This document shows positions 1 through 64,000 of a stretch of 64,000 nt of DNA, piece after piece (the stretch's first letter is position 1; each line of letters opens with the position of its first letter). A model generated the notes under the pieces. That model was not told the origin of the DNA and ran no database searches. It saw only the letters and a program-made list of their open reading frames with translations. Source of the DNA: Candidatus Nitrosotenuis cloacae. Its GTDB lineage: Archaea; Thermoproteota; Nitrososphaeria; Nitrososphaerales; Nitrosopumilaceae. The DNA lies in NCBI RefSeq assembly GCF_026768455.1, contig NZ_JAPPVQ010000007.1, positions 1 to 64,000 of the forward strand, read 5' to 3'. The translations under genes were made by a program, and so were the position numbers.

Positions 1-573
1 AACAAAGACCCGCAGTCGTATGTTGACAGGTACCAAAACGAGGCGCAGTTCCGCGACTGGTTTGACAGAAACTTTCCAGGAGAAACAATCTATTCTGTTC
101 TTCAAGTAGAAGAGCCAGAGCCTGCCCCGGACGCATCGCAGTGCGGACCTGGAACGCACCTTGAGGGCGGAGTCTGCGTTCTTGATAAGGTGGCATCTGA
201 GGGCGGTGGATGCCTGATTGCGACTGCCGCATACGGTACGGAGCTTGCACCACAGGTGCAGCAGCTAAGGGAGCTGCGTGACGGCACGCTGGTTGGCACA
301 AGTTCAGGACATGCGTTCCTGAGCGGATTTAACGCGTTCTACTATTCGTTTTCACCCACCGTATCTGACTGGGAGAGGCAAAGCCCTCTGTTCAAGGAGG
401 TGGTAAGGACGGCACTGACTCCGATGCTTTCCACATTGTCTATTCTCAACTATGTGGACATTGACTCCGAGTCCGAGGTGCTCGGATACGGAATCGGAAT
501 AATTCTGATGAACATCGGAATGTACTTTGTAGCACCCGCAGTTGTAATACTCAAACTGCGAAAGCTGTTTTAG
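1..573 (+). CDS. CFI-box surface protein, 3' part (5' end outside window)
   Basis: The frame is open from base 1, so this is the last 190 residues of a longer protein. Around residues 46-60 it carries a CGPGTxLxxGxCV motif that recurs in the secreted protein at 46883-47725. At about residue 71 the segment CLIATAAYGT opens a CFI-box C-terminal domain, followed by the usual LRELRD stretch, YY and SP positions. A hydrophobic segment near residues 160-185 and a basic tail end the protein. This C-terminal domain is a recurrent tail of exported archaeal and bacterial proteins, so a cell-surface location is likely; its role is unknown. The stop codon overlaps the stop of the convergent MFS gene by 3 bases. 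Confidence 0.8.
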   Translation, partial: NKDPQSYVDRYQNEAQFRDWFDRNFPGETIYSVLQVEEPEPAPDASQCGPGTHLEGGVCVLDKVASEGGGCLIATAAYGTELAPQVQQLRELRDGTLVGTSSGHAFLSGFNAFYYSFSPTVSDWERQSPLFKEVVRTALTPMLSTLSILNYVDIDSESEVLGYGIGIILMNIGMYFVAPAVVILKLRKLF

Positions 574-1715
574 GAAGCGACAGGGTCCAGCGTCTTTTTA
601 CGCATCACACAGAGAGCCGATACGCCGATTCCTATCACAAAGAACACCAGATACGGCACGGCATTGCCTGAAAACTCTGAGATCAGCCCTGCAGAAATTG
701 GACCAATGGACCACCCGATTCCAAACGTCGTCTCATATGCGCCAATTGTGGCACCAGAGTTTTCCCTTCTCGTCTTTCTTAGGATTATCTCAAGCGTGAG
801 GGGGAATATGATGCTGAATCCAAATCCCATGAACAGCATCGCAACTGCAAACTCGATTATGGAATGGGAGTAAAACGAGATCAAAAGTCCTGTGGAAATG
901 CACAAAGTGGATGCGACAAGCACCAAGCTTGTGTGCCTTGCCAGCCTTTCTGTCATGGCCAGCGTGGCGACTCGGGCTGCGCCAAACACAAAGTATAGCG
1001 CCTCTATGTGGGTTGCAGACATGCTCCTGTCATTTAGGAATGCGGGGTATATTGTCAAAATCATGCCAAATGAGGATGCGCAGTAAATCAGGATGGCAAT
1101 CACGTGCGGGAACCTTGCAATCTCTTTGATTGCGGAAAGGTCGAACCGGTGTGCCATTGGCGCGTGGTTCTTTGATGCCTTTAGCGAAAATATTATCGCG
1201 GACGCCATTACAAATGTGGCAATCTGGAAGAGCATCCTGTAGCTTACGTCCAGTCCGTCAAGGAGGAACGTGCCAATTAGCGGACCTATCATGAACCCTG
1301 AGACGAAAAATCCTGTAAATCGCCCGATGTTCTTTACGCGCGATTCAGGCGTGCTGGCATTTGAGATGATTGCCTCCGCAGGCGGCCAGAAAAATGCGTG
1401 TGCAACGCCTGTGAGTGCGCGCAACGCCATTATCTCCGGAACTGATCTTGCCACCGACAAGAGCATGGTGGCTGCCGAGTTTATCACGATTCCAAGCGAG
1501 AGCAGTCTTGCATTGTTGAACCTCCCAAGCAGCATTCCGACCAGCACGGGGATGAACATGTATGGCACAAAGTTTGCAAGGCCAATCAGTCCCAACTCCG
1601 CATAAGATGCGCCAATCTCGTTTTTTGCAAAGATTGGCACGATTGGATTGTGGATTCCGTACGATATCCCAATTAACAATCCGATTACGTTTACTAGTGC
1701 AAGAGTCCTGTTCAT
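570..1715 (-). CDS. MFS transporter
   Basis: This 381-residue protein is hydrophobic throughout, with repeated membrane-length segments and a short basic loop LLGRFNNARLL after the second or third helix, typical of the major facilitator superfamily. Length fits a 12-helix carrier. The substrate cannot be read from the sequence; drug or metabolite efflux is common for such proteins. It follows the methyltransferase gene with a 4-base ATGA overlap, so the two are co-transcribed. A second MFS gene of similar size lies at 33206-34300. Confidence 0.85.
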   Translation of the reverse strand: MNRTLALVNVIGLLIGISYGIHNPIVPIFAKNEIGASYAELGLIGLANFVPYMFIPVLVGMLLGRFNNARLLSLGIVINSAATMLLSVARSVPEIMALRALTGVAHAFFWPPAEAIISNASTPESRVKNIGRFTGFFVSGFMIGPLIGTFLLDGLDVSYRMLFQIATFVMASAIIFSLKASKNHAPMAHRFDLSAIKEIARFPHVIAILIYCASSFGMILTIYPAFLNDRSMSATHIEALYFVFGAARVATLAMTERLARHTSLVLVASTLCISTGLLISFYSHSIIEFAVAMLFMGFGFSIIFPLTLEIILRKTRRENSGATIGAYETTFGIGWSIGPISAGLISEFSGNAVPYLVFFVIGIGVSALCVMRKKTLDPVAS

Positions 1716-2404
1716 TTGTAGGCTGCGACCATTATTGCGCCGCCCATAAGATCTTTTTCAAATTCCACGCGGGAGAACTTTTCTAGGAGCATCTGCTCCA
1801 GTTTTTTATTCTGCGGCCATCTCTTGTATGTGCCGTACAGCGTGGCAAACTTGAGGCCGAGCTTGCCCCCAACTGAGAATGCAATCACGGGCAGAATCAT
1901 TCTCAGATAAAGTGAAACTCCGGCGCGTATTATTGGGCTGTCGGGCTTTCCTAGGTCCACTATGACAAACCGCCCGCCTTTTTTTAGCACTCTGTGAATC
2001 TCGGATATCGCAATCTTTAGGCTGATTGCATCTCGAAGCGAATAGCCGCACAGCACTGCGTCAAATGATTCCTCTCTGAACGGTATGTTCTCAAAGACAC
2101 CGCACGACATGTCTGGGGTCTTTTCAAAGTATGTCCCGGTGTTTTTGAGCATCGGAACAAGTGGATCATAAAGTGTTATCTTGATTCCTCCATTGCAGAT
2201 CCTCTCTGCAGTCTTTGACATGTTTCCAAAACCCGAGCCGGCATCAAGTATCGAGTCGCCCTGGTTGACGCGTCCACGTATCCCGCGGTTTCGGTGCTCG
2301 ACGTCCTTCCCAAGCGATATGTACGAGTTTACCTTGTCGTATACTGGAATTATCTCGCGCAATACTGCGATTACTTCGCCCCAGTAGCTGCTACCAAGCC
2401 CCAT
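1712..2404 (-). CDS. UbiE/MenG-like SAM methyltransferase
   Basis: A 230-residue class I methyltransferase. The SAM-binding loop DAGSGFGNMS is at about residues 54-63. The N-terminal YDKVNSYISLGKD and the central FDAVLCGYSLRDA match the UbiE/MenG family that C-methylates quinone rings. Thaumarchaeota are known to make menaquinones, so a role in quinone synthesis is a reasonable inference, but other substrates are possible. A TATA-like box at 2423-2431 lies about 25 bases before the ATG, giving a leaderless start. It overlaps the downstream MFS gene by 4 bases. Confidence 0.8.
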   Translation of the reverse strand: MGLGSSYWGEVIAVLREIIPVYDKVNSYISLGKDVEHRNRGIRGRVNQGDSILDAGSGFGNMSKTAERICNGGIKITLYDPLVPMLKNTGTYFEKTPDMSCGVFENIPFREESFDAVLCGYSLRDAISLKIAISEIHRVLKKGGRFVIVDLGKPDSPIIRAGVSLYLRMILPVIAFSVGGKLGLKFATLYGTYKRWPQNKKLEQMLLEKFSRVEFEKDLMGGAIMVAAYK

Positions 2405-2422
2405 TTGGAATTCTACCCATCA

Positions 2423-2431
2423 GCTATAATT
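2423..2431 (-). promoter_or_regulatory. TATA box for the UbiE-like gene
   Basis: On the minus strand the bases read ATTATAGCT, with the centre about 23 bases upstream of the ATG at 2404. This is the archaeal spacing for a leaderless transcript and lies in the 37-base gap after the proteasome gene. Confidence 0.45.
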
Positions 2432-2441
2432 TGTACTATGG

Positions 2442-3173
2442 CTAGGACTGCTTTGGAAACTTTTCTTTTGCCACCTTGGAGTATCTCTCAAGGTCGGCGT
2501 CGCTTATCTTTTCTATGACTTTTTTGTCTGTCGTTATCTTTGCCATCTTGATGTGCTTCATGCCGTCCTTTTGCTCGCTTTTCAGATCAATTGCGGCAAT
2601 TGCAAGAGCTGACGCCTCGTCAATTGACATGCCGTCCTTGTAGTTCTTCTCCAAGAATGCGTTTACATCTTCAGAGCCTGCGCCTATTGCCACTGCCGCA
2701 TACGAAACGTACGTCCCGCTCGGGTCTGTGACGTAGATTAGGTTGCCCCTCTGGTCTACTCCTGAAATGATTAGTGATACGCCAAATGGCCTGACGCCTG
2801 AATACTGGGTGTACTGGTGGCACTTGTCTGCTAGGTGCTTTGCCACAGTCTCTACGTCCACCTGCATGTCGTAGATTAGCCTGTGGCTCTGGGAGAACGA
2901 TCTTGCGTCGTCTACCTGAGTTCGGGCATCTGGAATGTAGCCTGCAGCTGCAACTCCGATGTGATCATCCACCTGGAATATTTTTTGCGTGATTCCTGCA
3001 GCTTGGAGCTTTCGTGGGATCTCCTCTACTGCCATGATGATGCCGTCCTTTGCCTTTATGCCTATTGCCAGCGTTCCGCGCTTTACCGTCTCTATTGCGT
3101 ACTCTACTTGGTATATTCTTCCATCCGGAGAGTACATTGTAGGAGTCATGTCGTATCCGCGTGCTGGCATCAT
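2442..3173 (-). CDS. psmA: Proteasome subunit alpha
   Basis: This 243-residue protein is the alpha subunit of the archaeal 20S proteasome, which forms the gated outer rings of the particle. The N-terminal gate/H0 signature YDMTPTMYSPDGRIYQVEYAIE-like region (residues 7-28) is characteristic, and the length is normal for the family. It starts with two consecutive ATG codons. A minus-strand TATA-like CTTAAATT at 3198-3205 lies about 29 bases upstream, so the mRNA is nearly leaderless. The beta subunit is not in this window. Confidence 0.97.
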   Translation of the reverse strand: MMPARGYDMTPTMYSPDGRIYQVEYAIETVKRGTLAIGIKAKDGIIMAVEEIPRKLQAAGITQKIFQVDDHIGVAAAGYIPDARTQVDDARSFSQSHRLIYDMQVDVETVAKHLADKCHQYTQYSGVRPFGVSLIISGVDQRGNLIYVTDPSGTYVSYAAVAIGAGSEDVNAFLEKNYKDGMSIDEASALAIAAIDLKSEQKDGMKHIKMAKITTDKKVIEKISDADLERYSKVAKEKFPKQS

Positions 3174-3197
3174 GATGATACAGCTTTCTCTGCTGTC

Positions 3198-3205
3198 AAT
3201 TTAAG
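3198..3205 (-). promoter_or_regulatory. TATA box for psmA
   Basis: Minus-strand CTTAAATT centred about 29 bases before the psmA ATG in the 123-base divergent gap with the winged-helix gene. Confidence 0.45.
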
Positions 3206-3259
3206 CGTTAGTTGGGATCTCAGCCATGATCAGCGAATATGGTATGGATTTGGAAATAG

Positions 3260-3269
3260 TGTTTTAAAG
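3260..3269 (+). promoter_or_regulatory. TATA box for the winged-helix gene
   Basis: TGTTTTAAAG sits about 31 bases upstream of the ATG at 3297, the usual archaeal TATA distance. Together with the psmA box it makes this gap a divergent promoter region. Confidence 0.4.
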
Positions 3270-3296
3270 TAAAATGCCCACTCTAGCATATCCGAT

Positions 3297-3677
3297 ATGA
3301 GCATGGAAAAACTAGTTGAGATCAGGCAGATGATCCAGCGGTCCCCAAGTGCGCGCGCCCCTGACAGGGACGCGCAAAGACTCTTGCTGTACGTGTTTAC
3401 TACGACTCGGGGCGGCTTTACGAGGCTGCAGATGATATTGCATCTCTCAAGAGTGCCGATGAACACAAACCAGCTTGCGCACGCAATGAACCTGGACTAC
3501 AAGGCAGCGCAACACCATCTGGAGGTGCTTGAGAAAAACAACCTTGTCACAAAGATGGGCGACAAGTACGGCGCGCTGTTCTACCTCTCAAACTATCTTG
3601 AGGCAAACATACTGGCGCTGGACTTGGTGGTATCGAGCCTAGAAAGGCAGATGAGTAGAAAAAAAGTGTACCTGTGA
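3297..3677 (+). CDS. Winged-helix DNA-binding regulator
   Basis: A 126-residue protein whose middle (about residues 42-100) fits an ArsR/MarR-like winged helix: FTRLQMILHLSRVPMNTNQLAHAMNLDYKAAQHHLEVLEKNNLV contains helix 2, the recognition helix and the start of the wing. The C-terminal LALDLVVSSLERQM could be a dimer helix. No metal-binding Cys pair of the ArsR type is visible. Such small regulators are numerous in Thaumarchaeota; its target is unknown. It abuts the convergent oxidase-like gene without a gap. Confidence 0.75.
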   Translation: MSMEKLVEIRQMIQRSPSARAPDRDAQRLLLYVFTTTRGGFTRLQMILHLSRVPMNTNQLAHAMNLDYKAAQHHLEVLEKNNLVTKMGDKYGALFYLSNYLEANILALDLVVSSLERQMSRKKVYL

Positions 3678-4043
3678 CTAGACCTGAATTGCAAATACGA
3701 CCGGTTCGCCCTTTCTGATGAACATGCTTACCATCTTTGCTCGAAATCCATACTTTTTGTTCCGCATCTGAATTGCCCGCCTTGTCTCAGAGTCGTCTGC
3801 AAATCGGGCCCTGCCTGAAACCCAGTCGCCCTTTGACTCGCCCCTCATGCCGCACGGCATAATCCTTACATCCTGATTGTTCTTGATTCGCTTTACCTTT
3901 CCCGTGTTCTTTGTGGTTGTGACAAAAATCTGATTGTCGTGTATGGTAAACCACACAGGTGTCTGCACCGCCTGTCCGCTTTTCTTGTATGTCTCCAAGC
4001 TGATGTAACTGTGCTTTTCAAGGTCTGCAATCTTTGAACTCAT
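3678..4043 (-). CDS. PPOX-class flavin/F420-dependent oxidoreductase-like protein
   Basis: A 121-residue split-barrel protein. The order TYKKSGQAVQTPVWF, then TTTKNTGKVKRIKNNQDVRIMPC, then GDWVSGRARF is typical of the pyridoxamine 5'-phosphate oxidase-like fold, in particular the short PPOX class F420-dependent proteins. The cofactor (FMN, F420 or none) and substrate cannot be decided by eye. It is transcribed away from glutamate dehydrogenase from a shared gap of about 85 bases. Confidence 0.75.
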   Translation of the reverse strand: MSSKIADLEKHSYISLETYKKSGQAVQTPVWFTIHDNQIFVTTTKNTGKVKRIKNNQDVRIMPCGMRGESKGDWVSGRARFADDSETRRAIQMRNKKYGFRAKMVSMFIRKGEPVVFAIQV

Positions 4044-4090
4044 GCATGGGAAATGTCTGATCGATTATTTTAGGGAATCCTGTTTCAAAA

Positions 4091-4099
4091 ACTTAAATA
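4091..4099 (+). promoter_or_regulatory. TATA box for glutamate dehydrogenase
   Basis: ACTTAAATA is centred about 34 bases before the TTG at 4129. It favours that TTG over the earlier in-frame ATG at 4042, which lies upstream of the box. Confidence 0.45.
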
Positions 4100-4128
4100 G
4101 AATCTGCCTTCACCAGATCTCGATAAAT

Positions 4129-5400
4129 TTGGTTCAAGCAGATCCTTGGAAGAACGCTTTGCAGCAACTTGATGATGCTTGCGCAATTCTGAAAATAGAG
4201 AAGGGGGTAAGAGATTACCTTGCAGAACCAAACAAGGTGCTGCGCGTAAAACTTCCAGTGAAGATGGACAACGGAAAGATTAGAGTCTTCACCGGATTTA
4301 GAAGCCAGCACAACAACGACAGAGGCCCGTACAAGGGAGGCATCAGATTCTTCGACCCAGAGGGCGGAATCGAGTACATGGAAAAGGAAGTCAAGGCACT
4401 ATCTGCCTGGATGACTTGGAAGTGCGCAGTAGTTGATGTCCCACTCGGCGGGGGAAAGGGCGGAATCTTTGTCAATGCCAAAAAAGAGAAGCTCAGTGAA
4501 AACGAGCTTGAAAAGCTGACAAGAAGGTACGCCTATGCCGTGTCTGAAATAATCGGACCGAAAAAGGACATTCCGGCACCTGATGTCTACACGACCGGCA
4601 AAGAGATGGCACAGATTATGGACGTATACGGTAAATTATCTGGAAACGAATCCGAGCCGGGTGTGATCACGGGCAAACCACTCTCACTTGGTGGCTCGCT
4701 TGCAAGAAACGTTGCAACGGGTCTTGGATGCGCATACTGTATCCGAGAGGCGGCAAAAACAATTGGGCTCAAACTACGGGGCGCAAAGGTCGTCATACAG
4801 GGGTATGGTAACGCAGGAACATTTGCAGCCGAGTATCTTGAAAAGATGGGCGCAAAGATAATCGCAGTGTCCGACTCAAGAGGCTCGATAATCAACCCGA
4901 AAGGACTTGATTCAAAGAAGGTACTTGAGTTCAAGAACAAGACCGGCTCCGTCGTTGGCTATCCTGGTAGCAAAAAGATCTCTACTGAAGAACTGCTCAC
5001 AACAAAGTGTGATGTTCTGATTCCGGCAGCGCTGGAAAATCAGATCAACGCAAGCATTGCAAAGAAACTGCAGTGCAAAATAATTGCCGAAGCTGCAAAC
5101 GGCCCTACGATGCCGGAGGCAGACCCGATCATATACAACAAAAAGATAATCGTACTTCCGGACATTCTGGCAAACTCTGGCGGTGTCTGTATCTCGTACC
5201 TGGAATGGGTGCAAAACAACATGGGATACTACTGGACATTCGACGAGGTTGCAGAAAAGATGGAACACCACATAACGCGGGGATTCAATGACACGCTTGC
5301 ACTGTCGAAAAAGTACAAGATCGACATGAGGCGCGCGGCAATGGTTTTGGCGGTGACTCGAGTTGTCGAGGCATTCAAAGCAAAAGGCCTTTGGCCATAA
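4129..5400 (+). CDS. gdhA: Glutamate dehydrogenase
   Basis: A 423-residue Glu/Leu/Phe/Val dehydrogenase that interconverts glutamate with 2-oxoglutarate and ammonium, here the link between nitrogen assimilation and central carbon. Visible motifs are the substrate-binding GPYKGGIRF, the catalytic-lysine region MTWKCAVVDVPLGGGKGG, and a Rossmann fold VVIQGYGNAGTFAAEYLEKMGAKI. The frame is open from an ATG at 4042, but those extra 29 residues have no counterpart in the family and lie across the promoter. I therefore place the start at TTG 4129, which gives the usual length. A T-rich terminator follows. Confidence 0.95.
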   Translation: MVQADPWKNALQQLDDACAILKIEKGVRDYLAEPNKVLRVKLPVKMDNGKIRVFTGFRSQHNNDRGPYKGGIRFFDPEGGIEYMEKEVKALSAWMTWKCAVVDVPLGGGKGGIFVNAKKEKLSENELEKLTRRYAYAVSEIIGPKKDIPAPDVYTTGKEMAQIMDVYGKLSGNESEPGVITGKPLSLGGSLARNVATGLGCAYCIREAAKTIGLKLRGAKVVIQGYGNAGTFAAEYLEKMGAKIIAVSDSRGSIINPKGLDSKKVLEFKNKTGSVVGYPGSKKISTEELLTTKCDVLIPAALENQINASIAKKLQCKIIAEAANGPTMPEADPIIYNKKIIVLPDILANSGGVCISYLEWVQNNMGYYWTFDEVAEKMEHHITRGFNDTLALSKKYKIDMRRAAMVLAVTRVVEAFKAKGLWP

Positions 5401-5405
5401 ACTCC

Positions 5406-5419
5406 TCTTTTTCATTTTA
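5406..5419 (+). terminator. T-rich terminator after glutamate dehydrogenase
   Basis: TCTTTTTCATTTTA follows the stop codon within 20 bases. Archaeal termination uses such T-rich tracts without a hairpin. Confidence 0.4.
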
Positions 5420-5455
5420 TAATGGCTAAAATTGGGTTCGTTCCCTCGAACAAGC

Positions 5456-5974
5456 ATGGCCAACAAGCACACGCTGGTTGTAATTGCCTCGATTGCAGTC
5501 ATTGCTGGCGCAATCGGCTACTCGTCGCTTGGTGTCCTGTCCCTTGACGACGTGCAGTCTAGGTGGTTCCAGCAGGGCAACTTTGACTATTCACTACTGC
5601 TGTTTGGCGGAAAGGTGCTAGTCTGCAACAACTCTGACTTTCAGTCACACATCAAGTCGTACTCGTTTAAGATGGACTATGACGGAGGCGACCTTGGGAC
5701 GTTTGTCGCATCTGGCGCAAGCATTGCGCCACACACTGCTGCAACAATGAATGGCAAGTTTGTCACAGGCGACAAGAGGGTGTCCGAATCGATGCTGTCT
5801 TTTATCAACACGGAACTGAACGGGCGCGACGTCTCAAGAATCGACGCAGGCAAAATGTCAGTTGTAGTTACAAAAGAGACTGCAATAATGGGGTTCATCC
5901 CAGTATCTGTGTCGCAGGAATATTCTGGCGAGGAGTTTTTGAATATGATGAACCAAAAGACAGACTGTGACTAG
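5456..5974 (+). CDS. Membrane-anchored or secreted protein of unknown function
   Basis: A 172-residue protein with an N-terminal hydrophobic helix (about residues 7-28, LVVIASIAVIAGAIGYSSLG) that is a signal anchor or signal peptide. The rest is soluble, with three Cys (VLVCNNS near residue 53 and a C-terminal TDCD). I do not recognise a domain; the alternating hydrophobic pattern suggests a beta-sandwich outside the membrane. An alternative TTG start at 5432 would add 8 residues; ATG 5456 leaves a normal basic N-terminus MANKH. It is one base from the glutamine amidotransferase gene, so they probably share an mRNA. Confidence 0.65.
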   Translation: MANKHTLVVIASIAVIAGAIGYSSLGVLSLDDVQSRWFQQGNFDYSLLLFGGKVLVCNNSDFQSHIKSYSFKMDYDGGDLGTFVASGASIAPHTAATMNGKFVTGDKRVSESMLSFINTELNGRDVSRIDAGKMSVVVTKETAIMGFIPVSVSQEYSGEEFLNMMNQKTDCD

Positions 5975-5975
5975 C

Positions 5976-6659
5976 ATGCAAAAAATTCTTGTCATACAAA
6001 ACGCACGACTTGAGGGGCCTGGCACCATTGGCAGGCTGCTGGAATCGGACGGGTTCGAACTGGAGACAATATTTGCAAAAAAGGAAGAGATACCGGTGCT
6101 TGATCACAAAATGGTGCTGGTTCTTGGCGCGCCGGAGAGTGCAAACGACGATCTTGCGTACCTAAAAGACGAGATGGATGTGATCAGGCAGGCAGTGCAA
6201 AATAAAATCCCGGTACTGGGCATCTGCCTTGGCTCGCAGCTGATGGCAAAGGCGCTTGGCGCAAGAGTGTATCCGGGGCCAAAAAAGGAGATTGGATTTT
6301 ATCATGATGTTGTGCCGTATGTCAAGTCCGGACTCTTTGATGGGATGTCAAGTCCGTTTGCCGTGTTCCACTGGCACGGCGACACGTTTGACATTCCGGA
6401 CGGGGCGCAGCGGCTGGCCCACTCTGGGCTATACAATCAGGCATTCCGGTACGGCAGCGCAGTCGGGGTCCAGTTCCACCTTGAGGTGGACGGCGACATT
6501 GTGAAATCGTGGCTTGATCACACAAAAGAAGACATCCCAGATTACATCGACCCGGACAAAATCCACTCGCAGATTGACTCACACATACCGAAGGTCCAAA
6601 AAAACATGGAAACCTTTTACAAAAACTTCCGATCGGAATTCAAACTTGCCAAAGTTTAA
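5976..6659 (+). CDS. Class I glutamine amidotransferase (GMP synthase-like)
   Basis: A 227-residue stand-alone class I amidotransferase domain. The nucleophile elbow LGICLGSQLMA holds the catalytic Cys, and VQFHLEVD supplies the His and Glu of the triad; FHWHGDTFDIP is the usual GMP synthase-like signature. Stand-alone members of this type hydrolyse glutamine or act on gamma-glutamyl compounds; no synthetase partner is adjacent, so the acceptor is unknown. A GTG at 5967 is an alternative start that would overlap the previous gene. Confidence 0.85.
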   Translation: MQKILVIQNARLEGPGTIGRLLESDGFELETIFAKKEEIPVLDHKMVLVLGAPESANDDLAYLKDEMDVIRQAVQNKIPVLGICLGSQLMAKALGARVYPGPKKEIGFYHDVVPYVKSGLFDGMSSPFAVFHWHGDTFDIPDGAQRLAHSGLYNQAFRYGSAVGVQFHLEVDGDIVKSWLDHTKEDIPDYIDPDKIHSQIDSHIPKVQKNMETFYKNFRSEFKLAKV

Positions 6660-6690
6660 TATAACAATCTAGGCAGTTCCCGATCACATT

Positions 6691-8802
6691 ATGAACTCCA
6701 CTCAAAAAATATTTGAAGAGACCATAAAAACAAGTCACAAAGTCATAACCGAAGAAGCATCAAAATCAATACTGAAAACATACGGAGTCAAAGTCCCTCC
6801 ATATGCGCTGGTAAAGTCTGCCGATGAGGCAGTCAAGGCCGCAAAGAAGATCGGATATCCGCTGGTCATGAAGATAGTCTCGCCGCAGATTCTGCACAAG
6901 ACCGACGTTGGTGGAGTAAAGGTCGGACTTGACAATGACGCAGATGTCAAAAAGACATTCAACGACATGTATGGAAGGCTCTCAAAGAAAAAGGGCGTGG
7001 AAATCAAAGGCGTCCTGCTGGAAAAGATGGTCCCCAAGGGAATCGAGATGATTGTGGGACTTCAGGTGGACCCGCAGTTCGGACCTGTGATGATGGTCGG
7101 ACTTGGCGGTGTAATGACTGAGGTTTTCAAGGATGTGGCATTTAGGATGCTGCCAATAACTACCGCAGACGCAAAGTCAATGATAAACGAGTTAAAGTCA
7201 TCAAAGTTATTCAAGGGATTCCGTGGAAGCGACCCAGTCGACCTAAACATGCTTGCAAAGGCGCTGGTCCAAATCGGAAAAATAGGCGTGGACAACGCCC
7301 AGTACGTCAACAGCATCGACTTTAATCCAATCGTGGTGTATCCAAAGTCGTACTTTGTAGTTGACGCAAAGATAATTCTTGCCCGAGAGGTAAACAAAAA
7401 AGCAATCTCAAAGGCTCAACCGGATGCGACATTCATGGAGACGTTCTTTACTCCAAAGTCTGTCGCACTAGTTGGCGCATCTGCAACACCTGGAAAGGTG
7501 GGTAACTCCGTCCTTGACAGCCTTGCAAAGCACGACTACAAGGGAAAGGTGTACCCAATCAACCCAAAGGCAGACCAGATACTCGGACTCAAGTGCTATC
7601 CATCAATTGAGGAGGTGCCTGATGCAATCGACCTGGTTGTGGTCTGCGTCGACCTCTCAGTAACACCTCCTGTTCTGGAGTCATGTGCCAAGAAGGGAAT
7701 CCACAACGTGGTGATTGTGTCCGGTGGAGGAAAGGAGCTCGGAGGAGAGAGGGCAGACTATGAGGCGCAAATCAAGGCGCTGGCCCTAAAGCACAAGATA
7801 AGAATCATCGGTCCAAACTGCATTGGAATGTTCAATGCGGCAAACAGACTCGACTGCGCATTCCAAGGCCAGGAAAGAATGGTCCGCGCAAAGCTTGGTC
7901 CTGTAGCAATACTTTCTCAATCTGGAACAATGGGAATCAGCTTCCTTGAGACTGCGGATACATTCGGTCTGTCCAAGATGATAAGCTACGGCAACAGGTC
8001 CGATGTGGACGAGGCCGACATGATCTGGTACCTTGCAAACGACCCGCAGACAAAGGTAATCGCATTATATGTTGAGGGCTTTGGGGATGGAAGAAAGTTC
8101 ATCAACACTGCCAAGCGCGTCATGAAGGAGAAGAAAAAGCCGATCGTAATCTGGAAGAGCGGAAGGACGGAGGCTGGCGCAAAGCAGGCAGCATCACACA
8201 CCGGCTCACTTGGGGGCTCTAATGCAATAATCATGGGGGCGCTCAAGCAGGCAGGAATCATATCAGTTGACAGCTACCAGGAACTGGCGGCGGTGACAAA
8301 GGCGCTGGCATGGCAGCCCGGCGCAAAGGGCAATCGCGCAGCAATGTGCAGCAACGGCGCAGGCCCGATGATTGGTGGAATAGACCACTTTGAGCGATTG
8401 GGGCTTGAGCTTGCAAAGGTCACGCCAAAGACGCTCAAGGAGCTAAAGGAGCACTTTCCACCAACGTACGTCATAGGCAAGGGCAATCCGGTGGATGTGA
8501 CCGGAGGTGCAAGTGCCGACGACTATAGGTACACCATCCAAAAGTTCATGGAGGATCCAAACGTCGACATCGTAATGCCGTGGTTTGTGTTCCAAGATGA
8601 CCCTCTAGAGGAGACCATCATCCAATATCTTGGCGAATTCTCGCGACAAAAGAAAAAACCGCTTCTCGTGGGTGGAAACGGCGGACCGTACACAAAGAAA
8701 GTGTCGGCCCTTATCGAAAAGGAAGGAGTCCCGGTGTATGACGATCTAAGGGACTGGGTAGCAGCAGCATCTGCACTACACCAATGGGGAAAGCATTCCT
8801 AA
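6691..8802 (+). CDS. ADP-forming acyl-CoA synthetase (probable 3-hydroxypropionyl-CoA synthetase)
   Basis: A 703-residue fused NDP-forming acyl-CoA synthetase. Residues 1-235 are the ATP-grasp half, with [25 protein letters not shown]-type nucleotide-binding signatures. From about residue 245 comes the CoA-binding Rossmann domain ([19 protein letters not shown]) and then the ligase domains. The phospho-His is in [10 protein letters not shown] near residue 505. In Nitrosopumilus maritimus the homologous gene beside a crotonase (Nmar_1309 next to Nmar_1308) was characterised as the 3-hydroxypropionyl-CoA synthetase of the energy-saving 3HP/4HB carbon-fixation cycle. The same adjacency here supports that assignment over the paralogous 4-hydroxybutyrate enzyme, but specificity is inferred. 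Confidence 0.88.
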
Positions 8803-8825
8803 TCCCTCCAAATTTTCCCCCTGAA

Positions 8826-8835
8826 ACATTTATTT
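8826..8835 (+). promoter_or_regulatory. TATA box for the crotonase gene
   Basis: CATTTATTTC is centred about 28 bases before ATG 8859. It lies after the synthetase stop, showing that the crotonase has its own promoter and that the ATG at 8784, inside the previous gene, is not the start. Confidence 0.5.
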
Positions 8836-8858
8836 CAAACCTAAAATCGGATCCAGTC

Positions 8859-9620
8859 ATGGCTTTAGTTACAACATCGAAATCAGACGGAATTGCCACG
8901 GTCAAAATCAACCGACCTGACAAGCTTAACGCAATGAACACAGATGTTGCAAAAGAGATAATCCAAGTCTTTGAGACTCTGGGCAGGGATGCCGAAGTCA
9001 AGGTGATAATACTCACCGGCGAAGGCGACAAGGCATTCTCGGCAGGAGCAGACATTGAATACATGTCAAAGATAACGGCCGACGAATCAGTGGAATACGC
9101 AAAGCTTGGACAACTTGTTACTGCAACTGTGGAAAACGTACCGCAGCCAACAATCGCAGCAGTGAACGGATTTGCACTCGGCGGAGGATGCGAGCTTGCA
9201 ATGTCGTGCGACATACGAATCGCAGCAGACACTGCAAAACTCGGGCAACCTGAGGTGACAATCGGAATCCCGCCAGGATGGGGTGGAACACAAAGGCTGA
9301 TGCGAATTGTGGGAATTGCAAAGGCAAAGGAGCTTGTATACACCGGAAAGATGATCAAAGCAGACGAGGCAAAGGAGATAAAGCTTGTAAACCACGTAGT
9401 ACCGCTTGCATCACTCATGGATGAGGCAGTAAAGATGGCTCAGCAGATTGCAGCAAACTCTGTATCCGGAGTAAGGATGTCAAAGATTGCAATCAACAAG
9501 GGACGAAATGCGGATCTTGACACTGGCCTTGGAGTGGAGCTTTTGGCCTGGAGGAACTGCTTTACGGATCCAGACCGTGCAGAGCGCATGACTGCGTTTG
9601 TGAACAAGTCGAAAAAATAA
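8859..9620 (+). CDS. Enoyl-CoA hydratase family: crotonyl-CoA hydratase/3-hydroxypropionyl-CoA dehydratase
   Basis: A 253-residue crotonase-fold protein. [12 protein letters not shown] near the N-terminus, the oxyanion-hole segment [11 protein letters not shown] and [18 protein letters not shown], and the second catalytic region [17 protein letters not shown] with its Glu are all present. The homologous N. maritimus enzyme (Nmar_1308) was reported to act both as 3-hydroxypropionyl-CoA dehydratase and crotonyl-CoA hydratase in the 3HP/4HB cycle, and it has the same neighbour. An upstream in-frame ATG at 8784 would add 25 residues that overlap the previous gene and precede the TATA box, so ATG 8859 is used. 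Confidence 0.93.
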
Positions 9621-9631
9621 GCTACACCTAA

Positions 9632-9641
9632 TTTCTTTTTT
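9632..9641 (+). terminator. T-rich terminator after the crotonase gene
   Basis: TTTCTTTTTT begins 12 bases after the stop codon. Confidence 0.4.
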
Positions 9642-9667
9642 ACTACTTGATTTAGGGTGAAAAGATT

Positions 9668-9677
9668 CTTATAATTT
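9668..9677 (+). promoter_or_regulatory. TATA box for the IscA-like gene
   Basis: TCTTATAATT is centred about 24 bases before ATG 9696, giving a leaderless transcript. Confidence 0.5.
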
Positions 9678-9695
9678 GGGGCGTCATTTGACGTT

Positions 9696-10046
9696 ATGGC
9701 AACTGAACAAACACAAAAGCTAGTCACAGTAACGCCAAAAGCAGCAGAAAAAATCCTCGAATTCATGAAAGAGGAGGCAGAGAGCCCACAATACCTTCGA
9801 GTATATGTCCAAGGTGGCGGATGCTCAGGCCTTTCATACGGAATGGGATTTGAGGCAAAGCCAGAAGATGATGACACAATCATCGAAGAGGCAGGAGTCA
9901 AACTGCTAGTTGACAGCTACAGCCAAGAGCACCTCAATGGAGCAAACATCGACTACATCGAGAGTCTGATGGGATCTGGATTCAAGATAAACAATCCAAA
10001 CGTCACCAAATCCTGTTCATGCGGTCACTCTTTTAGCACAGAATAA
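9696..10046 (+). CDS. A-type iron-sulfur carrier (IscA/HesB family)
   Basis: A 116-residue A-type Fe-S carrier protein. The three conserved Cys are present: C43 in GGGCSGLSY, and C107 and C109 in the SCSCGHSF tail. Such proteins receive Fe-S clusters and hand them to apo-enzymes. Length is normal. It stands alone between its own TATA box and a T-rich terminator, directly after two carbon-fixation genes; the cycle contains the Fe-S enzyme 4-hydroxybutyryl-CoA dehydratase (not in this window), but a specific link is only an inference. Confidence 0.93.
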   Translation: MATEQTQKLVTVTPKAAEKILEFMKEEAESPQYLRVYVQGGGCSGLSYGMGFEAKPEDDDTIIEEAGVKLLVDSYSQEHLNGANIDYIESLMGSGFKINNPNVTKSCSCGHSFSTE

Positions 10047-10054
10047 GACCATAC

Positions 10055-10066
10055 TTTTTCATTTTT
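10055..10066 (+). terminator. T-rich terminator after the IscA-like gene
   Basis: Two T-tracts, TTTTT and ATTTTT, lie within 20 bases of the stop codon. Confidence 0.4.
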
Positions 10067-10119
10067 AGATCGGCTCCAAGCGGACGCTGTGAGTGCGGAG
10101 GCGACGTTCAATCATAAGC

Positions 10120-10127
10120 ACTTATAT
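10120..10127 (+). promoter_or_regulatory. TATA box for dnaG-ribK
   Basis: ACTTATAT is centred about 53 bases before the TTG start of dnaG, which predicts a leader of about 27 bases rather than a leaderless mRNA. Confidence 0.45.
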
Positions 10128-10159
10128 CTGTGATTTGACGAGATTTGGCATTGAAGTTT

Positions 10160-10166
10160 AGGAGGT
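10160..10166 (+). promoter_or_regulatory. Strong Shine-Dalgarno site for dnaG
   Basis: AGGAGGT ends 10 bases before TTG 10177. It is the clearest ribosome-binding site in the window and fixes the start of dnaG at this TTG; the predicted 5' leader holds little else. Confidence 0.7.
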
Positions 10167-10176
10167 ATAATTACAT

Positions 10177-11325
10177 TTGCCACCAACAGGAATTGTCAAA
10201 TATCACGTTAAGCTATCCTTTGAGGTTGATGGACTTGTTGAACGTGCAGACATAATCGGTGCAATTTTCGGGCAGACGGAAGGACTCCTCGGCCCAGAAA
10301 TGAATCTGAATGAGCTGCAACGGGTCTCAAAGGTCGGCAGAATCGAGGTAACGACAACCGCTACTACAAACACGACTTCAGGCGAAGCCCTAATCCCAAT
10401 GAGTACTGATGTGGATACTGCGTCACTTATTGCCGCAGCAATCGAGAGCATCGACAAGGTCGGTCCATTTGACTGCAAGTTCAAGCTGACTGCAATCGAG
10501 GATGTACGTGCCACAAAAAAGGACGATATCATCAAGCGGGCAAAGGAGATCAAGCAGCAGTGGGCCACAAAGACAATCTCAGAGGGCGAAACAATGCTAA
10601 AAGACATCCACGAGGGGACATCCGTCGCAGGCAAGCTTACAACCTATGGAAGGGGCAAGCTGACGTGCGGAACAGGCGTCTTTGACTCGCCGTGGATTAT
10701 TTTGGTAGAGGGTAGAGCCGACGTAATCAACCTCTTGCGCGCAGGAATCGACAACGCACTTGCAATTGACGGAGCACGAATAGACGAATCCATCAAGGAA
10801 TTGTGCGAGACTAAGGAAAAAATTGTTGCATTTCTGGACGGCGACAGAGCAGGCGGATTCATCCTAAAGGAACTAAAAAGCGTAGTAGACATTGACGTAA
10901 TTCACAGAGCACCAGAGGGCGTGGAAGTAGAGGAGCTGACACCACAGCAAATCTCTGACATCCTCAGGGACACCATCGCGGAGATGAAAAATCCAAAACC
11001 AAAGCCGACGTTGTCTGATCCAAACGACAAGCCGATGGCGGAGTTGGCAGAAAAGACATTCTCCAAGATCAACGAGACACTCGAAGCAATAGGCCTTGAT
11101 GCAAACAGAAATGAGGTATTCAAGGTACCAATCAGCGAGCTTGTCTCAAAGCTTTCGGTGCAGTCTGGAATAAAGTACCTGATTCTTGATGGGATAGTGA
11201 CTCAGAGGCTAGTGGATGGCGCAAAGCAGGCAGGAATTGAGTGTGTAATTGGACACAGAATTGCCAATCTCACAAACCGTGACGGAATAACACTCAAGAC
11301 CTTCACTGACCTTGGCGTCGCCTAA
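10177..11325 (+). CDS. dnaG: Archaeal DnaG-type primase
   Basis: A 382-residue archaeal DnaG. The TOPRIM domain is at about residues 170-260: WIILVEGRADVINLL carries the metal-binding Glu, and VAFLDGDRAGG the DxD pair. Flanking regions match the archaeal DnaG layout, which lacks the bacterial zinc finger. In archaea this protein has weak primase activity and is also found with the RNA exosome. TTG is the start because of the strong Shine-Dalgarno site. Its stop overlaps the ATG of riboflavin kinase by one base (TAATG), so translation is coupled. Confidence 0.95.
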   Translation: MPPTGIVKYHVKLSFEVDGLVERADIIGAIFGQTEGLLGPEMNLNELQRVSKVGRIEVTTTATTNTTSGEALIPMSTDVDTASLIAAAIESIDKVGPFDCKFKLTAIEDVRATKKDDIIKRAKEIKQQWATKTISEGETMLKDIHEGTSVAGKLTTYGRGKLTCGTGVFDSPWIILVEGRADVINLLRAGIDNALAIDGARIDESIKELCETKEKIVAFLDGDRAGGFILKELKSVVDIDVIHRAPEGVEVEELTPQQISDILRDTIAEMKNPKPKPTLSDPNDKPMAELAEKTFSKINETLEAIGLDANRNEVFKVPISELVSKLSVQSGIKYLILDGIVTQRLVDGAKQAGIECVIGHRIANLTNRDGITLKTFTDLGVA

Positions 11326-12005
11326 TGTCTGAGCTGAAAATCCAACATCTGATAACGTTAACTGAGCTCCTCGCAGGAGGGGCCAAAAATAATTTTATTT
11401 CAATTACCACATCCTCACTTGCAAAGAACATAGCCAAGTCGCAGCAGGCCGCATCACAGCACTTGTTGGAACTGGAGCAGGGCGGGTTCATTGAAAGAAT
11501 GATGAACGGCAGGAGGATATCTGTAAGGCTTACTGAAAAGGGGTATGGGCAGATTGCAGACTTGTATAATTTGCTAAAGAAGAGCCTGGAATCAAGCCCG
11601 TCTGCCATAGAATTGCAGGGAACGCTCGTGTCCGGGATGGGCGAGGGTGCATACTATATGTCGCTCAAAGGGTACACACGACAGTTCAAGGCAAGAATCG
11701 GATATGTGCCATTTCCAGGCACGCTGAACGTCAAGATTGGAAAAAAGGAGCAGGTAGAGGCGCTTCGGCAGCTAAATGCAATTCCAGGGGTCAAAATCGA
11801 CGGATTCTCCGACGGAAAGAGGACGTACGGGTGGGTCAAGTGCTTTGGGTGCATTGTTAACGGCAAGGTGGCATGCCATGTCATACAGCTGGAGCGCACG
11901 CACCACGACCAGTCGGTGATTGAGCTGATATCTCAGGTGGAGATTCGCAAGAAGATGGACCTTGAGAACGGCGACAAGGTGTCAGTCAAGATTCTGCTCA
12001 CGTAA
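11325..12005 (+). CDS. ribK: CTP-dependent riboflavin kinase with N-terminal winged helix
   Basis: A 226-residue protein with two parts. Residues 1-85 form a winged-helix DNA-binding domain (SLAKNIAKSQQAASQHLLELEQGGFIERM). Residues 90-226 are the archaeal CTP-dependent riboflavin kinase, recognised from GEGAYYMSLKGYTRQF and IGYVPFPGTLNVKI. It makes FMN. The fusion is known in other archaea and suggests the enzyme may sense FMN or riboflavin and regulate transcription. It is translationally coupled to dnaG. Confidence 0.92.
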   Translation: MSELKIQHLITLTELLAGGAKNNFISITTSSLAKNIAKSQQAASQHLLELEQGGFIERMMNGRRISVRLTEKGYGQIADLYNLLKKSLESSPSAIELQGTLVSGMGEGAYYMSLKGYTRQFKARIGYVPFPGTLNVKIGKKEQVEALRQLNAIPGVKIDGFSDGKRTYGWVKCFGCIVNGKVACHVIQLERTHHDQSVIELISQVEIRKKMDLENGDKVSVKILLT

Positions 12006-12271
12006 GTAATGTCTGATGCCCTCACAACGATCGTCAGAATAATCCCCTGTTCCTTTATTGCCACATGTGTGTGATATGTTTGGTGAGAAAGTACCTGGCA
12101 GTACTGATGGAAATGACCTTCTGAAACTACGGTAATGACGCAAAACGTTTTCTAGCATATGATTCACGAAATCCCTCTGAAGAAGAAAAATGTACAAATA
12201 AAAAAGCACGCAAAAACCATTCATCACAAACCTTGGTCTTTATTCCTGTATGGTGTCCGTGGATTGTGTGA
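12006..12271. other. Gene-free stretch between ribK and egtB
   Basis: About 266 bases between the stop codons of two convergent genes. It contains short T-tracts, an 8-base palindrome CACATGTG at 12062-12069 that resembles the core of the operator-like repeat between egtB and egtD, and a small direct repeat AGTAC. Open frames here have no recognisable protein character. No RNA gene was recognised. Confidence 0.4.
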
Positions 12272-13564
12272 CTAGGAGTCTTCTGCGCACCTAAAGCCGG
12301 AAAACATCCATCGCTCATCCAGCCTGAAGAAGTTTCTGTAACTGCCGCGAATCGAGTTTTGCGGAGTTGCAAATGATCCTCCACGCAGCACCTTCTGGTT
12401 TGTAAACCACTTGTCATTGTATTCTGAAAATCCCGACCTGAATCCGGGGTATCCTACAAATTCTGATGACGTCCATTCCCACACGTCTCCTATCATCTGA
12501 TGGCATCCGTAGTGGCTTGTACCGTTTGGATATGATCCTATCTTACTGCATCCCCACAGGCGTGATTCAAGCAAGTTTGCATGACTCTCAGTCGGCACGT
12601 CGTTTCCCCACGGGAATATTGTCTTGACCTGCTTTTCCTCGTTCCAGCATGCGGCCTTTTCCCACTCTGCCTCAGATGGGAGGCGCCTTCCTGTCCACTT
12701 GCAGTATGCGTCCGCCTCGTAAAAGCTCACATGGCACACGGGCTCATTTGGGTCTACTTTGCGGCGTCCAAGAAAGTCATTTACATGCCACGCGCCGTTT
12801 TCCCAGTACCAGTACATTGGGGCTTTCCATTTGTTTTTGCTCACTGCATCCCATCCGTCTGAGAGCCAGTGCTTGTAATCCTCATATCCGCCCGACTCGA
12901 TGAACTTGATGTAGTCCCCTGCGCTTACCGGGAATGCGTCTATTTTGTAATCATTAAGATACACCTTGTGTTCTGGCATCTCTATGTCGTAGCAGAATCC
13001 TTTTCCCGAATAGCCCATGCTGTAGATGCCTCCATCGACTGCAACCTGTCTTTGCTTTACTGATGCGGCCTCTGGAACGGGCTTTCGTATTTTCGGCTTG
13101 TAGTTTTCTGCCAGAATGTGCTGAATGTCGTACACTAGAAGCTCCTGGTGCTGGCACTCGTGGTGGATTCCAATCTCTATGATTTTTCTTGTAGATTCGT
13201 CCAAGCGCCCTGCCTCAAGGAGTCTTGTCATTTTATCTGTGATTTTCCCGTAATACGTGAGCAACTCGTCTGTGGTGGGCCGTGACACCGAACCCCTACT
13301 TGCCTTGTCGTGCTGGTCTCCGAACTTGTTATAGTACGAGTTGAGGTATTTTGAAAACTCTTGGTCGTCTGCCTTGTAGTTTCGGTCCACCTGTTCCAAT
13401 AATCTCTCAAAGAGCCAGCTTGTGTGGCCCAAGTGCCACTTTGGCGGACTCACGTACGGTGCAGTCTGCACGGTGTAGTCGTCCTTTTCGAGCGGCTCTA
13501 CTATCTCAAGCGTGGTTGCCCGCAGTCTTTTGAACTCGTCTGCTATTGAATAAGTTGAAAGCAC
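12272..13564 (-). CDS. egtB: EgtB-type sulfoxide synthase (ergothioneine synthesis)
   Basis: A 430-residue protein with the EgtB architecture: an N-terminal DinB-like four-helix domain and a C-terminal FGE-sulfatase (C-type-lectin-like) domain. The iron-binding HX3HXE motif is visible as H135-x3-H139-x-E141 (HECQHQE), with a further His in WHLGHTSW near residue 47. The C-terminal half shows VCHVSFYEADAYCKWTGRRLPSEAEWEKAA and ends in FSGFRCAEDS, both standard. EgtB oxidatively joins a thiol (gamma-Glu-Cys or Cys) to trimethyl-histidine; the thiol donor here is not predictable by eye. The start is GTG 13564. It is divergent from egtD. Confidence 0.9.
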   Translation of the reverse strand: MLSTYSIADEFKRLRATTLEIVEPLEKDDYTVQTAPYVSPPKWHLGHTSWLFERLLEQVDRNYKADDQEFSKYLNSYYNKFGDQHDKASRGSVSRPTTDELLTYYGKITDKMTRLLEAGRLDESTRKIIEIGIHHECQHQELLVYDIQHILAENYKPKIRKPVPEAASVKQRQVAVDGGIYSMGYSGKGFCYDIEMPEHKVYLNDYKIDAFPVSAGDYIKFIESGGYEDYKHWLSDGWDAVSKNKWKAPMYWYWENGAWHVNDFLGRRKVDPNEPVCHVSFYEADAYCKWTGRRLPSEAEWEKAACWNEEKQVKTIFPWGNDVPTESHANLLESRLWGCSKIGSYPNGTSHYGCHQMIGDVWEWTSSEFVGYPGFRSGFSEYNDKWFTNQKVLRGGSFATPQNSIRGSYRNFFRLDERWMFSGFRCAEDS

Positions 13565-13580
13565 TGATGTTGTAACTGAT

Positions 13581-13591
13581 TTTTCATATTC
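13581..13591 (-). promoter_or_regulatory. TATA-like box for egtB
   Basis: Minus-strand GAATATGAAAA is centred about 23 bases upstream of the GTG start. Confidence 0.35.
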
Positions 13592-13605
13592 ATGTGTTTC
13601 TAATT

Positions 13606-13623
13606 ATTCCACACATGTGGAAT
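13606..13623. promoter_or_regulatory. Inverted repeat, candidate operator between egtB and egtD
   Basis: ATTCCACA-CA-TGTGGAAT is a perfect inverted repeat with 8-base arms and a 2-base centre. It lies in the middle of the 110-base divergent gap, about 9 bases upstream of the egtD TATA box and about 20 bases behind the egtB box, where one dimeric regulator could control both genes. The size and symmetry fit a winged-helix dimer; the protein is unknown. Confidence 0.55.
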
Positions 13624-13630
13624 CTAAAAG

Positions 13631-13640
13631 ATTTTTAAAA
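13631..13640 (+). promoter_or_regulatory. TATA box for egtD
   Basis: ATTTTTAAAA is centred about 40 bases before ATG 13675, predicting a leader of about 13 bases. Confidence 0.4.
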
Positions 13641-13674
13641 CATGAAATCCGAACAGATCCATAAAAAATAGCTT

Positions 13675-14691
13675 ATGAATGAGAAAAGTAAAAACAAGTA
13701 CATCAAAGTCGAAGTCGCCCCAAATTGCTTTCTTGTAAAATCGCATGCGGCAATAGACGATGATTTTGCAGAAGACATTGCGTACGGGCTTACTAGAAAA
13801 AACAAATTCGTATCATCAAGGCACTTTTACGACAAGTCCGGCTCTGAATTATTTGATAAGATATGCGCCCTGCCGGAGTATTACCTGACAAAAAAAGAGA
13901 CGGAGATTCTATCTGTGCTAAAAGAGGATCTTCCAGAATACCTGGACGGCAATTATTCTGTAGTGGATCTTGGCAGCGGTTCTGCGACAAAGACAAGGTA
14001 CATCTTTGATGCGCTGTCGTCAAGGCAGGAGAAGATAGAGTATTATCCGATTGACATATCTGATGTGATAAAGGAGAGCAGTGAAAGACTGCAAAGCGAA
14101 TTTGAGAACCTGTACATAACTGGAATTGTAGACAGGTACGAGAGCGGGCTTGACTATCTGAAAAATCTTGCAGGAAAAAAGATAATTGTCTTTTTTGGCT
14201 CAAGCATCGGCAACTTTGACCAAAAGGCAGCACTTGACTTCCTAAGGAGGATACATTCGTCTATGAATGATGGAGATCTCTTCCTTCTTGGAGTTGACCT
14301 AGTCAAGGACAAACGAGTGCTGGAATCTGCGTACAATGACTCTAGGGGAGTCACTGCCAAGTTCAACTTGAACCTGCTGTACAGAATCAACGAGGTACTC
14401 GGCGGCGACTTTGAGGCTGGCAAGTTTGAGCATGTTGCATTTTACAACTCCAAGGAAAAGAGAATCGAGATGCACCTGGAGTCAAAGGAGGACCAGCAAG
14501 TGCTCATCAGGGAGATCGACCTTGCAATGAGTCTCAAAAAAGGAGAGCGCATCCGCACCGAATACTCTTACAAGTACACCATCCCGCAGATCAGGCGGGC
14601 TGCAAAAAGGACTGGGTTTTCCATCATGGGAATGTGGACTGACAAGCAGGACTATTTTGCATCCGTGCTACTGTCAAAGGAGAAGAAATGA
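13675..14691 (+). CDS. egtD: L-histidine N-alpha-methyltransferase EgtD
   Basis: A 338-residue DUF2260-type methyltransferase. The SAM motif VVDLGSGSATKTRYI lies at about residues 99-113 and the family signature FFGSSIGNFDQ at about 180-190; SRHFYDKSGSELFDKICALPEYY near the N-terminus is also typical. EgtD trimethylates histidine to hercynine, the first step of ergothioneine synthesis, and the EgtB needed next is encoded divergently. Length is normal. EgtA, EgtC and EgtE are not in the window. The downstream DUF427 gene overlaps it by 4 bases. Confidence 0.93.
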   Translation: MNEKSKNKYIKVEVAPNCFLVKSHAAIDDDFAEDIAYGLTRKNKFVSSRHFYDKSGSELFDKICALPEYYLTKKETEILSVLKEDLPEYLDGNYSVVDLGSGSATKTRYIFDALSSRQEKIEYYPIDISDVIKESSERLQSEFENLYITGIVDRYESGLDYLKNLAGKKIIVFFGSSIGNFDQKAALDFLRRIHSSMNDGDLFLLGVDLVKDKRVLESAYNDSRGVTAKFNLNLLYRINEVLGGDFEAGKFEHVAFYNSKEKRIEMHLESKEDQQVLIREIDLAMSLKKGERIRTEYSYKYTIPQIRRAAKRTGFSIMGMWTDKQDYFASVLLSKEKK

Positions 14692-14969
14692 AGGCAGTCT
14701 GGAACGGCCAAGTGCTTGCAGAAAGCGACAAGACCATCATTGTGGAGGGAAATCACTACTTTCCATACGAATCCATTAGGCAAGAATTCTTCAAAAGCTC
14801 CGACACAAAGACGGTCTGCGGGTGGAAGGGAGTGGCAAGCTATTACTCCATACAGGTAGACGGCAAGACGAACCGAGACTGCGCCTGGTACTATCCAAAC
14901 CCGACCGATGACGCGCGCCAGATAAAGGGATACGTGGCATTCTGGAACGGCGTCAAAGTACAGCAATGA
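14688..14969 (+). CDS. DUF427 family small protein
   Basis: A 93-residue DUF427 domain: KAVWNGQVLAESDKTIIVEGNHYFP, then CGWKGVASYYSI and NRDCAWYYPNPTDDA are the family landmarks. DUF427 proteins are short beta-rich proteins common in bacteria and of unknown function. Its ATG overlaps the egtD stop by 4 bases, so it is made together with EgtD; an accessory role in ergothioneine metabolism is an inference from that position only. Confidence 0.85.
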   Translation: MKAVWNGQVLAESDKTIIVEGNHYFPYESIRQEFFKSSDTKTVCGWKGVASYYSIQVDGKTNRDCAWYYPNPTDDARQIKGYVAFWNGVKVQQ

Positions 14970-15003
14970 CAAGCACTAAAAGTCGGATCTTGGAAGACTC
15001 TGC

Positions 15004-15126
15004 GTGACAAAGTTCGGTATGTTTAGCTCAAATGGTGCGACAAGCTGGATGGGTAAAAAGACGATGATATTTCTGGGGATTGTAATCGTCGTCCTGGTGA
15101 TATATCGCTATGTTATCTTGAGCTGA
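15004..15126 (+). CDS. Small single-helix membrane protein (40 residues)
   Basis: From GTG 15004 this frame encodes 40 residues: a polar N-terminus with a GKKT basic patch, then a strongly hydrophobic stretch (residues 21-33) and a basic RY before the end. An ATG at 15019 would shorten it to 35 residues. It starts 35 bases after the DUF427 gene and ends just before the convergent RibL-like gene. The hydrophobic segment with flanking positive charges is more than chance would suggest, but it is a prediction. Confidence 0.5.
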   Translation: MTKFGMFSSNGATSWMGKKTMIFLGIVIVVLVIYRYVILS

Positions 15127-15128
15127 TT

Positions 15129-15746
15129 CTATAGGCCGTGTATTGCCTCGCCGTACTCTTTTTCTATCTTGGAGCTTGAGAACTCGGGAATTGGTGACTG
15201 AAGCCTTGCGACCCTGACGTCCAAGTCTATCTTCCTGCACCCATCTGTGATGAACTTTTCTTGGTGTACCTGGTCGTATCCTAGCGCGATGATGTCCGGC
15301 TTTACCAGTTCCACTGTCTTGAATATGTCGCCCTCGTTTCCGACAAGGCAGACGTCCACCATGGATAGGTGGTTGATGAGCTCCTGTCGCAAGGTCTCAG
15401 AGTGCAGCGGCTTTCTCTTCTTCATCTTTATTGCAGTGTTGTCAGTTGCCACTACTACAACCAGCACGTCGCCTAGTGCCTTTGCGGCATTTAGCGTGTG
15501 GATGTGACCTGGGTGTATGATATCAAAGACACCGCCGGCAAGAACCACTCGCAGCGCGCTCCTCCCAAACTCTGTTATTCCCATTCTGTCCTGCGTGATG
15601 AGGTCGTGTTTTACTAGGCTGTCCACCCGCTGTGCAACATACTCCTCTGATAGGCCAGTCTTTTTTGCGTAAGCGTGGATGGGGTTCTCCTTTGTCAGCT
15701 GGCAGACGTATGTGGTGCCTAGAATTTTTTTATCAATTATATCCAA
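15129..15746 (-). CDS. ribL: RibL-like FAD synthetase/cytidylyltransferase with N-terminal winged helix
   Basis: A 205-residue protein. Residues 66-200 are a nucleotidyltransferase of the cytidylyltransferase superfamily: GGVFDIIHPGHIHTL contains the HxGH active-site motif, VVVVATD follows, and LGYDQV ends the core. This matches archaeal RibL, which converts FMN to FAD. Residues 1-60 look like a winged helix (AYAKKTGLSEEYVAQRVDSLVKHDLI). RibK at 11325-12005 also carries a winged helix. A related glycerol-3-phosphate cytidylyltransferase role cannot be excluded. Confidence 0.8.
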   Translation of the reverse strand: MDIIDKKILGTTYVCQLTKENPIHAYAKKTGLSEEYVAQRVDSLVKHDLITQDRMGITEFGRSALRVVLAGGVFDIIHPGHIHTLNAAKALGDVLVVVVATDNTAIKMKKRKPLHSETLRQELINHLSMVDVCLVGNEGDIFKTVELVKPDIIALGYDQVHQEKFITDGCRKIDLDVRVARLQSPIPEFSSSKIEKEYGEAIHGL

Positions 15747-15786
15747 ACTATACTAACTATGGATTAGCTGTTTTTAATGTAAGCTA

Positions 15787-16821
15787 TCACATCTCGGGTT
15801 CTATTCCCTTTGCGATTCGCAGCGCATCCACCAGGCCGTCCGCATACCCTATGCTAAGTATTGCAAGCTCGTCCTTTCCCTGCTCAAAGAACCTTTCTGC
15901 GTCTCTGATGTACAGCTCTGCGTTCTCCAAGACGCTTGCAAACTCTTTTGTGTCCTTGTAGTGCGGGGCAATCTGCTCAAGAGCACGTCTGACCATTGGA
16001 ACGTATTTTTTCATCATCTGTGCGGATATCTTTTGTATCTTTGACGTGTTGTCTTCTGGCGCATCGACGCATCTTGCAAACGCCTTGAGCGCGTCCGATT
16101 CCGTAAAATGCATCGTGCCCGGAATGATTATGGTGTGCGGCGCTTCTCCAAAGTCCTCGTTTAACATGCTGCCTATATTTCCCGCCGTTATGCTCTGATT
16201 GGGAAATCCTATTCTTGACGCAACTATTGCATACGTGGAATCTGAGATCGCCTTTCTTGCCTGCTCTTTTTCTGCCGCAAGCAGGCTCTCAAACGCCGCT
16301 ACTGGTTCCAGAAAAAAGCTCTTGTTCTGGTTGTATTCTAGGAGGACGACGGTGTGGTTTCCAAGCTTTAGGTTCTCAAATATGGTATAGTATGCCGTGG
16401 TGGAAGGTATGGTGCTCATTATGGTCACCGTCTTTCCCACCTTGTAGTAGTGGAGGCCGCACTCGCCAATCAGCGACGTGAGTGCAGATGATGCATGTAT
16501 TGTGTCCGTCTTGATGCCCTGCTGGATCGCCCTGACTCGCAGCTCGATGTGGGTCGTTGCAATGTATGGGTCCCCATATGACAGCAGGACCGTGTTTTTT
16601 TCCTTTGCCGTCTCTAGTATCTCGCGTCCGTCCTCTACAAGCCAGCGGGGGCCTAGCTTGAACTCGCCGCGTACTAGTTCTCGTATTTTTTGCGTCTCCG
16701 CATCAGTTATTGGACTTGTGAACTGCTCAAGATACACCACATCTGACTCTGAGACTATCTTTTGCGCTCTAGCTGAGAGCGAATCCGGACCAGTTATTCC
16801 AAGACCTATGAACCAGAGCAT
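15787..16821 (-). CDS. dphB: Diphthine synthase fused to a DUF357 domain
   Basis: A 344-residue protein. Residues 1-250 are the SAM-dependent tetrapyrrole-methylase fold of DphB: MLWFIGLGITGPDSLSARA, LLSYGDPYIATTHIELR and SSALTSLIGECGLHYYKVG are diagnostic. DphB methylates the modified His of elongation factor 2 during diphthamide synthesis. Normal DphB has about 260 residues; the extra C-terminal 85 or so (ISAQMMKKYVPMVRRAL to the end) resemble DUF357, a small archaeal helical domain. The frame is open upstream to 16980, but ATG 16821 overlaps the LysK stop by one base (TAATG) and begins the family sequence. Confidence 0.9.
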   Translation of the reverse strand: MLWFIGLGITGPDSLSARAQKIVSESDVVYLEQFTSPITDAETQKIRELVRGEFKLGPRWLVEDGREILETAKEKNTVLLSYGDPYIATTHIELRVRAIQQGIKTDTIHASSALTSLIGECGLHYYKVGKTVTIMSTIPSTTAYYTIFENLKLGNHTVVLLEYNQNKSFFLEPVAAFESLLAAEKEQARKAISDSTYAIVASRIGFPNQSITAGNIGSMLNEDFGEAPHTIIIPGTMHFTESDALKAFARCVDAPEDNTSKIQKISAQMMKKYVPMVRRALEQIAPHYKDTKEFASVLENAELYIRDAERFFEQGKDELAILSIGYADGLVDALRIAKGIEPEM

Positions 16822-17951
16822 TACTTGCTCTTCTTGGAGTCGTCCAGTCTCTTCAAGTGGTGCAGGGTGTTCTTTATGACCTCGATTCCTCGCAAAAACT
16901 CTGATATCGAGACCCGCTCGTCCATCGTGTGAGACGCGTGCGGATCGCCAGGACCGTACGTTACAACTGGGATGTTCCATAATGTGCCAATTACGTTCAT
17001 GTCACCAGTACCTGTCTTCCGGATGAGTGCCGGTCTTGTGTGCTCTACGTCCATCACTCCAAGTGTGAATGCGCGAACAAGCGGTGAGTCCATCGGGGCC
17101 TCAAACGGCTCCGTCTCGTCTATTACAGAATACATTGCCTCGATTCCCTCCCTGTTTGCAAGCTCTGTCACCTTTGTCGCAATCTTTTCACCGACCATCT
17201 TTACGTTCATCGTGACCGGGATTCGAATGTCCATTGTGGTGGTACATTCTTTTGGAGTGACGTTGTGGCTATCGCCTCCCTTTACCTCAGTTATGGTGCA
17301 TGTGAGCATCATTCCCTTTGACTTACCCTCCTGGTTTGACTCTAGGTGGTTTTTGAGCTCCATTGTGAATTTCATGGATTCTTCGATTGCGTTTCTTGCA
17401 AGCCATGGTGCAGACGCGTGGGCCGAGTCTCCCACGTTTACCTTTAGGTTGATTGCAATTCTCCCCTTGTATGCGATTGTAACGTTCCTGATGCCGCTTG
17501 GCTCGCCAAACACCGCATAGTCGACGTCGAGCTTTTGCTTTGTGAGATTTTTAATTCCGGTCGCGTTTCCCTCCTCGTCGACTGCGCCAACAAAGATTAT
17601 CGTCCCGTTGTTCTTCTGAAGTGTGGCAGCTGCTAGCAGCATTGCAATTAGCGGTGCCTTTGCGTCGGACGCGCCGCGTCCGTACAAAAAGTCGCCCTCC
17701 TTGCGTACCTTTACCTTTCCTGGAACTGTATCCATATGTCCGCACAGCAGGACCCGGGGCGTGCCTGAGCCAATCTGGGCAATGAGGTTTCCTACCTCGT
17801 CGGTGCGTATATTCTCAAATCCCAAGTCGTCGCACTTGTCTGCCAGGTATTCTGCCATCGGTTTTTCTGAAAGTGACGGCGTGTACAGTCGCAGTGCCTT
17901 TTCTAGCATCTTTACTGAGAACCTTGGGGTAATTGTAAATGACGAGTCCAT
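16821..17951 (-). CDS. lysK: LysW-lysine/ornithine hydrolase (M20 peptidase)
   Basis: A 376-residue M20-family metallopeptidase. Zinc-site motifs CGHMDTVPG, GRGASDAKAP, VDEEGNATG and FGEPSG are visible in order. In LysW pathways this enzyme releases lysine (and in bifunctional systems ornithine) from the carrier protein. The gene directly follows the ATP-grasp ligase and LysW genes, which supports this over an ordinary acetylornithine or succinyl-diaminopimelate deacylase. It is the only such deacylase in the locus, so it probably serves both branches. Confidence 0.9.
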   Translation of the reverse strand: MDSSFTITPRFSVKMLEKALRLYTPSLSEKPMAEYLADKCDDLGFENIRTDEVGNLIAQIGSGTPRVLLCGHMDTVPGKVKVRKEGDFLYGRGASDAKAPLIAMLLAAATLQKNNGTIIFVGAVDEEGNATGIKNLTKQKLDVDYAVFGEPSGIRNVTIAYKGRIAINLKVNVGDSAHASAPWLARNAIEESMKFTMELKNHLESNQEGKSKGMMLTCTITEVKGGDSHNVTPKECTTTMDIRIPVTMNVKMVGEKIATKVTELANREGIEAMYSVIDETEPFEAPMDSPLVRAFTLGVMDVEHTRPALIRKTGTGDMNVIGTLWNIPVVTYGPGDPHASHTMDERVSISEFLRGIEVIKNTLHHLKRLDDSKKSK

Positions 17952-17952
17952 T

Positions 17953-18798
17953 TTACTTTCCTGAATTTACTGCGTATTCTAATATTTTTCCGGCAATGTC
18001 CACACCTGTGACACGCGCGACGTTTCTGTATTCAGTGGTGTTGTTTATCTCGTGTACCACCAGTCCGCGCTCGTTGCTCTCCATTAGGTCGATTCCAACT
18101 ATCTGGCCCTTGACTGCCTTTGTAGCCTTTAGGCATATCTCCTCAAGCTCCTGCGTTACATTGCATATCTCGGCAGTTCCTCCGAGGTGCGTGTTTGTCT
18201 TCCAGTTCCCGTCGCCGGAATTCCTGTATATTGCGCCTGCCACCTCGTCTCCTATGACTATTGCGCGTATGTCGCGTGGCGGCCTCTGCACGTATTCTTC
18301 CAAATAGTGAATCTGATAAATCGGATACATCTTTTCTCGCTCCTCTATGATTCCCTCTGCTGCCTCGCGGTTGTTTAATTTGGTTACCATTCTTCCCCAG
18401 CTGCCGACGGTCGGCTTTATCACCTTTGGATACCCTATCTTGTCCAGCGCATCAAGTGCCGCGTCCTTTGAGAATGCCGTAGTCACATACGGTGTCTGCA
18501 CTCCTGCGTTTCGAAGAAGCATGTGGGTGAACAGCTTGTTTCCGGCATAGATTCCAGTGTGCAACGAGTTTATCACGTTTGCACCGACTCCCTCGAGTGC
18601 CGCAGTCGCGTGGAGATTTCTGTAATAGCTTACGCATCGCTGCAGTACTGTGCCAAACGGGGCCTTTTTGTCAAGATCTATTACGAGGTTCTTACAGTCC
18701 ACCATCTCGATTTCGATGCCCTTCTTCTTTGCAGATTCTGTTAGGGCCTTTTCTTCAAGTCGTATTGTGTCGTAGAGAACCGTTACTTGCGGGCTCAC
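17953..18798 (-). CDS. lysX: ATP-grasp ligase of the LysW pathway (probable LysX)
   Basis: A 281-residue RimK-like ATP-grasp ligase. GYPKVIKPTVGSWGRMV is the nucleotide-binding loop, and the end (GLVVHEINNTTEYRN) is the conserved substrate/metal segment. LysX joins alpha-aminoadipate to the C-terminal residue of LysW. The paralogue at 23736-24593 is similar in length and order. Position directly after a homocitrate-synthase-like gene and a LysW gene favours the aminoadipate (lysine) branch, but the substrate assignment between the two paralogues is inferred from neighbours. The GTG start shares its first base with the last base of the LysW1 Gln codon. Confidence 0.88.
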   Translation of the reverse strand: MSPQVTVLYDTIRLEEKALTESAKKKGIEIEMVDCKNLVIDLDKKAPFGTVLQRCVSYYRNLHATAALEGVGANVINSLHTGIYAGNKLFTHMLLRNAGVQTPYVTTAFSKDAALDALDKIGYPKVIKPTVGSWGRMVTKLNNREAAEGIIEEREKMYPIYQIHYLEEYVQRPPRDIRAIVIGDEVAGAIYRNSGDGNWKTNTHLGGTAEICNVTQELEEICLKATKAVKGQIVGIDLMESNERGLVVHEINNTTEYRNVARVTGVDIAGKILEYAVNSGK

Positions 18799-18962
18799 TG
18801 ACCCCAGTCCTCTCCAACGCTCTGGGCCGGTTTTAGCCCAAATCCGTCGGACGATTTTACAATCTCAAAGCTTGCTCCGCAATCAGGACACGTCACAAGT
18901 TCGCCTTCGAGGGCGTCGCTTGGAACGGATATGTCGGAGTCACATTCTGCACATTTTGCCAT
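18795..18962 (-). CDS. lysW: LysW-type amino-group carrier protein 1, ending in Gln
   Basis: A 55-residue carrier. Two CxxC zinc knuckles (CAEC and CPDC) and the acidic tail GEDWG identify LysW. In characterised LysW the last residue is Glu and its side-chain carboxylate carries the amino acid. Here the last codon is CAG (Gln), immediately before TGA; the second LysW at 24594-24761 ends in Glu as expected. The start is ATG 18962, one base after the previous gene; an upstream in-frame codon would add 9 residues without family support. Confidence 0.9.
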   Translation of the reverse strand: MAKCAECDSDISVPSDALEGELVTCPDCGASFEIVKSSDGFGLKPAQSVGEDWGQ

Positions 18963-18963
18963 G

Positions 18964-20145
18964 TTATTCCTTACTGCCCTTTGAGTCATTAATTATCTTT
19001 CTTTCAAGCTTGCTGTCTAGTGGGATCTCAAGGAGGTCGCCCATTCTGAGGTTTTTAAGCCCAAGAGCCACTGCCTTTGCCTGCTCGTCGTTCTTTTCCA
19101 GCCCCAGTATTGACATCAGGTACGCAGAGCCTGTCTTTCCTGCAAGCTCGCCAAACACTATTCTGCGCCTGTTTCCTACCACGCGCGGCGGAATCGGCTC
19201 ATATGCTGCCGGATTTCGAAGTATGGCCGCAAGGTGCGTTCCTGCCTTGTGCTTGTATGCGGTAGGTCCGACGATTGGCTTTGAGTCGTACGGCGGAATT
19301 CCTGTATATTCCTCGATTAATCTTGAAAGGTCCGTTAGCATGTCCAGTCTGAAGTCGTTTGGTGAGCGGTACAGGTAAGTCATTGCGACTGCCACCTCTG
19401 CAAGGGAGGGGATTCCGGTCCTCTCTCCGATTCCGTCTATCGTGGTGTGTATCTGCTCTGCTCCCGCATCTATTCCAGCAAATGCGTTTGCGACTGCAAA
19501 TCCCATGTCGTTGTGGCAGTGGACATCCAGTGGCACCTTGATCTTCTCGTGTATCATCTTGACAAAGTTGTACATTCCCCTCGGCCTCATGACGCCGACC
19601 GTGTCAGGCAGGCTTATCCTGTCGACTCCTGCCTCTTCGATTGCCTTGCACATCTTTAGGAGGAACTCGGGGTCGGCCCTGCTTCCATCCTCTACTGTAA
19701 ATCTCATCTTTAATCCGTGGGCCTTTGCGTACTCGACAGTCTCCACTGCACGCCGCATCGCCTCCTCACGCGTGATTCTAAGCTTGTCCTTTAGGTGAAT
19801 GTCTGAAATTCCAAGGTATGTTGCAGTCCACTTTGGGTCGCACTTTAACGCCACGTCGACGTCCTCCTTTAGTGCGCGAACGTGCGCTACGATGTCTGCC
19901 TTTAGTCCCTGCTTTATGATCGTCTTTGTTGCCTCAAAGTGGTCCTCTGATACTACGGGTGATATCTCGATCTGGTCGACTCCGAAATAGTCAAGCATCC
20001 ATGCAATCTGGATTCTCTGCTTGTTGGTAAATGTGACACCTGGGTGCTGCTCTCCCTCCCTGAGGGTGCTATCAAGCACGCGTATCTTTCGCGGCTTTTT
20101 GTCATACTCGTTCCACAGGTGCGCGTAGTAATTCGGATCACTCAT
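18964..20145 (-). CDS. Homocitrate synthase-like/2-isopropylmalate synthase family
   Basis: A 393-residue member of the HMGL/LeuA family. LDSTLREGEQHPGVTFTNKQRIQIA is the N-terminal catalytic Arg/Asp region, and HCHNDMGFAVANAFAGIDAGAEQIHTTIDGIGERTG has the metal-binding HxH and active-site elements. It is shorter than LeuA and lacks the C-terminal regulatory domain. It is the first gene of the LysW1-LysX-LysK run, so homocitrate synthase, the entry step of the aminoadipate lysine route, is the best assignment; isopropylmalate or citramalate synthase remain possible. Confidence 0.82.
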   Translation of the reverse strand: MSDPNYYAHLWNEYDKKPRKIRVLDSTLREGEQHPGVTFTNKQRIQIAWMLDYFGVDQIEISPVVSEDHFEATKTIIKQGLKADIVAHVRALKEDVDVALKCDPKWTATYLGISDIHLKDKLRITREEAMRRAVETVEYAKAHGLKMRFTVEDGSRADPEFLLKMCKAIEEAGVDRISLPDTVGVMRPRGMYNFVKMIHEKIKVPLDVHCHNDMGFAVANAFAGIDAGAEQIHTTIDGIGERTGIPSLAEVAVAMTYLYRSPNDFRLDMLTDLSRLIEEYTGIPPYDSKPIVGPTAYKHKAGTHLAAILRNPAAYEPIPPRVVGNRRRIVFGELAGKTGSAYLMSILGLEKNDEQAKAVALGLKNLRMGDLLEIPLDSKLERKIINDSKGSKE

Positions 20146-20261
20146 TGCTGAATTAGCAATGTTTTGGACCTGTTATAAAGATAATCGTACTAGAAACGGC
20201 ATAAATCGGACAATATCGGTTCGTTTTTAGGCTTAATGCAGAACGGCGAGTTCGATTTTCG

Positions 20262-20681
20262 CTATACCACGTCACGCAGTATGATTACCGTGTTGGTGTC
20301 GGAGACTCCCTGCACCTTTCGCAGCTGGTCTATTGAGCCGTTTATCTCAGTGATGTTTGGCGCAGAAATTATCACCGCAATGTCGTACTGGCCTGTTATC
20401 TCGTAGACTATCTTTACGCCTTCCAGCTTTGTGAGCCTGGCGGACACCTTTGATGTGTCCATTGACGACTCTACTGATATTAGCACGATTGCCTTTGTCG
20501 AGTTTTGCTCGCCAATCTCGACTGTGAACTTCTTTATGACCTGGCCGTCTATGAGGTTCTTGACCCTGCGCCTTACTGCCGATTCTGAGAGCTTTAGCTT
20601 TTTGCCAATGTCTACAAACGACTCCCTAGAGTCCTCCTTTAGGATCTTTAGTATCTCGTCGTCAATCTTGTCCTTGTGCAT
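20262..20681 (-). CDS. Lrp/AsnC-family regulator (LysM-like by position)
   Basis: A 139-residue Lrp/AsnC protein: helix-turn-helix at residues 5-60 (LKEDSRESFVDIGKKLKLSESAVRRRVKNLIDG) followed by a RAM ligand-binding domain (IVLISVESSMDTSKVSARLTKLEGVKIVYEITGQYDIAVII). ATG 20681 overlaps the end of the aminotransferase gene by 20 bases; an earlier start would deepen the overlap. In Sulfolobus the Lrp protein LysM controls the lysine cluster in response to lysine, and this gene ends the arginine/lysine operon here, so a similar role is likely. Confidence 0.88.
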   Translation of the reverse strand: MHKDKIDDEILKILKEDSRESFVDIGKKLKLSESAVRRRVKNLIDGQVIKKFTVEIGEQNSTKAIVLISVESSMDTSKVSARLTKLEGVKIVYEITGQYDIAVIISAPNITEINGSIDQLRKVQGVSDTNTVIILRDVV

Positions 20682-21852
20682 TCTTTTTCCTCTCTGCCTC
20701 TCTAGTAAATAACTTGTCAAGTACCTCTAATACTTTGTTGACCTGCGCCTCCGTCATCACAAGTGGCGGCAGGAATCGCAGTATGTTTCTACCAGAGTAC
20801 AGCAGCAAGACCCCCTCCGATATTCCGTCAAACAAAATGTCCTTTACCTCAAACTTCATCTCGACTCCAATCATCATCCCTTTGCCCCTTACCTCGCGTA
20901 TAATGTTGTGTTTTTGCTTTAGCTTCTCCAGCCCCTCCATGAGGATCTGCCCAATTCTTGCGGCGTTTGCTATGAGGCCGTCCTGTGTAAGTGCCTGCAG
21001 CGTTGCAATTCCTGCTGCGCATGAGAGCGGGTTTCCGCCAAACGTGGACGAGTGCTCACCCTTGCTCATAGCCGCAAGTATCTCGGGCTTTACTAGCGTG
21101 GCGCTCATCGGCACGCCGCCTGCGATTCCCTTTGCAAGGCACATGATATCTGGCGCCGTGTTCCAGTGGTCGCACGCCCACATCTTGCCTGTCCTGCCAA
21201 GTCCTGCCTGAATCTCGTCAAAGATGAGGAGGATTCCGTTTTCGTCGCAGAGCTTTCTTACGTCCTGCAGGAATCCGTCTGGAGCCACATTGATTCCGCC
21301 CTCGCCCTGTATTGGCTCCATTATGATAAATGCGGTGTCCTTGTCTATCTTGGAGCGGAGCGTCTCAATGTCGCCAAACGGAGAGAACGTCGGCTTTTCC
21401 ACTAGGGGCATGAATGCCTTTCTGTATTTTGGATTGAATGTAATTGATAGTGCACCCATTGATTTTCCATGGTAGGAACCATTCATTGCTATCATGCCTG
21501 ACTTGCCGGTATACTTTCTTGCAAACTTTATCGCAGCCTCCACTGCCTCAGTCCCGCTGTTTCCAAGGTGCACGTTTGTGAGCCCCTTTGGTGCAAGCTT
21601 GATGAGGTTCTCAAGGAACTCCTCGCGGGTCTTGTTGTACAGGGATGTGTGTACTGTGATTATCTTGTCAAGCTGGTTTTTCAGCGCCGAGACGACTCGC
21701 GGGTTTCTGTGTCCGACCAGCGCCACGCCGTATCCGCCCATGCAATCGATGTACTCTTTGTTGTTGATGTCCCAGACTAGGGCCCCATCTCCTTTTTCGA
21801 TTGTGACTGGGAATCTCTGGTAGAGACTACCTAGGAAATCATCTTCTGTCAT
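20662..21852 (-). CDS. lysJ: LysW-aminoadipate semialdehyde/glutamate semialdehyde aminotransferase
   Basis: A 396-residue class III PLP aminotransferase of the ArgD/LysJ type. The PLP lysine is in CLAKGIAGGVPMSA, FDEIQAGLGRTGKMWA precedes it, and STFGGNPLSCAAG follows; all are standard. It converts the LysW-bound semialdehyde to the amine (LysW-lysine or LysW-ornithine). Only one such gene is present beside the two ligases, so a dual role is expected. It overlaps the kinase gene by 4 bases (ATGA). Confidence 0.92.
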   Translation of the reverse strand: MTEDDFLGSLYQRFPVTIEKGDGALVWDINNKEYIDCMGGYGVALVGHRNPRVVSALKNQLDKIITVHTSLYNKTREEFLENLIKLAPKGLTNVHLGNSGTEAVEAAIKFARKYTGKSGMIAMNGSYHGKSMGALSITFNPKYRKAFMPLVEKPTFSPFGDIETLRSKIDKDTAFIIMEPIQGEGGINVAPDGFLQDVRKLCDENGILLIFDEIQAGLGRTGKMWACDHWNTAPDIMCLAKGIAGGVPMSATLVKPEILAAMSKGEHSSTFGGNPLSCAAGIATLQALTQDGLIANAARIGQILMEGLEKLKQKHNIIREVRGKGMMIGVEMKFEVKDILFDGISEGVLLLYSGRNILRFLPPLVMTEAQVNKVLEVLDKLFTREAERKKNAQGQD

Positions 21853-22649
21853 TTGGAAATTACCGTGCAGTTTTGGTGAGATATTGCCGAGGATATAGGA
21901 TTTTCCCGCTGGCCATTGGCAATGAGTGCCTCCTTGACGCCCATGTCAAGTGCCTCTGTTGCGGCCAGGATCTTTTTCTCCATGCCAAAGCCGACCTTTG
22001 GTCGTATCTCCTTTGCCTCCGCGTTTGTCATGTTGTGGACCACCTTTTCGTTCATCAAAAGCCCGTCCACGTTTGTCAAAAATAGTATCTTGTCGCTTTG
22101 AATGGCACCTGCCACGTTTGCAGCCGCCCTGTCTCCGTCTATGTTCAGAAAATCAAACTCTTTGCTTATTGCAATTGGCGAGATTACCGGCGTGTACCCA
22201 TTTTCCAGGAGCATCTTGAGCAGCGCCCCGTTTACCTCCGTGACCTTTCCTGTGTATCCTCCGTCGATTACCTGCTTTCGGCCCTTTTCGTTCACTATTA
22301 CCAGCTTGTCCTTTCTTTCTGCCAGGAATATCCTTCCGTCAACTCCACTCAGGCCGATTGCGTTGATGCCGTGCTTTTGCAGCATCTGCACTATGTTCTT
22401 GTTTATCTTTCCTGACATCACCATGGTAAAGATCTCAGCAGTCTCCTTATCCGTGTATCTTGACTTGATTCCGCTTGGGGAGACTACGAACTTTGGCTCC
22501 TTTCCCATTATCTCGCAAGTTCTGGTTACCTCCTTTCCGCCCCCGTGCACCAGTATGACTCCCTCGCTTTCTGCAACTTTTTTTATGTCAGGTATGGTTG
22601 ATGGGTGAAGATTTTCTACTACGCTTCCGCCGATCTTGATTGTAATCAT
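21849..22649 (-). CDS. lysZ: LysW-aminoadipate/glutamate kinase
   Basis: A 266-residue amino-acid kinase of the ArgB/LysZ family: MITIKIGGSVVEN and VILVHGGGKEVT make the phosphate-binding N-terminus, and FLTNVDGLLMNEKVVHNMT plus FGMEKKILAATEAL the C-terminal nucleotide site. It phosphorylates the carrier-bound acid. It follows the reductase by 3 bases and overlaps the aminotransferase by 4, so all three are one translation unit. Confidence 0.92.
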   Translation of the reverse strand: MITIKIGGSVVENLHPSTIPDIKKVAESEGVILVHGGGKEVTRTCEIMGKEPKFVVSPSGIKSRYTDKETAEIFTMVMSGKINKNIVQMLQKHGINAIGLSGVDGRIFLAERKDKLVIVNEKGRKQVIDGGYTGKVTEVNGALLKMLLENGYTPVISPIAISKEFDFLNIDGDRAAANVAGAIQSDKILFLTNVDGLLMNEKVVHNMTNAEAKEIRPKVGFGMEKKILAATEALDMGVKEALIANGQRENPISSAISHQNCTVISK

Positions 22650-22652
22650 TTT

Positions 22653-23708
22653 TTAAACTGGTGTCAGCGGTGAGTATCTGAGTCCGTCCATTTCGTCAAA
22701 GCCTGCCATGATGTTCATGTTCTGAACGGCAGAGCCTGCGGCGCCCTTCATCAGGTTGTCTGATGCGGACAGTGCAACTAGTCTGTGATTGTCTTCGTCA
22801 ATGTCAAATCCGATGTCGCAGAAATTGGAGCCGACGACAAACTTGGGGTCTGGGAACTTGTAGAGGCCCTTCTTGTCTCGGATTAGTCTGATGAATCTCT
22901 CGTTCTTGTACATGTCCCTGTACACCTTCCACAGTTCCAGCTCGTTCATGTCCTTTAGGAGGAACGTGTGGTTTGTGCATAGTATGCCCCTTACGATGTC
23001 TACTGCGTGAGGGCTCATTGATACGTGAATCTTTTTTCCTGCTATCTCGCTCAGCTCCTGTTCTATCTCGCCTGTGTGTCTGTGCTTTGCAGGCTTGTAC
23101 GGCCTAATTACGCCTGAACGCATTGCGTGGTGTGTTCCTGCCACGCTTCCTGCGCCTGCACCAGATGAGCCGATTTTAGAGTCTACTACAATGTGCTCAG
23201 TGTCGATGAGATTGTTCTTGATTAGAGGTGCAAGTGCAAGCATGGATGTTACTGCCATGCATCCTGGGCATGATACCAGTTGCGCATTTTTTATCTGTTC
23301 TCTGTGGAGTTCTGGGACGCCGAATACTGACTTTGCCAGATAGTCCGGATGCGGGTGCTCCCAGCCGTACCACTTGGTGTATCCTTCCTGGTTGTGCAGT
23401 CTGTAATCTGCTGAAAGGTCCACTACTTTGAGGCCCCTGTCGTAAAGTGCCTTTACTATCTCGGTTGCAGTTCCGTGAGGTACTGCGGTAAAGACGAGAT
23501 CGCACTTGTCGGACATTTTATCATAGTCTAACTCTGAAAACGTCATCTCTGTAAATCCCTTGAGTGCCGGCTGGACTCTGTGTAGGTACTCCCCTACGTG
23601 CTGCCTTGAGGTCACCATTGCGATCTCTACTTTGGGGTGTGTTACCAAAAGACGCAACATCTCTCCGCCCACGTATCCTGATGCTCCGACTACTCCGACT
23701 CTTAACAT
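22653..23708 (-). CDS. lysY: LysW-aminoadipyl/glutamyl-phosphate reductase
   Basis: A 351-residue ArgC/LysY reductase. VGVVGASGYVGGEMLRLL is the NADP-binding loop and SCPGCMAVTSMLALAPL carries the catalytic Cys. SSGAGAGSVAGTHHA and the late HxxxxPHAVDIVRGI region match the family. It reduces the acyl phosphate to the semialdehyde on LysW. Length is normal. Confidence 0.93.
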   Translation of the reverse strand: MLRVGVVGASGYVGGEMLRLLVTHPKVEIAMVTSRQHVGEYLHRVQPALKGFTEMTFSELDYDKMSDKCDLVFTAVPHGTATEIVKALYDRGLKVVDLSADYRLHNQEGYTKWYGWEHPHPDYLAKSVFGVPELHREQIKNAQLVSCPGCMAVTSMLALAPLIKNNLIDTEHIVVDSKIGSSGAGAGSVAGTHHAMRSGVIRPYKPAKHRHTGEIEQELSEIAGKKIHVSMSPHAVDIVRGILCTNHTFLLKDMNELELWKVYRDMYKNERFIRLIRDKKGLYKFPDPKFVVGSNFCDIGFDIDEDNHRLVALSASDNLMKGAAGSAVQNMNIMAGFDEMDGLRYSPLTPV

Positions 23709-23735
23709 ACGCCTTCTCTCGTAAGGTGGTGTAAT

Positions 23736-24593
23736 TTATTTTCTGGCATGATTTAGGGCAAATTCTATCATTTCTTGCGGGATATTCTTCTTTGCAACTC
23801 GTGCAAGTCCCTTGAACTCTACCGTATTATTCACCTCGTGTATTACGAGGCCGCGCTTTTCGTCTTCCATCAGATCGATTCCAAGTATTCCGCCGCCAAC
23901 TGCCCTTGACGCCTTGATGCAGAGGTCCTCCATCTCCTTTGTTATCTCGCAGATCTCCGGATCTCCTCCAAGCGCTATGTTTGTCTTAAAGTCCCCCTGC
24001 GACTTTCTGTACATTGCGGCAATTACGTGATCACCTACTGTTATTGCGCGTATGTCGCGTGGCGGCCTGTTTATCATTTCTTGTAAATAATAGATTCTGT
24101 CGTGCGAGCCGTCCTCTATGTCGCGCATCTCAAGGATTGCCTCTGTCGTGTCCTTGTCGCGCAGGGGCAGTATTCCGCGGCCCCAACTTCCAATTATCGG
24201 CTTTATCACTATCGGGTAGCCTAGTTTCTCAATTAGCCTCATTGCCTCCTCTGACGAGAATGCAAAATGGGTCTTTGGCGTAGGCACGCCATGTTTTTTC
24301 AAAAGTAGTGAGGTTATCATCTTGTTTCCGCACTTTTCTGCGACTGCGTGCGAGTTTACCACCGGAACGTCCATGAACTCTAGGCAGGCAGTAAAGTGCA
24401 GGCCGCGATAATAGCTGACACAGCGCTCCAAGACGACATCACCAAAATCGATGTCGGTCTTCTTGGACTCTGTGCTGAGTTGGGTTATCTTTGCGTCCTG
24501 CATTATTGTATCGTGACCCATCTTGGATGCCTGGTCCTCAAGCATTTTCTCCTCGAGTCGGAGTCTATCAAATACGATACAAACTCTGGACAA
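23736..24593 (-). CDS. argX: ATP-grasp ligase of the LysW pathway (probable ArgX)
   Basis: A 285-residue paralogue of the ligase at 17953-18798, with the same order: GYPIVIKPIIGSWGRGI, REAIRAI-type NRPPRDIRAITVGDHV and terminal GLVIHEVNNTVEFKG. In Sulfolobus, ArgX joins glutamate to LysW for ornithine and arginine synthesis. This copy sits between argG, LysW2 and lysY, so the glutamate (arginine) branch is the better guess. The start is TTG 24593, directly after the LysW2 stop. Confidence 0.87.
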   Translation of the reverse strand: MSRVCIVFDRLRLEEKMLEDQASKMGHDTIMQDAKITQLSTESKKTDIDFGDVVLERCVSYYRGLHFTACLEFMDVPVVNSHAVAEKCGNKMITSLLLKKHGVPTPKTHFAFSSEEAMRLIEKLGYPIVIKPIIGSWGRGILPLRDKDTTEAILEMRDIEDGSHDRIYYLQEMINRPPRDIRAITVGDHVIAAMYRKSQGDFKTNIALGGDPEICEITKEMEDLCIKASRAVGGGILGIDLMEDEKRGLVIHEVNNTVEFKGLARVAKKNIPQEMIEFALNHARK

Positions 24594-24761
24594 CTATTCT
24601 CCCCAGTCTTCTCCGACGCTTTCTGCTGGCTTTAGTTCTACGCTAGAGCCGTCCTTCTTTGATATCTCAAAGTCGGCGCCGCATTCTGGGCAAGATACTA
24701 TCTCGCCAACTGCTGCGTCTGCTGGGATGTTGATTGTTGCGTCACATTCTAAGCAATTCAT
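24594..24761 (-). CDS. lysW: LysW-type amino-group carrier protein 2, ending in Glu
   Basis: A 55-residue carrier with two CxxC knuckles (CLEC and CPEC), an acidic surface and the canonical EDWGE end, whose last Glu is the attachment point. ATG 24761 gives exactly the length of LysW1. GAGGTG about 12 bases upstream may serve as ribosome-binding site; an alternative GTG at 24776 would overlap the argG stop by 4 bases and add 5 residues. It is immediately followed by the argX-like gene. Confidence 0.92.
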   Translation of the reverse strand: MNCLECDATINIPADAAVGEIVSCPECGADFEISKKDGSSVELKPAESVGEDWGE

Positions 24762-24772
24762 TATGATCCTTG

Positions 24773-25960
24773 TCACCTCTTGTTTAGTAATTTATTAGCT
24801 TCTGTTGTTTGCAGTCCCCACAGCTCAACAAAGCCGGTTGCCTTTCTCTGATCAAACGCTGATCCCTTTCCGTAGGTGGCAATGTTGTGGCTGTATAGGG
24901 AGTACTTGGATTTTCGTCCAACAACTCGCAAGCTTCCCTTGTGGAGTTTTAGTCTGACCGTACCTGTGACGACCTTCTGGGACTGGTCGATGAACCTGTC
25001 CAAGTCCCGCTTTAGCGGATCCTGCCACAGTCCGGAATACGCAAGCCATGCCCATTCTTGGTCCACCATCTCCTTGAACTTGTTCTCATGCTTGGTATGC
25101 ACCATCTTTTCAAGGTCAGAATGGGCCTCTATGATGCACAGGGCGCCTGGCGTCTCGTAGACCTCGCGGGACTTGATTCCAACTACGCGGTCCTCTATGT
25201 GGTCGACTATGCCAACACCATAGGAGCCTGCTACCCTGTTTGCATACTCGATTAGTCTTATCGGTGTCATTCTCTTCTTGTCGATTGCTACTGGCACGCC
25301 GTTCTGAAACTCAATTTCCATATAGCGCGGCTTGTCTGGCAGGCCACGTGTCTTTACCCAGATGAACGCGTCGTCCGGAGGCTCTGCATATGGGTCCTCC
25401 ATGTTGCCCCCCTCTATTGCCCTGCCCCACAGGTTCTGGTCTATTGAAAATTTCTTTGATACACTGTCAATTGGTATTCCGTGTTTGTTCGCAAACTCTA
25501 GCTCAGTTGTCCTGTCAAGGTTCAGATCCCTGATTGGTGCAATTATTGGGAGGTTGGAGCCTGAGCCAAATGTTACGTCAAATCGCACTTGGTCGTTTCC
25601 CTTTCCGGTGCATCCGTGCGCAAGTGCATCGACCTTTTCCTTTTTTGCCACCTCGAGCACCTTTTGCGCAATTAGTGGTCGCGCAAGGGATGTGGCAAGG
25701 CAGTATTTTTTCTGGTAAAGCGCGTTTGCCTTTATCGCAGGATAGATGTAGTTCTCAACGAACTCTTTTCGCGCATCAAGATTGTAATGTCGCAAGACTC
25801 CAAGTTTCTTTGCCTTTGCCGCAATTTTTTTCTGGTCACTTCCCTCGCCTACGTCAACTGTTACCGTGATTACGTCCATGCGGTGTTTTTCCTGGAGATA
25901 TTTTATCACAACAGACGTGTCCAGTCCGCCGGAAAAAGCAAGCACTGCCTTTTGTTTCAT
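24773..25960 (-). CDS. argG: Argininosuccinate synthase
   Basis: A 395-residue ATP-dependent ligase joining citrulline and aspartate. The N-terminal PP-loop AFSGGLDTSVVIKYL and the later GCTGKGNDQVRFDVTF and YGVGIVDHIEDRVVG segments are diagnostic. The frame extends upstream to an ATG at 26023 that would add 21 non-family residues. Two TATA-like boxes exist: one at 25986-25994 fits ATG 25960, the other at about 26049-26058 fits ATG 26023. Family length favours 25960. It heads the arginine/lysine run; argH and argF are not in the window. Confidence 0.95.
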   Translation of the reverse strand: MKQKAVLAFSGGLDTSVVIKYLQEKHRMDVITVTVDVGEGSDQKKIAAKAKKLGVLRHYNLDARKEFVENYIYPAIKANALYQKKYCLATSLARPLIAQKVLEVAKKEKVDALAHGCTGKGNDQVRFDVTFGSGSNLPIIAPIRDLNLDRTTELEFANKHGIPIDSVSKKFSIDQNLWGRAIEGGNMEDPYAEPPDDAFIWVKTRGLPDKPRYMEIEFQNGVPVAIDKKRMTPIRLIEYANRVAGSYGVGIVDHIEDRVVGIKSREVYETPGALCIIEAHSDLEKMVHTKHENKFKEMVDQEWAWLAYSGLWQDPLKRDLDRFIDQSQKVVTGTVRLKLHKGSLRVVGRKSKYSLYSHNIATYGKGSAFDQRKATGFVELWGLQTTEANKLLNKR

Positions 25961-26046
25961 TAGAGCTTTTCCGTCATGTGTTTTGCATTTATCTTTTGTG
26001 ATGATCCAGTTTGCAATTTTCATTTTATGATTTTGGAAAATAGTTT

Positions 26047-26066
26047 TAGCTAAATAGCTGGAGCTA
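26047..26066. promoter_or_regulatory. Clustered TAGCT/AGCTA repeats between argG and the ABC importer
   Basis: Three copies of the same 5-mer in both orientations (TAGCTA at 26047, then TAGCT-GG-AGCTA at 26055-26066) occupy 20 bases of the divergent promoter region. They overlap the distal TATA-like box of argG and lie just upstream of the importer TATA box, where a regulator could act on both. Confidence 0.4.
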
Positions 26067-26077
26067 AAATCCGATCA

Positions 26078-26087
26078 CTATTTAACC
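26078..26087 (+). promoter_or_regulatory. TATA box for the ABC importer
   Basis: CTATTTAACC is centred 26-27 bases before ATG 26109, giving a leaderless mRNA. Confidence 0.5.
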
Positions 26088-26108
26088 GAAGTTTCATAAC
26101 GGTGTTTT

Positions 26109-27119
26109 ATGAAAATTGTTGCTCTGGCTGGGATCGCAGCCGCAGCAATTGTGCTCACTGCAGTGTCCCTGAGTGCGGCCCCTGAACAGTCGTCGGAGAA
26201 CAAGATTCGAGTCGCCTTTTTTGCCAACATATCGCACGCAGTGCCGGTAGTGGGCATGGAAAGGGGCGAATTTGCGCAGGAACTGGGCGACGTGCGGATC
26301 GAATCACGCATAGTAGACAGCGGTCCTCAGGCAATCGAGGCGCTCTTTGCAAACTCTGTCGACATTGCGTACGTCGGGCCGTCGCCTTTCATCAACGGGT
26401 ATGTCAAGTCAGGCGGCCATGGGCTCAAGATTCTGTCAGGCGCTGCAAGCAACGGGGCAAGCTTTGTGGTGCAAAGCGACTCCACAATTTCATCCGGTGC
26501 GGATTTGGCTGGAAAGAAACTTGCGGCCCCGCTGATTGGTAACACGCAGGATGTGTCTTTGCGCACGTACCTGTCCGAGTTTGGACTGACGCCTGCGGAG
26601 AGGGGGGGAAATGTAATCGTGTACAATGCCGCAAATGCGGAGATCTTTACGTTGTTTGCAAAGGGTGAGATTGACGGGGCGTGGGTGCCTGAACCGAATG
26701 CGACCATCCTGGTGGAGCAGCTTGGCGGAAAGCGGCTCTTCAAGGAGGAAACTCTGTGGCCCGATAACAAGTTCTCATCCGTAGTGCTTGTTGCAAGGAC
26801 CGACTTTATTGAAAGCCATCCTGAACTGATTGAAAAATGGCTTGCAGCGCACAAGCGCACGATAAAATGGATAAACGAAAATCCTGCGGAAACCGAATCC
26901 ATCTTTATTGATTTTTACCAAAAGCACACGGGCAAAAAACTGTCCGAGAGTATAGTCCACGGCGCATTTTCCAACATTATGATAACATCTGACCCGGTGC
27001 CTGAGTCAATCTACACATTTGCAGATAGGGCCAACGCGCTTGGGTATCTTGGTCGCGACAAGTATACTCTGGATGATATATTTTACAGCAAGATGGAGGT
27101 TGCGACATGGCAAAGCTAG
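26109..27119 (+). CDS. ABC importer substrate-binding protein (sulfonate/nitrate/taurine type)
   Basis: A 336-residue exported binding protein. Residues 1-24 are a signal peptide or anchor ending SLSAAPEQ. The mature part follows the NMT1/SsuA-like pattern: IRVAFFANISHAVPVVGMERGEF, VDIAYVGPSPFINGYV, and FAKGEIDGAWVPEPNATILVEQLGGKRL. This family binds sulfonates, taurine, nitrate, bicarbonate or pyrimidine precursors; the ligand is not decidable by eye. It overlaps the ATPase gene by 13 bases. Confidence 0.87.
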   Translation: MKIVALAGIAAAAIVLTAVSLSAAPEQSSENKIRVAFFANISHAVPVVGMERGEFAQELGDVRIESRIVDSGPQAIEALFANSVDIAYVGPSPFINGYVKSGGHGLKILSGAASNGASFVVQSDSTISSGADLAGKKLAAPLIGNTQDVSLRTYLSEFGLTPAERGGNVIVYNAANAEIFTLFAKGEIDGAWVPEPNATILVEQLGGKRLFKEETLWPDNKFSSVVLVARTDFIESHPELIEKWLAAHKRTIKWINENPAETESIFIDFYQKHTGKKLSESIVHGAFSNIMITSDPVPESIYTFADRANALGYLGRDKYTLDDIFYSKMEVATWQS

Positions 27120-27877
27120 AGGCAAAGAACATTGTCAAGTATTTTGATCACGACGGGCAGCGCCTAAAGACGTTAAACGGAATTAATCTCACAGTTGAGG
27201 ATGGCGACTTTATGTGCCTGGTCGGGCCGTCCGGATGTGGCAAGTCGACTTTTCTGAGAATTGTTGCGGGGCTGCAAAAACCGGAGGAGGGCCAAGTGCT
27301 CTTGGACAACAGGCCGATTACCACCACCGGCCCTGACAGGATACTCGTGTTCCAGGAAGGGGCTCTGTTTCCGTGGCTGAAGGTGCGAGACAACGTGGAA
27401 TTTGGGCTAAAGATTGCGGGAATTCCGGAATCGGAAAGGCACGAGATATCGAACCGCTACTTGGACATGATGCAACTTACGAAGTTTGCAAACTCTTACA
27501 CATACCAGCTGTCAACTGGGATGAAGCAGCGAGTCGCAATTGCAAGGGCACTTGTGATGGATCCTGCAGTACTTTTAATGGATGAGCCGTTTGCAGCACT
27601 GGACCCTCAGACTCGCGATCTGCTTCTAGTTGAAATGCAGATGATCTGGCAGAAGACGAAAAAGACCATCGTGTTTGTGACTCATAACATATCTGAGGCG
27701 ACCGTCCTTGGGAACAAGGTCGCGGTGTTTACGCACAGGCCATCAAGCATCAAAAAGATATTCCAAATAGAGCACAAGAGGCCAAGGTTGGTCGACGACG
27801 AGGGGCTTGCGGCGTACCAACAACAGATACTCTCCGAGCTTAGGCCCGAAGTCAAGTCAAAGGGGGCAGGGGAATGA
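27107..27877 (+). CDS. ABC importer ATPase
   Basis: A 256-residue ABC ATPase. Walker A GPSGCGKST near residue 41, signature YQLSTGMKQRVAIARAL (LSTGM instead of LSGGM), Walker B VLLMDEPFAALD and the His switch VFVTHNISEA are all present. It resembles SsuB/TauB/NrtD proteins, in keeping with its binding protein. It overlaps both neighbours by a few bases, so the three genes are one operon. Confidence 0.93.
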   Translation: MAKLEAKNIVKYFDHDGQRLKTLNGINLTVEDGDFMCLVGPSGCGKSTFLRIVAGLQKPEEGQVLLDNRPITTTGPDRILVFQEGALFPWLKVRDNVEFGLKIAGIPESERHEISNRYLDMMQLTKFANSYTYQLSTGMKQRVAIARALVMDPAVLLMDEPFAALDPQTRDLLLVEMQMIWQKTKKTIVFVTHNISEATVLGNKVAVFTHRPSSIKKIFQIEHKRPRLVDDEGLAAYQQQILSELRPEVKSKGAGE

Positions 27878-28632
27878 AGCTGCAGATAGTTGGAAAAAAG
27901 ATTGCGTTTTACGTAGGGATTGTTCTTGTGTGGCAGCTTGTGGACATGACAAATGTCTGGTCCGACAACGTGTTTCCGTCGCCGTACGAGGTAGCAGAGG
28001 ACCTCTGGTACGGGGCAATTGATACAAGCCTGTTTTTTGGAATCGGCACTAGTTTGTGGCGACTTGCAGTCGGACTTGCAATTGCAATAGTTGGCGGAAT
28101 AGCCCTTGGAATATTCATGGCACGAGTGGACACGGTGAACCAGACAGTCGGCTCTATAATTTTGGGACTGCAGTCTATTCCTTCAGTTGCGTGGGCGCCA
28201 CTTGCAATTGTGTGGTTTGGGCTGACCGATGCTGGAATAATATTTGTCACTGTGGCAGGCGCCCTCTTCTCAGTTACAATCAACACGTACAGTGGAGTCA
28301 AGAACATCAATCCTGACTACATTGCAGCAGCGCAGAACATGGGTGCAAAGGGTGGGCAGCTCATCACCAAGGTGTTGATTCCTGCCGCTTTTCCGTACAT
28401 GATATCTGGATTCAAGCAGGGGTGGGCATTTGCGTGGAGGGGAGTAATTGGCGCAGAACTGTTGTTCTCGTTCTTGGGGCTAGGCTTTTTACTAAATGTC
28501 GGCCGCCAGCTCAACGACGTTTCGCAGGTGATTGCAATGATGTTTGTGATAATGCTGATTGGAATTGTAATTGACGGGATGCTCTTTAAGCGACTGGAAG
28601 AAAAAGTCATGGCTCGATGGGGTCTAAGATAA
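27874..28632 (+). CDS. ABC importer permease
   Basis: A 252-residue membrane protein with about six hydrophobic helices. The cytoplasmic EAA loop AAAQNMGAKGGQLITKVLIPAAFPYMISGFKQGW-type segment (about residues 150-183) is the ATPase-contact signature of BPD-type permeases. It closes the three-gene operon with a 4-base overlap. Confidence 0.92.
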   Translation: MKLQIVGKKIAFYVGIVLVWQLVDMTNVWSDNVFPSPYEVAEDLWYGAIDTSLFFGIGTSLWRLAVGLAIAIVGGIALGIFMARVDTVNQTVGSIILGLQSIPSVAWAPLAIVWFGLTDAGIIFVTVAGALFSVTINTYSGVKNINPDYIAAAQNMGAKGGQLITKVLIPAAFPYMISGFKQGWAFAWRGVIGAELLFSFLGLGFLLNVGRQLNDVSQVIAMMFVIMLIGIVIDGMLFKRLEEKVMARWGLR

Positions 28633-28721
28633 TGCTGGGAGATACGCGGACCGCCTGACACTGCTATTGTTTACCTGATGTACTGCATTTTGTTGCTTAC
28701 GTGTATCGATATACGCAAAAA

Positions 28722-29108
28722 TTAGTTGGTGATCGTGGTCTGCACATTCATCACTTTTTGGATCATGCCGACCATCTGGCTTATCTCGTACGGCTTGTAG
28801 ATTATCGCCGACGGTTGATGTGCTGCAAGTTTGGCAGATGCCTCGTTTGTTGTGGCACCTGTGATCATTATGATCTTGGCGTTTGGGTTGATCTTTCGGA
28901 TGTTTGCCATTCCATAGATGCCGTCATACTCTGGCATCCTTAGGTCCATGATAACTACGTCTGGGTCCACCATGTTGTAAAGCTTGATTGCATCTTTGCC
29001 GTCTCTTGCGGTGCCGACCACTGAGATCTCGTTGCTGTTTGCAAGGTTCTCCCAAAAGACATTCAGTATGTCCTCGTCGTCGTCAACTAGCATTACCTTG
29101 ATCTTCAT
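28722..29108 (-). CDS. Single-domain response regulator (CheY-like)
   Basis: A 128-residue receiver domain without an output domain. The acidic pocket VDDDED (residues 6-11), phospho-acceptor Asp in VVIMDLRMPEYDG, the Thr in MITGAT and the Lys in IYKPYE are intact. The frame opens 7 residues earlier, but a minus-strand TATA box (AACTTTATCT, 29131-29140) lies about 27 bases before ATG 29108. No histidine kinase is adjacent, so its partner is elsewhere. Confidence 0.92.
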   Translation of the reverse strand: MKIKVMLVDDDEDILNVFWENLANSNEISVVGTARDGKDAIKLYNMVDPDVVIMDLRMPEYDGIYGMANIRKINPNAKIIMITGATTNEASAKLAAHQPSAIIYKPYEISQMVGMIQKVMNVQTTITN

Positions 29109-29130
29109 GCACTTAAAGCGCCTTGGCAAT

Positions 29131-29140
29131 AGATAAAGTT
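29131..29140 (-). promoter_or_regulatory. TATA box for the response regulator
   Basis: Minus-strand AACTTTATCT is centred about 27 bases before ATG 29108 and decides that start. Confidence 0.5.
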
Positions 29141-29191
29141 ATCCAATTCTGGGGAATTTATCTATATAATGTCTATTTTTGGGTAATACTA

Positions 29192-30046
29192 CTACCTGCT
29201 CGATATCCACTCTGAGACCGTGTCCAGCACCTCCTTGCGAGACTCCTCCGAGTATCCTGGAAAGTCCTGGTTGTAAAAAATCGCGTCGTAAAACCAGTGG
29301 TCGCAATCAAACATCCTGATCGTCTTGTCGGCAGACTTTGCCATCTTGTAGAATTCGTTGCTGACATCTGGATACACCTGCTTGTCTTTTGTTCCATGCA
29401 GTATGAGGAGCGGCACTGCAATGTCTGAGACTTGGGACGTCTTGCTGTTTCTTATTGCCACAGTATCCACAAGGTACCTATACGAATACATAAAGTTGAG
29501 ATTGACATCCTTGAGCATCTCTGCAATCTCGCGCCCTCCTATTCTGGTATAGTTCCTTAGCGCCTTGGCCACGTTTACCTTGGAATGCGGAGTTGTGATC
29601 CTGCGAAGTATCATGTAGATAAAGTCCGAGACGCTGGGCTCAACTTCGCTTCTTTTTTTGATTTTGACTCGCACGTATGGTGCAAGAAGAATCAGTCCGT
29701 CAAAGGACGTTCTAAATTTGTGGGCATACCATAGTGCAAACGTGCATCCGATGCTATGTGCAAGCACGTAGACTTTTCCCCTCGCCCTGGCACCTGATAC
29801 CGTTTCATCTATTGCCCTTAGGCATTGCTCAAAGTCCGGATCCCCCGGCTCTCCTCCGGACATTCCGTGTCCTGGAAGATCAATGCTGATCACATTGATG
29901 CCTGCCTTTGCCATATGTCGTCCAAAATAGTTGAAAATCCTCGAGTCGCAGCACAGGCCGTGTATGCAGACTAGGGTCTTTGCGGAATTGTCTGATTTGA
30001 AATCTACAACGTTGATCCTGGACGAATCGTGACCTGATTGCCTCAT
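29192..30046 (-). CDS. Alpha/beta hydrolase (lysophospholipase/monoglyceride lipase type)
   Basis: A 284-residue alpha/beta hydrolase. LVCIHGLCCDSRIFNYFG is the oxyanion-hole region, DLPGHGMSGG follows, the nucleophile Ser is in LAHSIGCTFA, the acid in GTKDKQVYP and the His in DCDHWFYD. These match the monoglyceride lipase/lysophospholipase group; the substrate is unknown. A minus-strand TATA-like CTTTAAGTTC at about 30067-30076 lies 26 bases before the ATG. Confidence 0.87.
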   Translation of the reverse strand: MRQSGHDSSRINVVDFKSDNSAKTLVCIHGLCCDSRIFNYFGRHMAKAGINVISIDLPGHGMSGGEPGDPDFEQCLRAIDETVSGARARGKVYVLAHSIGCTFALWYAHKFRTSFDGLILLAPYVRVKIKKRSEVEPSVSDFIYMILRRITTPHSKVNVAKALRNYTRIGGREIAEMLKDVNLNFMYSYRYLVDTVAIRNSKTSQVSDIAVPLLILHGTKDKQVYPDVSNEFYKMAKSADKTIRMFDCDHWFYDAIFYNQDFPGYSEESRKEVLDTVSEWISSR

Positions 30047-30100
30047 AGGCGTCGTATTTTTGACCGGAACTTAAAGGATGTCAAAAAGGCAATCTGTTTG

Positions 30101-30116
30101 CATAAAATAGGTATAA
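30101..30116 (+). promoter_or_regulatory. TATA region for the wHTH/PLD-like regulator
   Basis: CATAAAATAGGTATAA holds two overlapping TATA-like boxes 32-40 bases before ATG 30146, divergent from the hydrolase promoter. Confidence 0.35.
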
Positions 30117-30145
30117 GAACAAGTGGTTCCCATAATTAAGACAAC

Positions 30146-31111
30146 ATGAAGACAAAACCAATCCATGAGGCAAGTCACACTGCCAAGATTGCAGGTGCGT
30201 TTGACGTGGTGGAGCCGCAAACACTCGACAGGATAACTGAGGTGCTATCCATTCTGTCAAAGGGCGACGCACTTGAGATATTCGTTCTGGCACGGGCCGG
30301 CCTGAGGTCTGACCTTGATACGCCAACAAAGATCGGGCTTACAAAAAAGCAGTACTATACCAGGCTAAAACAGCTGGTCGACGCGGGGCTTTTGGACAAG
30401 GTACACGATACATACACACACACCTCATTGGGGCGCATAGTGTTTCAAAAACACATAGTTGCACTTGCAGAAAACATACAGAACTCTAAGAATCTTGAGA
30501 TTATAGACGTACTAAAAAAGACACCAAGGTTCAACGACGACGACATTGCGTCGTTTTTGTCCAAGGTCGGAATGCAATCGGACCTGCTTGAGGCATCCGA
30601 TGGTGCAGCCGATGTGACTGTGTCGTTTGACGAAATGGTGCGCAAGGTGCTCAGCATGATTGAGTTTGCCCAAAAAGAGATACTTCTTGTCACCCGGTTT
30701 GCAAACGAGATGATAATCAATGCTCTCTTGAAAAAGGCGAACGCTGGAGTAACAGTAAGGGTTCTTGCAGATGTGCATCTAGTTGAGAGCTACTATCGGG
30801 GAGAAGACAAGGTACACTCTGACGATGCAAACCGGGAGGAGCGAGTATCCGTGGTGTCAAACCCGTACTATCCGTCCAAGGTGATGAGAAACTATGTCAA
30901 GATCCCATTCTGTGCAATCATAGTGGATGGCAAGCAGGTGGGCCTTGAGCTTGTGGATCTCAACGAGCCGCAAAAGCTTAGCGCGACGGTGTTTCTGTCC
31001 AACATGGCAGTAGCAGCAAAAATCCGCGGGATGTTTGATCAGCTGTGGAGGAAATCCAGTCCAAATCCTCCGCAGACAAGCAAGGTAAAACTGGATAAGG
31101 TAGCAAAGTAG
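30146..31111 (+). CDS. Winged-helix regulator with C-terminal PLD-like sensor domain
   Basis: A 321-residue protein. Residues 30-100 are a winged helix (GDALEIFVLARAGL, then GLTKKQYYTRLKQLVDAGLLDKV). Residues 165-305 resemble the C-terminal domain of FilR1/MSMEG-type archaeal regulators with a degenerate phospholipase-D-like fold (EILLVTRFANEMIINALLKKANAGVTVRVLADVH). No complete HKD catalytic motif is visible, so this part is more likely a sensor than an enzyme. Such proteins are a large family in Thaumarchaeota. Confidence 0.75.
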   Translation: MKTKPIHEASHTAKIAGAFDVVEPQTLDRITEVLSILSKGDALEIFVLARAGLRSDLDTPTKIGLTKKQYYTRLKQLVDAGLLDKVHDTYTHTSLGRIVFQKHIVALAENIQNSKNLEIIDVLKKTPRFNDDDIASFLSKVGMQSDLLEASDGAADVTVSFDEMVRKVLSMIEFAQKEILLVTRFANEMIINALLKKANAGVTVRVLADVHLVESYYRGEDKVHSDDANREERVSVVSNPYYPSKVMRNYVKIPFCAIIVDGKQVGLELVDLNEPQKLSATVFLSNMAVAAKIRGMFDQLWRKSSPNPPQTSKVKLDKVAK

Positions 31112-31217
31112 CATACAAATTTGTGCCTAATTTGACAGTAGAATACCACTATTCTATTTTACCGGTTTCATATTTTTTAACCGACGCAAATTAATAGCGA
31201 AGTGCCAGAGTGTCATT

Positions 31218-32021
31218 GTGAAAAACGACTATGTGCTTGGGAACCATTCCAACGAGCTTGTCCGCCTGCAAATACAGGCAGCATTCTTTGAATCCATGGC
31301 ACGAGATGCACTGCAAAAGGCCGGGATCCGGAACGGGCTTGAGTGCCTCGACGTGGGATGCGGCGTTGGGAGCGTCTCAAGGTTGCTTGGGGACATGGTC
31401 GGCAGCAAGGGCCGCGTAGTCGGAATAGACGTTGATGAAAAGTATGTCTCGTACTGCAAGAAAAACAACAAGAGGCGCAACACATCGTTTTTGTGCGCCG
31501 ACATAACAAAGGGCGCGCCAACTGGGGAAAAATTCGACATAATTTACTCGCGCTTTATGTTCGTCCATCTAAAGGACATGGTGGCTGCATTGGAATCGAT
31601 GATCCGGATGCTCAAAAAGAACGGCGTCATCATAATACAGGAGCTTGATCATGCTCCGAACTCGTGGATGTCTTATCCAAAAAGCGAGGCGGTTGCAAGA
31701 CTGCAAAAGATCTACGTCTCGCTGATAAGGAGGCTTGGTGGTGATCCGCTTGCTGGAAGAAAACTGTATGGGATGTTCCTTGACTTGGGCCTTGACTCCA
31801 GCGTAGAGTGCTATTCCCCATGTCTGGTGATGGGTAAGAAACCGTTTAATGAGCTTGGATGGAGAATCGCGCAAAGCATGAGGCCGATGGCAACATCGCT
31901 TGGAATTGCGACGGATGCGGAATACTCTAAACTGATGCGGGACCTAAAGGCGCTCTCATTTGACAGGCAGAGCTTTGTGGTCTATGCAAGGATATTCAGC
32001 GTCATTGGCAAAAAACGATAA
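31218..32021 (+). CDS. Class I SAM-dependent methyltransferase
   Basis: A 267-residue methyltransferase. Motif I LDVGCGVGSVSRLLGD at about residues 44-59, the acidic loop VVGIDVDEKYV and motif IV FDIIYSRFMFVHL are clear. IIIQELDHAPNSW is motif VI. The family (UbiE/arsenite/mycolic-like) does not tell the substrate. The start is GTG with a TATA-like TATTTTTTAA at 31171-31180, which gives a leader of about 15 bases. It is not closely linked to the neighbours. Confidence 0.85.
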   Translation: MKNDYVLGNHSNELVRLQIQAAFFESMARDALQKAGIRNGLECLDVGCGVGSVSRLLGDMVGSKGRVVGIDVDEKYVSYCKKNNKRRNTSFLCADITKGAPTGEKFDIIYSRFMFVHLKDMVAALESMIRMLKKNGVIIIQELDHAPNSWMSYPKSEAVARLQKIYVSLIRRLGGDPLAGRKLYGMFLDLGLDSSVECYSPCLVMGKKPFNELGWRIAQSMRPMATSLGIATDAEYSKLMRDLKALSFDRQSFVVYARIFSVIGKKR

Positions 32022-32215
32022 TTTTCTGTAATTTCACCATTTTGCAATTATTTTCCAGTGTTTTCTGCCGTTCCTCAATTCATGATGTAATTTAAGAAAT
32101 TTTACAAATTTTTCTAATTTTAGCGTTTTATGATATAAAAAATATCTAAAAACTGCTAATATATGAAAAAATTTATACAATTAGGGGAATAATACCATAG
32201 AAGGGAAATTAACTA
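32022..32215. other. AT-rich promoter region upstream of the UbiA gene
   Basis: A 194-base stretch much richer in A and T than its surroundings. It holds T-tracts that could end the methyltransferase transcript, and the promoter AAAAAATTTATAC (32166-32178) about 44 bases before the GTG. An AAGGGAA at 32201-32207 may be a weak ribosome-binding site. No RNA gene is recognised. Confidence 0.4.
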
Positions 32216-33145
32216 GTGTATTTACCAAAAAAAGCAAATAACATTGAGGTATGGCTGGAGGCGTCTAGGTCATTTTCTGCCGTAAAATCGATGATTGCCC
32301 TAATGCGGGCAAGAACCATCGTCTACGGGTTTGCAATAGCGGCACTTGGGACATATCTTGTGGTAAACGAGACGAGACTGCCTGATATTTTTGTCGTAGG
32401 AAGACTCATCGGCTCGACGTATCTTGTGGCGCTTGCAACATACCTGTACAACGATCTTACCGACTACAATGTGGACAAGGCAAACAACCTCAAGACGTAC
32501 GAGTCAAAAAAACAGTATGCGACAACACGAAATTTCACAGTGCTGTTTTTTGCAGTCTCGATTGCGATGTCGTTCTCAATTAACGTGACCACCGGAATCG
32601 ACTGCGTCCTGTTTTCCGCACTTGCAATTGCGTACTCGCATCCAAGGACGCATCTTAAGGATCGTTTTGTGATAAAGACGGTGGTCACGGGAGCAGGCGG
32701 ATTCATTGCGTCCATGATGGGGGCGCACGCGCTCGGGGTCACAACGCCGCTTTCGATAATCTCGTCGTTCGTGGTGTTTTTGTTTTATTTTGTAAACGGG
32801 CCGCTAAACGACATCCGGGACGTGAGGGGAGACAGGGAGGGCGGAAGGAGAACCATCCCGATTGTGATCGGAGTGCAAAAGACGTTCACGCTGGTGGTCC
32901 TGATCATTTTTTCAATCGGAGCGATGATTGTGTCATCGTACCTGTTCTTTGGGGTGCACCTTGCTGGCATGGCAGCCGGGCTCTTGGTGTGCTCGTATGT
33001 TGTAATGAGAATAATCCGCCTCTCACGGCAGTATGAAAACAAGGAGATGATGAACAAGACTAGGACTGTTGTTCGAAACAGCATACTTGCGTCGCAGCTT
33101 GCAATGTGGGCAGGACTTGTACTGAGTGGCGCAAATCTATTCTAG
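32216..33145 (+). CDS. UbiA-family prenyltransferase
   Basis: A 309-residue membrane protein. The two Asp-rich motifs are present: YNDLTDYNVDKAN (NDxxDxxxD type) near residue 80 and NDIRDVRGDREGG near residue 200. Several hydrophobic helices separate them. UbiA enzymes attach prenyl chains to quinone precursors or, in archaea, to geranylgeranylglyceryl phosphate (DGGGP synthase). Either lipid or menaquinone synthesis is possible. GTG is the start. Confidence 0.87.
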   Translation: MYLPKKANNIEVWLEASRSFSAVKSMIALMRARTIVYGFAIAALGTYLVVNETRLPDIFVVGRLIGSTYLVALATYLYNDLTDYNVDKANNLKTYESKKQYATTRNFTVLFFAVSIAMSFSINVTTGIDCVLFSALAIAYSHPRTHLKDRFVIKTVVTGAGGFIASMMGAHALGVTTPLSIISSFVVFLFYFVNGPLNDIRDVRGDREGGRRTIPIVIGVQKTFTLVVLIIFSIGAMIVSSYLFFGVHLAGMAAGLLVCSYVVMRIIRLSRQYENKEMMNKTRTVVRNSILASQLAMWAGLVLSGANLF

Positions 33146-33205
33146 CGTATCTGGCTGTCTGATGTGGTGACTGCGTATTAGAGGCAGTTTTGGGCATGAC
33201 TTGCG

Positions 33206-34300
33206 CTATTTTTTGACTTTTAGTGATACCACAAATGCCACTATGCATATTGCGACTGCAAAATACATCACGGATACATAGTTGTAGTAGAATGCGATGG
33301 TGCCTGCAATGACTGGACCGATCACGTTTGAGATTGCTATTGTGGAGTTAAACACGCCCGTGGACGTCGACTTTGGGTTGTTCTCCATCAGGTGGATGCT
33401 TCCGCCGATATACAAAAACGCCCATGTAACTCCGACTAGCGCCATGGATGGAATTGCCATCCACCACTCCGTCATGACGGCCATTCCGGCAAACACAAAC
33501 GTGGTGAGTCCTACTCCTATCTTGAACTTGGTGATGTTCTTTGTCATTATCTTGGTGCCCATCATATTCATCAGGATGAATGCGGCAGCCGTGTTTGCTA
33601 CATACACAATTGAGACCTCGTACAGCTTTGCACCAAGCGTCTGGGTCAAGACCAGCGGCAGAATTGTCCACACCGATGTTGCTCCAATGTGACGCAGCAG
33701 GAGCGACAGGAACAGGAATTTGTTTTTTGCAATTACGTGCTTTGTTGCCCCATGCTCCCTCACTATTGTGTAACTTGGCAGCCTGGCAGTGAACGCAAGC
33801 CCAGCCAAGAACAAGCCTGCGCTGATAAGAAAGATTGTCTTTTCGTTATTTGCAATTCCGGCCGCTACGATTCCAGCAAGCCATCCGAGTGCGTGAAACG
33901 ATATGATGGATGCCACCTTTGACTTGTCCTTGCCGGACTCGTAGGTGTATGCAAGCATTGCAGGCACCATCATGCCGCTTGTGATTCCTGCACCCAGTCG
34001 CACAAGAAGCAGGTAAAACGAGTTGTCTGCTACATAATGCATGCCAAACATTACGGCACACCCGATGAATCCTATTCTGATGAAGATGAGCCTCTTTCCC
34101 TTTACGTCAGATATCCTTCCAAAGTACATGCTGGAGAGTATCTGTGCAAGAAAGAACGATGCGATGGTCAATCCTACCTCAAATATGGATGTGGTCAGGT
34201 TCTGCGCCAGAATGGGCATGAAGACGTACACGATTGACACTCCTGCGTGCTGAAAGAATGTCGTACCGCGAACTAGGTTGCTTACTCCGATTTGTTGCAT
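33206..34300 (-). CDS. MFS transporter
   Basis: A 364-residue hydrophobic protein with the MFS pattern; the loop YFGRISDVKGKRLIFI after the second helix is the family motif. The start QQIGVSNLVRGTTFFQHAGVSIVY is unusual in having little polar leader. The substrate is unknown. It is convergent with the UbiA gene and separated by about 60 bases. Confidence 0.85.
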   Translation of the reverse strand: MQQIGVSNLVRGTTFFQHAGVSIVYVFMPILAQNLTTSIFEVGLTIASFFLAQILSSMYFGRISDVKGKRLIFIRIGFIGCAVMFGMHYVADNSFYLLLVRLGAGITSGMMVPAMLAYTYESGKDKSKVASIISFHALGWLAGIVAAGIANNEKTIFLISAGLFLAGLAFTARLPSYTIVREHGATKHVIAKNKFLFLSLLLRHIGATSVWTILPLVLTQTLGAKLYEVSIVYVANTAAAFILMNMMGTKIMTKNITKFKIGVGLTTFVFAGMAVMTEWWMAIPSMALVGVTWAFLYIGGSIHLMENNPKSTSTGVFNSTIAISNVIGPVIAGTIAFYYNYVSVMYFAVAICIVAFVVSLKVKK

Positions 34301-34355
34301 TAACTTTGAATCGCCTGATCTCCAAGCGGTGATAATTTATGTCAAGTTGTGTTTG

Positions 34356-36851
34356 TCACAGAACAAAGTACTCTGCCTTTGGATGATGCACGACAATTGC
34401 AGCAGTTGACTGCTCCGGAATTATCTGTCCTGCCTCAGTCAGAGTCATTCCGGACTTTTCCGGCTCTAGTATCTTCCACACCAGGTGGTGTTGTGATACG
34501 TCTGGGCAGCTTGGATACCCCCAGGAATATCGCAGGCCGCGCTTTCCGTCCAGCCCCAACTCTTTTCTGATCCGCTCGTTTGCCATTTCCGCAAGCGCCT
34601 CTGCAGTCTCTACTGCCAAGCCGTGCAGATAGTATGCATCAGTGTATCTGTCTTCCTTGTTCCATCTGTCGATTAATTCCTGCACTCTGTCTCCAACTGT
34701 GACTGCCTGGAATGCGACAATGTCGTTTTCACCAAAATAATCCGTAAGGCACAGGTGCTTGCTTTGAGAAGATCTCGGAAAGTCAAATGTCACCTGGCCC
34801 TTCTTGGAGTCCACTGTGAGGCCGGTTCCTTTGTCATTGTTGTGGCATGTATAGTACCCGTACACGATTCTTGGCTCAAAGAGGTTGTCCTCAAGCACTC
34901 GTTTAGTCCACTCCTGCAAGAGTTTCTCTCCGTCTACGTCGGCGTGGTTTGCGCCCTGCCCACGAATACCCCATGACAGTACGAACAGGGATTTTTTGCT
35001 CAGGTACTTCCACACCTCGTTTAGGTCGATGTCCTTTGGCTCTATTCTGATTGGAGTATCAAGTAACGGCGCGATAGGCGGGCTGACCGGCTCTATTCCG
35101 CTGTGCTTCAAGTTGTCGTTCTTTGATGCAGTCTTTGGCTCCTTCCACACTTCCATCTTTTTGCGCCACTCTGAGACAAACTGAGTCTTTTGATCCGACA
35201 CCAGTGCGTCCATCGTCTTTAGTCCGTCAAACATCGTCTTGCAGTAGAATACGCCTGACTCGTAGATTCCACCCTCCTTTGCCACCCTGTTGATATAGTT
35301 TGAATTTATCGCGGCACCTCCGCACAACACTGGAATCTGCATCTTGTTCTCCCTTGCAAACTCTACAAAGTGTTGCATCTGCTTTGACGTAGATACAAGC
35401 AATGCGGATAGTCCTATGGCATCAGGCCTTGTCTCGTTTATCTTTTCTACGAATTTTTGCAGCGGTACCTGCTTTCCCAAATCGTACACCGTATACCCGT
35501 TGTTCTCAAAGATTGTCTTTACCAGATTCTTTCCAATGTCGTGCACGTCGCCGTATACCGTGCCAAGCACAAGCTTACCCTTGCTTGTTCCTTCCTCCTT
35601 TAGCAGGTATTTTTCCAGCTCTGCTACCGCTGCCTTCATGCACTCTGCAGACTTTAGGACAAACGGCAAGATCAATTCTCCTGCACCGAACTTGTCTCCA
35701 ACCTCCTTCATTGCAGGGAGCAGGTCGTCATTTAGGGTGGCAATTGCGGCTGCATGGGTTGCATCCTTTGGAGCATCGATTGATAATCTTCCGTCTCTTT
35801 CTGCAGTAATTCCTTTTTGCGGTATCTTGTCTGCAATGGCTGACACTACGTCGTTTTCTATTCCGTCGCGCAGTCTGTTGACTATTCTAAAGTTGGCTCG
35901 CTTGCCTGCAGGCCAGCTTGGGTCGACGTCCGCCTTTTTTGTAGTGACTGCCTGTGTGTTTACCTTGTCAAAGTGTGATATGACATCTGCCAGCGCGTTC
36001 TGGTGAGTGTTGAATATGAGATCCTCTACCAGCTTTCTTTCCTTTTCATCAATCTCTGAATACGGAATTATCTCCTTTGCATTAACTATTGCAGCATCCA
36101 GCCCGTACTTTACTGCGTGATACAAAAACACGGAATTTAGTATCTTTCTTGCTGCAGGAGATAGGCCAAAGCTGATGTTGCTCAGTCCAAGCACCGTGAA
36201 TGCATTTGGAAATCGCTGCTTTACCAGCTTGATTCCCTCAAGCGTGTTCTTTCCGGCATCTTGGAACTCTGCCTCACCTGTGGCAAGAGTGAACGTGAGC
36301 ACGTCAAACAGGTACTGGTCCTCTCGCAGTCCGTACTTTTTTCCAGTCTCGTACAGCAGTTCGGCAGTCTCTACCTTTTCCTGCGGAGTCTTTGCCATCC
36401 CCTTTGGCCCTATGCACAATGCGACTGCGGGCAGCCCGTACCTTGCCATAAGCGGAGCAAGCTTGTGGAACCTGCTTCCATCGCCCTCCAAATTGATGGA
36501 GTTTATCATGGGGCGTCCTGGGATCTGCCTTACTGCTGCCTCCACCACCGCGGGGTCAGTAGAGTCTATGACAAGCGGCGCGTCAATCTCAAGTGATAAT
36601 CTCTTTACCAGTTTTACCATAAAGTCCAATTCGTCTGATCTTTCAGTTGTTGCAACGCACACGTCCAAGCAGTGGGCGCCATCCTCAACCTGAATCCTTG
36701 CAAGGTCAATCAGTCCGTTAAAGTCGTCGCTCATCACAAGCTGCTTTGCCTTCTTTGAGCCCTGCGTGTTCAGTCTCTCGCCTATGATTAGTGGCGGGGG
36801 AACCTGTCTTAGGTCGACTGCCTTTAGTGATGAGCTGACTCGTGGGATCAT
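34356..36851 (-). CDS. metH: Cobalamin-dependent methionine synthase, folate/B12/activation part
   Basis: An 831-residue protein that has MetH domains 2-4. Residues 15-290 form the pterin-binding TIM barrel (LIIGERLNTQGSKKAKQL). Residues 330-580 are the B12 cap and Rossmann domain, with the cobalt-ligand motif GDVHDIGKN and the SALLVSTS segment. The C-terminal 230 residues are the SAM activation domain (RYSWGYPSCPDVSQH). The N-terminal homocysteine/zinc domain is missing and is encoded by the next upstream gene, so MetH is split in two here. Confidence 0.93.
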   Translation of the reverse strand: MIPRVSSSLKAVDLRQVPPPLIIGERLNTQGSKKAKQLVMSDDFNGLIDLARIQVEDGAHCLDVCVATTERSDELDFMVKLVKRLSLEIDAPLVIDSTDPAVVEAAVRQIPGRPMINSINLEGDGSRFHKLAPLMARYGLPAVALCIGPKGMAKTPQEKVETAELLYETGKKYGLREDQYLFDVLTFTLATGEAEFQDAGKNTLEGIKLVKQRFPNAFTVLGLSNISFGLSPAARKILNSVFLYHAVKYGLDAAIVNAKEIIPYSEIDEKERKLVEDLIFNTHQNALADVISHFDKVNTQAVTTKKADVDPSWPAGKRANFRIVNRLRDGIENDVVSAIADKIPQKGITAERDGRLSIDAPKDATHAAAIATLNDDLLPAMKEVGDKFGAGELILPFVLKSAECMKAAVAELEKYLLKEEGTSKGKLVLGTVYGDVHDIGKNLVKTIFENNGYTVYDLGKQVPLQKFVEKINETRPDAIGLSALLVSTSKQMQHFVEFARENKMQIPVLCGGAAINSNYINRVAKEGGIYESGVFYCKTMFDGLKTMDALVSDQKTQFVSEWRKKMEVWKEPKTASKNDNLKHSGIEPVSPPIAPLLDTPIRIEPKDIDLNEVWKYLSKKSLFVLSWGIRGQGANHADVDGEKLLQEWTKRVLEDNLFEPRIVYGYYTCHNNDKGTGLTVDSKKGQVTFDFPRSSQSKHLCLTDYFGENDIVAFQAVTVGDRVQELIDRWNKEDRYTDAYYLHGLAVETAEALAEMANERIRKELGLDGKRGLRYSWGYPSCPDVSQHHLVWKILEPEKSGMTLTEAGQIIPEQSTAAIVVHHPKAEYFVL

Positions 36852-36881
36852 GTGGTTTCCTTGCCTGTTTTTTCTAAATAC

Positions 36882-37832
36882 TTAACTTGTTGGCTTTATT
36901 TCATCAATTACTTTTCGCAGCGCAGCGATGTGGGCCGGGTTTGTGCCACAACAGCCGCCGATTACGCGCACATTGTGATACTTTGCGACAAAGTCCCTTA
37001 GGGCGTCTGCCATCTTTTCTGGGGTCATCTTGTACACGGCGTGGCCTCCCTCGTTTTCTGGCATCCCTGCGTTTGGCACGACCAATATCTTGAGGTCGTT
37101 CTGCTCGTCAAGCCAGCGCACGCTTGGGGTCATCTCTATTGGGCCAGTCGAGCAGTTCAGCCCAAAGACGTCTATTCCCATGTCCGATATCGTAGTGTAT
37201 GCCGCCTGGATGTTTGTTCCAAGTAGCATCTTGCCGTACTGGTCTAGTGTGACATTTGCAATCAGCGCAACCTGTTTTTCGGTGTCCTTCATTGCCTGCT
37301 GGGCGCCTTCTATTGCAAGCTTTACCTCAAGTATGTCTTGGCTTGTCTCAATTAGGAGTGCATCCACCCCGCCCTGTATGAGCCCCTGCGCCTGCAGCCT
37401 GTACGCCTCCTTTATCTGCTCTAGCGGCATCTGGCCCAGATCCGGATCATTTGAGCTTGGAAGAAAGCCGGTCGGCCCCATGCTGCCAATCACGTATCTT
37501 GGCTTGTCTGAAAACTCTGCCGCAATGCTTACTGCAAGCTCGGCAATCTTTTTGTTAATCTCTACCGTCCTGTCCCCATAACCATACTCGTCAAGCTTTA
37601 TCTTGTTTGAGCCAAACGAGTTTGTCTCGATGCAGTCGGCCCCTGCCTCCAAATAACTGCGATGTATCTTTTTTATCCACTCTGGCCTTGTGAGGATCAG
37701 CCCATCGTTGAATCCGTCCTTTTTGTCCGGAAAATCTTCCGGTTTTGGGTCGAACCTCTGAATCTCAGTTCCCATTGCGCCGTCAAACAAAAGTATGCGC
37801 TCCTTTACTGCGTCAAGAAATCTCTGCTTCAT
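36882..37832 (-). CDS. Homocysteine-binding zinc subunit of split methionine synthase
   Basis: A 316-residue homocysteine S-methyltransferase barrel. FDGAMGTEIQRF opens it; the zinc-binding Cys are in GLNCSTGP and GGCCGTNPAHI. It equals domain 1 of MetH, and the large gene 30 bases downstream supplies domains 2-4. The natural conclusion is one methionine synthase made of two polypeptides, although a stand-alone betaine- or S-methylmethionine-type activity is possible. Confidence 0.92.
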   Translation of the reverse strand: MKQRFLDAVKERILLFDGAMGTEIQRFDPKPEDFPDKKDGFNDGLILTRPEWIKKIHRSYLEAGADCIETNSFGSNKIKLDEYGYGDRTVEINKKIAELAVSIAAEFSDKPRYVIGSMGPTGFLPSSNDPDLGQMPLEQIKEAYRLQAQGLIQGGVDALLIETSQDILEVKLAIEGAQQAMKDTEKQVALIANVTLDQYGKMLLGTNIQAAYTTISDMGIDVFGLNCSTGPIEMTPSVRWLDEQNDLKILVVPNAGMPENEGGHAVYKMTPEKMADALRDFVAKYHNVRVIGGCCGTNPAHIAALRKVIDEIKPTS

Positions 37833-37850
37833 GGAATGGCATCTCTTGGT

Positions 37851-38636
37851 TTATTTTCTTTTTAATCGTTTAATGCCTGCAAGCGTTTTCTGCGCGGATT
37901 TAAAGTCGTTAGGAGATGTGATGAGCACGTCCCTTGTGGACTTGTAGATCTCCTTTATGAAATCTATTACGTCGTCCTGGTATGCTGCAAAGTCCACCTT
38001 TACCATGCTTGCCGATTTTGCGTTCTTCTCGGACGGGATCATCACGCACGGAATCACCTTGAATCCCTGCGGCTTTAGATAGTCCACCAGTCTGAAGACC
38101 TGCTCTGGCGACTGGATCACCTGGGTGACAAATCCTGTCGGTTCTGCGTCTATCTTTTTTTGTATCTTGGCAAAGTCTGGATTTGCGGAGATTGAGAGGA
38201 AAAAGTCTAGGTTCTTGTCAAACCCTAGGTCCTGAAAGTGCCTCACTATATCGCTTGGAACCAGCTTAGAGTCCTTTGGGCCGCTTGGTGGCTCGTCACC
38301 CTTTAGTATCAGGAGGCCGTCCAGCCCGAGAAGTATTGCGTCGTATACCGACTGGGTCAGCGCCGTGATGTTTCTGTCCCGCACCCTCAGGCTTGCAGTG
38401 ATGTCAAGCTTTATTCCATCGGTTCTGAGAAGCGCACCGGTTGTAATCGGGGATATCCTTGGTATGCCAAGTACGGAATCGGTAAGGTGTATTCCGTCGC
38501 ATAGGCTGTTAATGCTCTTGATTCTCTTTTGAATTTTTTTTAGCGATATCTGGACCTCCTTGTGCGAGAGCACCCTGTCTTGGATGACTCGTGGGGGATT
38601 GATCTCGTACCTTATGGTCATTTGTTTAATTCTCAT
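37851..38636 (-). CDS. metF: Methylenetetrahydrofolate reductase-like protein
   Basis: A 261-residue TIM-barrel protein of the MetF family: YEINPPRVIQD near the start, LILKGDEPPSGPKDSKLVPSDIVRHFQDLG in the middle, and FVTQVIQSPEQVFRLVDYL towards the end match the family. It reduces methylene-(methano)pterin/folate to the methyl form that feeds methionine synthase. It precedes both metH parts with 18 bases between genes, so the three form a methyl-transfer operon. Confidence 0.88.
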   Translation of the reverse strand: MRIKQMTIRYEINPPRVIQDRVLSHKEVQISLKKIQKRIKSINSLCDGIHLTDSVLGIPRISPITTGALLRTDGIKLDITASLRVRDRNITALTQSVYDAILLGLDGLLILKGDEPPSGPKDSKLVPSDIVRHFQDLGFDKNLDFFLSISANPDFAKIQKKIDAEPTGFVTQVIQSPEQVFRLVDYLKPQGFKVIPCVMIPSEKNAKSASMVKVDFAAYQDDVIDFIKEIYKSTRDVLITSPNDFKSAQKTLAGIKRLKRK

Positions 38637-38706
38637 TTTACTTGATTATAACTTTTGAAGGCGTACTCGGAAAAAATCAATAACTGGCATCATGATTAAT
38701 TGTTGA

Positions 38707-39255
38707 TTGGACCTTCGAAGACTGTTCTCATCGGACCTGGTGCCGCACCTAAACGACTCCCATGCAAAGCATGCAGCAGTGATGGTGGCAATATATGGAA
38801 AAGAGCCGACCGTGATAATGACTGAAAAGCCAAAGAGCATGCCGTTGCACGGAGGCGAGATCTCATTTCCAGGCGGCAAGCTGTCTGAAGAAGATAACGA
38901 CCTCCTAGACACTGCGATTCGCGAGACGATGGAGGAACTGTCCCTTGACATCCCAAAGAAAAGCGTGGTGGGCCAGCTTGGACACGTGCAGACTAGAAAC
39001 TCGGGGTTTGCGATAATACCGTTTGTTGCCATACTTGACTATGTAGAGTCGTTGCAGCCAAACTCTGAAGTAGAGGAGGTGCTGCACATCCCACTGATTC
39101 CACTCCTGAAAACGCTGAGAATAGATGACGATGAGGAACACAGGGCGCTCTTTGAGGCGTACACTCTGACATACGGGGACAAGATAATCTGGGGCGCCTC
39201 GGCAAGAATCCTAAAACAGATTGCCGACATGTTCCGGCAGCACAATCTCATATAG
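38707..39255 (+). CDS. Nudix hydrolase (CoA pyrophosphatase-like)
   Basis: A 182-residue Nudix protein. MPLHGGEISFPGGKLSEEDN, followed by the Nudix core AIRETMEEL, is the pattern of the CoA/acyl-CoA diphosphatase (NudL/YeaB) group, where the stretch before the box contacts CoA. TTG 38707 is the start, right at the beginning of the divergent gap with metF. The substrate is inferred from motif resemblance. Confidence 0.85.
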   Translation: MDLRRLFSSDLVPHLNDSHAKHAAVMVAIYGKEPTVIMTEKPKSMPLHGGEISFPGGKLSEEDNDLLDTAIRETMEELSLDIPKKSVVGQLGHVQTRNSGFAIIPFVAILDYVESLQPNSEVEEVLHIPLIPLLKTLRIDDDEEHRALFEAYTLTYGDKIIWGASARILKQIADMFRQHNLI

Positions 39256-39282
39256 CGGAATATTCAGAAAATTCTCAGATTC

Positions 39283-39291
39283 ATTTAAAAA
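39283..39291 (+). promoter_or_regulatory. TATA box for rpl39e-rpl31e
   Basis: ATTTAAAAA is centred about 28 bases before ATG 39315, giving a leaderless ribosomal-protein mRNA. Confidence 0.5.
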
Positions 39292-39314
39292 GAGGATATC
39301 GTGCCTCAACTTTT

Positions 39315-39473
39315 ATGGCGGCACGAAAGCACTCTGGACGAAAGATCAGACTGCTCAAAAAGACAAGACAAAACTCTGCAGTCCCGGCCTGGATCATTCT
39401 CAAGACCAAGCGAAAGGTCAGATCCAATCCGCAGCGAAGGCAGTGGAGAAAGACCGACGTAGAGGTAGGATAA
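39315..39473 (+). CDS. rpl39e: Ribosomal protein L39e
   Basis: A 52-residue basic protein starting MAARKHSGRK and running through KTRQNSAVPAWIILKTKRK to a QRRQWRKTDVEVG end. This is the usual L39e sequence and length, a small protein lining the ribosomal exit tunnel. Its stop is one base before the ATG of L31e, the common archaeal gene order. Confidence 0.95.
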   Translation: MAARKHSGRKIRLLKKTRQNSAVPAWIILKTKRKVRSNPQRRQWRKTDVEVG

Positions 39474-39474
39474 G

Positions 39475-39927
39475 ATGTCGCAAGAAGCAGAACGAGTTTA
39501 CACTATTAATCTTGGCAAGGTATGGCTTTCCCCGAACAACCAGAGGGCAAAGCGTGCAATCAACATGATTAGAGAGTTTTCCGCACACCACATGAAGACA
39601 GAGCAGATCAAAATTGATCCTGAACTAAGCCAGGTGGTGTGGGCAAGGGGAATCCGCAGTCCTCCAAGAAAGATTCGAGTAAAGATGGCAAAGACCGACG
39701 ACGGCTATGTCATGGTGTCTCCATATGAGGAGGAGACAAAGGCAGAGGACAAGCCAAAAAAAGACAAAAAGGCAGACGCCAAAGTCGAGGAAAAGGCAGA
39801 AAGCAAGACCGGAGAAAAGGCAGAAGAAAAGACAGAGGCCGCTCCAAAGGATGAGAAAAAGGCAAAAAAGTCAGAGGCAAAGCCGGCAAAAAAGTCCAAG
39901 GCAAAATCCAAGTCGAAGAAAAAGTAA
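39475..39927 (+). CDS. rpl31e: Ribosomal protein L31e with long charged tail
   Basis: A 150-residue protein. Residues 1-85 are L31e (RVYTINLGKVWLSPNNQRAKRAINMIREF, then VWARGIRSPPRKIRVKM). Residues 88-150 form a low-complexity extension of Lys, Glu and Ala ending KSKAKSKSKKK, which normal L31e (about 80-90 residues) lacks. The tail has the look of an intrinsically disordered, RNA-contacting or nucleolar-like extension. It is one base from rpl39e. Confidence 0.93.
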   Translation: MSQEAERVYTINLGKVWLSPNNQRAKRAINMIREFSAHHMKTEQIKIDPELSQVVWARGIRSPPRKIRVKMAKTDDGYVMVSPYEEETKAEDKPKKDKKADAKVEEKAESKTGEKAEEKTEAAPKDEKKAKKSEAKPAKKSKAKSKSKKK

Positions 39928-39929
39928 CT

Positions 39930-39944
39930 AAATTTTAAAATTTT
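39930..39944. terminator. Bidirectional AT-rich terminator between rpl31e and the FtsZ-like gene
   Basis: AAATTTTAAAATTTT gives T-tracts on both strands between two convergent stop codons only 15 bases apart. Confidence 0.45.
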
Positions 39945-40887
39945 ACTCTAGCTGGTATATCTCAATTCCAGTCTTGATGCTAGACTCTGGCTCGTCCCAG
40001 TCAAGCGTGCTTTCCTGGGGGATGATTCCTAGCGGGTCGTAGCTGTCGAACTTTGTGGTTCCTTGTACTGATGTGACCATCACGACCTTGGACTTGTCGC
40101 CCTGTGTGGTTGCAAGGCTTACACTTGTGTTATTTTCATTGAAGATGTTTGTCAGCGTGCTTGTGATTGCGTTTATCTTTCCAACTGAAACGTTGTCTGT
40201 GCCGAACACGTACAACATCGTGCTCCTAATTGATGTCGGCGGTGCGTCCTCGTACAGCATCTTGATGGAATCCCTAAGTGACATCTCTACATCTGTTAGG
40301 TCCTTGCTTGTGGACAAGACATTGATACTGTCTGAGATTGATGAAGAGTGCAATGAATTTACCACGTACATGACTGCCGCGTTTGTTATCTCGTAGCACT
40401 TGCTTACTGTGAGGTCAGGATTGCTCTCAAGTATTGCGTCATTGTCAATTACTACTGTAGAGTCGCTGCTTGCGCGAAGTCTTTTGAGCGACACTCCTGA
40501 GAGGAAGACCCGCTCTTTTTCGAACTTGAACGGCATTATTGCAAATGACAACACCTTTTTTCCCTCCTCCTTTGCGGCTGAGGCCACAAGCGGTGAGATT
40601 GCGCAACCTGCCTTTCCTGCAAGGTTTGCAAATACGATAACTGTGGAATAGTCTGAAATCTTGCCCCGAATCTTGTCCATCGACTTTTGCGCCTGTGCTC
40701 GAATCAGGTACGAGGATGGATTTACGTGGGACTCTGTGTGGACTTTGATGTCTCCCTGCGAGCCCAAGTCGTTGCTGTCGTGGCTAATTGAGACATAGTC
40801 TGCGCCCGTGATTGAGCTTGCATGGGACGCAAGTTTTGAGCCCGCTCCGCCGATTCCGACTAGTAAAACTGGCTCTTTAAAGTCCAT
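39943..40887 (-). CDS. Divergent FtsZ/tubulin-like protein
   Basis: A 314-residue protein with the layout of an FtsZ GTPase domain: LLVGIGGAGSKLASHA (residues 8-23) at the first nucleotide loop, MPFKFEKERV near residue 118 (compare PFxFEG in FtsZ) and VVIDNDAIL near residue 145 (compare IpNDrLL). The tubulin signature GGGTGTGxxP is replaced by LAGKAGCAISP at about residues 89-99, so normal GTP binding is doubtful. Thaumarchaeota divide with Cdv proteins and carry such degenerate FtsZ-like proteins of unclear role. ATG 40887 is preferred over an upstream TTG that adds 5 residues. Confidence 0.85.
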   Translation of the reverse strand: MDFKEPVLLVGIGGAGSKLASHASSITGADYVSISHDSNDLGSQGDIKVHTESHVNPSSYLIRAQAQKSMDKIRGKISDYSTVIVFANLAGKAGCAISPLVASAAKEEGKKVLSFAIMPFKFEKERVFLSGVSLKRLRASSDSTVVIDNDAILESNPDLTVSKCYEITNAAVMYVVNSLHSSSISDSINVLSTSKDLTDVEMSLRDSIKMLYEDAPPTSIRSTMLYVFGTDNVSVGKINAITSTLTNIFNENNTSVSLATTQGDKSKVVMVTSVQGTTKFDSYDPLGIIPQESTLDWDEPESSIKTGIEIYQLE

Positions 40888-40957
40888 GAGGTGGACTCGC
40901 AAAATATGATAAAAAACCTTCTTACTTAATTTTGATCAGAGTTCCGATCTAAAGTTT

Positions 40958-42226
40958 TTAGCTAGTTACGGTCCCATGCAATCCGTGGACGGTGGCGTCT
41001 GTGATTTTCACGGTTTTTCTCTGCCCTACCTGAACCTTTTCGTCGACTAGGACGGACTTGTATGCGATGTTTCGCCCGCGCACCTGGCCGTCTACCTGCT
41101 CGTTGAACAAGACCTCGCCTTCCCAGTCAACCCACTCTTGATTGTTCTCAAGCGATATCTGGTTGATTATCTCAAACGCCTTCTTGCTTCGCTGCTTTAC
41201 CTCGGATACCTCGATTTGTACCATGTCTGCTGCCTTGGTTCCCGGCCTCTGGCTGTACCTTGACAGGTTTACCACGTCCGGCCTTGTCTCCCTGAGGAGG
41301 CTCATCGTCTGCTCAAAGTCCTCGCTTGTCTCGCTTGGGAATCCAACTATGACATCAGTTGAGATCGTGAACTTGGCAAACTGTTTTCTTGCTCTTTTTA
41401 CTACGTCCTCAAACGTTGCCGCCGTGTGGCCTCGCTTCATCTCGTTTAGGACTGCGTCGCTTCCGCTCTGCACTGGGATGTGCAGGAATTTGTATACCTT
41501 GTCGCTCTGAAACGACTTTAGCAGATCATCCTTGATTCGGGGCATGTACATTGGGTTCATCATGCCAACTCGTATCATGAATTTTTTTGGAATCTCTACT
41601 ACCTTGTTAACAAGCTCCGGAAGCGTGGTGCCAATATCCAGTCCGTAACATCCGTTGTCGGTAGAAGTAAGCCACACCTCCTTACATCCGTCGTCTATCT
41701 CCTGTGCAACCTGCCTTACGATGTCTCCGATTCTAAATGACGTGAGGTCGCCTTTTGCAAGCTTTGTCTGACAGAAGGTGCACTCGCTCTTGCAGCCACT
41801 TGCTATCTCCACTATTCCAACTGCCGGGTTGAGTCTGACTTTGGGCAGCCCTGTCTTTGTCACGTCCGTGTCTTCAAGCTCGACTGACTTTCTTCCAAGC
41901 AGGGTGTCGTCGATCATCTGCAGCGTCTTTCCTATGGAGTTTGGGCCAAGGAGGCTTGCGTTTGTAGAAAATCTCTGTACTGTCTTTGGCTCTGCCTTTG
42001 CAAGGCAGCCTGCCACTATTAGCGGCTTTGACTTTAGCTTTTTTATTCGGTTTACCATCTTGTTTGCGGTTGCGTCCTTAACTGAGCAGGTAACTATGAG
42101 GTTGAGGTCGGAGTCGCGTGAGCTTGTGGCAAGCGTGTGCCCTCCATTCACTATCATGCCTGAGATCATCTCGGCGTCTGCAAAGCTTGCAGAGCAGCCA
42201 TAAGACTCGACCCAGATTCTTGCCAT
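40958..42226 (-). CDS. Radical-SAM tRNA methylthiotransferase (archaeal MtaB type)
   Basis: A 422-residue methylthiotransferase. An N-terminal UPF0004 domain (residues 1-120, WVESYGCSASFADAEMI, with Cys for the auxiliary cluster) precedes the radical-SAM motif SGCKSECTFCQTK (CxxxCxxC) and a C-terminal TRAM domain near residues 360-420. The archaeal members methylthiolate t6A37 in tRNA. Length is normal. It follows the fumarase-like gene by one base and so is probably co-transcribed. Confidence 0.92.
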   Translation of the reverse strand: MARIWVESYGCSASFADAEMISGMIVNGGHTLATSSRDSDLNLIVTCSVKDATANKMVNRIKKLKSKPLIVAGCLAKAEPKTVQRFSTNASLLGPNSIGKTLQMIDDTLLGRKSVELEDTDVTKTGLPKVRLNPAVGIVEIASGCKSECTFCQTKLAKGDLTSFRIGDIVRQVAQEIDDGCKEVWLTSTDNGCYGLDIGTTLPELVNKVVEIPKKFMIRVGMMNPMYMPRIKDDLLKSFQSDKVYKFLHIPVQSGSDAVLNEMKRGHTAATFEDVVKRARKQFAKFTISTDVIVGFPSETSEDFEQTMSLLRETRPDVVNLSRYSQRPGTKAADMVQIEVSEVKQRSKKAFEIINQISLENNQEWVDWEGEVLFNEQVDGQVRGRNIAYKSVLVDEKVQVGQRKTVKITDATVHGLHGTVTS

Positions 42227-42227
42227 T

Positions 42228-43589
42228 TTACTTGAATAATGCGTCTACTTCTTTTTCGGTCAACAACTTCTTTGATACTACAAGTTCCCGGATTGTCTTG
42301 CCGGTTTTTAGCGACTCTTTGAAGAGGTCTGCCGACTTTTGGTATCCTATTTTTGGCGCAAGCAGGGTCACTATGACTGGGCTCTTCTCTATGTTTTGCT
42401 GCAATCTCTCCTCGTTTGCAGTCAACCCATCAATTAGATTCTTTGAGAATATGGGTACAAAGTTCTTGAGCATATCTGTAGAGTCAAGGACTGCCTTTAG
42501 CATACCTGGCAGCATCACGTTTAGCTCAAACTGTCCGCCCTGTGCTGCGTTTGCAACAGCGGTGTCGTTTCCAATTATTCCAAAGCAAACCATGTTCATG
42601 CACTCTGCAAGGGAGGGGTTTACCTTTCCTGGCATGATTGACGAACCTGCGTGCACTGCCGGAATTCCAAGCTCGGATAACCCAGCAATCGGGCCTGACG
42701 CCATAAGCCTGATGTCGTTTGCTATCTTGTTTATCTCGATTGCCATGTTTCGAATTGCAGATGATGCGTTTGCAACCGCAAACTTTGACTGCAGCGAGTG
42801 CTGCATGTCTGGCTCCGGCCTCAGCTTTAGTTTTGAAATCTTTGCAAGCTCAGATATTGCAATTACCCTGTATCCCTTTGGCGTGTTTGCACCGTTGCCT
42901 ACTGCCGTCCCGCCAAGTCCAACAAGTTCCAATTCCTTAATTGATGATAACACTGCGTTGCGTGCCTTTGTAACTGATGTGGCATACGCTGCAAACTCGC
43001 TTCCAAGCGTCACCGGAAGTGCATCCATGAGGTGGGTTCTTCCGATTTTCTTGTACCCTGAAAACTCTTTTGCCTTTTTTGTCAGTGATTTTATCAGGGT
43101 GTCGATTCCTGGGAGCATGTCCCTTAGGTTGAGCAAAATTGCAACGTGCATTGCGGTCGGAAATGTGTCATTGCTTGACTGCGACATGTTTACGTGATCA
43201 TTTGGATGCAAGAACTCGTACTGCCCCTTCTTCTTTCCGAGGATCTCAAGGGCCACGTTGCAGATCACCTCGTTTGTGTTCATGTTAAACGCAGTTCCTG
43301 CACCAGAGTTTATCTCCTCGATTACAAAGTGGTCTTGGTACTTTCCTGATAAAATGGCATCACACGCCTTGATGATTGCGTTTCCAAGCTTTGCGTCGAT
43401 TGCGCGCGTCTTGATGTTTGCTACTGCAGATGAGCGCTTTATCATGACAAACGCCGATATTAGGTGCTGGTGCGACCTTCTCCCAGTTACGTGGTACTGC
43501 TGTATTGCGCGGCCGGTAAATGCCCCATAGTATGCATCAGATGGGATCTTTACCTCGCCAAGCGAGTCCTTGTCGGTTCTATACTGCAA
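42228..43589 (-). CDS. Class II fumarase/aspartase family lyase
   Basis: A 453-residue member of the fumarase/aspartase superfamily. The signature GSSIMPGKVNPSLAE is complete, and HPNDHVNMSQSSNDTFPTAMH, SGAGTAFNMNTNEVI and KIGRTHLMDALPVTLG match class II fumarases and aspartases alike. Fumarase fits the incomplete TCA cycle, aspartase would give ammonia; sequence reading does not settle it. The frame opens 6 residues upstream, but a minus-strand TATA (AATTTATTTTA, 43609-43619) lies about 26 bases before the TTG at 43589. Confidence 0.88.
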   Translation of the reverse strand: MQYRTDKDSLGEVKIPSDAYYGAFTGRAIQQYHVTGRRSHQHLISAFVMIKRSSAVANIKTRAIDAKLGNAIIKACDAILSGKYQDHFVIEEINSGAGTAFNMNTNEVICNVALEILGKKKGQYEFLHPNDHVNMSQSSNDTFPTAMHVAILLNLRDMLPGIDTLIKSLTKKAKEFSGYKKIGRTHLMDALPVTLGSEFAAYATSVTKARNAVLSSIKELELVGLGGTAVGNGANTPKGYRVIAISELAKISKLKLRPEPDMQHSLQSKFAVANASSAIRNMAIEINKIANDIRLMASGPIAGLSELGIPAVHAGSSIMPGKVNPSLAECMNMVCFGIIGNDTAVANAAQGGQFELNVMLPGMLKAVLDSTDMLKNFVPIFSKNLIDGLTANEERLQQNIEKSPVIVTLLAPKIGYQKSADLFKESLKTGKTIRELVVSKKLLTEKEVDALFK

Positions 43590-43608
43590 CACACAGAGTC
43601 CAAACAAC

Positions 43609-43619
43609 TAAAATAAATT
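43609..43619 (-). promoter_or_regulatory. TATA box for the fumarase/aspartase gene
   Basis: Minus-strand AATTTATTTTA is centred 25-26 bases before TTG 43589. Confidence 0.45.
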
Positions 43620-43680
43620 CCCAGCGGGTGCCGGTTCTTGCAGATTTTTTCAAAGTCCGAGCCGGAAATGATGGGAATTA

Positions 43681-43689
43681 TTATATAGG
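43681..43689 (+). promoter_or_regulatory. TATA box for the NirK-type oxidase
   Basis: TTATATAGG is centred 26 bases before ATG 43711. It is one of the best-formed TATA boxes in the window, in keeping with a highly expressed gene. Confidence 0.6.
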
Positions 43690-43710
43690 TTGGTAGAAGT
43701 CTCAAACACG

Positions 43711-45060
43711 ATGAATAAGCGACATAGTATGCTATTTTCCGTTACAGCAGTAGCGGTATTAGCAGCGACCTTATTCGGAAGCACATACACACAATCCCAA
43801 ATGGTGGGCACATTGGCAGCTTCAAAAGACGGCGACCTGATTTCAAAAATCCATGACATGGGTGGACTGAAATTGGTGATGCCACAGGCTTTTGCAGCAG
43901 TCGATTGTGACGGTATCGAAGACGGAAGACAAGTAGTCGACTTTGATCTTTATGCAAAAAGTGCTGAACTGCCAGTAATTGGTGGCGGCACATACAAAGC
44001 CATGACTTTTAGCGGACAGGTCCCAGGACCAACACTTAGAGTCACACAAGGCGATGTCGTAAGAGCAACATTGACACTTGCAGACGACGAACCAACACCA
44101 CACGGAAACGACATGCACGCATCTGAGAACAGCGCGTCATACTTTGGCAAAGTAATGCCAGGTGAATCATACACATTCTGTTATGTCGCCCAAGTGCCGG
44201 GTACCTTCAAGTACCACTGCTCTGGCGTTGACGTAGCAGCAATGGACCAACACGTCCTATCAGGAATGTATGGTATGACCATCGTTGACCCACTCAAAGG
44301 CTACAAGCCACTCGTAGTGGAAAAAACAAAGGTAGATGACAGCGGCGAAGTTGTCAGAGATAGGCAAACCTACTCTGCAGATGCACTTGAATTCCAGCTG
44401 CAATACAATCAGTTGTACCTAACTGAGGACGGCGGCTATGATCAAGGTGCAATGTTCAATCACCACACCACATGGACCGTTGTAAACGGAATGTCATTTG
44501 GCTATGTACCAAATGCAAACCACAACAACCTCATCCTAGGCAGCCCAACAAAGAACATCTTTGTTGCACAGCCATGGAACGCAGATGAGCTAAAGCAGTA
44601 TCAATCACAGCTTTTGTTCATCGAGGCAGGACAGAAGACTAGATTCTTCATTGAGAACCAAGGAAACGAACCAGTCTACTTCCACATCGTAGGTGAGATA
44701 ATTGACCGTGTCACACAAGGAAATGTTGTGCAAGCAAAAGGAACTGAGACTTGGCTAGTAGGAGGCTCACAAGGCATGATTGCCGATGTGGTCTTTGACG
44801 AACCAGGCGTATATGTTGCAGTAAACCACGACTATGCAGCAATCTTCACAGGTGCAGCATCAGTGATGGTAGTTGGCGATCCCTTTGGTCTAAACGAGCA
44901 ACTGGGCACTAGCGCGCAATCATATGCAGAACTCTTGGGCAACCCAAGCGATGCAATCCCACCAATGGGTAAGAACAGCATTGCACATCCAAAGGTTAAC
45001 CTCCACGGCTTGTACACTGACGAACGTGCTGAAGAATTAAAGTCCGAACTAGGACTATAA
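43711..45060 (+). CDS. nirK: NirK-type copper nitrite reductase/multicopper oxidase
   Basis: A 449-residue exported cupredoxin protein; residues 1-30 are a signal peptide. The copper ligands can be placed: type 1 H131, C170, H181 and M186, type 2 H136, H169 and H325, with the active-site Asp at D134 and a His pair at 251-252. The spacing (5, 33, 1, 11, 5) is that of NirK. In Thaumarchaeota such proteins are abundant and are thought to take part in ammonia oxidation, making or consuming NO. ATG 43711 is leaderless; an earlier TTG 43690 overlaps the TATA box. Codons look optimised relative to neighbours. Confidence 0.93.
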   Translation: MNKRHSMLFSVTAVAVLAATLFGSTYTQSQMVGTLAASKDGDLISKIHDMGGLKLVMPQAFAAVDCDGIEDGRQVVDFDLYAKSAELPVIGGGTYKAMTFSGQVPGPTLRVTQGDVVRATLTLADDEPTPHGNDMHASENSASYFGKVMPGESYTFCYVAQVPGTFKYHCSGVDVAAMDQHVLSGMYGMTIVDPLKGYKPLVVEKTKVDDSGEVVRDRQTYSADALEFQLQYNQLYLTEDGGYDQGAMFNHHTTWTVVNGMSFGYVPNANHNNLILGSPTKNIFVAQPWNADELKQYQSQLLFIEAGQKTRFFIENQGNEPVYFHIVGEIIDRVTQGNVVQAKGTETWLVGGSQGMIADVVFDEPGVYVAVNHDYAAIFTGAASVMVVGDPFGLNEQLGTSAQSYAELLGNPSDAIPPMGKNSIAHPKVNLHGLYTDERAEELKSELGL

Positions 45061-45067
45061 ACCTCAA

Positions 45068-45088
45068 TTTTTATTATTTTTCTTATTT
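45068..45088 (+). terminator. T-rich terminator after nirK
   Basis: Three T-tracts in 21 bases directly after the nirK stop. Confidence 0.5.
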
Positions 45089-45128
45089 CGTATAATGATT
45101 CATATTCCGTATAGCGGGGCAACATCTT

Positions 45129-46061
45129 GTGAGTTTAAACAACACTGTTTTGATTTGTGATCAGGTTGACGCAGTTCTAAATGACATTCTAAAGAAGAAC
45201 GGCTTGCAGGTGACGTACGAGCCGCAGATAACCCCAGAAGACCTGGCAAAAAAGATAGGTGACTATGAGGTGGTAATAGTCCGAAGCAGGACCACCATAA
45301 CAAAGGAACTAATCGAAAAGGCCTCAAAGTGCAAGATACTTGCGCGGGTCGGAGTGGGGCTTGATAATATAGACACAGATGCTGCAAAGTCCAAGAATAT
45401 TCGGGTGATTAACGCAGTGGAGGGCGCAATGAATGCAGTAGCAGAGCTGGTAATAGGCCTGATGCTGTCTATGGCCAGAGACATTCCTCGCGCAGACAGA
45501 GAGTTGCGCGACGGCAAGTGGATAAAAAAGGAATTGATGGGCACAGAGCTTGCAGGAAAGTACCTTGGAATTGTGGGCCTTGGCAACATAGGAAAGAGGC
45601 TTGCGCGGCTTGCAAGGGCACTGAACATGAATGTAATAGGATTTGACGTGGTTCCAATTGATCCAGAGTTTGCAAAAGAGGTGGGCCTGATGAAGGCGGA
45701 CTTGGACACCTTACTGCAGAGTGCGGACTATGTGTCACTGCACGTGCCGCTGCTTGACAGCACCAAGAATCTAATCAATGCGGAGAGAATGTCAAAGATG
45801 AAAAAGACTGCAAGGATAATCAACACATCTCGCGGCGGAACTGTGGACGAGGTGGCGTTGTACAATGCGTTACAGTCCGGCAATCTTGGCGGCGCAGCAC
45901 TTGACGTGTTTGAGAAAGAGCCAGCAATTGGCAACAAACTGATCAGTCTGCCGAACTTTATTGCGACGCCGCACATCGGCGCGCAGACAAAGGAGGCGCA
46001 GTCGCTTGCAGCAAACGTCATCGCAGAAAAGGTAATCCAGATCCTGCGCGGCGTAATCTAG
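45129..46061 (+). CDS. serA: D-2-hydroxyacid dehydrogenase (short phosphoglycerate dehydrogenase type)
   Basis: A 310-residue D-isomer-specific dehydrogenase. NAD loop GIVGLGNIGKRLARLARAL, catalytic Arg in INTSRGGTVDE, Glu in DVFEKEP and His in ATPHIGAQTKEAQ are all present. VVIVRSRTTITKELIEKA near the N-terminus is typical of SerA. The ACT regulatory domain of long SerA is absent, so feedback control by serine would be lacking. 3-phosphoglycerate dehydrogenase is most likely; glyoxylate/hydroxypyruvate reductase is an alternative. The start is GTG. Confidence 0.88.
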   Translation: MSLNNTVLICDQVDAVLNDILKKNGLQVTYEPQITPEDLAKKIGDYEVVIVRSRTTITKELIEKASKCKILARVGVGLDNIDTDAAKSKNIRVINAVEGAMNAVAELVIGLMLSMARDIPRADRELRDGKWIKKELMGTELAGKYLGIVGLGNIGKRLARLARALNMNVIGFDVVPIDPEFAKEVGLMKADLDTLLQSADYVSLHVPLLDSTKNLINAERMSKMKKTARIINTSRGGTVDEVALYNALQSGNLGGAALDVFEKEPAIGNKLISLPNFIATPHIGAQTKEAQSLAANVIAEKVIQILRGVI

Positions 46062-46354
46062 CGGAACATAAACCTCATCTTGTTGTATCCGACAATTTAA
46101 AATTAACAACCCGCTTCGTATCGAACTGACTGGCAACTGTCGTGTGCCGTTCATTTTTGTTGATTTGTAAATTAGAATTCTAATATTGAAAGATGCTTGC
46201 AAATTCTGTTCATCCCTAGAGTATTGTGATGTGCTGGACGACGTGTTGGTAATTTACCATGCGCGATGGTGTGAATATGGCTATATTTTGACTCAATTAC
46301 TATTCGCTAAAGCAAACCACATCGTATTTTATACTTCGATTCATCTTCTATGGC
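46062..46354. other. Longest gene-free stretch (about 293 bases)
   Basis: No convincing protein or RNA gene is seen; one 67-codon frame from 46186 has an unlikely composition. The stretch holds a perfect 14-base palindrome ATTAGAATTCTAAT at 46171-46184 and, at its end, the TATA box ATTTTATAC (46326-46334) of the next gene. Confidence 0.4.
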
Positions 46355-46726
46355 ATGGGACTTTTTTCCAGGGGAAATCTTGCATTTGAAAAGATAAATC
46401 TATCGCGCTCAAAGATTGCATCTGACGGATACGCCACAATAACGCTCAACGTAAAAAACCGAGACCAAAAGTTTGATGGACTGGTTGCGGTAACGGAAAC
46501 GGACGACCTTCAGGGCCAGTACCTAAAAATTGACACACCCTCGCTGTCACTTCCGGCACTTGACTTTCCAAATCGGAACACGGGTGACCACAAAATAACT
46601 CTGACTCCGCACAACATACCGCTAAGCGAGATGTCGTTTAGAATACACCTCAAGATCATGGCCGGCGGCGCAGACAGACCGGTCCTTGAGAAAAAGTTCT
46701 CCCTGACTGTGACCAAAAAGCAATAG
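46355..46726 (+). CDS. Conserved small protein with Ig-like beta pattern, unknown function
   Basis: A 123-residue soluble protein with no signal peptide. The pattern of alternating hydrophobic residues, ATITLNVKNRDQKFDGLVAVTETDDL and HKITLTPHNIPLSEMSFRIHLKI, suggests an immunoglobulin-like or C2-like beta-sandwich. I do not recognise the family. A TATA box about 25 bases before ATG 46355 supports a real, leaderless gene. Confidence 0.65.
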   Translation: MGLFSRGNLAFEKINLSRSKIASDGYATITLNVKNRDQKFDGLVAVTETDDLQGQYLKIDTPSLSLPALDFPNRNTGDHKITLTPHNIPLSEMSFRIHLKIMAGGADRPVLEKKFSLTVTKKQ

Positions 46727-46850
46727 TCTTTAGGTGTGCCAAAACTGCGAACCTTTTTGACCAAACTATCACAATAAAGTTATCCCACAATTTATCATAA
46801 AATCTGCAAAATCTATATCGAACTTGGCATGATTGCATCAAAAAGCAAGC

Positions 46851-46859
46851 ATAAAATAC
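46851..46859 (+). promoter_or_regulatory. TATA box for the CGPG-repeat protein
   Basis: ATAAAATAC is centred 27-28 bases before TTG 46883 and supports this non-ATG start. Confidence 0.5.
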
Positions 46860-46882
46860 AGAATTTGGGCGGTATGGTATAA

Positions 46883-47725
46883 TTGAAAAAGTTACTAGTT
46901 TTTGCATTACTGGCATTTAGCATAATCCTGCCGTCTGCCGCATTTGCGGAGGCTGGCATGGAATCCGTCGAAGTAAATGGAACCACATATGACGTCAACT
47001 ATGACGCAACGGGACTGACGGTACTTGGGATGGACACAGAGACATCCCCACCTACTCTGATAATATTCGTAGAGACTGCCGAGGTCTCTGGGACGCTAGA
47101 GGTGACACTTGACAGGGCATTTTTTGACTCTACTGCGGACGGTGCAGACGAGGACTTTTTGGTGCTAGCCGACGGTGGCATAGATGTTGAATTTACAGAC
47201 TCTGCAACAGAGACACAAAGGGTGCTGACAATCCAGGTCCCGTCCGGAACAAGCTCAATTGACATTCTTGGAACTACATTTGGCACAGGCAAGACCGTTG
47301 AGGAAACGCCAATTGAGGAGCCAGAAGAGACGCCAGTTGAAGAGCCGGAGGCAGTTCCAGAAGAGCCCGAGATGACGTGCGGCCCTGGAACCGTTCTGCA
47401 GGACGGAACATGCGTGCTGGAACAGGTGACGCCCCCAGTTGAAGAGCCGGTAGAGGAGACACCCGAGCCTACAAACGAGATGACGTGCGGCCCTGGAACC
47501 GTTCTAAAGGACGGAACATGCGTGCTGGATCAGACATGCGGCGCCGGAACCATTCTCGTTGACGGACAATGCGTACTGGATACATCACAGCCTGCGCCGA
47601 CACCAAAGTCGAGCCGTGGAATGGCATTTGAGTTCGTGGCACCGTTGATTGGCGCATTCATAATTGCCTTCATTGTAATGATTGTCCTGTGGGCAATAGG
47701 CAAAGCAGGCAGAAACAAGAACTAG
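46883..47725 (+). CDS. Secreted membrane-anchored protein with CGPGTxLxDGxCV repeats
   Basis: A 280-residue protein. Residues 1-22 are a signal peptide (LLVFALLAFSIILPSAAFA). Residues 25-130 look like a beta-rich domain; 130-170 are an acidic Glu-Pro-Val linker. Three Cys-pair repeats CGPGTVLxDGTCVL follow, then a membrane helix (about residues 250-270) with a basic tail. The same repeat appears in the CFI-box protein at 1-573. Each repeat has two Cys that could form a disulfide outside the cell. Function unknown; a cell-surface structural or adhesion role is a guess. Confidence 0.75.
   Translation: MKKLLVFALLAFSIILPSAAFAEAGMESVEVNGTTYDVNYDATGLTVLGMDTETSPPTLIIFVETAEVSGTLEVTLDRAFFDSTADGADEDFLVLADGGIDVEFTDSATETQRVLTIQVPSGTSSIDILGTTFGTGKTVEETPIEEPEETPVEEPEAVPEEPEMTCGPGTVLQDGTCVLEQVTPPVEEPVEETPEPTNEMTCGPGTVLKDGTCVLDQTCGAGTILVDGQCVLDTSQPAPTPKSSRGMAFEFVAPLIGAFIIAFIVMIVLWAIGKAGRNKN
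47369..47581 (+). repeat. Three tandem Cys-repeat units within the coding sequence
   Basis: Units at 47369-47425 and 47477-47533 are 57 bases long and nearly identical in DNA (differences at only a few bases), which implies a recent duplication. A third, diverged unit follows at 47534-47581. Confidence 0.75.
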
Positions 47726-48321
47726 GAAACTATCTTCTCATTTATCAGATACTGCATCCCGTTTAGGAACTCGGCATCTGTTATCTTTTTGTCTAGCCAC
47801 CACTGGGCGTTTCCCATGTACCATTCTGGGATGTTTACAGAGTTCTTCAGACTGCCCTGGAACTCTATCATCTTGTTGTCTGTGAGGAATTTTAGCAAGG
47901 AGTAATCCGACAGTCCTCCTGCGGACCACTGGCCAATCACGACGTTGCTTCCAATTGGCAAGACCATGTTGCCAGAATCTGTTAGCGAAAACTCGGCACT
48001 TGATTTTTCCCCGTCGTATTCCATCTCGATTTGGTATCTTCCTTCCTTGAATATCTCGGAGCTGAACGGATTTGGAGCGGTAATTGTTGTCATGGTATTT
48101 TTTATCTGGACTGGGATTGCGGAACTCCTAATCCCATCGGGTCCTACAATGTGGATTGTCGCAGCATCCTTTGTCACCTTTGATACGCTTATTATGAATG
48201 TGAGATGGTCCCCATAACTGTAGGCGTCTTTGCTGGTACTAATTGACGACTCTGCAAACGCCATCTGGGACGAGAAAATAATGGCTGCAAATATTGCCGC
48301 ATATTTTAGCACGAGCTGCAA
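47722..48321 (-). CDS. Secreted protein with a C-terminal EWY...NAxWW motif
   Basis: A 199-residue exported protein: signal peptide residues 1-23 ending MAFAES, then a beta-sandwich-like domain (AYSYGDHLTFIISVSKVTKDAATIHIVGPDG) and a C-terminal segment IPEWYMGNAQWWLDKKITDAEFLNGMQYLI. That last motif recurs in many exported thaumarchaeal proteins, often in several copies; here there is one. Function unknown. Its TTG start is 21 bases from the stop of the coiled-coil gene upstream, with which it may be co-transcribed. Confidence 0.75.
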   Translation of the reverse strand: MQLVLKYAAIFAAIIFSSQMAFAESSISTSKDAYSYGDHLTFIISVSKVTKDAATIHIVGPDGIRSSAIPVQIKNTMTTITAPNPFSSEIFKEGRYQIEMEYDGEKSSAEFSLTDSGNMVLPIGSNVVIGQWSAGGLSDYSLLKFLTDNKMIEFQGSLKNSVNIPEWYMGNAQWWLDKKITDAEFLNGMQYLINEKIVS

Positions 48322-48342
48322 TTATTATTTTGCAATAAAGCC

Positions 48343-49014
48343 CTATCGCTTAAGCTGACTCATAGCCTGGCGTATCTTGGAGTCGTCCTTTATTCCGAGC
48401 CTCTCAAGTTCCATCTCGATTATCTTTAGCGGATCCGGTGTGGATGTCGCGTTTTTATCTATTGTTTCTATCTCGTTTCTTATGTGTGCAATCTGCTCGT
48501 CCTTTTGGCGAATCTCCTCATTTATCTTTTCAATCTGCATGGTATGGTGCAACAATTTCTCTCTGAGTACGTTCTGCTCCTTTTCAATGTGGGCTAGAAG
48601 CGACTCTTTGTCGTTTTCGGTTATGTATTTGCAGTTTACTCTTTCTAATTCCTCTCTTGGCTTTATCGTGTTGTTTTGAAGCGCTGCTACCTCTTCTTTG
48701 AACTTGCGTTCCTGCTCCTTTAGCATGTTTATCTTGTTCTTTTTTTCCACCAAGTGCGCGTTTATGAATTTGAGGTACTGGTTCGTGTTGTTCATCTGGT
48801 CCATGAACTCCTCGGACTTTTCCTTTACCACCCCTGCCTTGCTTGACGACTTGTCCTTTCCAAAGATTATGGTCCTATCAGATACCGATAACGGGTCTAG
48901 CGCCTCTATCTTGGTGCCGACCCCAGTTATATGTGACCATTCGTCGTTCTGGGCCTTTCGGGCGTTTTCTTCCTCTTCTTCCTTGGTGAGTCTGTTGATG
49001 TATTTTTCAGTCAA
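48343..49014 (-). CDS. Coiled-coil protein, unknown function
   Basis: A 223-residue soluble protein. About residues 70-185 have the heptad pattern and Glu/Lys/Gln/Asn richness of a long coiled coil (KEEVAALQNNTIKPREELERV, then EQNVLREKLLHHTMQIEKINEEI). A short predicted helical end GIKDDSKIRQAMSQLKR follows. No known domain is recognised. The TTG start has a minus-strand TATA-like sequence about 26 bases upstream (near 49040). Confidence 0.7.
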   Translation of the reverse strand: MTEKYINRLTKEEEEENARKAQNDEWSHITGVGTKIEALDPLSVSDRTIIFGKDKSSSKAGVVKEKSEEFMDQMNNTNQYLKFINAHLVEKKNKINMLKEQERKFKEEVAALQNNTIKPREELERVNCKYITENDKESLLAHIEKEQNVLREKLLHHTMQIEKINEEIRQKDEQIAHIRNEIETIDKNATSTPDPLKIIEMELERLGIKDDSKIRQAMSQLKR

Positions 49015-49209
49015 TGCGTACCCTGCTACCTTCTATGATATGATTTGGCAGTTGTCCGAAAAGGATGAGCTCTGACAATGTTTATCATACGTTGTGACGT
49101 AACACACACTGAATTTCGCACAACGGAATTCCTGCAAGTGAAAAAACTAGGAGAATCTGACGCTTGCAGACATTATTATATCAAAAAGGGATCTTGCCGT
49201 ACCTTAGAC

Positions 49210-49219
49210 ATATAAATAC
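49210..49219 (+). promoter_or_regulatory. TATA box for rpl15e
   Basis: ATATAAATAC is centred about 25 bases before ATG 49239. It lies downstream of the earlier in-frame start at 49164 and so excludes that start. Confidence 0.6.
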
Positions 49220-49238
49220 GACCCTGATAGGTGCCGTA

Positions 49239-49691
49239 ATGCTCAGCAACCAAGACGCCGCATGGCTGAAACTCTGGAGGGAAAACTCGCCTGAAATAAG
49301 AAAGAGGGCCATCCAGTGGAGAAAACAGAACGCATTTACAAGAATCGACAAGCCAAGCCGAATACAAAAGGCAAGGCGCCTCGGATACAAGGCAAAGCAG
49401 GGAATGGTGTCAATTAGGGTGCGAGTTGGAACCGGCGGCATGAGGCGACAAAGACCTGTTGCCGGAAGAAGACAAAAGCACCTTGGTGTGAACCACATGA
49501 AGGCAGAGGTAAACATGAAGCAGGTTGCAGACCGAAGGGTGGCAGAAAAATACAAGAACTTGAAACTACTTGGCTCGTACTTTTTGTACAAGGACGGATT
49601 TCACTACTGGTTTGAGGCAATACTTGCAGACAAGTCCCACCCAAGAATAGCAAAGGACAAAGAACTCCGCAAAAGAGTAATTCCTGCATAA
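49239..49691 (+). CDS. rpl15e: Ribosomal protein L15e
   Basis: A 150-residue basic protein of the large ribosomal subunit. QWRKQNAFTRIDKPSRIQKARRLGYKAKQG and VRVGTGGMRRQRPVAGRRQKHLGV are the core L15e signatures. The N-terminus (MLSNQDAAWLKLWRENSPE) is slightly different from the usual MYxxIREAW start. The upstream frame from 49164 runs through the TATA box, so ATG 49239 is used. The next gene starts one base after the stop. Confidence 0.93.
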   Translation: MLSNQDAAWLKLWRENSPEIRKRAIQWRKQNAFTRIDKPSRIQKARRLGYKAKQGMVSIRVRVGTGGMRRQRPVAGRRQKHLGVNHMKAEVNMKQVADRRVAEKYKNLKLLGSYFLYKDGFHYWFEAILADKSHPRIAKDKELRKRVIPA

Positions 49692-49692
49692 A

Positions 49693-50202
49693 TTGAAGTT
49701 TCTTTTACTTTTAATCCCGTTACTGGTTTTGCCCGCATATGCTGAGCCGCTTGCTGACAAGACCGGCTTTAAGGCAGGGTACGACGTTGTAGTTGACGGA
49801 AGGACCTACACCATAGAAACCATATCTAACTTTGACATAAGAAAGGTCTCACTTGAGGGGGGGAATTTGGTGTTTGACATCTCAAGCAGCCTTCAGAACA
49901 ACTTTGGCGAGCTGCAGATTCCGCAGAACGTCACATCTGGTGATGCAAAGTTCTTTGTGGATGGTATAGAGATATTTCCAAAGGTCTTACAAAACGACCG
50001 GATACGATTTGTCACACTCGAGTTTGCAGGAAACGGTACCCACACGCTGACTGTGGTCGGCGAGGCTGCGCAAAGTGAGCCAATCGTTGAATCGGTAGAT
50101 GGGCCAGTCGATTACATCCTGATAGTGGCGCCTGCAATTATAATTGGCGCAGTTGCTGCAATTACTGTCGTGTTTAAGAAACTAAAGAACTCTACTCGTT
50201 GA
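49693..50202 (+). CDS. Secreted or membrane-anchored protein, unknown function
   Basis: A 169-residue protein: signal peptide residues 1-17 (FLLLLIPLLVLPAYAEP), a beta-rich ectodomain of about 110 residues, and a C-terminal helix (YILIVAPAIIIGAVAAITVVF) with a basic KKLKNSTR tail. This topology places the domain outside the cell. No family is recognised. The TTG start is one base after rpl15e, so it may be read from the ribosomal-protein mRNA. Its 3' end overlaps the convergent redoxin gene by 11 bases. Confidence 0.68.
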   Translation: MKFLLLLIPLLVLPAYAEPLADKTGFKAGYDVVVDGRTYTIETISNFDIRKVSLEGGNLVFDISSSLQNNFGELQIPQNVTSGDAKFFVDGIEIFPKVLQNDRIRFVTLEFAGNGTHTLTVVGEAAQSEPIVESVDGPVDYILIVAPAIIIGAVAAITVVFKKLKNSTR

Positions 50203-50860
50203 GCAGCTCTTGAATCATCGGCTCGATGTGTCCCATCTGGCCAAACGAGACGTCGCGTAAAATTCCCTTTCTGTCTACTAGAATGGTCGAAGGTGTCCCT
50301 CGAAGCGAGAACTTGTCAAACGTCTCTGCGGAGTATTCCTTTGACTTGAAGTATTGCTCCACTCTTGCCAGGATCTGCTTTTTGTAGTCTTCTGGCTGCT
50401 CGTCAAAGTCTGGAATTTGGCTTTTGATGAACGCTGTCATCTTTTCGATGCTTGGCGCACCTGACTCTTTTACCAGCATGTCCATTCCAAGCGGGAAAGG
50501 TATCTTGTATGGTATCTTTCCATCGGGTGATTTTCCGTACTGGGCAAGCGCCTTTCTTGTCTCGCCTACCGTTTCTCCAGTCTTTACCAATAATTCCAAG
50601 TTTTCAACTGTATTCTTGTCAAAATCCTCAAATGCCGTGGCAATTCCCAGCACTCTTACGCCGCTGTCCTTGTACTTGTTGTAGATGTTGATTGCCTCCG
50701 GTATCCCGTACAGGAAACATCCTGGGCAGTTTACCTGAAATACCTCCACTAGGACTATCTTGTCCTTTTCCTGGTCTATGTTGGTGGGCATTCCCTGAAC
50801 CCACTTTGACACTCCGAGGTTTGGTGCCTTTTGTCCTATTTGGGCAATCACAAAATGCAT
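50192..50860 (-). CDS. Thioredoxin-fold (TlpA/redoxin-like) protein
   Basis: A 222-residue thioredoxin-fold protein. VLVEVFQVNCPGCFLYGIPEAINIYNKY holds the CPGC redox pair at about residues 45-48, and LRGTPSTILVDRKG carries the cis-Pro of the fold. Insertion of about 100 residues between the halves (VENLELLVKTGETVGETRKA onwards) makes it longer than plain thioredoxin. There is no signal peptide, so it is likely cytoplasmic. A thiol-disulfide or peroxide-detoxifying role is possible; the partner is unknown. Confidence 0.8.
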   Translation of the reverse strand: MHFVIAQIGQKAPNLGVSKWVQGMPTNIDQEKDKIVLVEVFQVNCPGCFLYGIPEAINIYNKYKDSGVRVLGIATAFEDFDKNTVENLELLVKTGETVGETRKALAQYGKSPDGKIPYKIPFPLGMDMLVKESGAPSIEKMTAFIKSQIPDFDEQPEDYKKQILARVEQYFKSKEYSAETFDKFSLRGTPSTILVDRKGILRDVSFGQMGHIEPMIQELLNE

Positions 50861-50909
50861 GAAAATTATTTCACTTTAAAAGGTAACTGTTGAGGTTCGT
50901 CAAGTAGAA

Positions 50910-50919
50910 TAATATACAG
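50910..50919 (+). promoter_or_regulatory. TATA box for the HEAT-repeat gene
   Basis: ATAATATACA is centred about 28 bases before ATG 50943. Confidence 0.45.
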
Positions 50920-50942
50920 AGAAATTTTCCTGACGATCAGAA

Positions 50943-51431
50943 ATGGACGTAGTACCTGAGAAAAGACTTGCACTGTTTGCCGAAATGGAGGACAGATACG
51001 AAAAGCACGACGTGGACTATTTTGTAAAGCTGTTGGACCACGACGATTATGTGGTGAGGACTCGGGCTACATGCATTTTGGTAGACTTTGGCGGTGAGGA
51101 CAAGATCCAATATATCGCAAAGGTGCTCAAAAACGACTCCAACGAACTGGTCCGACACGAGGCGGCGTTTTCCCTAGGGCAGATGGGCTATCGGAGTGGA
51201 ATTCCACATCTTGAGGATGCTACTGCAAACGACCCAAGCATGTTCGTAAGGCACGAGGCTGCAATCGCTTTGGGTGTAGTCGGGGCAAAGGAGGCAAAGC
51301 CCGTTTTGGAAAAAGCACTGTCCGATCCAAGCGAGCCTGTGGTGGAATCGGCAGTTGTCGCCTTGTCCAACCTTATCTTCATGGAAAAGCTCTCAAAGAA
51401 CGAGAAATTTGCCAAGCTAACCGGCGGATAG
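50943..51431 (+). CDS. HEAT-repeat protein
   Basis: A 162-residue alpha-helical protein with about four HEAT/PBS-lyase-like repeats: LLDHDDYVVRTRATCILVDFG, KNDSNELVRHEAAFSLGQMG, ANDPSMFVRHEAAIALGVVG and LSDPSEPVVESAVVALSNLI. Each has the D-x-VRxxAAxALG pattern. Such proteins act as scaffolds; deoxyhypusine hydroxylase is a distant relative, but the metal-binding HE motifs are not clearly conserved here. A TATA box about 28 bases upstream supports ATG 50943. Confidence 0.82.
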   Translation: MDVVPEKRLALFAEMEDRYEKHDVDYFVKLLDHDDYVVRTRATCILVDFGGEDKIQYIAKVLKNDSNELVRHEAAFSLGQMGYRSGIPHLEDATANDPSMFVRHEAAIALGVVGAKEAKPVLEKALSDPSEPVVESAVVALSNLIFMEKLSKNEKFAKLTGG

Positions 51432-51472
51432 GTAAAATCGCACTGACTTTTGGTTTGCTTACATTCCATGGA

Positions 51473-51481
51473 AAGTATATT
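51473..51481 (+). promoter_or_regulatory. TATA box for the nurA-herA-mre11-rad50 operon
   Basis: AAGTATATT is centred about 28 bases before ATG 51506; no other promoter is seen before rad50. Confidence 0.5.
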
Positions 51482-51505
51482 GTATTAGGAATGCAGTGAA
51501 TCGTC

Positions 51506-52603
51506 ATGCAGGAGAATCCGGTACGCTCACTTATTGAGGACTTGGGAAGGAACCTGTCGCAAAAGCCGCAGTCAGACCACCTGTTTCCGTATGGCAAGAT
51601 ACAGGGAAAAGCAATAGTTCCTGAAAATTTCGTAGAGATTACCGATGTGAAAAACCCAAGAAAAATTGCATTCGTCGACGGGGGAGACGGCGTACTGGAA
51701 GAGTCTCCGAACTTTATGATTATCGTGAACCGAGTATACTTTTCAATGTTCCAGGGAAAGAAAAGAATCAACGCATCGAAACTAAAACAGCGAATAGAGT
51801 TCTTTTCGTATGTGGTGTCAGAAGTGGTAGGAGATGACGATAAAAAATCCATCTCGTATAATACAAAATTATTCCCATATTCAAAATCGGATTTGTCATA
51901 TTTACCAGATGAATCGGACTTGGCATCAAAGACTGAGAGCAGCAACGTCCAGGAATCAAAGCTGATCTCTTTGTCCAGAAGATTTGCAGAATGGAACCTT
52001 GCGGCAAGCGTGGTGTCTGAGGAACTATCCGAGGGCGACATTCTGGTGATGGATGGCTCACTACAAACAGGATACAAGAACGAGTCAAAGTATGCATCAA
52101 AATTATACGACATTGCACAGGAAAAGGGAGTGATAATCTGCGGCCTTGCAAAGACTAGTCGCCTGATAATGGACTCAGGCGAGCCATTCCTTGCAAGGAT
52201 TCAGGAGATTGCCGAAGGCGTTCCATATGGGACATGGTTTGTAGAGGTGGCAGAGATGGCATCATCTGATAACAGGGGTCACATGCTTGCGGCAAAGTTC
52301 CACCCGAATTCAAGGCACATATTCCGATTTGAGATTCTGCGGGAGCAGTTCAACGGAATGGACGACTCTGAGAAAAACGACATCCTTGCAAGCCTTGCCG
52401 CAAATTCACACGACATTGCCATGCCTGGATACCCGTACGGCTCCATAGATGCCGACAGGTTTGCCCAGGTCCGAAAGAACGAGCTTGACATGTACCGGGG
52501 TCTGATAAAGGCAGAGATGTCCAAGATTTCAGAATGGAAGAGGCTTCAAAAGTATACGTTAACCACAAGGTTCCACGACGATCTGAACTGGGTGACCAGC
52601 TGA
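51506..52603 (+). CDS. nurA: NurA nuclease
   Basis: A 365-residue NurA-family 5'-3' nuclease. The N-terminal catalytic Asp is in [16 protein letters not shown], and a second in [18 protein letters not shown]-terminal FRFEI and [19 protein letters not shown] complete the fold. NurA works with the HerA helicase and Mre11-Rad50 to resect DNA ends, and all four genes follow each other here. Its stop overlaps the HerA ATG (TGATG). Confidence 0.93.
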
Positions 52604-54168
52604 TGAATGACGTGGATATCGTAGGCCAGGTAATAGGCGGCTCTTTTGGGGACATCTTGGTACGAGAAAAGTCCGGAAGGAACTTGGAGATTGGTGATTT
52701 ACTGGTGTCCGATGAGAACGGCTCGTTTCTGATTTTGCAGGTATTTGCCTTGGAGTATGGCAGCCAGATTCAGGACAAGATGCAGCAGATGATGTCGGGT
52801 GTAAATCTAGAGCAGGGCGGAATCAATGCGGAATTTTACGAGCCGGAATTTGTAAACTATGTGTTGGCCAGGATAAAACCGCTTGCGCGCGTTGCAAAAT
52901 CTGATGATAAGGTGACACTGCCAAAGTCGCTCCCGATGTTCTTTAACAAGTTAAGATTAGTCCAGTCAAGCGACCTTACATTCCTCAAAAGGGGAGGAGA
53001 GCAGATCTATCTTGGGAAGATCCGCAGCGGAAGCAAGATTGTGGATGCAGACGTGTGGCTCAAGGCAGAGGACGTGTTCACGCACCATATCTTGATTCCT
53101 GCAACTACTGGTCGCGGAAAGAGTAACCTTGTAAAAACCATCATGTGGCACGTGCTGGACTCCAACAAGGTGGGCGCACTAGTCCTTGATGCGCACGACG
53201 AATACTATGGAAGAAAGGATGCGGGACTCAAGGACCATCCAAAGGCAAAGCAGAACCTTGTCTACTACACACCCACCCCGCCGCCTGGTGCAAACCGGCT
53301 TGTAATTAATTTGGAATCACTACGGCCTGAGCACTTTTTGGGCATTGTCGAGTTCTCTGACGCGCAGTGGCAGGCAATTCGAAGCTACAACGCAAAGGAG
53401 CGAGAGTTCTGGATCAGCAGGATAATGACAGAACCGCTAGTCTCACTTGGTATTGGGAGCGGCGCGGAGACACACATTGCCACGCTTGCCGTACTAAAGC
53501 GAAAACTGAGGCTTATTTTGAGCTTGGAAGTAGATGAGGACGGCAGGATACACTCTAAAAACGAGGTATTCGATGCGGGCTCAAAGGGGCTCACCACAGT
53601 AGATGACATAGTGAGGGATATTGAGGCTGGAAAAATAGTCATACTGGACACATCGCGCCTTGGCAACGAGGCAGAACTTATCGTAGGAAACATCATTGCG
53701 TCTAGGATATTTGAACGGTACAAGGAACACAAGGCAAAGGGCGAATTGGAGCGAAAACCTGTAGTCACCGTCGTGATTGAGGAGGCACCAAGAGTGATTG
53801 GCGAGGACAAAGTCATACCGAGAAACGAGAACATCTACAGTACGATAGCAAAGGAGGGGCGCAAGTTCAAGATAGGACTTACTGCTATAACCCAGCTGAG
53901 CAGCGTCATTCCAAGGACCATCTTGGCAAACATGAACACCAAGATCATTTTGGGAAACGAGATGGTGCAGGAACGCAAGGCGATCATAGAGAGCGCATCG
54001 CAGGATTTGTCTGAAGATGACCGAAACATTGCAAGCCTTGACAAGGGAGAGGCTATAATTTCCAGCATATTTGTGCCGTTTGCAATTCCGATCAAGATTC
54101 CGCTGTTTGAGGATTTGATTAGGCAAAAGGATAATTCAAAAGAATTGCCAAAGCCAAAAGTGTACTAG
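52603..54168 (+). CDS. herA: HerA DNA-translocating ATPase
   Basis: A 521-residue HerA/FtsK-superfamily ATPase. A HAS barrel at residues 1-80 ([20 protein letters not shown]), Walker [16 protein letters not shown], Walker [13 protein letters not shown], and [13 protein letters not shown] (the second acidic element) are clear. It drives DNA through a hexameric ring and stimulates NurA. The frame is open from 52534, but ATG 52603 gives a TGATG overlap with nurA and begins the HAS domain. Confidence 0.93.
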
Positions 54169-54171
54169 AAC

Positions 54172-55416
54172 ATGAGATTTGCACACCTTGCCGACATACA
54201 CCTAGGATTTCAGAAATACGAGGCGCTGCAAAAAATAGAACAGGAAGTGTTTGAGCGGGCACTGGATGACTGCATCACAAAAAAGGTCGACTTTATCCTG
54301 ATTCCGGGGGATCTGTTCCACGTAAACATCCCCGAGATGCGTGTGCAAAAGTTTGCGTTTCGCAAGTTCAAAGAGATTCATGATCTTGGAATTCCAGTGT
54401 ATGTTGTGTATGGAAGCCATGATTTCAGTCCGGTTTCAAACTCTGTAATTGACTTGCTGGTGGAGACTGGATACCTTACCAAGGTGACAAAGGTAATCGG
54501 GGTTGACCAAAAGATACATCTTGACTTTATGGTGGACAAGAAAACCGGAGCCCTGATTGCCGGACTGTCCGGACTAAAGGCTGGCAAGGATTCTATGTGG
54601 TACGAGAAACTGGACCGAGAATCACTTGAATCCGTGCCTGGATTTAAGATATTTTTGTTCCATGGGGGGCTGGATGAGATGAAGACAGAAGAGACTGCCG
54701 AAGGTGATTTCATGCCGTTGTCCCTACTTCCTCGGAACTTTGACTATTATGCAGGCGGCCATCTCCACACATTCTCACACCAGAAATATTCTGACTATCC
54801 AAATGTCGTGTATCCTGGAACGGTATTTGCAGGATACCACAGCGATTTGGAAGAGAACGCAAAGGGGCGCAAAAGAGGATATGTGCTAGTTGACTTTGAT
54901 GACAAAGTAAACAATGTGGAATTTGTAGAAATTCCAAATGTAAAATACGAGTATGTGGAAATCGATGCAAAAAACAAGGCCTCAAAATCTGTCAACTCTG
55001 AGCTTGCAGGTAAGGTGTTAGAGATCGACGCATCTGGCAAAGTTATTGTAATCCGGGTGGAAGGCGAGCTTGCACAGGGAAAAACATCGGACGTTGACTT
55101 TTTTTTGGCAAAACGGGTTTTGAAAGAAAAGGGAGCGCTGGAGATAAAGATAAACCAGAACAAACTGTCCTCACGGGAATACAAGATTACAGAGGCTGCA
55201 GGAAGAAACAAGGAGGAAATAGAATCAAATGTCTTCAAGGAAAACATTGGGCAGCTGCGAATCAACCAAAAGGAGCTACTGTCTGATTCCGGAGTTGACG
55301 TGGCAAAAAAACTACTTGCTGCACTAAGCATGCCAATTTTGGAAAATGAGAAAAAGCAAGACTATGCCAAGCGCGTAGAGCAGACTGCACTTGACATTCT
55401 GGGGCTGTCAAAATGA
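54172..55416 (+). CDS. mre11: Mre11 nuclease
   Basis: A 414-residue Mre11. Metallophosphoesterase motifs in order are HLADIHLGF, LIPGDLFHV, YGSHDFS (GSHD where many have GNHD), LFHGGLDE and YYAGGHLHTF. The N-terminal 280 residues are the nuclease, followed by a capping domain and a helical tail that binds Rad50. It is three bases after herA and overlaps rad50 by 4 bases. Confidence 0.95.
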   Translation: MRFAHLADIHLGFQKYEALQKIEQEVFERALDDCITKKVDFILIPGDLFHVNIPEMRVQKFAFRKFKEIHDLGIPVYVVYGSHDFSPVSNSVIDLLVETGYLTKVTKVIGVDQKIHLDFMVDKKTGALIAGLSGLKAGKDSMWYEKLDRESLESVPGFKIFLFHGGLDEMKTEETAEGDFMPLSLLPRNFDYYAGGHLHTFSHQKYSDYPNVVYPGTVFAGYHSDLEENAKGRKRGYVLVDFDDKVNNVEFVEIPNVKYEYVEIDAKNKASKSVNSELAGKVLEIDASGKVIVIRVEGELAQGKTSDVDFFLAKRVLKEKGALEIKINQNKLSSREYKITEAAGRNKEEIESNVFKENIGQLRINQKELLSDSGVDVAKKLLAALSMPILENEKKQDYAKRVEQTALDILGLSK

Positions 55417-57842
55417 TACTGAACTATATCGAGCTGGAAAACATCCGAAGCTACGACAAGGAGAGAATCGACTTTCCGCGCGGAATCACACTGTTTGAGG
55501 GAGACATTGGTTCTGGGAAATCAACCGTTCTGATGGGAATAGAATTTGCTCTGTTTGGGCTTGGGTCGCAAAAGCCGGAATCACTGCTTAGCAAAAAGGC
55601 AAGCGAGGGGAGCGTGATTTTGGAGTTTGAGATTGACGAAAAAAGGTATGTGGTAAAGCGAAAGCTGAGGCGCAAGGGCGATTCCGTAAGCCAGGACGCC
55701 AAGGACTCGTACCTGATTTCGGACGGACAGACGGAGCCACTGTCACCTGCGGAGCTAAAGCAGCGAGTCTTACAGGTCTTGAAGTTTAACGAACCGTCCG
55801 ATCCTCGCTCTGAGAGCAGGATATTCCGCTATGCCGTGTTTACTCCGCAGGAGGAGATGAAACAGATCCTACGGGACGTTCAGAAGAGACTGGAGACAAT
55901 ACGCAAGGCCTTTGGCGTTGAGGATTACAAGACAATACTTGACAACGCAAAGAGCCTGTCCCAGACCATCAAGGAAAAGATGGCAGAGGCTAGGGTGCGA
56001 TTCGAAAAACTGGATGAGAATGAGCAGAGTCTTGCAAAATTACTGAATGATGTCAAGGAATTGGAATCAGAAATTTCAAAGCTGAACTTGCAGAAAAGCC
56101 AACTCGAGGAAAAAAAATTGCAGACAAAAAAAGAGTTGGATCTGTTAAAGCATCAGGTAAGGCAAAAGGAACGTCTGGAACTGGATGTGGAAAAGATTCA
56201 GGATCAGGTAAAAAACAAGAAATCTCTTGTCTCAAAGCTAGAGTCTGGTATTTTGCGATACCAAAAAGAAATATTGGAGATTGACTCTGACCTTGAGCGT
56301 CTGGGGAAAATCATATCTCCCACAACAAAGACCCTGTCTGAGATTGATGATCAGATTTCAAGATTGTCTGATCTTCGAGATGTGATGCGTGACAAGAAAT
56401 CAAAACTAGGCTCATTGGAATCTGACCTTGAAAAGCTAACAACGCAACTGGGAGAAAATGCTGACCTTCAACTGCGAGAGCGAGACAAACTGCAAAAGGA
56501 ACTAGATGACATCAGAACAAAAAAGGAATCAGTTCAAAACGAGTATGACTCTATAACAAAACATAGGATCGAACTCGAAAAGGAGAAAAGAGATGTCATG
56601 AAAATGCTGGACGGCCTAAAAGGGCTTGGCGCAAAATGCCCACACTGCGAGCACGAACTTACCGTAGAACACAAGCAAAAGGTGGGCTCTGAAAAACAAT
56701 CAAAGTTGCGCGAAATTGAGGGGGTTCTTGGACAGATTGAGGCCAAAACGAGAGATCTTTTGACTGCGCTTGAGACACTGAAATCCGATGAATCAAAAAA
56801 AGACGAAAAAATAAGGCAGATTGATAGGATTGCCCCTTTGCGCGACCAATGGTTTGAAAAGAATCAGGTCAAGCTCACACTATTGCAAGACATCACAACA
56901 CTGGAATCTGGGTATGTCATTACAGAAGAGCCATCATTTCCAAATGGTGGTGACGATGCGTTATCTTATCTTAGAAAAATGAAGGATGCTCAAAAAGAGT
57001 TCTTGTTGTCAAAACAAAAATTATCTGATTTAGAGTCTAGAAAAAATATTCTTCTTCATGATGTTGATACCGGCCAAGTACAAATTGATTCAGAAAATGC
57101 AGCGCTATCAAAATTAGATTCGGATTTGCAGTTGCTTTCAAGACAATTGTCTGAATTTTCCGAGCTTGCAGAATCTGTTGAGCAAAAAGAAAGAGAACAT
57201 TCTGATCTGGATTCAAGGATCGATTCAACCAAAACATCATTGATAAAACACAATCAGATGTTGGAAACCGGCCAGTCTAAAATCAAAGAGATGCAAACAA
57301 GCATTGTGGAATCGAAATCCTGGAAGGAAAAGCACACAAAGTTTTCAAATTATCATGACTGGCTAAAAGAATTCTTTATTCCGACAATAGACAGGATAGA
57401 AAAACAGGTCTTGCTGTCGATTCAACAGAACTTCAATGAGATATACCGAAAATGGTATTCTGTTCTGATTGATGACGTTACAAAAGAGTCTAGAATAAAC
57501 GAAGAGTTTACGCCTCTTGTGGAACAGGACGGCTTTGAGCAGGACGTGGACTTTCTGAGTGGTGGGGAAAAGACAAGCATTGCACTTGCGTACAGGCTGA
57601 CTCTAAACTCCATGATGAGGCAAGAGTCAGAAGGGCTGAAATCCAACCTGTTAATACTGGATGAGCCAACTGATGGGTTTTCAAAGGCACAACTGTCCAA
57701 GGTGAGGAATCTGCTTTACGAATTAAAATCACAGCAAATCATTCTGGTGTCCCATGAAAAAGAGCTTGAAACGTATGTGGACAACATATTTCAGATAACA
57801 AAGGACTCTGGGGTATCAAAAGTGATGAGATTAAGCAACTAG
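55413..57842 (+). CDS. rad50: Rad50 ATPase
   Basis: An 809-residue SMC-like ATPase. Walker A GDIGSGKSTVLM at residues 30-41, two long coiled-coil arms, the zinc-hook KCPHCEHEL near residue 409-412, ABC signature DFLSGGEKTSIALAYRL and Walker B LLILDEPTDGFS. This is the full Rad50 plan, with a slightly short coil compared with other archaeal Rad50. Together with Mre11 it senses and processes DNA ends. The stop overlaps the convergent small gene by 4 bases. Confidence 0.96.
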   Translation: MILNYIELENIRSYDKERIDFPRGITLFEGDIGSGKSTVLMGIEFALFGLGSQKPESLLSKKASEGSVILEFEIDEKRYVVKRKLRRKGDSVSQDAKDSYLISDGQTEPLSPAELKQRVLQVLKFNEPSDPRSESRIFRYAVFTPQEEMKQILRDVQKRLETIRKAFGVEDYKTILDNAKSLSQTIKEKMAEARVRFEKLDENEQSLAKLLNDVKELESEISKLNLQKSQLEEKKLQTKKELDLLKHQVRQKERLELDVEKIQDQVKNKKSLVSKLESGILRYQKEILEIDSDLERLGKIISPTTKTLSEIDDQISRLSDLRDVMRDKKSKLGSLESDLEKLTTQLGENADLQLRERDKLQKELDDIRTKKESVQNEYDSITKHRIELEKEKRDVMKMLDGLKGLGAKCPHCEHELTVEHKQKVGSEKQSKLREIEGVLGQIEAKTRDLLTALETLKSDESKKDEKIRQIDRIAPLRDQWFEKNQVKLTLLQDITTLESGYVITEEPSFPNGGDDALSYLRKMKDAQKEFLLSKQKLSDLESRKNILLHDVDTGQVQIDSENAALSKLDSDLQLLSRQLSEFSELAESVEQKEREHSDLDSRIDSTKTSLIKHNQMLETGQSKIKEMQTSIVESKSWKEKHTKFSNYHDWLKEFFIPTIDRIEKQVLLSIQQNFNEIYRKWYSVLIDDVTKESRINEEFTPLVEQDGFEQDVDFLSGGEKTSIALAYRLTLNSMMRQESEGLKSNLLILDEPTDGFSKAQLSKVRNLLYELKSQQIILVSHEKELETYVDNIFQITKDSGVSKVMRLSN

Positions 57843-58039
57843 TCTGCCCCTGGATATAAAATCAGATATTCTTCAGGATTCTTTCTCTGGTTCTTTGATT
57901 TTAGCGCGTCTTGGTAGAAGTCGAAATGCTCTATTGCGTATAGTCTGCTTCCGTATGGACCAAATGGATCAATTCCTACTAGATTAAATCCTGATTCTGG
58001 TGTTAACAATATTTTTTCTTCTTTAGTTATCTCTTGCAA
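57839..58039 (-). CDS. Small protein of unknown function (66 residues)
   Basis: A 66-residue soluble protein with a Gly/Pro/Tyr-rich centre (GIDPFGPYGSRLYAIEHF). It has no recognised domain. The TTG start lies 27 bases from a minus-strand TATA-like TAAATAAATTA (centred near 58068), which supports a leaderless gene. It is the first gene of the region that differs from the ordinary core genome. Confidence 0.5.
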   Translation of the reverse strand: MQEITKEEKILLTPESGFNLVGIDPFGPYGSRLYAIEHFDFYQDALKSKNQRKNPEEYLILYPGAD

Positions 58040-58164
58040 TTACGTGTTGATGTTCCTGAAAAACTGTAATTTATTTACATTGTTTCATTTTTCACTTTAT
58101 TTTTAATTTGTTAGTGTTGTTGGTTTCTTGGAGTTGAGCCCCTTTGGACCCAAAAATTTTCTAA

Positions 58165-58197
58165 TCTAATTTTATATAGTAAATCCACGAAATTAGA
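58165..58197. promoter_or_regulatory. Inverted repeat around the hicB TATA box
   Basis: TCTAATTT (58165-58172) and AAATTAGA (58190-58197) are perfect 8-base inverted arms 17 bases apart. They enclose the TATA box TTTTATATAG (centre near 58174, 26 bases before GTG 58200). A protein bound here would block the promoter, as expected for toxin-antitoxin autoregulation. Confidence 0.55.
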
Positions 58198-58199
58198 CT

Positions 58200-58403
58200 G
58201 TGTCAGAAAAAAGAGATTACAACATTTTGATAAAAAAAGATGGAAAATTCTACTTTGGGCAATGCATTGAAATCCCACAAGCTAGGGGCCAAGGTAATAC
58301 GAAAACAGAAGCAATTGAAGACACAAAAAAAGCCATCAAACTCTGCAAATCGTATTTAGAAAGTAAAAAGAAATCCTCCAAACTAGTAACTGTTTCAATT
58401 TGA
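58200..58403 (+). CDS. hicB: HicB-family antitoxin (short form)
   Basis: A 67-residue HicB-like protein: YNILIKKDGKFYFGQCIEIPQARGQGNTKTEAIEDTKKAIKLCKSYLE is the partial RNase-H fold of HicB antitoxins, with the GN(T)xxEAxxxxxxAI pattern. The C-terminal DNA-binding (ribbon-helix-helix or HTH) part of longer HicB is absent. The start is a leaderless GTG. It overlaps the toxin gene by 4 bases; the order antitoxin-toxin is the reverse of the classical hicAB. Confidence 0.85.
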   Translation: MSEKRDYNILIKKDGKFYFGQCIEIPQARGQGNTKTEAIEDTKKAIKLCKSYLESKKKSSKLVTVSI

Positions 58404-58615
58404 GCCTTCCTGTAATTGGATGGAAACAGGTTCTAAAGGCGTTAAAGAAAAAAGGATTTTACCCAACCAGACAAACTGGAAGTCACATAATTGTTGAGAA
58501 TGGCCATGGGCTATGGACTGCAATACCAAGGAAAAACGAACTTGGAAAAGGACTGTTACTTGAAATTATTGCCGAATGTGGCCTTACAAAGAAAGAGTTT
58601 TTAGAACTACTGTAG
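58400..58615 (+). CDS. hicA: HicA-family mRNA interferase toxin
   Basis: A 71-residue double-stranded-RNA-binding-like toxin. GWKQVLKALKKKGFYPTRQTGSHIIVENG contains the catalytic His in GSHxxx, and IPRKNELGKGLLLEIIAECGLTKKEFLELL is the typical HicA end. HicA cleaves mRNA and is inhibited by HicB, encoded just upstream. The start is TTG 58400, overlapping the hicB stop. Confidence 0.9.
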   Translation: MSLPVIGWKQVLKALKKKGFYPTRQTGSHIIVENGHGLWTAIPRKNELGKGLLLEIIAECGLTKKEFLELL

Positions 58616-58759
58616 AGCAATACCCAATTCATAACCCAAAGTGGTTTTTAAAAAAATCAATGTAGGTGTATTGTAAGCCCCACAATGATTCTCTGCCGTT
58701 TCTGTTCGGTTCCAATCTGTTACGTACCGGCACAAACCTAGAGGGCTGACTTGATCTTC

Positions 58760-58767
58760 CTTAAATC
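58760..58767 (+). promoter_or_regulatory. TATA box for the DUF2958-like gene
   Basis: CTTAAATC is centred about 27 bases before TTG 58791 and only 9 bases before ATG 58773, so it favours the TTG. Confidence 0.4.
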
Positions 58768-58790
58768 TCGTTATGATTTTGTATGGGGGT

Positions 58791-59126
58791 TTGGACAAAC
58801 ATCTTTCATGCAAAAAGCCTGATTATATTCCCAAATTGTATTCTACTGATGATGTCCCCGCAGACAAAAAGTTGATCTATCAAAAGTGGGAAATTCCACA
58901 CTTGGGGTTCTATTGGCTTGTCGCCGAATTGGACAAAAATGAGAATCTCGCTTACGGTTATGCTAATCTAAATGATGACTTGTTTGCCGAGTGGGGGTAC
59001 ATTAGCATAGATGAACTTGTAGGGAACAATGCAGTTTGTTGTATGAATTGGAAACCTTGTTCGTTTATTGATGCACAGAAAAAAATGAAGCAACGCAGAA
59101 GAGAACGTGTTAACCAATATCTTTAA
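58791..59126 (+). CDS. DUF2958-like protein
   Basis: About 111 residues. The run IPKLYSTDDV, FYWLVAELDKN, LAYGYANLNDD and AEWGYISIDEL follows the DUF2958 pattern (LPxLY, ...WY..E.D, FG..., E.GYFSL.EL). DUF2958 occurs mainly on plasmids, phages and integrative elements, and its function is unknown. The end is very basic (KKMKQRRRERVNQYL). An ATG at 58773 is an alternative start that would add 6 residues; the TATA position supports TTG 58791. Confidence 0.65.
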   Translation: MDKHLSCKKPDYIPKLYSTDDVPADKKLIYQKWEIPHLGFYWLVAELDKNENLAYGYANLNDDLFAEWGYISIDELVGNNAVCCMNWKPCSFIDAQKKMKQRRRERVNQYL

Positions 59127-59147
59127 TTTATCATTCCCGAATCAGTT

Positions 59148-59155
59148 ACTTTTTT
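59148..59155. terminator. T-rich terminator after the DUF2958-like gene
   Basis: A run of seven T after a C lies about 20 bases past the stop, between this gene and the convergent helicase gene. Confidence 0.35.
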
Positions 59156-59190
59156 TATCACGATTTTGGAATGGTGTTTTTATTTGTAGA

Positions 59191-61854
59191 TTACTGCTTC
59201 AGTTTTTCTTTGATTACCTGATATAGCAGATCTTCCTTTGGATTGTCAAGCAGGTACTGAATGAATTTTTTCGGATCTTTCTTCCAAGCTAGTACTGTCT
59301 GCAGGTGTTTTTCAAATGTTGGAAACGCATTTTTCTTTTCAAATTCTACCGACCACTCAAACTTGCCCGTGTTTATCCCGCCCCGCAATGCTACAAACAC
59401 AATGCATGTGCTAATCTTGTCTTCTGGTATCTCCTCAAGTATGGAGTACATTTTTCTGTATACTGCAAGCTGTCTTTTGTGGTCTGACGCATAGTTGGAG
59501 TTCTTGTCGGTTTTATAATCTACAATCAAATGGCCATCATCGTGCTGGAATATTGCATCAATGAATCCTATGAATAGCATACTTTGATCATCGTATTGTG
59601 TCATGGAACTAAGCGGTAACTTGTACGCCTTTTCCGTTGCTACAATTTTCAGTCCAGAATACTCCTTCCTCATCTGTTCAATTGCATTCAGGCCATTCTC
59701 CACGGCCTTTTTCACATTTTCCTCATAGTCTTCTGGCTTTGTCTTGCCGGTGGTGACGTCAGCCAAGGCAGAATGCACCTTGCTTCCAAAGTCTGTTGCG
59801 GCGTGATACTCTGGTATCTTTATGATGTTCTTGACAAGGAACTCGTACGGATCCGGTTTGATACTAGAATACGAAAAATGATCTACATTTTTGAAATAAT
59901 TGATGATGAACTCCTCGAGCCATCCATCCTCTGATTTTAGTAGCCTTTCAGAATCCTGGAATCTGCCTGCAACAAACAGGGAAAACGCCTCTGACAGCCT
60001 GTTATTCAGTCTTGTTGCAACAACCTCGTCCCTTCTGTCATCAAGCTCAATCTCGGAAAAATTCTCGACATGATAGTTCTTCGAGTTCCTATCGTCCGTT
60101 ATGATTATCAGTTTCTCCTTTGCCCTTGTAAATGCGACAAAATCTATTCTCAGTGATTCTTCCTCCAGTTCATCCTTTACGTCGATTCCGCCCGCCTGCA
60201 GTATTGCCTCGACTATTGTATCTACAAACGTGGTTCTCTTAGATGTGGTCGGAACGTACACTACGACATCAAATGCCTTGCCTTTTGCCTTGTGTACTGT
60301 AGTCAAAGTTATTTTGGAACTGGTGCTTCTTTCCACATAGGACTCTTCTGCTATTGAGATATAGTCAAAGAGGCCCTCATCCGTAGGTGTATCGAGTGCC
60401 AAATATTGGTCGATCTGATTTCTAACTGCAATTGCGGTGGCAAACCATTCTGCGCCCTTTGATACGCATAATGGGAATATTGTATTGTTGAACAAATTAT
60501 CAAGATCCTCGCGCCTCATCAAGACTCCCCACGAAGTGATCTTGGCGAGTTTTTCCTTGTCCTTATTCCTGTGCGCCTTTGACAACTCAAACGCCTCCTT
60601 CAAAGTATATGGTGAAAACACTGTAAATGCGGCGGATATCTTGTCTTCAATCCTATCTGAAATCAGGCCCTTGACAAATCCAAGTATCTCGTCTTTTGCA
60701 TGCTCAGCTGTTGCCTGTGAGGATGTTGAAGAATATTTTATGTTGTTTGTGTCCAAATACTGAGAGATCTCTATTATCTGTCTGTTTGTTCTTGTGATAA
60801 TCCCTATTGTCTTTTCAGGGTTTTCCTCTATTACGTCTAGTATCTTGGATAACTGAGCCGAAGTAGACACTATCTTGGGAATCTGGCCGCTTCCCTGCGA
60901 CCTAAAGCATGCCAATTCGCGCTCAAACATCTCCCTGTTTTTCGTCCTGCCAAGAAAATGACTCTTAGAATAGTCCAATATCTCCTGACAGCTTCTCCTG
61001 TTCATGGAAAGCAACTTTGGCTCACATGTCTCCCTGAACTTGTGGAAATTCTTAATCGAGCCGCCCTGAAATCCAAATATTGCCTGCTTTGAATCTCCTA
61101 CAAGGAATAGATTTTCTCCGACCATCTGGGCTATCTTGGCTTCAAGTTCGTTCATGTCCTGCATTTCATCTACCAATACGTGCTTGAATTTTTTCCCTTG
61201 AAATCTCTCTATGAATATCAAAAGCATATCTGAATAATCAACTGCGTCCCCCTTGGAGCCCTCGTAGTTTTTGTACGCATCAACAAAGTATCTCAAAAAC
61301 GCCTTTATCTCATCCAGGGAATACGTCGTCCTGTTCTCATTGTACAATCCGTTCAAAAGAGAAACTGCCTGCTCCACATCTATTTTGTCCGGGGTAATGC
61401 CAAAGCTTTTGATATATCTCATAGCATTTTCCGCCTTTGGTACAATCTCTGATATGATGTAGTTCTTGGAATAGTTGAATGCGTTATTTTTTTCAAAGCT
61501 TCCAAGGATGGAATATCTCATCAGGTTGTTGCCAACTATGTCTCCTGTCACCATTCCAGAATCAATAAGATAGTTGTATGCAAAACTGTGGAACGTGTGG
61601 ATGTTTATCTTCATGATGTCTGGCTCTGCAATCTTGCCTTTTGCTATCTTGAAGATGGCATCAAACATCTCCTTCTTTGCCTTCTCGGTAAAAGTTATGC
61701 AGAGTATTTCATCTGGTCTGACGCCCTTTTCCAACAGATTCATCACCTTTAGCGAAAGTGTAGTGGTCTTTCCGGTTCCAGGATTGGATATTACGATGGT
61801 GTTTCTCTCAGATCGTATTATCTCGGCTTGTTCCTGAGATGGCTGTATTGACAT
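59191..61854 (-). CDS. UvrD/PcrA-type helicase with C-terminal RecB-like nuclease domain
   Basis: An 887-residue superfamily 1 helicase. Walker A SNPGTGKTTTLSL is at residues 23-35, motif Ia CITFTEKAKKEM follows, motif II VLVDEMQDMNELE is near 228-238 and motif III VGDSKQAIFGFQGG near 250. Motif VI-like FVAFTRAKEKLIIITDD is near residue 590. The C-terminus has a PD-(D/E)XK nuclease: GFIDAIF, then VDYKTDKNS and RQLAVYRKMY, at about residues 757-790. This is the AddA/RecB-like layout. Stand-alone fusions like this are common in mobile or defence loci. It has its own TATA-like box upstream. Confidence 0.9.
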   Translation of the reverse strand: MSIQPSQEQAEIIRSERNTIVISNPGTGKTTTLSLKVMNLLEKGVRPDEILCITFTEKAKKEMFDAIFKIAKGKIAEPDIMKINIHTFHSFAYNYLIDSGMVTGDIVGNNLMRYSILGSFEKNNAFNYSKNYIISEIVPKAENAMRYIKSFGITPDKIDVEQAVSLLNGLYNENRTTYSLDEIKAFLRYFVDAYKNYEGSKGDAVDYSDMLLIFIERFQGKKFKHVLVDEMQDMNELEAKIAQMVGENLFLVGDSKQAIFGFQGGSIKNFHKFRETCEPKLLSMNRRSCQEILDYSKSHFLGRTKNREMFERELACFRSQGSGQIPKIVSTSAQLSKILDVIEENPEKTIGIITRTNRQIIEISQYLDTNNIKYSSTSSQATAEHAKDEILGFVKGLISDRIEDKISAAFTVFSPYTLKEAFELSKAHRNKDKEKLAKITSWGVLMRREDLDNLFNNTIFPLCVSKGAEWFATAIAVRNQIDQYLALDTPTDEGLFDYISIAEESYVERSTSSKITLTTVHKAKGKAFDVVVYVPTTSKRTTFVDTIVEAILQAGGIDVKDELEEESLRIDFVAFTRAKEKLIIITDDRNSKNYHVENFSEIELDDRRDEVVATRLNNRLSEAFSLFVAGRFQDSERLLKSEDGWLEEFIINYFKNVDHFSYSSIKPDPYEFLVKNIIKIPEYHAATDFGSKVHSALADVTTGKTKPEDYEENVKKAVENGLNAIEQMRKEYSGLKIVATEKAYKLPLSSMTQYDDQSMLFIGFIDAIFQHDDGHLIVDYKTDKNSNYASDHKRQLAVYRKMYSILEEIPEDKISTCIVFVALRGGINTGKFEWSVEFEKKNAFPTFEKHLQTVLAWKKDPKKFIQYLLDNPKEDLLYQVIKEKLKQ

Positions 61855-61965
61855 GTATGCGTATTCGTGGATTTCCAGTTATAAAAAATAGATTTTCCGC
61901 TACCTTTTGACCCAAAATGCATCCAAAATGCCATAAGATAAAATCCGCAATCTTCAATACCTTTC

Positions 61966-62241
61966 ATGGATGCACATTTTACCAAGATAACTAGACCTGA
62001 TCCAAGCACGCAATCAGGCACCTATACAGATTGTACACTGATCAAAGACGTAGAGTTTTGCTGTGACCAGTTCCGGGTGTTTTCAAAAAAGCTTCCATCC
62101 TGGAGCTATGAAAAGGGTAGATTCACAATAGTAGATGAGATAACCTATGATGGGCAGACTCAAACCGTGATTAACTACTGTCCGTTTTGTGGTAAGAAAA
62201 TAAAATACAAAGAGATCAAATCAAAAACTCGGACGCGTTAA
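61966..62241 (+). CDS. Small Cys-rich protein, possible zinc ribbon
   Basis: A 91-residue protein. Cys at positions 23, 32, 33, 72 and 75 include a C-terminal CPFCGKKIKYK typical of zinc ribbons; the second half of the ribbon would be C32/C33. The end KSKTRTR is basic. A TATA-like AGATAAAATCC lies about 27 bases before ATG 61966. Such small zinc proteins are typical of phages and elements. The last 26 bases overlap the 3' end of the regulator gene on the other strand. Confidence 0.6.
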   Translation: MDAHFTKITRPDPSTQSGTYTDCTLIKDVEFCCDQFRVFSKKLPSWSYEKGRFTIVDEITYDGQTQTVINYCPFCGKKIKYKEIKSKTRTR

Positions 62242-62956
62242 TCCCGTCCTGGGTTATCTTTATCCACCTATTGCGGCCTATCTTTTCCACCTTGATGAAT
62301 TTCCATTCGTCTTCTAACGGTTGTATGATGTTCTTGTCAAGACTTGCAAAGCGCGCTTGAGTCAGGTTCTCCTCTTTTGCATTCACGGAAATCAGATTCT
62401 CTTTTTCCGCAATCTCTGCCATCTGTTTTTTTGTCAGTCTCCCACTGTTTTCCTGGATTATCCTCAACGCTGAAATCAGCTCTTGCTTTGGCGTGTGAAT
62501 CTGGTAGGTGGGAATCTGCATGAGATTCTTCACACCATATGACATCTGTTTTCCAGCAAACCCCGGATACTCTGCGGCCTCTGCATAAAATGGTATGACG
62601 TTGTTCTCATTGAACATCATGCATGCCATCATCAGTCCAATTGCCTGTATCTTGGAGCCGGATGCTAGATTCACATAGATGGTATTGCCTCTTTCAGACT
62701 CGATTATCTTTTTGACCGATTTTATTATCTTGAACAAGTCCAATCTGTCGTGATGCTCCTTTACGACTTTGATCTGTTCTTTTTGCAGCTGCTTTTGGAT
62801 TTTTTCAACATACGGGGTCGCCTTGTCAGCACCTGGCTTGTCGTGGACTAGTAGCCAGACCTTGTCAGCCTTCATGTTCTTTGCAGAAATGACCACCCTG
62901 TCTATCTCAAAGCCGACTGGCGCTATGTGGACTCGCAGGGCGGAGAGGTTACTCAT
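62216..62956 (-). CDS. CARF-like/winged-helix regulator (HFX_2341/DUF6293 type)
   Basis: A 246-residue protein. Residues 1-125 (LRVHIAPVGFEIDRVVISA, ADKVWLLVHDKPGADK, and IYVNLASGSKIQAIGLMMA) look like the Rossmann-like CARF fold, where the GSK/TGGTK loop binds cyclic oligonucleotides. Residues 155-246 hold a winged helix (RLTKKQMAEIAEKENLIS) and a wing. HFX_2341-family proteins have this N-domain. ATG 62956 is the start; ATG 62977 lies before the predicted transcription start. No CRISPR array or cas gene is in the window. Confidence 0.75.
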   Translation of the reverse strand: MSNLSALRVHIAPVGFEIDRVVISAKNMKADKVWLLVHDKPGADKATPYVEKIQKQLQKEQIKVVKEHHDRLDLFKIIKSVKKIIESERGNTIYVNLASGSKIQAIGLMMACMMFNENNVIPFYAEAAEYPGFAGKQMSYGVKNLMQIPTYQIHTPKQELISALRIIQENSGRLTKKQMAEIAEKENLISVNAKEENLTQARFASLDKNIIQPLEDEWKFIKVEKIGRNRWIKITQDGINASEFLI

Positions 62957-62968
62957 AATGGTATCTAC

Positions 62969-62980
62969 AGTATGCATACT
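62969..62980. promoter_or_regulatory. Palindromic candidate operator of the CARF-like gene
   Basis: AGTATGCATACT is a perfect 12-base palindrome. It lies between the minus-strand TATA box and the predicted transcription start of the regulator gene (about 62968), a classical position for autoregulation. Confidence 0.5.
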
Positions 62981-62989
62981 ATTGTGATG

Positions 62990-62999
62990 TTATATAATA
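62990..62999. promoter_or_regulatory. Shared divergent TATA element
   Basis: TTATATAATA reads as a TATA box on both strands. On the plus strand it is 26-27 bases before ATG 63022; on the minus strand it is 26 bases before the predicted start of the CARF-like transcript. Confidence 0.5.
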
Positions 63000-63021
63000 A
63001 TTTCTAAAACTGAACCATTCC

Positions 63022-63099
63022 ATGAACAAAACAACATACTATCCAAGAATCATCAGGGAGTTTGACGACCATGATGAGCCAATGATCTACGGGTCGTAG
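63022..63099 (+). CDS. Tiny protein (25 residues) at the head of a three-gene run
   Basis: ATG 63022 opens a 25-codon frame, MNKTTYYPRIIREF to DDHDEPMIYGS. It sits exactly one archaeal promoter distance from the shared TATA box and ends two bases before the next ATG. Short, acidic and without a known domain, it could be a real small protein or a leader peptide for the next gene. Confidence 0.4.
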   Translation: MNKTTYYPRIIREFDDHDEPMIYGS

Positions 63100-63101
63100 C
63101 C

Positions 63102-63263
63102 ATGAAATGCTCAGAAAAACGGGTCATCTTGGAGCAACTGGAACAGGAGCTGAAAAGCCACCAGAAAAAGTACCAGTATCACAAGAGGATATCCGAAGGG
63201 TATTCTGAACTGATCCAAAAGACGCAGCAAAAGCTTGCAGAGTGGGAAGGAAATGCTTTCTGA
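63102..63263 (+). CDS. Small coiled-coil protein (53 residues)
   Basis: A 53-residue frame rich in Gln, Lys and Glu with heptad-like spacing (ILEQLEQELKSHQKKYQYHKRI). The 11-base overlap with the next frame and tight 2-base gap to the previous one suggest a small operon. No domain is recognised. Confidence 0.45.
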   Translation: MKCSEKRVILEQLEQELKSHQKKYQYHKRISEGYSELIQKTQQKLAEWEGNAF

Positions 63264-63393
63264 AGAACAGGTAAGGAAACTACTCTCCGACATCAAAACC
63301 GCATATCTTGTAGGCTACTTTAACGAGGATCTGGACACAGAGGCAGAGAAATGGGGACAAATACAGATCCTTGAATGGATTCTCTCAAAATGA
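63253..63393 (+). CDS. Small protein (46 residues)
   Basis: A 46-residue frame: MLSEEQVRKLLSDIK, then YLVGYFNEDLDTEAEKWG and ILEWILSK. It looks helical with a mixed charge pattern. It overlaps the previous frame by 11 bases, and its stop directly abuts the stop of the convergent coiled-coil gene. No domain is recognised. Confidence 0.45.
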   Translation: MLSEEQVRKLLSDIKTAYLVGYFNEDLDTEAEKWGQIQILEWILSK

Positions 63394-64000
63394 CTATGTG
63401 TTCTTTGCGCGCTCGTGTTCTTCTAGCATGACTTGCTTGATTTTTTCATACTTGTCACAACTATAACATATGGCAGTTCTATCTTCTTCGTATCTTGGCA
63501 GCTTGCCGTTATCATCAAAGTATGACTGTAGCCCTTCATCGGTAAATCCGTACTTTATGTTCAAATCCGTGACAAATCGTATCATCTCGGTTCTTGGCAG
63601 GGATGCATACTTGATGTACTCTTTTTGCGCCTCTAGGTATGTTCCGCCGTTATTCAGTATGGTCTCCTTTGCCTGAGTCGCAATTCGTATCTTTTCGTTC
63701 ATGAAATTGAACTGATCCCAGTAAATTGGGGCGTACGTTGCGTTGACTCGGTTTACAAAGCTGGAAAATGCGTTCTTTGGAGTGTATTCGATGTACTTTT
63801 TGTTAAATGACGATAGATCCTTTTCCAGCTCCGCTTTTGCCAGGGCGCGCTGCTCTTCTACGAACTTTTCATGCTCTGTCTGTATCTTTTTGCCGGACTG
63901 TAGTTCTGCAAGTATCTTTTTTGATAGCTCGATGTTTTTTAAGATCTGGCTTGCAGTCGGATTTTTCTTTATCTCATCACCTGTTATGGTGGTGGAATTG
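63394..64000 (-). CDS. Coiled-coil protein cut by the window end (5' part missing)
   Basis: The minus-strand frame is open from the right edge of the window to the TAG at 63394, giving 201 visible residues; a start at ATG 63702 would be internal. The visible part is Lys/Glu/Gln-rich and probably coiled coil in its first 100 residues (LKNIELSKKILAELQSGKK), followed by a more globular end with a Cys pair CYSCDKYEKI. No family is recognised. Confidence 0.65.
   Translation of the reverse strand, partial: NSTTITGDEIKKNPTASQILKNIELSKKILAELQSGKKIQTEHEKFVEEQRALAKAELEKDLSSFNKKYIEYTPKNAFSSFVNRVNATYAPIYWDQFNFMNEKIRIATQAKETILNNGGTYLEAQKEYIKYASLPRTEMIRFVTDLNIKYGFTDEGLQSYFDDNGKLPRYEEDRTAICYSCDKYEKIKQVMLEEHERAKNT

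Follow-up and report, generated by a model that had tools for sequence, protein, structure and literature searches.

Amino-group carriers encoded with a C-terminal glutamine in ammonia-oxidising archaea, and their proposed maturation by deamidation

In the window, i.e., the whole stretch of 64,000 nucleotides of Candidatus Nitrosotenuis cloacae that was analysed here, one copy of the lysine/arginine amino-group carrier LysW (LysW1) is encoded with Gln at the position where the LysW family has its substrate attachment site, a C-terminal Glu. As judged by comparison between genomes, such Gln carriers almost certainly work. The preferred reading, given a probability of about one half, is that LysW1 is a working carrier made as a Gln-ended precursor, and that an enzyme which the pathway already contains would convert the terminal Gln to Glu by a single hydrolysis of its side-chain amide.

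LysW1 is a Zn-ribbon protein of 55 amino acids, starting with MAKCAEC and ending with PAQSVGEDWGQ, that scores 91.2 bits against the archaeal LysW/ArgW model NF041070 (cut-off 75) and is also recognised by Pfam Zn_ribbon_LysW. The Zn-binding cysteines (C4, C7, C25, and C28) and the EDWG tail are all present, and a LysX/ArgX ligase with the GSWGR motif adjoins the carrier. Given the encoded Gln, LysW1 is filed here as a variant of the LysW family and not as an ordinary member. An earlier note on this DNA had reported the ending GEDWGQ, a second LysW in the same locus ending in GEDWGE, and a base shared between the Gln codon and the lysX start; all three were confirmed, as the last codons on the minus strand are CAG (18800-18798) and TGA (18797-18795), and the GTG start of lysX1 (18798-18796) uses the last base of the CAG. 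It had further argued that this overlap does not force Gln, which is borne out by relatives that have GAG TGA at the same junction; Gln carriers elsewhere, with CAA or CAG before TAA, TAG, or TGA, likewise rule out such forcing. The two carriers of the window also differ in Glu/Gln nine residues from the end, with PAQ in LysW1 and PAE in LysW2, and the Gln of PAQ is retained even in lineages with a terminal Glu.

lysW1 belongs to a block of eleven genes in the order argG, lysW2, lysX2, lysY, lysZ, lysJ, an Lrp regulator, a homocitrate/isopropylmalate synthase-like gene, lysW1, lysX1, and lysK (Table 1). The window genome has two LysW only, two LysX over the cut-off, and a single LysK match. 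Residues that set the substrate choice of LysX/ArgX have been reported (PMC10433800), and by these LysX1 looks like an aminoadipate ligase and LysX2 like a glutamate ligase. The synthase-like gene matches best the 2-isopropylmalate synthase subfamily, with a score below the cut-off of that model. Elsewhere in the window, EgtB (12272-13564, minus strand) and EgtD (13675-14691, plus strand), both over their NCBIfam cut-offs, form a divergent ergothioneine synthesis pair in this ammonia-oxidiser genome.

Table 1. Genes of the carrier block in the window
Feature	Position	Strand	Basis and remarks
lysK, [LysW]-lysine/ornithine hydrolase, M20 family; candidate deamidase	16821..17951	-	subfamily TIGR01902 over cut-off, equivalog PRK04443 below its cut-off
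lysX1, ATP-grasp ligase	17953..18798	-	TIGR02144 312 bits (cut-off 275.6); LysX-type signature EYRNV, GSWGR kept
lysW1, carrier ending GEDWGQ	18795..18962	-	Gln codon 18798-18800, stop 18795-18797
Homocitrate/isopropylmalate synthase-like gene (lysS position)	18964..20145	-	profile search, below all equivalog cut-offs
LysM-type Lrp regulator	20262..20720	-	NF040947 over cut-off
lysJ/argD aminotransferase	20662..21852	-	profile search
lysZ, [LysW]-aminoadipate/glutamate kinase	21849..22649	-	NF010662 over cut-off
lysY/argC reductase	22653..23708	-	profile search
lysX2 (argX)	23736..24593	-	signature EFKGL resembling ArgX, GSWGR kept
lysW2, carrier ending GEDWGE, arginine side	24594..24761	-	sequence and profile search
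argG, adjoins lysW2	24773..26023	-	gene order; name from sequence

The earlier note had suggested a check of the last residue across LysW orthologues, and this gave Gln as the usual ending among ammonia oxidisers. In the window's family of Nitrosopumilaceae-like ammonia oxidisers (f1), a DNA pattern for EDWG-Gln-stop matches 219 of the 250 genomes (126 of the 131 good genomes, and 22 of the 22 genera). Five of the 31 genomes of this family that lack it (G257, G394, G420, G441, and G433) have GAG at the lysW1 position; most of the others are incomplete, so that absence of the gene from the assembly is the plain explanation. When the last residue was left free in the pattern, 80 loci of named ammonia-oxidising archaea, including Nitrosotenuis, Nitrosopumilus, Nitrosarchaeum, and Nitrososphaera, gave 78 Gln and 2 Glu. 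Phylum-wide, EDWG-Gln-stop was found in 64 of 300 genomes and EDWG-Glu-stop in 197, a few of these matches being chance ones outside LysW. Besides the window's family, three or more unrelated families of the phylum have Gln carriers; beyond f1 and f3, the latter read as the Nitrososphaeraceae-like ammonia oxidisers, they are present in f11, f16, f34, and f37, where relatives carry Glu. Three matches were rejected, namely a Gln match in G032 (L002) and a CAT match in G465 (L109), neither of which is a LysW, and a match in G209 ending in TGG, which is no stop codon. A sequencing or assembly error, which the earlier note had raised, is refuted by the hundreds of independent genomes that share the Gln end with varied synonymous codons; nothing was found in its favour, and its probability is practically nil.

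At least 13 Glu/Gln changes fall on a LysX tree of 118 sequences, in the lysine and the arginine arms both; the tree is a quick one with several long branches, so that the deep part of this count is rough and its firm part consists of swaps within genera and between sister rows. All four combinations of LysW1/LysW2 endings (Q/E, Q/Q, E/Q, and E/E) occur. The 39 genomes of f3 include one genus with a single Gln carrier, others with two, two genera that combine a Glu carrier for lysine with a Gln carrier for arginine, and one with the window's arrangement; the both-Glu arrangement was seen in f1. The two genera with Gln on the arginine side only rule out that Gln is tied to lysine. From these sequences, the swap is frequent and without fixed direction. 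One 4.9 Mb assembly (G540; L335 and L336) holds two lys gene sets with different carrier ends, and probably represents two strains binned together.

Of about 106 carriers found with the last residue left free, a number drawn from two sets that may overlap slightly, none ended in anything but Glu or Gln. Parsimony on the LysX1-linked carriers of ammonia oxidisers gave 4 changes at the E/Q base, compared with 1, 2, 7, and 14 at synonymous sites in the last codons; these counts are small and come from a thinned sample, and are an indication that Glu and Gln may be exchanged about as fast as silent changes, with all other residues excluded. The idea of strong selection for Gln against Glu was dropped after this comparison. 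Within the window's family, the rarity of Glu in LysW1 (5 genomes, at least 2 events) could mean that Gln is favoured there, and a preference of this kind would count against deamidation.

Several genomes contain Gln-ended carriers only. The ammonia oxidiser G209, assembled as one contig, combines a single Gln-ended LysW with two LysX; G221 and G082 have two carriers each, both Gln-ended; and the single carrier is Gln-ended in G009, G041, G122, G128, G152, G017, G049, G134, and G137. In G209 (L082) and G510 (L338), no lysW2 lies between argG and the retained lysX2, which would leave the single Gln carrier to serve both ligases. From the Gln-only genomes it would follow that a Gln-encoded carrier supports both pathways, unless all of these organisms import lysine and arginine. 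The expectation of the earlier note that Gln should not accept a substrate is thus not possible as the end state. The operon of G538 (L337) lacks both lysW2 and lysX2, and retains the Gln carrier and LysX1; LysX1 may be bifunctional there, or arginine may be made otherwise. In G137, LysW lies outside any lysYZJ cluster and the LysK candidate is distant (30% identity); a carbamoyl-phosphate synthase in its neighbourhood, considered as a linked amidase, was treated as a coincidence.

The enzymes that handle the carrier appear unchanged by the swap. No column of the LysX alignment tracked it in some ten independent pairs, the best column agreeing in fewer than four. The nearest Q/E sisters (G126 and G257) differ in 14 of 284 LysX columns, none of them in the carrier-binding GSWGR or the substrate motifs. 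The catalytic H, D, E, E, and H of LysK are intact in all aligned genomes, whether Gln-only, mixed, or Glu-only, and in the window genome both carriers share the only LysK-like match. No conserved amidase was linked to Gln carriers in the operons compared, and none of 14 genomes contained a Dop/PafA homologue (PF03136).

The simplest account of this pattern would be that an activity present in every case removes the amide, and deamidation is considered the most likely hypothesis. The restriction to Glu and Gln means that the side-chain gamma-carbonyl matters, although an encoded amide is accepted. LysW1 would be synthesised as a Gln-ended precursor and its side-chain amide converted to Glu, once, by a pathway enzyme, after which the standard gamma-linkage chemistry would proceed; since LysK would release the carrier in its Glu form in each cycle, the conversion would be needed once per carrier molecule. 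Encoded Glu and Gln would then be nearly interchangeable, matching the observed swapping. The leading candidate for the converter, put forward less firmly than deamidation itself, is LysK, whose normal reaction is to hydrolyse the gamma-amide that links lysine or ornithine to the terminal Glu; Gln would present the same bond, with ammonia as the leaving part. Against this step, enzymes of the M20 family as a rule recognise the amino-acid part that they release, and ammonia has no such part; the LysK candidate of G137 is also remote. The comparative data do not distinguish among LysK, LysX, and an unlinked amidase as the converter. Of the "regulated, deamidation-activated" carrier that the earlier note had proposed, deamidation stands as the best reading, with a precedent in Pup, whereas "regulated" is unsupported, given that Glu and Gln interchange repeatedly in either arm and that neither a linked new gene nor a ligase change goes with it.

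The Gln form might instead be used without hydrolysis, through amide exchange by the ATP-grasp ligase or through joining to the main-chain carboxylate; neither reaction is known from amino-group carriers, and such use is unlikely. In the exchange, LysX with ADP and phosphate would replace the ammonia of Gln by aminoadipate or glutamate, giving the usual gamma-linked product, with later cycles running on Glu. This is a gamma-glutamyl transfer, comparable to a side reaction of glutamine synthetase; it requires no extra gene, suits both the E/Q interchange and the unchanged ligase, and fits the comparative data as well as deamidation by LysK does. However, no such reaction of LysX/ArgX has been reported in the literature surveyed, and the corresponding ligase of the Pup system, PafA, is unable to deamidate PupQ (PMC12288473); this inability of PafA is the only reason for placing this unlikely route below deamidation by LysK. 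For main-chain joining, the substrate would sit on the alpha-carboxylate of the C-terminal Gln, which is free, and LysK would act as a carboxypeptidase, with Gln restored in each cycle. The M20 family, to which LysK belongs, includes carboxypeptidases. Nevertheless, this linkage is highly doubtful, as one LysK match is common to the Q and E carriers, residues besides these two would be expected at the end (found in 0 of about 106), and the gamma-link is established in related systems, according to work cited in PMC10433800. The changed chemistry offered by the earlier note keeps some probability but is less economical than deamidation.

It is quite unlikely that conversion to Glu occurs spontaneously or through a separate housekeeping amidase encoded elsewhere in the genome. 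An unlinked amidase is conceivable, as no conserved amidase lies beside the Gln carriers, but a specific one would be needed before each of the 13 swaps and the one known carrier deamidase family, Dop/PafA, is absent from the 14 genomes; at the temperatures where marine archaea live, Gln deamidates slowly by itself. That the Gln carrier is an uncharged decoy, a regulator, or a degenerate copy, with the Glu carrier doing the work, would suit the window taken by itself, which also encodes a Glu carrier. It is contradicted by the Gln-only genomes with two ligases, unless lysine and arginine are made in another way, and the lysW1-lysX1-lysK operon pairing and the retention of all other LysW features also speak against it, making it very improbable. 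Archaea make Gln-tRNA indirectly from Glu-tRNA(Gln), and some Glu could be put in at the Gln codon during translation via the unconverted form; every Gln codon would then be affected, nothing here supports this, and it is extremely improbable.

Some of Earth's most abundant archaea apparently make lysine or arginine on a carrier without an encoded attachment residue, and annotation models name the Gln-ended proteins LysW with the difference unmarked. Neither a Gln-ended LysW nor the string EDWGQ was mentioned in the full texts searched, a body of literature to which subscription journals mostly do not belong. LysW1 shares with the LysW/ArgW system of Thermus, Sulfolobus, Thermococcus, and Natrinema the Zn-ribbon carrier, the EDWG-X C-terminus, a LysX/ArgX with GSWGR, and LysZYJK downstream, and differs from it in the encoded terminal Gln, a side chain without a carboxylate to activate. 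In a haloarchaeal carrier, ArgW of Natrinema gari, E54A abolishes arginine synthesis (PMC10433800). A close parallel is Pup with Dop/PafA in Actinobacteria, a small carrier that is encoded as PupQ or PupE depending on the species, in which Dop is both depupylase and deamidase (PMC12288473, PMC8599861). Its proteins and enzymes are unrelated to those of the LysW system, and PF03136 was found in 0 of 14 genomes. The alternation of encoded Gln and Glu between species is seen in LysW carriers as well; in Pup, Gln must become Glu, attachment is through the side-chain carboxylate, and the hydrolase also deamidates, whereas for LysW the conversion is proposed. If deamidation does not take place, carrier ligase chemistry would be broader than thought; if it does, a Pup-like maturation step would have evolved separately in primary metabolism.
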